DNA of 10,605 nt from Deltaproteobacteria bacterium. GTDB taxonomy: Bacteria > Desulfobacterota_B > Binatia > UBA9968. The stretch is taken from the NCBI GenBank assembly GCA_016193385.1, contig JACPSF010000453.1, positions 1-10,605 on the forward strand, in the 5' to 3' direction. Within the stretch, counting starts at the first letter, position 1; each line of letters begins with the position of its first letter. The translations under genes and the position numbers were made by a program. The notes under the pieces were generated by a model. That model saw only the letters and a program-made list of their open reading frames with translations. It searched no databases and was not told where the DNA came from. Shown here piece after piece: positions 1 through 10,605 of the stretch.

Positions 1-2
1 AG

Positions 3-815
3 GGCGGAGTTGGATCCCTGCGCGCCATGATGGCAGGCTCGGCAGACTTGGCGCTCACTAGCGGTGATCCCCCTATTTTGGCCCGCGCGCAAGGTGCGCC
101 CATCAAAATGGTCCTTTCCACCTACCCCCTTCTGGAGGCAGTGATGACGGTTCAGGGAAATATCAAGGAGGTCAAGGACCTCAAAGGGAAGAAGATCGGC
201 GTTCAGGAGCCCAGCGGCTTTGCCGATATTTTCAGCCGCCGCTTGCTGGGCATGGCCAAGATAAAGCCTGATGAAGTCCAGTTCATCAGTACCTCGACGG
301 CAGGGCGCGTCCCTGCTCTGCTCACCGGGCAGGTAGATACCGGGGTCATGCATGTGGAGCAGGCGATCCGGGCGATCAAGCGCAATCCGAACTTGAGGAA
401 TCTGGTAAACTTTTGGGAGGTTTTCCCCAACGCCTTCTACAATGTCATCGTCACCCAGGAAAAAACGCTCAAGGAGAAGCCGGAACTCATCCCGGCCTTT
501 GTCCGCGCCGTGATCAAGGCCAATCGCTACATCTATAAGAACAAGAAGGGGACCCTGGACGCGGCGGCCGAAATGACCGGGTACTCCCTAGAAGAACTCG
601 AACCCGCCTATGAGCAACTCACCAGAGGACGGGTCTGGAGCGTGAATGACGGCATGCCTCGGAAGATGGTCCAGTTCAACCTTGACAACCTGGTAAAGAT
701 CGGCCGGCTTCCTGCGGAAAAGAAGCCCACTTACGAGCAGATTGTTGATCTTGGCCCGGCAGAAGCTGGACTCAAATCCCTGGGCAAGTGGACAGATGAC
801 CCGGGCTGGCGCTAA
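3..815 (+). CDS. NMT1/SsuA-like ABC transporter substrate-binding protein, 5'-truncated by the window edge
   Basis: The frame is open from base 3 with no stop, so the first ATG at 27 is internal and the N-terminus, including any signal peptide, lies outside the window. The visible 270 residues are the C-terminal bulk of a periplasmic binding protein of the NMT1/THI5-SsuA type. They contain a hinge-like 'SADLALTSGDPPILARAQGAP' region, then 'VKDLKGKKIGVQEPSG' and 'PALLTGQVDTGVM', where such proteins discriminate ligand and cross between lobes. The C-terminus ends normally in TAA. By family it would deliver a small organic or sulfonate-like ligand to an ABC permease, but no permease or ATPase gene is in view and the ligand cannot be read from the sequence. 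The family call is firm and the substrate unknown. Confidence 0.85.
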   Translation, partial: GGVGSLRAMMAGSADLALTSGDPPILARAQGAPIKMVLSTYPLLEAVMTVQGNIKEVKDLKGKKIGVQEPSGFADIFSRRLLGMAKIKPDEVQFISTSTAGRVPALLTGQVDTGVMHVEQAIRAIKRNPNLRNLVNFWEVFPNAFYNVIVTQEKTLKEKPELIPAFVRAVIKANRYIYKNKKGTLDAAAEMTGYSLEELEPAYEQLTRGRVWSVNDGMPRKMVQFNLDNLVKIGRLPAEKKPTYEQIVDLGPAEAGLKSLGKWTDDPGWR

Positions 816-1045
816 GAGCGATGGGGACAGCTTTTGGGCAGAGAGTATCCAATGACGTCTTATGTCGACCTAAGGCTGACTTTACAGGCAGAGCTGAAAA
901 TTTTCTTTGGGTTGAGCTAAGGAGTCCCTTGCACGTGACACCGAGATTGAATGCCAACGCCTGGGTTTTGTGCAAGAGAGGGCGTTTAACAAATAAGAAA
1001 ATCACCTCCATTTGGAACACGGGGTAAAAGAGATTTAAGGAGATC

Positions 1046-1900
1046 TCAGCGTTGGGAAGAGGTGGGGTCTGAGGCACAGCGAAAGCCGATGAGGATGTGC
1101 TTCGTCTCCGGCGGGCGGCCATGCCTCATAGCAACCCTGCAGGTTCCCGGAAGATCGTCCCAGGAGCAACTCTTTAAGACGAAATTTTTCTTCTCCCAAG
1201 CCGTTGTGGTCCATTGGAACACATTGCCAACCATGTCGTAGAGCCCGTAAGGACTCCTCCCTTCTGGAAATCGGTCCACGGGGGTAGTGTAACTGAACCG
1301 GCTACCGCTATTGAGATATTCTGAATTCCACTTGTTGCCCCAGGGAAAGATTCGGCTATCTTCCCCGCGCGCTGCTCTCTCCCACTCGGCCTCTGTGGGC
1401 AGGCGATACCTTCGCTTTGCTATTTTCTCTCTCCACGCACAATAGGCCGTGGCATCCTGAAGGCTTACCAGGACTACAGGATGACTTTCGCGGCCTCGCG
1501 GAAAGAAGCCCTCTTTCCAAAGAAACTCCTCCGCCTTTTTGTAGGGGTGAACCAGGAAACCTTGGCGCTGATAGGCTTTTGGTGTGATGAAGGGTTCAGG
1601 ATGTCCGGTCTCTTGGACGAATGTCTGATAGTCTCTATTGCTTACCAAGTGGCGGTCGATGCAAAAAGGGCCGGTTTTCGCCTTCCTCCGGGTTTCCTTT
1701 TCATACCAACCGTAAGAGCGTGTGACTCCATGGTCGAGCTGGTAGGCGTACTCCTTTTCCTCTCTGGTGCTGCCCATCCAGAACTCACCGGCAGCTACGT
1801 GTGCCTGTTCGGGATCATGGGGGCAGACTTGAGGTTGTTGTGGCTTGCTGTCCGCACCTAGCGCGATGCCTAGAAAAAAGGCTGTAAGGCCTGCGAACAA
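1046..1900 (-). CDS. FGE-sulfatase (SUMF1/EgtB/PvdO) domain protein, probably secreted or membrane-anchored
   Basis: About 284 residues from a TTG start. After a hydrophobic N-terminus (FAGLTAFFLGIALGA, signal peptide or anchor) comes a complete FGE-sulfatase fold: 'AGEFWMGS' near residue 37, 'FCIDRHLVSNRDYQTFV', 'HPVVLVSLQDATAYCAWR', 'RYRLPTEAEWERAARG', 'FPWGN', 'YDMVGNVFQWT' and 'LIGFRCASD'. In true formylglycine-generating enzymes two copper-binding cysteines sit in a SYxCHxSYC motif. Here the matching stretch reads SWDDLPGTC, so the first cysteine is Asp and only the second is kept. It is therefore probably not a sulfatase activator. The usual GGS is also altered to SCS. The start is uncertain: no Shine-Dalgarno precedes the TTG, while the frame stays open to 1966 and an ATT codon at 1943-1945 follows a GGGAG and would add a positively charged n-region (SREK...FR). 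Confidence 0.85.
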   Translation of the reverse strand: MFAGLTAFFLGIALGADSKPQQPQVCPHDPEQAHVAAGEFWMGSTREEKEYAYQLDHGVTRSYGWYEKETRRKAKTGPFCIDRHLVSNRDYQTFVQETGHPEPFITPKAYQRQGFLVHPYKKAEEFLWKEGFFPRGRESHPVVLVSLQDATAYCAWREKIAKRRYRLPTEAEWERAARGEDSRIFPWGNKWNSEYLNSGSRFSYTTPVDRFPEGRSPYGLYDMVGNVFQWTTTAWEKKNFVLKSCSWDDLPGTCRVAMRHGRPPETKHILIGFRCASDPTSSQR

Positions 1901-1965
1901 TACACACGCGCGAAACGCTACGGGAACTTTCTCGCGGCTAAAAATTGTTTCTAACTCCCGATGTC

Positions 1966-1971
1966 CTTATA
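1966..1971 (-). promoter_or_regulatory. Possible sigma-70 -10 box (TATAAG) for the minus-strand FGE-like gene
   Basis: On the minus strand TATAAG matches five of six consensus -10 positions. A poor -35 (TTGTGT, three of six) lies 18 nt upstream. An inverted repeat GTGAC-tgagc-GTCAC (plus strand 1977-1991) sits inside the spacer, where a bound repressor could act. The predicted start of transcription near 1959 would leave a short leader. Sequence matching only. Confidence 0.3.
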
Positions 1972-1976
1972 GTACA

Positions 1977-1991
1977 GTGACTGAGCGTCAC
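1977..1991. repeat. Short perfect inverted repeat GTGAC-N5-GTCAC in the divergent intergenic region
   Basis: Two 5-bp arms separated by 5 bp lie between the divergent FGE-like and yeeE copy 1 genes and overlap the candidate FGE promoter spacer. The size and symmetry suit a dimeric regulator site, but arms of this length also occur by chance. Confidence 0.25.
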
Positions 1992-2141
1992 ACAAGATCT
2001 GTAATTCCCACCTTACCCTGTCTGTGGTCGTGAATAACAACAGAGAATCGTGAAAGATATATTGGTTAGTTGCTTTTCGTCTCGTACAAGGTAAGCTCAC
2101 CAAGAGAAATATCGAGATAATTTCATGAGGGGTAAGGTTCT

Positions 2142-3122
2142 ATGTTGCTCACGGCTGGCTTGGGACTTTCAATAGGGATTCCACTCGGAGTGGCGATTCA
2201 GCGAGGCGGTTTTTGCATGCATAGCGCCTTTCGCCAAATTCTTCGGGGTGAGCGATCCTCATCATTCCTTGCCTATCTGTTAGCTTTGGGATGTCAACTG
2301 CTTTTCGTGAATATCCTGGCAGCGGGCCGGCTCCTCGTTGTTCCGCTTCCTCCATTGACCTGGTTGGCTGCTACGGTGGGCGGGCTCATGTTTGGTTTTG
2401 GAATGGTATGGGCCAAGGGCTGAGCGACTTCCATCTGGTCTCGGGTCGGGACCGGGAATCTTGGCGCTGGGACCGCGGTATTTGGATTTGCCATTGGGGG
2501 GCTCCTCGCATCAGAGGGTCTTCTCCGTTTCCTTACCTTGCAGCTTAGCCGTCCGGTGTTGTCTCTTCCAGGTGCAGCTTCGCTTCCCACGCTTTTGGGT
2601 GTGAGCCAAGTCTGGGTTATTGCAGCGGGCGTTTTCTTAGTCGGTTTTCTGCTGTGGGCCCTTCCAAGACCCTCCGTTACATTAGAGAGTTGGCCTTGGT
2701 ACTATACGGGCCTAGCGGTTGGGTTTTTAGGTACACTAGCTTGGCTTTTAGGGGCGCCATCCGGATGGCACTGGGGGTTGTCAATGACAGGGCCGAGCCG
2801 CACTCTTATGGGGGTGCTTGTGGACTCAGCTGACCATCCGATGACCTGGGGAGCGTTCATGCTTCTCGGTGTTCCTTTTGGATCGTGGCTAAGCGCGCGC
2901 GCAAGCGGCACCGCCCGCTGGCAGTTGCCAGAGGCTCCTGAACTTCCTCGCCGATTTCTGGGAGGCTTGCTCATGGGGTTTGGCGGAACCGTGGCGGGCG
3001 GGTGCAACATCGGCAATGCATTGACCGGTCTTTCCATCCTCTCTCTAAACAGCCTGGTGGCTACGGGTAGTATTCTACTGGGCTTGGCCCTGGCAGTTCG
3101 AGTGCAGGAACTTCACCGTTGA
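2142..3122 (+). CDS. YeeE/YedE-family sulfur/selenium transporter, selenoprotein (Sec94), copy 1
   Basis: The gene is read through an in-frame TGA at 2421-2423 to give 326 residues. Upstream of it is a membrane protein N-terminus (RGGFC, Cys25; LALGCQL, Cys51) ending 'MFGFGMVWAKG'. The frame continues unchanged after TGA as 'ATSIWSRVGTGNLGAG' and ends with 'GFGGTVAGGCNIGNALTG' (Cys288), the second hallmark of the family. YeeE/YedE proteins normally have cysteine in the first motif (GGCATG-like), so TGA replaces a conserved transport cysteine. In thiosulfate permease TsuA, conserved intramembrane cysteines contact the substrate. Sec94 and Cys288 fit two of these by motif and approximate position. 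A SECIS-like hairpin follows, and copy 2 has TGA at the same codon. Start: ATG after AAGG at 2133-2136. The substrate could be thiosulfate or a selenium/sulfur species (inference). A caller treating TGA as stop would give two fragments. Confidence 0.9.
2435..2455 (+). promoter_or_regulatory. Bacterial SECIS-like stem-loop of yeeE copy 1
   Basis: GGTCTC-GGGTC-GGGACC forms a 6-bp stem (one T-G wobble) extended by C-G and T-G pairs, with a GGGUC loop starting 20 nt after the TGA at 2421-2423. Guanines at the start of a small apical loop 15-25 nt from UGA are what SelB-dependent SECIS elements need. The E. coli fdhF loop also contains GGUC. Confidence 0.82.
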
Positions 3123-3173
3123 GGCAAGGGTAAGTTCGATGTTTTTTAGAATATCGGGAACTTTTACCCTGCC
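3123..3173. repeat. Long imperfect inverted repeat between yeeE copy 1 and the NPC-repeat gene
   Basis: Arm GGCAAGGGTAAGTTC (3123-3137) pairs with GAACTTTTACCCTGCC (3158-3173), apart from one bulged A and an AA insertion. About 14 base pairs enclose a 20-nt AT-rich loop containing TTTTTT. It starts just after the yeeE stop and ends about 40 nt before the ribosome binding site of the next gene. It may be an mRNA-stabilising or attenuating hairpin. It lacks the clean T-run of a simple terminator, although TTGGTTTTAT follows. Confidence 0.45.
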
Positions 3174-3226
3174 AATTTGGTTTTATCGACATCTAAACCA
3201 CAATTTGCGGGAAAAAGGAGGATTTT

Positions 3227-3457
3227 GTGAGGAAAAGGTTTGTTCGTTTTGTCCCGGCCCTAGTCGCTTCGGCATTCTTGCTAGCCCCCGGCCTGTCCTT
3301 TGCCCAGGCGAACCCCTGTGTGGCCAAGAATCCTTGTGCAGCGCAATCGGATAAAAATCCCACAAAGGGACAGGCTGCCAAGGGGACAAAAAAGGGAGAA
3401 AACCCTTGCGCAGCCAATCCGTGTGCCGCCAAAAACCCCTGCGCGGCAAAGAAGTAG
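3227..3457 (+). CDS. Small secreted Cys-rich protein with NPCAAK repeats
   Basis: 76 residues starting with GTG, 5 nt after a strong AAGGAGG ribosome binding site. A classical signal peptide (RKRFVRFVPALVASAFLLAPGLSFA, cut after AFA/AQA near residue 27) is followed by a low-complexity mature chain. This carries five NPC motifs (NPCVAK, NPCAAQ, NPCAAN, NPCAAK, NPCAAK) separated by Lys-rich linkers. Mature cysteines occur only in these motifs. Regularly spaced periplasmic thiols suggest metal or metalloid (or selenium/sulfur) binding, or a redox sink, but no named family is recognised and this is inference. It sits alone between yeeE copy 1 and a terminator, probably co-transcribed with yeeE. 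Alternative-frame ORFs on the minus strand here are shadows of the repeat. Confidence 0.8.
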   Translation: MRKRFVRFVPALVASAFLLAPGLSFAQANPCVAKNPCAAQSDKNPTKGQAAKGTKKGENPCAANPCAAKNPCAAKK

Positions 3458-3477
3458 CAGGCGGGCCCATTTCTGCA

Positions 3478-3518
3478 GGAAGTCGGATGGAGTTTCCACC
3501 TGACTTCCACCTCTTTTA
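3478..3518 (+). terminator. Intrinsic terminator after the NPC-repeat gene
   Basis: GGAAGTC (3478-3484) pairs with GACTTCC (3502-3508). An inner TGGA-GTT-TCCA hairpin lies between them, and the structure is followed by ACCTCTTTTAT. The position 20 nt after the TAG stop fits transcription ending before the radical SAM operon. Confidence 0.6.
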
Positions 3519-3580
3519 TACCTTCCCACAGAGCGATTCACTTTAGGTGACCGTGATAGGGTTGAGGAGTTGGCATCGAG

Positions 3581-3610
3581 TTGAGCGGTGGTCTCCTTTT
3601 GAGTTAAGAT
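3581..3610 (+). promoter_or_regulatory. Possible promoter of the radical SAM operon
   Basis: TTGAGC (3581-3586) and TAAGAT (3605-3610) each match four of six sigma-70 positions with an 18-bp spacer, downstream of the terminator. A GCTCTC-N7-GAGAGC hairpin (3618-3636) just after it would lie in the leader and contains an AGGAGAG purine run. Weak matches, listed because a new transcript must start in this gap. Confidence 0.25.
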
Positions 3611-3700
3611 TCGTCGGGCTCTCGCCACAGGAGAGCGGATAGGAAGTGACTTATACCAGCAGAGCCGCAAAAAGATGAGGCCGATTCCATCTTTTTTGAC

Positions 3701-5065
3701 TTGGTGAGAAGCCTTTGTCCGGAGTGCCGGAAATTGCTGGACGCGCAGGTCCTGATCCGCGACAACAAAGTCTTCATGCGGAAGCGCTGTCCTGATCACG
3801 GCTTGTTCGAGGGACTGATCTACAGTGACGCCGGGATGTTTGCCAGTGCCCTGCGTTACAACAAGCCTGGAAGTATCCCGCTTGAATTCAGCACACAAGT
3901 CAAAGATGGTTGCCCATTCGACTGCGGTCTCTGCCCGGACCACAAGCAGCATGCCTGCCTCGGCATCATCGAGGTCAACACGGCTTGCAACCTCGACTGT
4001 CCGGTTTGCTTTGCCAACGCCGGTCCGGGCTACAATCTGACACTTGGCGAGGTAGAAAGGATGTTGGACCGCTTCGTTGAGTGCGAAGGGACTGGGGAGG
4101 TCATTCAGTTTTCAGGCGGAGAGCCTTCGATCCACCCCGAGATAGTCCCGATGCTTCGGGCGGCGAAACGCCGACCCATCAAGCATGTTATGCTCAATAC
4201 CAACGGCGTTCGGATCGCAACGGACGATCGATTTCTGGCTGAGCTGGCCGAGATCAGGCCAACGATTTATATGCAGTTCGATGGGCTGTCGCCGCAGACC
4301 TCGCTGGCGCTGCGGGGCGAAAGTTTGGTTGAAACAAAGCTCTTGGCACTAGACCGGCTAGCATCGGTTGACTTGAACGCAGTTTTAGTCGCAGCTACTG
4401 AACGGGATATTAACGAACATGAGATTGGCCCGCTTCTGAACTTTGGTTTGGATCATCCTGCGGTCCGAGGGATTGTTTATCAACCGGTGACCCACACAGG
4501 TCGCCATCCCAAGTTTGATCCCCTCCGGCGGACGACGATCCCGGACGTGATCAAAGCGATCGAGATGCAGACCTCTGGCCGGTTTGTCGTTCAGGACTTC
4601 GTCCCGGTCCCCTGCTGCTTTCCAACCTGCACCTCGGTCACATATGCGTATGTGGAAGATGGGAAGGTAACACCGCTGCCGCGGGTTTTGGATGTGAAGG
4701 ACTATCTCGATTACCTCACCAATCGGACAGTTCCAGACCTCTCTCAGGAGATCCAGAAGGCGCTCGAAGGACTCTGGTCTGCGTCAGCGGTCCCGGGAAC
4801 GGAGGCCGCCGGAGAGCTGCTCGGGAATGCGTGTTGTAACCTGGACCTGCCGGCGCTCGGCAGGGATCTTGCCAGCCGCTTTTTCATGGTGATGGTCAAA
4901 GACTTTATGGATCTCTACACCTTCAACCTTAAGAGCCTGATGAAGTGCTGCGTGGAGGTCCTCGTACCAGACGGCCGGATGATTCCCTTTTGTGCGTACA
5001 ACACGGTTGGCTACCGAGAGCAGGTCCGGGAGCAATTGCGGACCCGAACGGGGGCGGGGCGGTGA
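3701..5065 (+). CDS. Radical SAM protein of the Tes/MJ0619-like family
   Basis: 454 residues from the TTG called here. Order of elements: N-terminal CPEC (6-9) and 'RKRCPDHG', a CPFDCGLC cluster (71-78), then the radical SAM motif 'TACNLDCPVCF' with Cys96, 100 and 103 (CX3CX2C) binding the SAM [4Fe-4S] cluster. 'FSGGEPSIHPE' is the SAM-binding GGE motif, followed by 'LNTNGVRI' and 'YMQFDG'. The C-terminal half has further cysteines (PVPCCFPTC, GNACCNL, LMKCCVEV, MIPFC) suited to auxiliary iron-sulfur clusters. This architecture is that of the methyltransferase-like MJ0619 group that includes archaeal tetraether synthase Tes. The bacterial members' substrates are largely unknown, and the context suggests a metal, metalloid or lipid modification. 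The TTG lacks a ribosome binding site. The frame is open from 3650, and an out-of-frame ATG at 3675 would join after a shift in the T6 run at 3692-3697, so the true start is uncertain. Confidence 0.85.
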   Translation: MVRSLCPECRKLLDAQVLIRDNKVFMRKRCPDHGLFEGLIYSDAGMFASALRYNKPGSIPLEFSTQVKDGCPFDCGLCPDHKQHACLGIIEVNTACNLDCPVCFANAGPGYNLTLGEVERMLDRFVECEGTGEVIQFSGGEPSIHPEIVPMLRAAKRRPIKHVMLNTNGVRIATDDRFLAELAEIRPTIYMQFDGLSPQTSLALRGESLVETKLLALDRLASVDLNAVLVAATERDINEHEIGPLLNFGLDHPAVRGIVYQPVTHTGRHPKFDPLRRTTIPDVIKAIEMQTSGRFVVQDFVPVPCCFPTCTSVTYAYVEDGKVTPLPRVLDVKDYLDYLTNRTVPDLSQEIQKALEGLWSASAVPGTEAAGELLGNACCNLDLPALGRDLASRFFMVMVKDFMDLYTFNLKSLMKCCVEVLVPDGRMIPFCAYNTVGYREQVREQLRTRTGAGR

Positions 5066-5871
5066 GCGACAAGATCCTGAGCGACATCAAGCCCTGCTGT
5101 GCCGACCTGTATGCGAAGCCGGTGGTAGCATGGCTGCTAGGCGATTCGTTGCATCCCGGCGGACTTGCTCTGACGCAGCGGTTAGGGCGAATGCTCAAGC
5201 TAACACCATCTGACCGGGCGCTAGATATTGCCTGTGGCAGTGGGGCAAGTGCAATGTTATTGGCGGGACAGTTTGGATGCAGAGTTACAGGAGTAGATCT
5301 TGCTCCGCTCCTGGTTTCTGGCGCTCGCGCTGCTGCGAGCCGGGAGAAGCTTGAGTGGGTTTTGGGGTTTGCACTTGGTGATGCCGAGGCGTTGCCCTTT
5401 CGAGAGGCTTCTTTTGATGCAGTGGTTTCCGAGTGTGCTACTTCGACCTTTTTGGATAAGGGTGCCGCGGCGCGTGAGATGGCCAGGGTCCTCAAGCCAG
5501 GGGGACGACTAGGATTGACTGATATGTTGCTGACCCGCGGGGAAGTTCCGGAGGCATTTCGAGGGTGGCCGTTCCAGGCGGCATGCATCGCCGATGTCTG
5601 GCCGGCTGGGAAATATCAAGAGGTTTTTTCGTCCGCAGGTTTCTCCAACTGGCGGATAGAAAAGGTACCCGAGGCCCTGACCGAGCTTTTAAACCAGATA
5701 CGAGCGCGCCTCTTGGCGTTGGAAGTGGCGGGGGGCCTTCAGAAACTTGATCTGTCTTGCTACGATCTCGCTGCCGTAAAACAAGCCCTCAGCACCGTAG
5801 AGCGATGGGTCAACTCCGGAGGGTTGAGCTACGGGATCTTGTTCGCATTGAGGGAGGTTCGGCATGGCTAA
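5062..5871 (+). CDS. Class I SAM-dependent methyltransferase (ArsM-like)
   Basis: 269 residues. The GTG start at 5062 overlaps the TGA of the radical SAM gene (GTGA), with a G-rich ribosome binding site inside that gene, so translation is coupled. Upstream in-frame ATGs lie inside the radical SAM gene and are not needed. Rossmann features are present: motif I 'ALDIACGSGASAMLL' (residues 53-67), acidic 'VTGVDLA', 'GDAEALPFREASFDAVVSE' and 'REMARVLKPGGRLGLTDML'. The N-terminus 'DIKPCCADLYAKP' has a Cys pair at 12-13 and 'GDSLHPGG', typical of a group often annotated as arsenite-methyltransferase-like. The full ArsM cysteine set is not obvious. It probably transfers a methyl group to a thiophilic element or to the radical SAM product. 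The substrate is inference. Confidence 0.85.
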   Translation: MSDKILSDIKPCCADLYAKPVVAWLLGDSLHPGGLALTQRLGRMLKLTPSDRALDIACGSGASAMLLAGQFGCRVTGVDLAPLLVSGARAAASREKLEWVLGFALGDAEALPFREASFDAVVSECATSTFLDKGAAAREMARVLKPGGRLGLTDMLLTRGEVPEAFRGWPFQAACIADVWPAGKYQEVFSSAGFSNWRIEKVPEALTELLNQIRARLLALEVAGGLQKLDLSCYDLAAVKQALSTVERWVNSGGLSYGILFALREVRHG

Positions 5872-5968
5872 ACCGCGCTTTCATGTCTGACCCGGCCCAT
5901 GGGCACTGCTCCTGGTAGGAGTGTTCTTGGGAGTGGCATGGCTGATTGTCCCTTGGCTCGGTTTCTGA
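5864..5968 (+). CDS. Candidate selenocysteine-containing membrane micropeptide (34 aa, Sec9)
   Basis: ATG at 5864 overlaps the end of the methyltransferase and follows GGGAGG (5852-5857) by 6 nt, the best ribosome binding site in the operon. The frame meets TGA at 5888-5890 after only eight codons (MAKPRFHV). It then continues as PGPW plus one clean hydrophobic segment (ALLLVGVFLGVAWLIVPWLGF) and stops at TGA 5966-5968, two nt before the MerT-like gene's GGGAG. A hairpin with a UGGUA loop lies where a SECIS belongs. Together these point to a real 34-residue single-span peptide with Sec at residue 9 just before the membrane. No family is recognised. The predicted role, such as handing a selenol- or thiol-bound ligand to the MerT-like partner, is speculative. 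Without recoding, only an 8-residue peptide is made. Confidence 0.6.
5907..5923 (+). promoter_or_regulatory. Bacterial SECIS-like stem-loop of the micropeptide gene
   Basis: TGCTCC-TGGTA-GGAGTG forms a 6-bp stem (two wobble pairs at the base) with a UGGUA loop starting 23 nt after the TGA at 5888-5890. Weaker than the yeeE and OsmC hairpins but with GG-U in the apical loop and correct spacing. Confidence 0.55.
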
Positions 5969-5981
5969 AGGGAGTAGGCTA

Positions 5982-6347
5982 ATGGGTGAAAAAGACTTCA
6001 AACAAGGCTCCCAAAGATTTGGGATCGGGCTTGGACTTCTCTCTGGCCTCGTGGGCATGCTCTGTTGCGTCACGCCGGCAGTGCTGGTCCTTTTTAGCTT
6101 GACCACAGCGACGGCCGCAGTCAGCCTCGCCACCAGGTGGTACACTGAATACGCGTGGTATCTTCGGGGCGCCGCAGCGCTCCTGGCGATAGCGGGGATT
6201 GTGCTCCACCTCAGAAGGCGTAATGCCTGCTCTCTACGCGGTGCGCAGGCGAACCTCAGCCTCATCGTGACGACTGCCGTCGTCGGTGTCCTGGCCTACG
6301 GTGCCCTCTACTGGATCACAACCTGGCTCGGGACCTTGGCTCGATAA
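5982..6347 (+). CDS. MerT-like small membrane transporter
   Basis: 121 residues from ATG, 7 nt after GGGAG. An in-frame TTG at 5946 would overlap the micropeptide and has no ribosome binding site. Three membrane spans: 'GLGLLSGLVGMLCCVTPAVLVLFSL', 'YLRGAAALLAIAGIVLHL' and 'LSLIVTTAVVGVLAYGALYWI'. The vicinal Cys pair (Cys26-Cys27) in span 1 followed by a proline is the mercuric-ion-binding signature of MerT, and the length matches MerT (about 116). The second MerT cysteine pair in the cytoplasmic loop is absent; a single Cys occurs in 'RRNACSL'. No merP, merA or MerR-type gene is nearby, so moving Hg(II) is not assured. Another soft metal or a thiophilic metalloid handled by the upstream enzymes is equally possible. 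The gene ends TAATGA. Confidence 0.75.
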   Translation: MGEKDFKQGSQRFGIGLGLLSGLVGMLCCVTPAVLVLFSLTTATAAVSLATRWYTEYAWYLRGAAALLAIAGIVLHLRRRNACSLRGAQANLSLIVTTAVVGVLAYGALYWITTWLGTLAR

Positions 6348-6439
6348 TGACCTGGCCTCAGGCGTGATATTTTCTTTTTACTTTAACTACGGCAATTGAA
6401 TGGGCGGGGCCCTTGGAATAGAGCACGGAGGTACGACCC

Positions 6440-6559
6440 ATGGAGAAGAAGGTCGTTGTCTATAGCCAGCCCGGCTGAATGTTCTGCAACCGGGTGAAAG
6501 AGTTTCTTTCGCAAAAGGGAACTCTTAACCTTCGAAGACAGTTCTTATTGGAAAATGGC
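6440..6559 (+). pseudogene. Truncated selenocysteine glutaredoxin, in frame with yeeE copy 2
   Basis: ATG at 6440 has a GGAGG (6427-6431) 8 nt upstream. It encodes MEKKVVVYSQPG, then TGA (6476-6478), then MFCNRVKEFLSQKG. This is the start of a glutaredoxin: beta-strand 1 plus the active site, normally CxxC, here UxxC with Sec13 and Cys16. A SECIS-like hairpin follows. After about 27 codons the glutaredoxin similarity ends (TLNLRRQFLLENG), far short of the usual 75-85 residues. The frame runs without a stop into the ATG of yeeE copy 2 at 6560. Either a glutaredoxin gene was cut by a rearrangement that placed yeeE behind it, or a 366-residue double-Sec fusion (Sec13, Sec134) is made. The fragment lacks the rest of the thioredoxin fold, so independent activity is unlikely. 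Confidence 0.7.
6494..6512 (+). promoter_or_regulatory. Bacterial SECIS-like stem-loop of the glutaredoxin fragment
   Basis: GTGAAAG-AGTTT-CTTTCGC gives a 7-bp stem (one T-G wobble) with an AGUUU loop starting 23 nt after the TGA at 6476-6478. It has been kept although the rest of the gene is lost, because the element lies within the first codons after UGA. Confidence 0.6.
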
Positions 6560-7540
6560 ATGCTTCTGACAGCCACTCTTGGACTGATTGTCGGTACCCC
6601 CCTCGGATTCGTCATCCAGCGGGGAAGTTTCTGCATGCACAGCGGCTTCCGCCAAACCCTCGGAGGCGAGCCATCCTCGTCGTTTCTCGCCTATCTGCTG
6701 GCTCTTGGGTGTCAACTGCTTTTCGTGAATTCCCTGGCCGCGGCTCATCTCGTCGTTGTTCCGATTCCTCCGTTGACGTGGCTGGCTGCCATCATAGGCG
6801 GGCTCATGTTCGGTTTTGGAATGGTATGGGCTAAGGGCTGAGCAACCTCCGTCTGGTCCCGGGTCGGGACCGGAAACCTTGGTGCAGCCATCGCAGTGTT
6901 GGGGTTTGCCATCGGTGGGTTGCTTGCGGCACAAGGGCTCTTTCGTTTCCTTACCGTATTGTTGACCCGCCCGGTCGTTTCGTTCTCCGGTGCGGCTTCT
7001 CTTCCCACGTTATTTGGCTTGAGCCGGGTGTGGATTATTGGGGGAAGTATTGGCTTAGTCGGATTCTTGCTGTGGAGTCTCCCAAAGCCTGCAACGGCTC
7101 GTGGGAATTGGTCCTGGCACCAGACTGGCTTCGTGCTAGGGGTGCTCGGCACACTGGCGTGGGTGCTAGGCGCGCCGGCGGGCTGGCACTGGGGATTGTC
7201 GATGACAGGACCGAGCCGCACGCTTATGGGGGTGCTTGTGGACTCAGGTGACCATCCGATGACCTGGGGAGCGTTCATGCTTCTCGGTGTTCCCTTTGGA
7301 TCATGGCTAAGCGCACGCTCTAGAGGCACCGCCCGCTGGCAGTTGCCGGAAGCCCCTGAACTTCCGCGCCGATTTCTGGGAGGCTTGCTCATGGGATTTG
7401 GCGGAACCGTGGCGGGCGGGTGCAACATCGGCAATGCATTGACGGGTGTTTCCATCCTCTCTCTAAACAGCCTGATGGCTACGGGCAGCATTCTACTGGG
7501 CTTGGCCGTGGCAGTTCGAGTGCAGGAATTTCACCGTTGA
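6560..7540 (+). CDS. YeeE/YedE-family sulfur/selenium transporter, selenoprotein (Sec94), copy 2
   Basis: From ATG 6560 through the in-frame TGA at 6839-6841 to TGA at 7538-7540 this is 326 codons, exactly the length of copy 1, which fixes the start. It keeps RGSFC (Cys25), LALGCQL (Cys51), 'MFGFGMVWAKG' before Sec94, 'ATSVWSRVGTGNLGAA' after it and 'GGTVAGGCNIGNALTG' (Cys288). The N-terminal half has diverged from copy 1 in many codons. The last third is almost identical at DNA level, suggesting recent gene conversion. The ribosome binding site next to ATG 6560 is weak, so translation may be coupled to the glutaredoxin fragment upstream, which is in frame. It has the same transport role and the same uncertainty about substrate as copy 1. 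Two intact copies with the same TGA argue strongly against a nonsense mutation. Confidence 0.9.
6853..6873 (+). promoter_or_regulatory. Bacterial SECIS-like stem-loop of yeeE copy 2
   Basis: GGTCCC-GGGTC-GGGACC is a perfect 6-bp stem plus C-G and T-G outer pairs, loop GGGUC starting 20 nt after the TGA. Compared with copy 1 the only change in the stem is a T-G wobble becoming C-G, so pairing and loop are preserved while flanking codons changed (e.g. GCG ACT to GCA ACC). Confidence 0.85.
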
Positions 7541-7547
7541 GGGAAAA

Positions 7548-7658
7548 GTGGCCGACATGGTGTCCAGGTCAACGGGCGTGAAGCCGACGAAAGCGCCAGC
7601 AGACTATACGGATCTTACGTTCCTGAAAAAGGTTCTTCAGGACTTGGGCAAAAGGTAA
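7548..7658 (+). pseudogene. Possible C-terminal remnant of a solute-binding protein
   Basis: A 36-codon frame beginning at GTG and ending TAA reads VADMVSRSTGVKPTKAPADYTDLTFLKKVLQDLGKR in two halves: 'STGVKPTKAPADY' and 'TDLTFLKKVLQDLGKR'. The pattern of a proline-rich linker followed by an amphipathic final helix ending in basic residues is typical of the C-terminus of NMT1-like binding proteins, such as those at either end of this window. No upstream part is present, so if the reading is right it is a decayed leftover. Judged by eye only. Confidence 0.3.
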
Positions 7659-7662
7659 CGGG

Positions 7663-7770
7663 TTGCATGTCGAGGATCTCGGCGACTGGACAACCGGAAA
7701 TGCTTTAACCGGACGATCGACCCTTTCGATGGATAGCTTTATTGGCTGTCACGAACGTGGTTCCGGTTGA
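7663..7770 (+). pseudogene. Possible remnant of a third YeeE-like gene
   Basis: In one frame (TGA stop at 7768-7770) the DNA encodes 'TTGNALTGRSTLSMDSFIGC' (7690-7749). This resembles the C-terminal motif of the two intact yeeE copies (CNIGNALTG-SILSLNSL). The residue at the expected Cys position is Trp (TGG at 7687-7689), and nothing membrane-like precedes it. It is best read as a degraded fragment of a related transporter. Confidence 0.4.
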
Positions 7771-7815
7771 CACTGAATGGGCTATTTGACAGTTGTGATG
7801 GAAGGAGGCCGCGCC

Positions 7816-8766
7816 ATGAAATTTATTTTAGTCGCCCCAATTTTTCTCGTCACGCTGTCGTTCACGAGTCCGCCGGTTCCCGCGCAAGAAAGAATGCGTG
7901 TCGGCTTAACTTCGCTGGCTCCCACGACCCTTCCGGTCTGGGTCGCCAAACGGCAGGGCTATTTCAAAGATGAAAATCTGTTTGTTGAGCCGATCGTCTT
8001 TACCAGCGGGACCATCAATTCACAGGCGGCGCTGGCTGGAGAAATTGATATCGCCCTCGGCTCCGGCGCGGAGGTTTTTACCATCCGACTCGCTGGTGAG
8101 GACGCGCGGTTTTTCTTTGGCATATCCAATTTTATGCCTTTCAAACTTTACGTTAATCCAGCCATCAAGACCCCTCAGGACTTGAAAGGAAAAAAATTAG
8201 CCGTCAGTCGTTTTGGAGCGCAGTCTGACTTTCTCACGCGCTATGCGCTCTCCAAATTACGGCTGGATCCGTCGAAAGATGTGACCATTCTACAAATCGG
8301 CTCGACGCCTGCCCGTTATGCCGCGCTGAAAAGCGGCAGCGTGGACGGAACCATTGTGTGGTTTCCTGTGACCCTGATCGCGGCTAACGAGGGCTACCGC
8401 ATGCTCGCCGATCTCAACGACATCATCTCCGATTGGCCTTATCTCGGCTATTACGCGATGGCTAGCGTGCTCAGAGAAAAGCGGGGTAAAGTCACGCGCT
8501 ATCTCAGAGCGCACGTCAAAGCCCTGGAGTGGCTGAAGGCCAATCCTCCGGGAGGCGCCAAGGTGCTCGTCGAAGACGTGAAGATTGCTCCTGCTTACGC
8601 GGAAGCCGGCTACAAGGAGTTCATGAAGTCCTTCACCTTCGACGGCAGGATCCCCGTCAAGGGCTTCGAGCTCCTCATGGAATCCGAGGCAACCAAACTC
8701 AAGGGGAAATTCAAAGTCGCAGATTTCATTGATCAAAGCTTCCACAAACAGTTCGCTAAAAACTGA
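7816..8766 (+). CDS. NMT1/SsuA-like ABC transporter substrate-binding protein
   Basis: 316 residues. ATG 7816 is chosen because GGAGG (7804-7808) lies 7 nt upstream and a signal peptide begins there (MKFILVAPIFLVTLSFTSPPVPAQ, cut near PAQ-E). An in-frame ATG at 7777 would add 13 residues before the signal. The mature part starts 'RMRVGLTSLAPTTLPVWVAKRQGYFKDENLFVEPI', standard for the family. It continues with 'EIDIALGSGAEV', 'TPQDLKGKKLAVSRFGAQSDFLTRYAL' and 'ARYAALKSGSVDGTIV'. It differs in sequence from the binding protein at the left edge, so it is a second family member rather than a duplicate. No permease is nearby. The ligand is unknown; aromatic, sulfonate or taurine-like compounds are usual for the family. 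It leads an operon with the peroxiredoxin-like and GST genes (28-bp gap). Confidence 0.87.
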   Translation: MKFILVAPIFLVTLSFTSPPVPAQERMRVGLTSLAPTTLPVWVAKRQGYFKDENLFVEPIVFTSGTINSQAALAGEIDIALGSGAEVFTIRLAGEDARFFFGISNFMPFKLYVNPAIKTPQDLKGKKLAVSRFGAQSDFLTRYALSKLRLDPSKDVTILQIGSTPARYAALKSGSVDGTIVWFPVTLIAANEGYRMLADLNDIISDWPYLGYYAMASVLREKRGKVTRYLRAHVKALEWLKANPPGGAKVLVEDVKIAPAYAEAGYKEFMKSFTFDGRIPVKGFELLMESEATKLKGKFKVADFIDQSFHKQFAKN

Positions 8767-8794
8767 TGCTCATCGCCGGTAGGAAGGAGGAAGC

Positions 8795-9286
8795 ATGGCA
8801 AAGCAGCTAAACGTTGGCGATCTTTTTCCAGAATATGAAGTCCAAGCCGCTGATGGCCGGACGCTTGATCTCCCTCAGGATCTCACAGGTGAGTATTCCG
8901 TTCTCATCTTTTACCGCGGTGGCTGGTGACCTTACTGCAATCGGCAGTTGGCCGATTTCGAGTCCCATATTGAGGAATTCAAAACGGAGAATGTGGATGT
9001 CGTAGCTCTTTCCGTAGACCCCTTGGACAAGGCCAAGGAGACCGTCGACAAATTGAAGCTTACGTTTCCCGTGGCCTATGGGCTTGAAGTGCCGAGAGAT
9101 GCGGACAAGATAGGCGCCTTTTGGGATGGAGGGAGGAAGTTCATCCACGCCACGAATTTCGTTTTGGATTCGGATAAAAAAGTAGTTGATGCCTCTTATA
9201 GCACTGGGCCCATCGGCCGCATCCTCGCAGCCGACGCGCTAAGTCACATCCAGTTTTTTAAAAGACGAAAGGCACAGGAGATCTAA
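8795..9286 (+). CDS. Peroxiredoxin-like selenoprotein with UxxC active site (Sec45)
   Basis: 163 residues when read through TGA at 8927-8929. The first 44 residues, MAKQLNVGDLFPEYEVQAAD then GRTLDLPQDLTGEYSVLIFY and RGGW, are an AhpC/TSA-type thioredoxin-fold start. TGA then takes the place of the first cysteine of the W-CxxC motif (RGGW-U-PYCNRQL; Sec45, Cys48). The fold continues with 'DFESHIEEFKTENVDVVALSVDPLDKA', 'FPVAYGL', 'NFVLDSDKKVV'. The enzyme should reduce peroxides or act as a thiol-disulfide reductase with selenocysteine as the attacking residue and Cys48 resolving. UxxC peroxiredoxin-like selenoproteins are known in bacteria. GGAAGGAGG precedes ATG 8795. The TAA stop is 2 bp before the GST gene. 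An annotation starting inside the gene (e.g. 8948) has missed the TGA. Confidence 0.9.
8939..8957 (+). promoter_or_regulatory. Bacterial SECIS-like stem-loop of the peroxiredoxin-like gene
   Basis: AATCGGC-AGTTG-GCCGATT is a perfect 7-bp stem with an AGUUG loop, starting 17 nt after the TGA. It is built into the codons for NRQLADF. Confidence 0.8.
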
Positions 9287-9288
9287 TC

Positions 9289-9894
9289 ATGGCCATTAAG
9301 TTATACGACGCGGTGCCGTCATCCAACTGTGATCGGGTAAAGATTGTGCTGCACGAGAAAGGGCTCGCCTACGAAACCGTCAGGATCGACTTGCACAGGA
9401 GGGAGCACAAGAACCCTGAGTTCCTAAAGCTCAACCCGTACGGAAAGGTGCCGGTAATCGTCGATGAGGAGAAAGTGCTTTTTGAATCCTGCATCATCAA
9501 CGAATACCTAGACGAGAAATATCCGAATCCTCCCTTAATGCCGAACGATCCCTACGCCAGAGGACGGAGCCGCGTCCTGATCGATTATGGATTGAATTAC
9601 ATGCACGCTCCTTATTGGGCGCTCCGCGGCGAGATGCTCAAGGAGGAACCGGATCGCGATCGGGCAGTTATCGAAGAGAAGCGTCAGACCTTGAGAGACC
9701 TTCTCCAGTACCTTGAGGTCGAGATCGGCGACAAGCCTTACCTCATGGGTGAAATTAGCCTGGCCGACATTGCCCTGGTGACGCGATTCTTCCGCATGGA
9801 ATCGTACGGCGCTCTTCCGGCGCCTTCTTTGCCGCGGCTCGGAGCCTGGTTGCAGCGGATGAAGGCGCGTCAGTCAGTCAGATCGATCCTGTGA
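9289..9894 (+). CDS. Glutathione S-transferase family protein
   Basis: 201 residues, ATG 2 bp after the peroxiredoxin stop with GGAG about 8 nt upstream. The N-terminal thioredoxin-like domain has 'MAIKLYDAVPSSNCDRVKIVLHEKGLAYE', the cis-proline motif 'YGKVPVIVDE' and the glutathione-contacting 'LFESCIINEYLDEKYP'. The all-helical C-terminal domain ends in the N-capping motif 'ISLADIALVTRFF'. The residue in the catalytic region is Ser-Ser-Asn-Cys, so a Ser- or Cys-type (beta/omega or SspA-like) activity is likely rather than Tyr-type. Co-transcribed with a selenoperoxiredoxin, it plausibly supplies or recycles glutathione for that enzyme, or detoxifies electrophiles. No recoded TGA is found, and the gene ends at TGA 9892. 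Confidence 0.9.
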   Translation: MAIKLYDAVPSSNCDRVKIVLHEKGLAYETVRIDLHRREHKNPEFLKLNPYGKVPVIVDEEKVLFESCIINEYLDEKYPNPPLMPNDPYARGRSRVLIDYGLNYMHAPYWALRGEMLKEEPDRDRAVIEEKRQTLRDLLQYLEVEIGDKPYLMGEISLADIALVTRFFRMESYGALPAPSLPRLGAWLQRMKARQSVRSIL

Positions 9895-10224
9895 AAGGGC
9901 AAACGTGTTGCATGATTCATCTCGACCTTTGGCAATCTTGATGCGCAGGGGTACACACCGACTCAGCGCAAGTCATCGAAGACGGCGCTCGGGTGAGAAA
10001 GCCATCCAAGATTATTTTAACGCTAGAGGCCATGTTCCCTATGCCACGGATGCCGAAAAGGCTGGCCAAAGTTTTCACCTGGAGAGCGCTGGCGCGCCTC
10101 TCGGGACTTGAATTCGCGCCAGCTTGACAACCACGGGTCCGCATGCATGATCGTCGGCACAAGTTGCGGCCGGGGTCATCAGCGCGAGACGAGCGAGCCG
10201 GAAAGAGAGAAAAGAAAGAAAAGG
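9895..10224. other. Intergenic region between convergent GST and OsmC genes
   Basis: About 330 bp with no supported gene. It contains a 9-bp perfect inverted repeat, GCTGGCGCG (10088-10096) and CGCGCCAGC (10115-10123), around an 18-nt loop. Just after the OsmC stop on the minus strand there is a pyrimidine tract (10201-10224). Both could help end transcription between the convergent genes, though neither is a classic T-tailed terminator. A 71-codon frame with an internal TGA at 9939 exists but has no ribosome binding site, SECIS or recognised motif. Confidence 0.5.
10088..10123. repeat. Inverted repeat GCTGGCGCG / CGCGCCAGC
   Basis: Nine-base-pair perfect arms separated by 18 nt lie between convergent genes. 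This is consistent with a bidirectional, Rho-assisted end of transcription or a protein site. No T-run follows on either strand. Confidence 0.4.
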
Positions 10225-10605
10225 TCAATCCAGCTTGAGCGGCCTGCCGTTCAACTTTACAGTGGTTGTTACCGGCACCGGATTGACCAGCGACTGAAGT
10301 GCGAAACAAGTTTGCTCTCCCATTTTGATCAAATGGCGGACCTTCTCCTCCGGCTCATCCGATTCAACTTCGATTTCCGATTCAAGCCCCAGAGGGCCGC
10401 CTCGCAACGTGCCAGCCAGAGCCGATCCCTTCATGAAAAACCGTGTGACTTGTTTGATCCGGATAGACTTGACGTTGAGCTTCGTGACTTTCCCGAACCG
10501 GGAAAGCTGCGTGAGCATTCAGAAGGCGATGCCGGCACTGAAATAGGCCAGCGGGGGCGGCGCTGGGTCTTCCCCGGCGAGATAGGCTCCCTCGTCGCAG
10601 ATGAT
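10225..10605 (-). CDS. OsmC-like peroxide reductase, selenoprotein, 5' end outside the window
   Basis: The minus-strand frame enters at the right edge and reads IICDEGAYLAGEDPAPPPLA then YFSAGIAF. It meets TGA at 10521-10519, continues MLTQLSRFGKVTKLNVKSI and ends at TGA 10227-10225. The C-terminal half, with 'IEVESDEPEEKVRHLIKMGEQTCFALQSLVNPVPVT' split over two strands of the fold, is diagnostic of OsmC/Ohr-like proteins. In E. coli OsmC the peroxidatic cysteine follows 'PxxLxxAAxxGC', and the TGA here sits at that place. The resolving cysteine is preserved in 'GEQTCFAL'. The protein should reduce organic hydroperoxides with selenocysteine as the attacking residue. An excellent SECIS-like hairpin follows. 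A caller blind to recoding would start a 97-residue ORF at ATG 10518 and lose the catalytic residue. The N-terminus is not in the window. Confidence 0.87.
10488..10506 (-). promoter_or_regulatory. Bacterial SECIS-like stem-loop of the OsmC-like gene
   Basis: On the minus strand CTTTCCC-GGTTC-GGGAAAG is a perfect 7-bp stem with a GGUUC loop starting 20 nt after the TGA, the same offset as both yeeE elements. The loop begins with GG-U, as favoured by SelB. Confidence 0.83.

Follow-up and report, generated by a model that had tools for sequence, protein, structure and literature searches.

The window analyzed here, the whole 10,605-nucleotide stretch of DNA, carries genes on both strands, with gaps between them, and five of its open frames hold six in-frame TGA codons within 8.1 kb. 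A plus-strand gene (2142..3122; PF04143, 213.6 bits) codes for a 326-residue membrane transporter of the YeeE/TsuA family (YeeE1), with a UGA at 2421-2423, the predicted Sec94, and a SECIS-like hairpin at 2434-2456. It is followed by the plus-strand gene (3227..3457) for a small, cysteine-rich NPCAA-repeat protein, likely secreted, which is 59% identical to a neighbor of a Sec-YeeE in locus L001 and has a similar sequence on contig 239 of the relative genome G002. Next on the plus strand are a TrsS/Tes-related radical SAM protein with a HMPTM zinc ribbon and without an internal TGA (3701..5065; PF04055 and PF23545; NF045646 339.2 bits versus a cut-off of 490) and, in a gene overlapping it, a DVU_1556/ArsM-related class I methyltransferase (5062..5871; NF045667 136.1 bits versus a cut-off of 155). 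The former is 72% identical to its counterpart in G005, that of the latter in the same genome scores 149.6 bits on the DVU_1556 model (cut-off 155), and the pairing of the two recurs in L096/L099.

Between the methyltransferase gene and the gene of a small membrane protein lies a frame for a 34-residue peptide with one hydrophobic stretch (5864..5968, plus strand), whose UGA (predicted Sec9) is at 5888-5890 and hairpin at 5907-5923. The small membrane protein (5982..6347, plus strand) has a CC-x-x-P pair and is Mer-transporter-like by inspection only: no Pfam family is found at cut-off, the NCBIfam MerTP match has an E value of 0.073, and the G005 gene occupying its place has a MerE domain. 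Further along the plus strand, the N-terminal stump of a glutaredoxin (6440..6520; UGA 6476-6478, hairpin 6494-6512) lies in one frame with a second YeeE/TsuA-family transporter (YeeE2, 6560..7540; PF04143, 209.3 bits; UGA 6839-6841, hairpin 6852-6874). These are followed by an NMT1/THI5-like substrate-binding protein (7816..8766; PF13379, PF09084), an AhpC/TSA-type peroxiredoxin-like protein (Prx, 8795..9286; UGA 8927-8929, hairpin 8939-8957) and a glutathione S-transferase-like protein (9289..9894; PF02798, 81.7 bits), all on the plus strand. The last gene, on the minus strand (10225..10605; UGA 10519-10521, hairpin 10487-10507), codes for an OsmC-like protein and has its 5' end beyond the window edge. 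A tRNA search of the window found none, and an Rfam search gave one sub-threshold match only, which we take as chance.

A sequence-only reading of this DNA had proposed a SECIS-like hairpin after each of six in-frame TGAs (2421, 5888, 6476, 6839, 8927 and, on the minus strand, 10521). This was borne out: under a rule calling for a 5-nt NG[G/U]NN loop, a stem of at least 6 bp and 16-22 nt ahead of the loop, such a hairpin follows all six candidates versus 2 of the 334 other TGAs in the window (Fisher 1.4e-11). The loops, GGGUC in both YeeE genes, UGGUA in the small peptide, AGUUU in the glutaredoxin, AGUUG in Prx and GGUUC in OsmC, are those it had listed, and the 5-nt loop length stood; its range of 6-8 bp for the stems fell short at the upper end, as the uninterrupted stems measure 6-9 bp, with 9 bp in YeeE1. 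Across 753 kb of loci, NGKUN hairpins of at least 6 bp occur at 29 of 22,591 TGAs, some of which are real Sec sites. The rule itself misses some Sec genes because a Prx-like TGA gene (L206) has no hairpin under it.

The bacterial SECIS model in the Fig. 2 legend of PMC13188914 has an apical loop of 3-9 nt with a G within its first two positions, located 16-37 nt past the UGA on a stem of 4-16 bp, and a minimum free energy of -7.5 kcal/mol or below. SECIS prediction at each TGA, a check that the sequence-only reading had proposed, recovered the published loop pattern throughout, and all six sites can form a hairpin with the loop, distance and stem of that legend. As isolated 5-nt-loop hairpins, those of YeeE2 (-15.7 kcal/mol), YeeE1 (-11.8), OsmC (-10.7) and Prx (-8.7) lie beyond the published limit, and those of the glutaredoxin (-6.0) and the small gene (-4.8) are weaker than it. 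Folds of the 45 nt past each TGA range from -10.6 to -23.3 kcal/mol with modest z-scores (-0.99 to -3.31); in the small gene of the window, the most stable fold is a hairpin formed in a different register, with a loop that fails the G rule. The first loop base falls 17, 20 or 23 nt past the TGA, as had been noted, placing all six in one codon phase. As a law this phase was rejected: it is already held by 35 of 69 NGKUN hairpins of at least 6 bp in the coding DNA of G002, and a SelD-like gene breaks it. Hence, we treat it as a hint only.

A reassigned code, with TGA specifying an amino acid throughout the organism, could also let open reading run over six TGAs; however, TGA is the terminal stop of eight genes in the window (the sequence-only reading had counted at least seven), none of them with such a hairpin, which rules out a global change of code as that reading had argued. 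The hairpin is likewise absent from 332 of the 334 other TGAs, leaving this explanation a vanishing probability.

The YeeE genes offer the richest comparison. Among 49 readable sites, the window included and one masked site and one uncalled locus left out, the codon is TGA in 8, TGC/TGT in 41 and TAA/TAG in none. At a threshold of -5 kcal/mol the hairpin is present in 8/8 Sec versus 3/41 Cys genes (P 3.7e-7), and at -7.5 kcal/mol in 6/8 versus 0/41. Its stem is 100% paired in the 8 sequences, with three pairs altered on both sides. The dN/dS values before and after the TGA are 0.14/0.19 for YeeE1-YeeE2, 0.18/0.14 for YeeE1-L001 and 0.17/0.18 for YeeE1-L002; thus, YeeE is under purifying selection on either side of it. 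The YeeE2 protein is 80% identical to YeeE1, with the likeness greatest in the 3' part, and is possibly to be read as a fusion starting at 6440, the start of the glutaredoxin stump. Alignment with the S. thermophila TsuA structure (6leo) places U94, C24 and C288 at Cys91, Cys22 and Cys293, of which Cys91 and Cys293 are described as indispensable in PMC11582611. Thiosulfate, or a comparable sulfane-sulfur (or selenium) oxyanion, is the likely import substrate of both YeeE proteins, in which Sec would stand in for the middle relay cysteine. No YeeD/TsuB partner was recognized among the window genes examined. A Sec-YeeE in another locus (L031) has as neighbors two PLP-dependent cysteine-synthase-like enzymes, ThiS-ThiF, rhodanese and JAB-domain proteins, two sulfite/nitrite-reductase-domain proteins and TauE.

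These data bear on the alternative that the TGAs are ordinary stops, with YeeE either split into two separately translated halves in the manner of PmpA/PmpB or decaying as pseudogenes. Split transporters of the YeeE type do exist, as PMC11582611 describes, the best 31 protein matches to YeeE1 cover just 58-67% of the query (the 15 that were aligned are all C-terminal pieces), and the neighboring glutaredoxin is truncated. Yet such pieces are the gene-caller output expected from an unrecognized Sec gene. Moreover, the interrupting codon is TGA in 8/8 cases and at the Cys position, the hairpin tracks the Sec forms, dN/dS stays low before and after the codon, and relatives show the same combination of TGA and hairpin in genes unrelated to YeeE, those for Prx, OsmC and the small peptide. 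We therefore regard ordinary stops as quite improbable and retain the reading of the TGAs as selenocysteine codons.

The sequence-only reading had the TGA replacing a conserved Cys in five families; this holds for four, namely YeeE, Prx, OsmC and glutaredoxin. The alignment with Cys homologs that it had suggested yields 41 Cys forms for YeeE, 4 for Prx and 1 for OsmC. Prx (PF00578, 81.5 bits versus 26) combines the AhpC-TSA domain with a UxxC motif (UPYC), and has an 84% identical TGA-containing gene in G002; by place and with duplicate loci merged, its site is TGA in 4 and Cys in 4 relatives. Prx is also under purifying selection on either side of the TGA (0.09/0.13 before and after it against L106). 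The dN/dS analysis is confined to YeeE and Prx, as OsmC is near saturation and the small gene of the window too diverged. The OsmC-like protein, with a UxxT motif (UMLT), scores 157.6 bits on the NF041052 OsmC_like_Se model (cut-off 95), which places it in that selenoprotein family; it has TGA-containing relatives in G001 and G002, and its site, counted in the same way, is TGA in 3 and Cys in 1. For both proteins, reduction of peroxides or related oxidants is the likely role. The glutaredoxin called by the sequence-only reading has a UMFC motif, with Cys at the TGA site in relatives (L001 alignment), but it is a stump of 27 residues in frame with YeeE2 and not a complete domain: PF00462 scores 24.3 bits (cut-off 22.9) over profile positions 1-23 of 60 only, and by eye no remainder of a glutaredoxin is seen past the stump in any frame.

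What looks new in the window is the small peptide with its conserved UGA and hairpin. With the window one included, there are four copies of 34-35 residues in three genomes, the homologs being one in G002 (L109) and two in G612 (L126; both on contig 225). All have the TGA in the corresponding position and share the CUCCUGGU[A/G]GGAG hairpin core; a GGGAGG lies upstream of the ATG in the window. The peptide matches no Pfam or NCBIfam family, and homolog searches found no Cys form. The stem is paired in 95.8% of cells and no pair is altered on both sides, so covariation gives no evidence for this hairpin; when 45 nt are folded, the NGKUN hairpin comes out as the most stable structure in 2 of the 4 copies. 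A plasmid search with one G612 copy found none. The lone confirmed viral-contig match belongs to another protein, its 40 preceding codons being stop-free. One homolog search also listed two fainter matches (E 0.07 and 0.43), which were set aside. In a further search the G002 match and the two on G612 contig 225 were kept, and the 11 other listed matches were judged from the table alone to be noise (partial model, long frame or TAG), as were 2 in one scan and 3 besides G002 in another; in many genomes the last scan scored some of the candidates only. We predict that the peptide is probably a membrane selenoprotein of a new kind that spans the membrane once. It is somewhat more probable than not that it founds a family of tiny, Sec-only, single-pass membrane selenoproteins; within this selenoprotein island it may supply a selenol to a membrane complex that handles metal(loid)s or sulfur. 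A gene below the length that gene callers accept, broken by UGA and without a Cys homolog, would escape methods based on Cys/Sec pairs such as deep-Sep; if this prediction is true, very small Sec-only membrane proteins can be missed by annotation and Cys-homology methods.

The decoding machinery is found in relatives. G002 has selA, selB and tRNA-Sec (78.8 bits) over cut-off, together with TGA-bearing YeeE, Prx, OsmC and small-peptide genes, and its selB adjoins a TGA-containing gene assigned as SelD-like by its AIRS domain. G001 has TGA-bearing YeeE, OsmC and Prx-like genes; its listed matches include no SelA, and SelB (189.7 bits) and tRNA-Sec (45.8 bits) fall below their cut-offs of 242 and 47, a shortfall that may come from an incomplete bin. 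As 5 of the 14 control genomes also exceed the cut-off of the tRNA-Sec model, weak matches mean little. A scan for SECIS hairpins in a coding context, run over 1.14 Mb of G002 together with L002 and L127, gave 14 candidates. Five were dropped as noise and nine considered genuine: the SelD-like gene, YeeE, Prx and two each of OsmC, AhpD-like and deiodinase-like genes. Pfam was used to check six of these, YeeE and the second OsmC had separate checks, and the second AhpD-like gene was identified by likeness only.

The clustering in the window, which the sequence-only reading had thought unusual, is upheld by comparison with G002, where a 1.06-Mb sample picked by contig number holds at least 3 clear Sec genes, versus 6 sites in 8.1 kb. 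The selenoproteins could be real and their cluster nonetheless an accident of a selenoprotein-rich genome and a YeeE duplication, with no functional unit. The genes lie on both strands (OsmC opposite to the rest) with gaps, YeeE2 is a near copy of YeeE1, and G002 has its Prx, OsmC, YeeE and small-peptide genes on separate contigs, along with small Sec clusters of other make-up. On the other hand, the NPCAA gene is again found close to Sec genes, in L001 and on contig 239 of G002, which also has an FGE gene, and for two database proteins, P0008 (YeeE) and P0128 (methyltransferase), the longest contig is 5307 bases in both cases, a coincidence that may point to a second linked copy. An accidental cluster is thus a serious contender, to which we tentatively give slightly less than even weight.

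Whether functional unit or accident, the window is very likely a selenoprotein gene cluster, in which selenocysteine is the predicted reading of all six in-frame UGAs, each of them followed by a SECIS-type hairpin. Good support for Sec decoding comes from the replacement of Cys by TGA, the hairpins, covariation, purifying selection past the TGA and the machinery in relatives that have the same TGA genes. We infer that SelB would bind the G[G/U] loop, bringing Sec-tRNA to the UGA. The radical SAM/methyltransferase pair and the Mer-like membrane neighbor likely handle a soft metal or metalloid. If this reading is right, a single 8-kb locus of an uncultured bacterium has one stump and five genes for selenoproteins, of which one runs past the window edge, and Sec for Cys91 is a natural experiment on the thiosulfate relay; the YeeE set of 8 Sec and 41 Cys forms is a clean test set for hairpin needs.

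YeeE, Prx, glutaredoxin and OsmC are already known selenoprotein families in the available portion of PMC13188914, and no table entry there carries a name that fits the small peptide; YeeE and OsmC are absent from those credited to Haft and Tolstoy 2025. Window YeeE combines PF04143 with predicted Sec at the conserved Cys, as expected of a YeeE/YedE selenoprotein; like the Sec-containing YeeE/YedE (PF04143) of PMC13188914, it has this domain, a predicted Sec in the middle relay position and a SECIS hairpin. The motif printed in Table 1 of that source is GUxSG, whereas the window, L001, L002 and L003 have GUATS; Methylomirabilota relatives have GUASG (L012, L031) or GUGSG (L036). The window also differs in having two copies, one in frame with a glutaredoxin stump. 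The three relay positions of TsuA (6leo, NF052577) are kept, but the middle one is Cys there and predicted Sec here, and the window proteins reach just 142.6 and 145.7 bits on the equivalog model (cut-off 400). Window OsmC shares with NF041052 proteins the over-cut-off score and UxxT, and Prx shares with Prx-like UxxC selenoproteins the AhpC-TSA domain and UxxC, neither with a notable difference. Haft and Tolstoy 2025, going by its title, reportedly deals with selenoprotein neighborhoods in which, as in the window, several selenoprotein genes lie close together. Finally, although both window genes score under cut-off and the radical SAM gene is without a TGA, they belong to families related to the TrsS radical SAM (seleno)protein and the DVU_1556-type methyltransferase and are likewise neighbors.

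The selenoprotein cluster that the sequence-only reading proposed for this window is borne out as real, with mostly known families, one likely new tiny family and predicted selenocysteine (Sec, U) insertion. From the left, a fragment resembling a substrate-binding protein (by eye) and a minus-strand FGE-domain gene precede a first YeeE gene (YeeE1, TGA at 2421), which is followed by a gene for an NPCAA-repeat cysteine-rich protein (3227-3457), overlapping radical SAM and methyltransferase genes, a 34-codon gene (TGA at 5888), a small membrane protein gene and a glutaredoxin (Grx) stump (TGA at 6476) that continues in frame into YeeE2 (TGA at 6839). Beyond these lie genes for a substrate-binding protein, a peroxiredoxin (Prx)-like protein (TGA at 8927) and a GST-like protein and, on the minus strand, an OsmC-like gene (TGA at 10521) cut by the window end. 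As the Grx stump and YeeE2 form one frame, the six internal TGAs fall within five open frames.

The claim that each of these TGAs is followed by a SECIS-like hairpin also held. Under a rule combining the loop pattern NG[G/U]NN, taken from PMC13188914, with an unbroken stem of at least 6 bp, a hairpin occurs at 6/6 candidate TGAs versus 2/334 other TGAs of the window, although the six may have been chosen partly because of their hairpins. None of the window's eight terminal TGAs carries such a hairpin. Independent backing comes from alignment with relatives, which have cysteine at five of the six sites. The loops of all six hairpins start at nucleotide 17, 20 or 23 after UGA, a single codon phase. 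Loops that the rule picks up at true Sec sites in relatives share this phase, a SelD-like gene being the exception; the coding background accounts for part of this regularity.

The YeeE family offers the largest comparison. Across 49 related loci from one scan of GTDB contigs, the site is TGA in six, TGC or TGT in 41, masked in one and not called in one; both window genes bring the TGA total to eight. The six loci come from groundwater "Deltaproteobacteria" (L001, L002), a Rokubacterium (L003) and Methylomirabilota (L012, L031, L036). At -5 kcal/mol a hairpin is found in 8/8 TGA genes versus 3/41 Cys genes, and at -7.5 kcal/mol in 6/8 versus 0/41. The stem differs in sequence between the two clades but stays paired throughout; at three pairs both partners have changed, a covariation that amounts in essence to one tree split. 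dN/dS is 0.14-0.19 both before and after the TGA in three close pairs and is saturated in the pair with L003.

The Prx-like gene has a TGA-bearing counterpart, 84% identical, in the related genome G002 and more distant ones in G003 and G001; in thioredoxin-like relatives further removed, the site is Cys. A further Prx-like gene (L206:13720-14358, FYRGYWUAKC) has a TGA without a hairpin of the rule's pattern. The OsmC-like protein scores over the NF041052 (OsmC_like_Se) cut-off; relatives with one TGA occur in G001 and G002, and a distant G001 copy has TGT at the site. The Grx stump combines a UxxC start and a hairpin in only 27 residues. YeeE2 is closest to YeeE1 in its 3' part (each of the final five full blocks matches at 54-58/60 nucleotides), and the in-frame fusion of a Sec Grx start to YeeE2 (6440-6560) resembles a scar left by duplication or recombination.

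The 34-codon gene likely represents a new tiny family of predicted selenoproteins, with four copies. In G002 (locus L109) the match is confined to residues 10-33 (E 0.0023) and lies in a 25-residue open frame directly preceded by a TGA, with the hairpin CUCCUGGUAGGAG and AGGAGG upstream of the ATG. A profile built from these two retrieved two further copies on one contig of another genome, G612, each with TGA, hairpin and AGGAGG. The peptides share U, PW, LLVG, W-L and W, part of LLVG being encoded by the hairpin itself; across all four, 95.8% of stem cells are paired and no pair shows a double change. L109 and the first G612 copy give dN/dS values of 0.12 for the 9 codons ahead of the TGA and 0.13 for the 25 codons that follow it; the window copy is too diverged for this test. 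Real copies were found in two of 148 genomes searched in the class, in none of 95 in the phylum of G003, and in G002 only among 395 of its phylum, in many of which some of the candidates were scored. For the four copies Pfam gives no family and NCBIfam nothing above cut-off, and a literature search by terms found no paper matching four of the five terms used, though an earlier description may exist. Its gene neighbours vary from genome to genome and therefore point to no role.

Sec machinery was surveyed in ten genomes of related loci (nine for SelA): SelB is over cut-off in 7/10, tRNA-Sec in 5/10 and SelA in 7/9. G002 has all three over cut-off, with selB adjoining the TGA-containing SelD-like gene. 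In G001 none of the three is over cut-off, despite its TGA-bearing YeeE, OsmC and Prx-like genes, which counts against the selenoprotein reading unless this bin is incomplete.

G002 also bears on clustering. It has at least three clear Sec genes in 1.06 Mb taken by contig number; the unchosen sample contains two Sec genes 0.7 kb apart; this is the spacing of the two AhpD-like genes on contig 30 (L161:4151-5267), both of which have CxxU and a hairpin. Contig 239, picked for its Prx gene, packs Prx-U and a pair of deiodinase-like U genes into 4.4 kb (L148:227-5176) and also carries FGE and NPCAA genes resembling those of the window. Dense selenoprotein groups therefore recur in the lineage with changing content. 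An NPCAA-repeat protein lies beside Sec genes in the window (3227-3457), L001 (2816-3088) and L148 (7600-8019); it is probably secreted and possibly a metal-binding cysteine-rich protein.

The radical SAM and methyltransferase genes come near the NCBIfam families TrsS and DVU_1556, respectively, both below cut-offs. The pair recurs in the Methylomirabilota genome G005 (72% and 46% identity), where a MerE-domain gene comes next, and more remote versions occur at six other loci (L074, L077, L078, L080, L085, L094); in G002 no radical SAM gene matched with an E-value of 1e-60 or lower. We infer that the pair acts on a soft metal or metalloid. Upstream of the G005 pair lies a TlpA-like gene (L099:774-1376, FWATWUPFC) with a TGA and matching hairpin.

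Sec-YeeE in the Methylomirabilota locus L031 neighbours two PLP-dependent cysteine-synthase-like enzymes, a ThiS-ThiF protein, a rhodanese, a JAB-domain protein, two sulfite/nitrite-reductase-domain proteins and TauE; the neighbours in L012 and L036 are much alike (by eye). The evidence from these relatives points to import of thiosulfate or sulfane sulfur, and the window YeeE proteins may do the same, although no L031-type sulfur operon was seen in the window. L001 and L002 instead have ArsM-like (below cut-off) and ArsS (over cut-off) genes at the locus. Alignment to the thiosulfate transporter TsuA of S. thermophila (6leo) equates U94, C24 and C288 with Cys91, Cys22 and Cys293. According to PMC11073785, Cys293 comes first in the TsuA relay, Cys91 second and Cys22 third, and PMC11582611 gives Cys91 and Cys293 as indispensable. 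Relative to TsuA, the window YeeE has a predicted Sec (U94) at the second relay cysteine position and Cys at the other two.
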